A program made the position numbers and the translations under genes. A DNA stretch of 5,265 nt from a bacterium (GTDB lineage: Bacteria > ARS69). The first letter of the stretch is position 1. Every line of letters starts with the position of its first letter. Shown piece by piece: positions 1 to 5,265 of the stretch. The DNA is taken from positions 1 to 5,265 of the forward strand of contig JALGZO010000613.1 of the NCBI GenBank assembly GCA_025774865.1. The letters are read 5' to 3'. Under the pieces are notes generated by a model. The model did not search any database. It was given only the letters and a program-made list of their open reading frames with translations, and was not told the DNA's origin.

Positions 1-299
1 ATTTCGAGCAGCCCGCCGACACCCGCTACCGACAGGCGTACGAACCGTTCCTCGCCGCGTTCGAAGATGAGGTCCTGGAGTTCCGGCGGCCGGTACTGGT
101 CACTCACGGCGACAACCACGAGTTCGTCGTGGACCACCCGCTGGTCCATCGCACGACCGGCAGACGCCTTGACAACTTCACACGTCTGCAAGTCCCCGGT
201 TCATCCGAAGTGGGCTGGATTCGGGTCGTGGTCACGCCGGGCGCCGAAGTTCCGTTCGCCTTCGAGAGTCATGTCGTTCCGAAGTGGAAGTACTGGTAG
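1..299 (+). CDS. Metallophosphoesterase, C-terminal part (cut by left edge)
   Basis: The reading frame is open from position 3 to the TAG at 297-299 and gives the last 98 residues; the start lies outside the window. Visible residues 30-39 read PVLVTHGDNH, followed by a segment ending in GRRLDNFTRLQVPGS and then a WIRVVVTPG strand with a 'PFAFES' end. This pattern matches what I know of the C-terminus of bacterial calcineurin-like metallophosphatases, whose usual form is 'HGDTHYFRIDKPL...NFTRVETFG...HWVRVTVDP'. In that superfamily the G-D-x-H motif near the C-terminus supplies a histidine ligand to the dinuclear metal centre; here it would be HGDNH at 105-119. The N-terminal metal-binding motifs cannot be seen, so substrate and activity are unknown. 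The final residues PKWKYW are unusually aromatic and basic. The gene converges on the large minus-strand receptor gene and ends 35 bases from that gene's stop codon. I am fairly sure of the family and have no view on the biological role. Confidence 0.75.
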   Translation, partial: FEQPADTRYRQAYEPFLAAFEDEVLEFRRPVLVTHGDNHEFVVDHPLVHRTTGRRLDNFTRLQVPGSSEVGWIRVVVTPGAEVPFAFESHVVPKWKYW

Positions 300-334
300 C
301 CCCCAGCTTCGCCGTGCGGACCGCCTCAGACTCC
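300..334. other. 35-base gap between converging stop codons
   Basis: The metallophosphoesterase (plus) and the receptor gene (minus) end here, tail to tail. The 6-base arms AGCTTC (305-310) and GAAGCT (338-343) can pair across the gap, the second arm lying in the last codons of the receptor gene. The 27-base loop and absence of T-runs make this a poor terminator on either strand. No other signal is seen. Confidence 0.3.
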
Positions 335-3300
335 TCAGAAGCTCAGCGTGATGCCGAGCTGGACACGTCGTCCGGCCCGACGCATCGCCTCGTCCACCCC
401 GTCGATCCGCATCCCGTCGCCCCGCGCCTCGTTGTATACCAGGTACGTGTCGTCGTCGAACAGATTGAAAACCTCGAGCGACAGTCTGATGACCAGGCGG
501 TTCCCGGCGCTGATATCGCGGGCGATCTTCGCGTCGACCGTCCACATCGACGCGTTGCGCTGATCGTTGCGACGACCGGTCGGATAGAACAGCCGCGGGA
601 CCGGCACGGTATCAACGGACGGACCACGATGAACCAGACCGCTTTCGAGCAAGGAGTACGGCAGACCGGATTCCCAGCGCAGTGCGCCTCCGAGCCTGAA
701 TCCCCACGGTGTGATGCTCGTTGCCCGGACCGTGAACAGGTGTCGCTGGTCGCCCGCCTGATGGCCCGGCGTCACGTCGATCCGGTTGCGCTCGTCCCCG
801 GCCAGAGGGTCGAACGTCGTGGCCGTGCCCTCGAGCTCGGAATAGGTGTAGGAGGCCTGCATCTCCCAGCTGCGATACTGGCGCCGGATCCACTCCAGCA
901 CGAGTGCCCGGTAGTTCATCGACTCCAGGTTGCCGACGAGCAGGACCTCGCCCCACGCAGGGTCGAGGACGGCATCGCCACCGTCGTGGTTCAGGTCGAC
1001 GTGCCCGAGCTGGCTCCGGTAGCGCCGGTCGACCAGACGGACGACGAGCTTGGTTTCGGTCAAGATCTCGTGCTCGAACCCGGCAGTCCACTCATCGTGG
1101 TGAGGCGTTTGCAGATCGCGATCCACGATCTGTACGTTCGGACGTGGTTCACCCTGGGCCGGCTCACCGGTCGCACCGATCCCGTCCGGCACGACGGTAT
1201 CGAACGTCACGGGCTCCGATTCGATCGTGGCGAGCCCCGGATGCAGCCGACCGTGGTATCGCCGGGCGGACAACCACAGCTTGGTTCTGCCTCTGGACCA
1301 GGGGTCCCAGCTGACACCCACGAACGGCGCAAGGCGCGTGTCCGCGATGGCGAGGTCCTCGGGCCTCCGGGTCCAGCCCGCCTCGACCACGCCGCCCGTG
1401 CTCGACGAGACGAACCCTCGGCCACGGAGCTCCGTTCGCTCCAGGCGAAGGCCGACGGTCACCGCCAGATTCGAGATCGGTTTGATCTGATCCTCGGCGT
1501 AGAGTCCCCAGTACGCGGACGCGGCGCGGCTCTCATGGATCGACTGCGGTGCGATGCGTGCCGCCAGTAACTCTCGGCTCCCGCCATCGTCGACCGTACG
1601 AATCAATGTCGGGCCGCGTTTCATGCGGCGCCCGAACTGCTCGTCCTCGATCACGGCACCGAGTGCGAGTTGGTGGTCGGCGCCGATCGAGCGCCCCGCG
1701 TAGATCGTCGCATCCACCTGAAGCGACACGCGGCGGTCGTCCTGATCGCGTATCAGGTAGGCCGGACCGGAGACCCTGTGTGCAAGCAGATCCAGACACT
1801 GAAGTCCTGAATGCTCGGCATCCGTCCCCGCGACACAGGCGTTCGTTGCCTCGGGCCGATCCGCGCGCGTTTCGTAGGACCTTGCCTGATAGGCCAGAAC
1901 CGTCTCGACGAGGATCCTCGGGGAAGATGGCATCGTCCACGTAAGCGCGTAGCGCGGGCCCCCGCTGGTGATCGAGCTCGCGCTGTCCGGACCGATCCAC
2001 GAGCTCACGCCCACACGGCTCATCGAGAGATCTTCACGCGCGAACTCGAACGCCAGCTTGTTGCGAGGCGAGACCTGCCATGTCAGACGATCGGAGTGCG
2101 CCGAGGCCTCTGTCGGGACGGCCTGCAGGCTCGACGTGGTATTGACCGGATCGTCGCGCCGTGTCCCGTCGTGCGCCATGCGAAACCAGAGACGGTCTTT
2201 GATGAGGGGGCCGGAGAACAGAAATCCCGCTCGATACCCATCGAAGACGAGATCCTCGTCCCTGGCGTTGCCGTCGAAGGCGTGCGATCCGTATCGGACC
2301 TCGAACACGCCCTCGAGCATGTTGCTACCTTGCTTCTGAATGATGGGGGCGAATCCGCCCTGGGCCCGGCTGAATTCGACTCCAGCCCCGGATCTGATGA
2401 TTTTCATCTCCGCGATCGAGTTCGTTGACATGCTGGCGATGACTCGACCGACCAGCGGATCGACATTAGATACACCGCCGACGACCACCTCGAAGTCACG
2501 GCTTCGCGACCCGTGAACATTCGCACTCCCGCCGGCGCCAGCGTCCTGTACACCCGGAGCCAGCGTTAGCACGTTCTCGTAGAAGCGGCCGGGCACGGGG
2601 AGGTCTTGAATGAACTCGTCGGTGAACCGGGTGGTCTGCGCCGTACTTTCGAGATCGACGACATCGGACGTCGCGGTCACGCGGACGCGTTCCGTGACCG
2701 GTTGACCGGTGGCGAGCTTCACCAGCATCGCGGGAAGGACTTCGGCCTCCTTCGCCATCTTCTCGGCGAGTCCCAGGGGCAAGGGCACGGCCTGCTCGAT
2801 GCGATACCACGAGTCGGACGAGTTGACCCGCGAGGAGTAGTCGACGGCCACGAATGATGTATACGGACTCATCAGGCGGTAGCTCAGCGCCAGATCGGTT
2901 ACCCTTTCGCGCACCTCCGACTGGGACAGTCCGGAGGTCGGCAACAGCAGGGCCTTGATCCGGTGCCGCGCCCACACCGAGGCCAGGGCGGCGTGAGAAT
3001 CTGCGTGATCCGGAAGAACCACGGGAAGCTCCTGTTCCCAGTACTCCCCGCCAAGATAGCCGCGGGCAGTGATCGTGCCTTCGGCCGCATGGTCGTAACG
3101 CCCGATCAGGTACAGGTTGTGCCCGGAGAACAGATCCATCGGACGGTCCGGGACCAGATCGCGGATCGGCAGTCCGCCCCAGTCGAACTCGATGTCCGTG
3201 AGATACGGCCGAGTGACCCACTGCTCGAACCGTTCGAGTGCGCGCCAGTGGTCATTGTCGTCCGGGATGAACGTGTAGGCGCCGCCTCCCACCTCGGCCA

Positions 3301-4636
3301 TTCGATCTAGCAGGAAGTGATTGACCGAGCCGCCGATGCCGATCGTGAAGACCCGATACGACTCGGGAAGCCGGCTGACCGCCTCGATGATCTCCGACTC
3401 GTTTCCGATGTAGCCGTCGGTCAGGAAGATGATCTGCCGAAAACGACCTGGCTCCCCTTCTATTTCGAGGGCCTTCTCCAGCCCGCGAAGCATCTCCGTA
3501 CCACGGCCTCCTCTCAGCTTTTCGATCCATTGCTCGGCTCTCCGGATCTCTTGGGGTTGGTTCGGCAGCAGGTGTGTCGAGAAGGTCTTGGATGTGCTGT
3601 CGAAGCGAACGAGATTGAACCGGTCCCGGTCGCCGAGCGAATGAAGGGCGTCCCTGACGAACCGCTTGGACACCTCGATCGGAAGGCCACCCATGCTTCC
3701 CGAGGTGTCCAGCACCATGACCACGTCCCTGGGAGCGGCCTCCCCGGCGTCGATCAGACCCTTGGGTTGGACGAGAATCGTGAAGAAGCCCTCGTCCCCG
3801 GAACGGTGCGTCAGTGTACCGAGGGCCGGTCGTTCGCTGCCGACGTTCCAGCGCACGACGAAGTCCTTGTTCGGGATGCTGGAGGCCTCGGCCAGATCGA
3901 CCACGGCCTTCGTGGGATGGGTTCGGCGGACGTAGATCGTTTGATTGGGACTGACGACGTCGTCGAGCGGCACGCCGGCATCGATCTCGACGTGGACGGC
4001 AACGTCGTGGCCCGAGCGCTGGCCGGCCCCGAGTCGACGCGGCGTGACCACCGGATCCGGCCTCGCGACCCCGGGATCGACCCCCGGGTTGTAGCGGGGC
4101 CCGACGACCAACGGGAAGACGTACTGGTAGACCCCATCGGTGTACTCGAGTAGTTCGACCGTGCGGATCCGTATCCGGATTTCGTCGCCCGGCATGAGAT
4201 TAGCGATGGTCTGGACGAAGATGTTCGGCCGCTGCTGCTCGAGCAACGCCGCCTGATATCCCTCGTCGCGCGCCTCCTCGTAGATGCGTCGGGCCTCCTC
4301 GCGACGATGGATCTCACCGCGAATGACCTGGCTTCCGCAGTGCATCTCGAAATCGTCAACAGCAGCATCGTCGCCGAGCGGAAAGGTGTAGGTGACCTCG
4401 ATGGGATGTGAGAACGGGTTGTCGAATACTTGCTCGACGATCGTGCGCGCGACGAAGGACGTGATCTCGACCTTCACATCGGTGTGACGCAGGGGCAGTT
4501 CGACGACGCCGTGGTACTGGTCCACGGTCCGCAGAGCGCCCGGGGTCGACGGTTCCGCGATCGTCGTGTCGGCCAACGTTCCGCCGGACATGAGGACGAC
4601 CGCCAGCATCAGCGAAGCGTGGAGGTGGATGTTCAT
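335..4636 (-). CDS. VIT-VWA domain / TonB-dependent outer-membrane receptor fusion protein, 1433 aa
   Basis: One intact frame encodes 1433 residues. Start: the frame opens further upstream (first ATG at 4744), but I chose the ATG at 4634-4636. It has a GGGAGG Shine-Dalgarno site 7 bases upstream, and it begins a plausible signal peptide (residues 1-22, hydrophobic core LMLAVVLM, likely cut after GGTLA). The n-region has His but no Lys or Arg, which is slightly unusual. Domains in order: VIT, about 40-184; VWA, about 303-475, with MIDAS residues D310-x-S312-x-S314, T380 and D407; the VIT-VWA family tail, about 476-620, with DLFSGHNLYLIGRY, WARHRIKALL and MSPYTSFVAVDYSSRV; a TonB-box-like ERVRVTAT at 649-656; plug, about 657-771; beta-barrel, about 772-1433, ending LGITLSF with the C-terminal Phe expected for BAM-dependent insertion. 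The VIT-VWA part should sit in the periplasm and the barrel in the outer membrane. The transported ligand cannot be told from sequence. Alternative: a bacterial VIT-VWA protein and a receptor joined by an assembly error; the smooth, in-frame, well-formed junction argues against this. Confidence 0.93.
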   Translation of the reverse strand: MNIHLHASLMLAVVLMSGGTLADTTIAEPSTPGALRTVDQYHGVVELPLRHTDVKVEITSFVARTIVEQVFDNPFSHPIEVTYTFPLGDDAAVDDFEMHCGSQVIRGEIHRREEARRIYEEARDEGYQAALLEQQRPNIFVQTIANLMPGDEIRIRIRTVELLEYTDGVYQYVFPLVVGPRYNPGVDPGVARPDPVVTPRRLGAGQRSGHDVAVHVEIDAGVPLDDVVSPNQTIYVRRTHPTKAVVDLAEASSIPNKDFVVRWNVGSERPALGTLTHRSGDEGFFTILVQPKGLIDAGEAAPRDVVMVLDTSGSMGGLPIEVSKRFVRDALHSLGDRDRFNLVRFDSTSKTFSTHLLPNQPQEIRRAEQWIEKLRGGRGTEMLRGLEKALEIEGEPGRFRQIIFLTDGYIGNESEIIEAVSRLPESYRVFTIGIGGSVNHFLLDRMAEVGGGAYTFIPDDNDHWRALERFEQWVTRPYLTDIEFDWGGLPIRDLVPDRPMDLFSGHNLYLIGRYDHAAEGTITARGYLGGEYWEQELPVVLPDHADSHAALASVWARHRIKALLLPTSGLSQSEVRERVTDLALSYRLMSPYTSFVAVDYSSRVNSSDSWYRIEQAVPLPLGLAEKMAKEAEVLPAMLVKLATGQPVTERVRVTATSDVVDLESTAQTTRFTDEFIQDLPVPGRFYENVLTLAPGVQDAGAGGSANVHGSRSRDFEVVVGGVSNVDPLVGRVIASMSTNSIAEMKIIRSGAGVEFSRAQGGFAPIIQKQGSNMLEGVFEVRYGSHAFDGNARDEDLVFDGYRAGFLFSGPLIKDRLWFRMAHDGTRRDDPVNTTSSLQAVPTEASAHSDRLTWQVSPRNKLAFEFAREDLSMSRVGVSSWIGPDSASSITSGGPRYALTWTMPSSPRILVETVLAYQARSYETRADRPEATNACVAGTDAEHSGLQCLDLLAHRVSGPAYLIRDQDDRRVSLQVDATIYAGRSIGADHQLALGAVIEDEQFGRRMKRGPTLIRTVDDGGSRELLAARIAPQSIHESRAASAYWGLYAEDQIKPISNLAVTVGLRLERTELRGRGFVSSSTGGVVEAGWTRRPEDLAIADTRLAPFVGVSWDPWSRGRTKLWLSARRYHGRLHPGLATIESEPVTFDTVVPDGIGATGEPAQGEPRPNVQIVDRDLQTPHHDEWTAGFEHEILTETKLVVRLVDRRYRSQLGHVDLNHDGGDAVLDPAWGEVLLVGNLESMNYRALVLEWIRRQYRSWEMQASYTYSELEGTATTFDPLAGDERNRIDVTPGHQAGDQRHLFTVRATSITPWGFRLGGALRWESGLPYSLLESGLVHRGPSVDTVPVPRLFYPTGRRNDQRNASMWTVDAKIARDISAGNRLVIRLSLEVFNLFDDDTYLVYNEARGDGMRIDGVDEAMRRAGRRVQLGITLSF
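2324..2692 (-). other. Domain: TonB-box-like segment and plug (residues about 649-771)
   Basis: Residues 649-656 (ERVRVTAT) resemble the TonB-box or plug-entry segment 'EEVVVTA' seen before the plug in Oar-like receptors. The plug follows with TRFTDEFIQDLPVPGRFYENV, LTLAPGVQDAG, NVHGSRSRDFEVVVGGVSNVD, IAEMKIIRSGAGVEFSRAQGG and IIQKQGSN. These are the standard conserved blocks of a TonB-dependent receptor plug. The order periplasmic domain, TonB box, plug, barrel is the same as in FecA-type transducers, but here the domain in front is VIT-VWA. I see no carboxypeptidase-regulatory-like domain, which usually occupies this position in Oar-like proteins. Confidence 0.85.
2822..4540 (-). other. Domain: VIT-VWA module (residues about 33-605) of the fusion protein
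   Basis: The VIT part starts near ALRTVDQYHGVVELPLRHTDV. It carries the family signature of a strand pair with FDNPFSHPIEVTYTFPL, then GEIHRREEARRIYEEARDEG and LLEQQRPNIFVQTIANLMPG. The VWA part opens with DVVMVLDTSGSM (DxSxS at nt 3695-3709), then GGRGTEM with T380 and IIFLTDG with D407. All five residues expected for metal coordination in a MIDAS site are therefore present. The stretch after the VWA fold, ending about MSPYTSFVAVDY, is the usual tail of bacterial VIT-VWA proteins and is complete. VIT-VWA proteins are related to the inter-alpha-trypsin inhibitor heavy chains; bacterial members are generally exported or surface-linked and poorly characterised. There is one Cys (C100), so no disulfide inside this module. 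What it binds cannot be read from sequence. Confidence 0.9.
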
Positions 4637-4640
4637 CGAG

Positions 4641-4679
4641 AAGCCTCCCGTGGTGTCGGCGCGATGCGCGCGGAGGCTT
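4641..4679 (-). promoter_or_regulatory. Inverted repeat in the 5' leader that would sequester the Shine-Dalgarno site
   Basis: A perfect 8-bp inverted repeat: AAGCCTCC at 4641-4648 and GGAGGCTT at 4672-4679, separated by 23 bases. In the mRNA the upstream arm AAGCCUCC can pair with the downstream arm GGAGGCUU, which contains the core of the ribosome binding site. The loop itself contains a short GC palindrome (gcgc-gat-gcgc, 4659-4669) that could stack inside. If the transcript starts upstream of 4679, this hairpin would compete with ribosome binding. The repeat and its overlap with the SD are seen directly; the regulatory effect is inference, since the transcription start is not known. A weak -10-like TACAAA (4678-4683) would put the start inside the repeat and abolish the hairpin. 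Confidence 0.4.
4644..4649 (-). promoter_or_regulatory. Ribosome binding site GGGAGG of the VIT-VWA/receptor gene
   Basis: On the coding strand the bases are GGGAGG, then a 7-base spacer CTTCTCG, then the ATG at 4636-4634. This strong site at near-ideal spacing decides the start: 4636 rather than the upstream in-frame ATG at 4744, and it agrees with the signal peptide starting at the same Met. Its GGAGG core is one arm of the inverted repeat at 4641-4679. Confidence 0.8.
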
Positions 4680-4698
4680 TGTACTTCGAACGCGGGAG

Positions 4699-4710
4699 GT
4701 CGGATCCGAC
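4699..4710. repeat. 12-bp perfect palindrome GTCGGATCCGAC, possible operator
   Basis: The 12 bases are identical to their reverse complement and lie 62 bases upstream of the start codon of the receptor gene, where a promoter or operator would be expected. A palindrome of this length is expected about once by chance in 5 kb, so its position is the only argument for function. No known operator consensus is recognised. Confidence 0.25.
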
Positions 4711-4812
4711 TCGCGAGCGCCGTCGCTGAGTCGCTACCGCGCACTCTGCGGTCGGTAGTTCCGCAACGGCGAGCGATGGGTTCGGTGGCTGGAATCCGCG
4801 GTCAACGCTCCG

Positions 4813-4826
4813 CGCTGCAAGCAGCG
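4813..4826. repeat. Short stem-loop CGCTGC-AA-GCAGCG, possible helicase 3' hairpin
   Basis: Two perfect 6-base arms are separated by AA; in RNA this gives five pairs with a GCAAGC-type or UUGC-type loop. It is bracketed by two copies of GTCAACG (4801-4807 and 4831-4837). It lies 129 bases downstream of the helicase stop codon and has no following U-run, so it is at best a weak or Rho-assisted 3'-end structure and may be chance in GC-rich DNA. Confidence 0.2.
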
Positions 4827-4954
4827 GAACGTCAACGAGCTAGGAGACGACCGCGGGTCCGTTCACGACAGGACGAGCGACCGCGGGCGTGTCTGGCACG
4901 CGGGCGCTACGAGCGGTGCTGTCTCGGATGTTGCGGTGTTCGATCCGCGAGTTG

Positions 4955-5265
4955 CTAGCCCCGCCGACGAGCGTTCCGGTTCCTCGAGCGAGGCTGGCGA
5001 CGGTCGCTGTCCGCGACGTAGCGCCGGGGCGCCGAGCGGGGCGAGCGAGGCGCGCCTGATCGATCGTCCCCGGACCGGACCGCGGCGAAGCCGTTGACCG
5101 TTCGTCGCGGGATGCGCGACCCGATCCTGCGTTCGACCGCCCGGACGAGTGCCTCGTCGTCGGACGTCACGAAGGTGTAGCCCTTGCCCTCTCGCTCGGA
5201 ACGGCCCGTGCGCCCGATGCGGTGGGTGTAGGCGTCCACCGTTCCGGGCATGTCGAAGTTGATCA
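4955..5265 (-). CDS. DEAD-box ATP-dependent RNA helicase (RhlE-like), C-terminal part (cut by right edge)
   Basis: The minus-strand frame is open from the right edge to the TAG at 4957-4955 and gives about 102 residues. The visible part begins INFDMPGTVDAYTHRIGRTGR. This contains helicase motif VI (HRIGRTGR, visible residues 14-21), which supplies the arginine fingers for ATP hydrolysis in superfamily 2 RNA helicases. It continues with GKGYTFVTSDDEALVRAVERRIG and IPRRTVNGF, typical of the end of RecA-like domain 2 in RhlE-type proteins. The Met at 5251 is internal (DMPGTVDAY is a conserved block), not a start. After the core, about 41 residues (4958-5080) form a basic tail with 14 Arg and no Lys, likely disordered and RNA-binding. 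Such helicases unwind or remodel structured RNA in ribosome assembly or mRNA turnover in the cytoplasm. The core motifs I-V lie outside the window, so RhlE rather than another DEAD-box paralogue is a family-style judgement. Confidence 0.88.
   Translation of the reverse strand, partial: INFDMPGTVDAYTHRIGRTGRSEREGKGYTFVTSDDEALVRAVERRIGSRIPRRTVNGFAAVRSGDDRSGAPRSPRSAPRRYVADSDRRQPRSRNRNARRRG

Follow-up and report, generated by a model that had tools for sequence, protein, structure and literature searches.

How does a VIT-VWA module come to sit at the N-terminus of a TonB-dependent receptor, and what might it do there? The gene that raises this question lies on the window, by which we mean the whole stretch of DNA analyzed here, 5265 bases that make up an entire contig (C617) of a metagenome bin. 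An earlier note had read the gene as one frame running through a signal peptide, a VIT-VWA module, a TonB-box-like segment, a plug and a barrel, and the open reading frame, Pfam, plug homology and structural models confirm this layout (Table 1). The frame is single and uninterrupted, and its N-terminus reads by eye as a cleavable signal peptide. The Pfam search that the note had proposed bears it out for VIT, VWA and the TonB-receptor barrel, all of which score over their cut-offs, but not for the plug: the Pfam Plug model has no match on the window protein, while free receptors of the same type as its receptor half do reach the cut-off of that model.

Table 1. Features of the window, with residue numbers referring to the fusion protein.
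Feature	Position	Strand	Basis or remark
VIT-VWA::TonB-dependent receptor fusion gene	335..4636	minus	one open frame, 4636 to 335; 1433 aa + stop (translation)
GGGAGG, ribosome-binding-site-like motif	4644..4649	minus	7 nt upstream of the ATG at 4636 (sequence)
Signal peptide, residues 1-22 (MNIHLHASLMLAVVLMSGGTLA/D)	4571..4636	minus	read by eye from the sequence
VIT domain, residues 49-158	4163..4492	minus	PF08487, E 4.9e-33; AlphaFold2 model and Foldseek to ITIH1
VWA domain, residues 304-456	3269..3727	minus	PF13768 (VWA_3), E 7.8e-21; PF00092, E 6.9e-14
MIDAS D310-x-S312-x-S314	3695..3709	minus	sequence; invariant in 29-row alignment
Further MIDAS ligands T380 and D407	3497-3499 (T380); 3416-3418 (D407)	minus	sequence
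End of VIT-VWA unit and short linker, residues 606-647	2696..2821	minus	alignment to stand-alone VIT-VWA proteins; model pLDDT
TonB-box-like segment ERVRVTA, residues 649-655, start of receptor half	2672..2692	minus	aligned to free receptor L252 (ERVRVVSTADVVDIE)
Plug domain, about residues 649-772	2321..2692	minus	homology and blastp matches to free receptors
Outer-membrane beta barrel, about residues 773-1433, ends in Phe	338..2320	minus	Pfam; AlphaFold2 and Foldseek
RhlE-like DEAD-box helicase, C-terminal end, cut by contig end	4955..5263	minus	frame; named by motif reading
Metallophosphoesterase-like protein, C-terminal end, cut by contig end	3..299	plus	frame; named by motif reading (..THGDNHEF..)

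The N-terminal half has a VIT domain followed by a VWA domain with a complete MIDAS, the arrangement that defines a VIT-VWA (ITIH-like) protein, and all five MIDAS residues (D310, S312, S314, T380 and D407) are intact and are invariant across 29 relatives. The chain was modeled with AlphaFold2 as two overlapping halves, residues 24–850 and 600–1433. In the first of these the VIT-VWA unit is predicted confidently, with most blocks near 90 pLDDT, while the plug is modeled without confidence; pLDDT is below 50 from the start of the linker at about residue 606, and stand-alone VIT-VWA proteins align with the window protein up to about residue 625. A Foldseek search with the VIT-VWA model returns human ITIH1 as the top solved match (6fpy; E 2.2e-37, 19% identity), and PilB, LapA and integrins are also among the structural matches. 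The NCBIfam model TIGR03788 aligns to residues 52–627 with an E-value of 8.9e-135; membership in that family was rejected, as the score of 450.5 bits lies below the cut-off of 551.65 and the C-terminus is a barrel without a sorting signal.

The first residues of the receptor half, ERVRVTATSDVVDLE, align to the TonB-box segment of free receptors such as L252. Over 186 columns the plug is 58% identical to that of a free receptor, and on this homology we take a plug to be present, its AlphaFold2 model being poor in both halves. The barrel is modeled well in residues 600–1433 and has two Pfam matches over cut-off, PF25183 (OMP_b-brl_4; residues 850–1312, E 3.1e-21) and PF00593 (TonB_dep_Rec_b-barrel; E 5.4e-9). 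Its Foldseek matches are FusA, PqqU/YddB, Fiu, PfeA, FpvA and FhuA, with E-values from 1.5e-25. The chain terminates in ...GITLSF, with a final Phe as in outer-membrane barrels, and the domain agrees with the 22 strands and aromatic last residue of a TonB-dependent receptor barrel, the strand number being approximate.

Comparison with free receptors indicates what the VIT-VWA module replaces. The free relatives of the window barrel are of the SusC/Oar type with a CarboxypepD_reg extension, and two of them (L252 and L275) carry CarboxypepD_reg (PF13620) where the window protein and a second fusion, L106, carry VIT-VWA; all four align from the TonB-box segment onward. Pfam finds no CarboxypepD_reg before the plug of the window protein, nor a match to STN (PF07660) at E up to 1. 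As judged from these alignments, VIT-VWA in the window protein and L106 stands in for the signal peptide and CarboxypepD_reg together, just before the TonB box, and the earlier proposal that a MIDAS-bearing domain occupies the N-terminal slot of the receptor holds up. N-terminal domains of such receptors sit in the periplasm beside the TonB box, and since the receptor N-terminus faces the periplasm, the VIT-VWA module would lie there too, next to the box. A domain at this position can be important, since deletion of the N-terminal (carboxypeptidase-like) extension of Bt1763 abolishes growth on levan (PMC7782687).

The best matches of the helicase flank are 61–67% identical in the acidobacterial class of genome G752 versus 49–51% in the bin's own genome and phylum, and the bin holds another helicase of the RhlE-like kind. 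The metallophosphoesterase-like flank matches at 56–68% in the class of G752, with none in the bin's own phylum, and the VIT-VWA half shares 54% identity with a protein of that class, the best figure in the bin's phylum being 44%. The contig is probably acidobacterial and mis-binned, with horizontal transfer as the alternative. An assembly chimera of a VIT-VWA gene and a receptor gene must also be weighed, as the bin consists of 785 contigs with 8.3% contamination, the window is just 5265 bases long, and a plug stretch is common to both kinds of gene among the relatives. We consider a chimera scarcely credible, however. The plugs in VIT-VWA relatives (see below) are about 33–46% identical to that of the window, too low to mislead an assembler; GC3 is even along the gene (0.81 in VIT-VWA, 0.76 in the linker and plug, 0.80 in the barrel); the join falls in frame between domains; and two other proteins, L231 and L106 (the latter on a 252 kb contig), have the same architecture. 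Given the even GC3, the between-domain join and the recurrence on a 252 kb contig, either chance or chimeric assembly is very unlikely to lie behind the fusion.

The earlier note had proposed that recurrence in independent genomes would mark the fusion as a real family, and that it would fall if all close homologs were two separate genes; that is not the case, as full fusions occur elsewhere. A scan of named genomes found L106, a protein of 1740 aa in Acidobacteria bacterium 13_1_20CM_3_53_8, and a survey of 396 genomes of the same phylum found L231 (1651 aa) in another acidobacterial genome, as well as L222, whose frame leaves its contig within the first part of the barrel. In every complete fusion the open frame is long, a VWA domain is present, the C-terminus is that of a barrel and the join falls cleanly between domains. 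The fusion was not found in the five genomes of the bin's own phylum, which hold stand-alone VIT-VWA proteins only, nor in 195 genomes of another phylum (read as Myxococcota) with many VIT-VWA proteins, nor in a broad sample of 386 genomes, and a second fusion was not found among 38 genomes of the class to which L231 belongs. Four proteins from the set of 195 genomes (L071, L072, L074 and L075) have long frames and were rejected as receptor fusions.

In a tree built from 77 VIT-VWA units, each of the four full fusions occupies a place of its own; four changes are required, all of them forced by well-supported branches, and the window clusters with L238, L242 and L243. In the plug tree, in which few branches are strongly supported, the window plug is placed amid free receptors from its class, and L106 and L231 group with free receptors encoded in their respective genomes, a single one in the case of L106. 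The L106 genome also holds both parent types, a free receptor that is 58% identical and a stand-alone VIT-VWA protein that is 75% identical. Because the fusion plugs appear to derive from different free receptors, it is well supported on sequence grounds that the fusion arose at least three times, and L222 would make a fourth. On the VIT-VWA tree alone, a single old origin followed by many losses would be an admissible reading, but the nearest relatives of the plugs and the intact parent genes in the L106 genome speak against it.

Among the 41 genomes of the class of G752, many VIT-VWA proteins hold a partial plug without a barrel. There are about eight such proteins (L223, L224, L227, L237, L238, L242, L243 and L248, with L224 cut by a contig end), including the three nearest relatives of the window; their plug remnants have HMM E-values of about 1e-36 to 1e-11, with none in reversed controls. 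The window plug is closer to those of free receptors than to these remnants. Two histories would fit: repeated loss of barrels, or capture of plugs with barrels joined on at a later stage. The full fusion may be short-lived, as the closest relatives of the window have lost the barrel or never had it. In L238, L242 and L243 a shared helical-looking domain (..LADLAEDGRLSPS..LAALLGAQ..) follows the plug remnant in the place of the barrel. The remnants raise the possibility that the fusions are by-products, formed when remnant plugs recombine with free receptor genes, and then tolerated without function until they decay. The remnants themselves, the likeness of the window plug to free receptors and the promiscuity of VIT-VWA tails fit such a history, yet we regard it as distinctly improbable: the complete fusions keep their frames, VWA domain, barrel C-terminus and clean join, at least three cases are independent, and the L106 genome also retains a stand-alone VIT-VWA protein.

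VIT-VWA proteins are present in many bacterial phyla, and it is true, as the earlier note had stated, that they are mostly separate exported proteins; the picture is richer, however, with tails fused to many modules. Among 139 non-redundant VIT-VWA tails, the commonest Pfam family is TonB_C (12/139; best E 4.7e-14), and OmpA and DUF4159 are found on four each and STN and Plug on two each. With a local TonB_C model, 24 tails match at E-values no higher than 0.0015 and reversed controls give no match, and VIT-VWA proteins with a C-terminal TonB domain occur in several phyla (L062, L043, L042, L172, L215, L128 and others). Ankyrin, PDZ and collagen-like modules are found on tails as well, and the VIT-VWA tail is a promiscuous fusion slot. 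At the other end, zf-HC2 is present on seven of 62 N-terminal extensions and CarboxypepD_reg on four. The zf-HC2-like anti-sigma zinc finger stands at the start of L043, L042, L055, L052, L053, L217 and L226, and several of these proteins have an apparent membrane helix after it. Although the tails are varied, such fusions would place VIT-VWA at the periplasmic side of TonB-type and anti-sigma systems, and those of stand-alone proteins to TonB_C, STN and zf-HC2 favor a partner-binding or signaling role for VIT-VWA.

Other members of the family have features of their own. A small C-terminal domain without a name (KAEIQVWLTDKSPE..LKELGFEVVLDPKTGKLVIGRLPIEKL..) recurs in many acidobacterial VIT-VWA proteins, among them L115, L111, L127 and L239. 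The 1284-aa VIT-VWA protein L034:2351-6202 (G000:C544) has about 500 C-terminal residues without a Pfam match and an N-terminal part that may be FecR-like, judging by eye. A stand-alone VIT-VWA gene of the bin (G000:C154; L040, L001) is split over two frames, 14981–16171 and 14499–14966, and appears to carry a frameshift, real or sequencing-derived.

We favor, with a rough probability of 0.5, the reading that VIT-VWA is a metal-dependent docking module that couples a partner to the TonB-driven receptor; in broader terms, TonB-type systems probably use VIT-VWA as a module for docking proteins in the periplasm. The periplasmic VIT-VWA unit, placed at the TonB box, would dock a protein via its metal site, which a single mutation can disable, and so bring to the receptor a partner from the periplasm or the inner membrane. 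The likeliest partner would be a component of the TonB or anti-sigma apparatus, since other VIT-VWA proteins are fused to those very parts. The pull of TonB on the box and plug would be coupled to the docked partner, so that import is controlled or energized, or the state of the receptor is passed on. Docking is harder to reconcile with the unrelated modules on VIT-VWA tails, the weak link to neighboring sigma-factor genes, the barrel-less closest relatives of the window and the low confidence of the plug model. A bolder and doubtful extension is that VIT-VWA is a general but so far unrecognized periplasmic part of trans-envelope systems, both TonB and anti-sigma, and a MIDAS-based counterpart of STN whose contacts carry state or force between the membranes. 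If so, it would be found on the receptor side in the fusion, on the TonB side in VIT-VWA-TonB_C proteins and on the anti-sigma side in zf-HC2-TM-VIT-VWA proteins.

The STN domain of TonB receptors contacts an anti-sigma factor, and signaling of the FecA type is one rival to docking, with VIT-VWA as a stand-in for STN that contacts an inner-membrane anti-sigma factor upon substrate binding and frees an ECF sigma factor. Proteins of the zf-HC2-TM-VIT-VWA kind would be candidate anti-sigma factors, some of the zf-HC2 extensions belonging to proteins with TonB_C, e.g., L043. The tails of L097 and L174 have weak STN and Secretin_N matches, below curated cut-offs, which may represent a secretin-type fusion, and some loci have sigma or anti-sigma genes beside VIT-VWA genes. 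Overall, however, the neighborhood signal is weak: Sigma70_r2 neighbors of VIT-VWA genes number 4 of 116, which we rejected as proof of a sigma-factor link, and a large-ORF map shows no recognizable sigma-factor gene beside the L106 or L231 fusion. The contig has no FecI/FecR-like or other sigma or anti-sigma gene, although 5.3 kb is too little sequence to be informative on this point. STN is absent from the window protein, and we judge FecA-type signaling unlikely.

The module might instead be a tether that binds peptidoglycan-associated or other envelope proteins and anchors the receptor, with no part in signaling or transport. VWA units are adhesive elsewhere, e.g., in PilB, LapA and integrins, which are among the structural matches, and OmpA, a peptidoglycan-binding domain, is present on tails; TonB_C is three times commoner there, and a swap placed exactly at the TonB box suggests that the module is coupled to the energized end of the receptor, which makes a pure tether quite unlikely.

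The earlier note knew of no functional description of this architecture, and we likewise found none for VIT-VWA with a TonB-dependent receptor in the open-access literature, although domain-architecture databases may list the arrangement. Von Willebrand domains go unmentioned in a 2024 review of TonB-dependent transporters (PMC11658791), and we found no tested function for bacterial VIT-VWA proteins in the literature. The fusion ties this widespread family to the TonB import and signaling machinery, and its independent origins, together with the frequent TonB_C fusions, give a concrete idea of where VIT-VWA proteins work.

The closest known systems each share part of this design. Human ITIH1 (inter-alpha-inhibitor heavy chain 1; 6fpy) has the same VIT-VWA fold, but it is eukaryotic and secreted and has no receptor. 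The TIGR03788 family, named marine proteobacterial sortase target, shares VIT-VWA, whereas the window protein ends in a barrel rather than a sorting signal. Inner-membrane vWA "force transducers" have been proposed to work with TolQ/ExbB-type motors (PMC12204202); those proteins are attached to the inner membrane, the vWA domain replaces the TonB C-terminal domain, and neither VIT nor a fusion to an outer-membrane receptor is described. We rejected the window protein as a transducer of this type, as its N-terminus reads as a cleavable signal peptide instead of a membrane helix and lacks the SHLS motif. Like the window protein, the FecA, FpvA and FoxA transducers have an additional domain in the periplasm ahead of the TonB box, but theirs is STN, and no sigma/anti-sigma pair is seen in the short window. 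Receptors of the SusC/Oar type (PF13620/PF13715) share the plug, the barrel, the TonB-box region and an extra periplasmic domain before the TonB box, which in their case is an Ig-like domain of about 80 residues; the VIT-VWA unit of the window protein spans about 600 residues and includes a MIDAS. For TonB-dependent receptors, STN and the carboxypeptidase-like domain are joined by a further type of N-terminal periplasmic domain.
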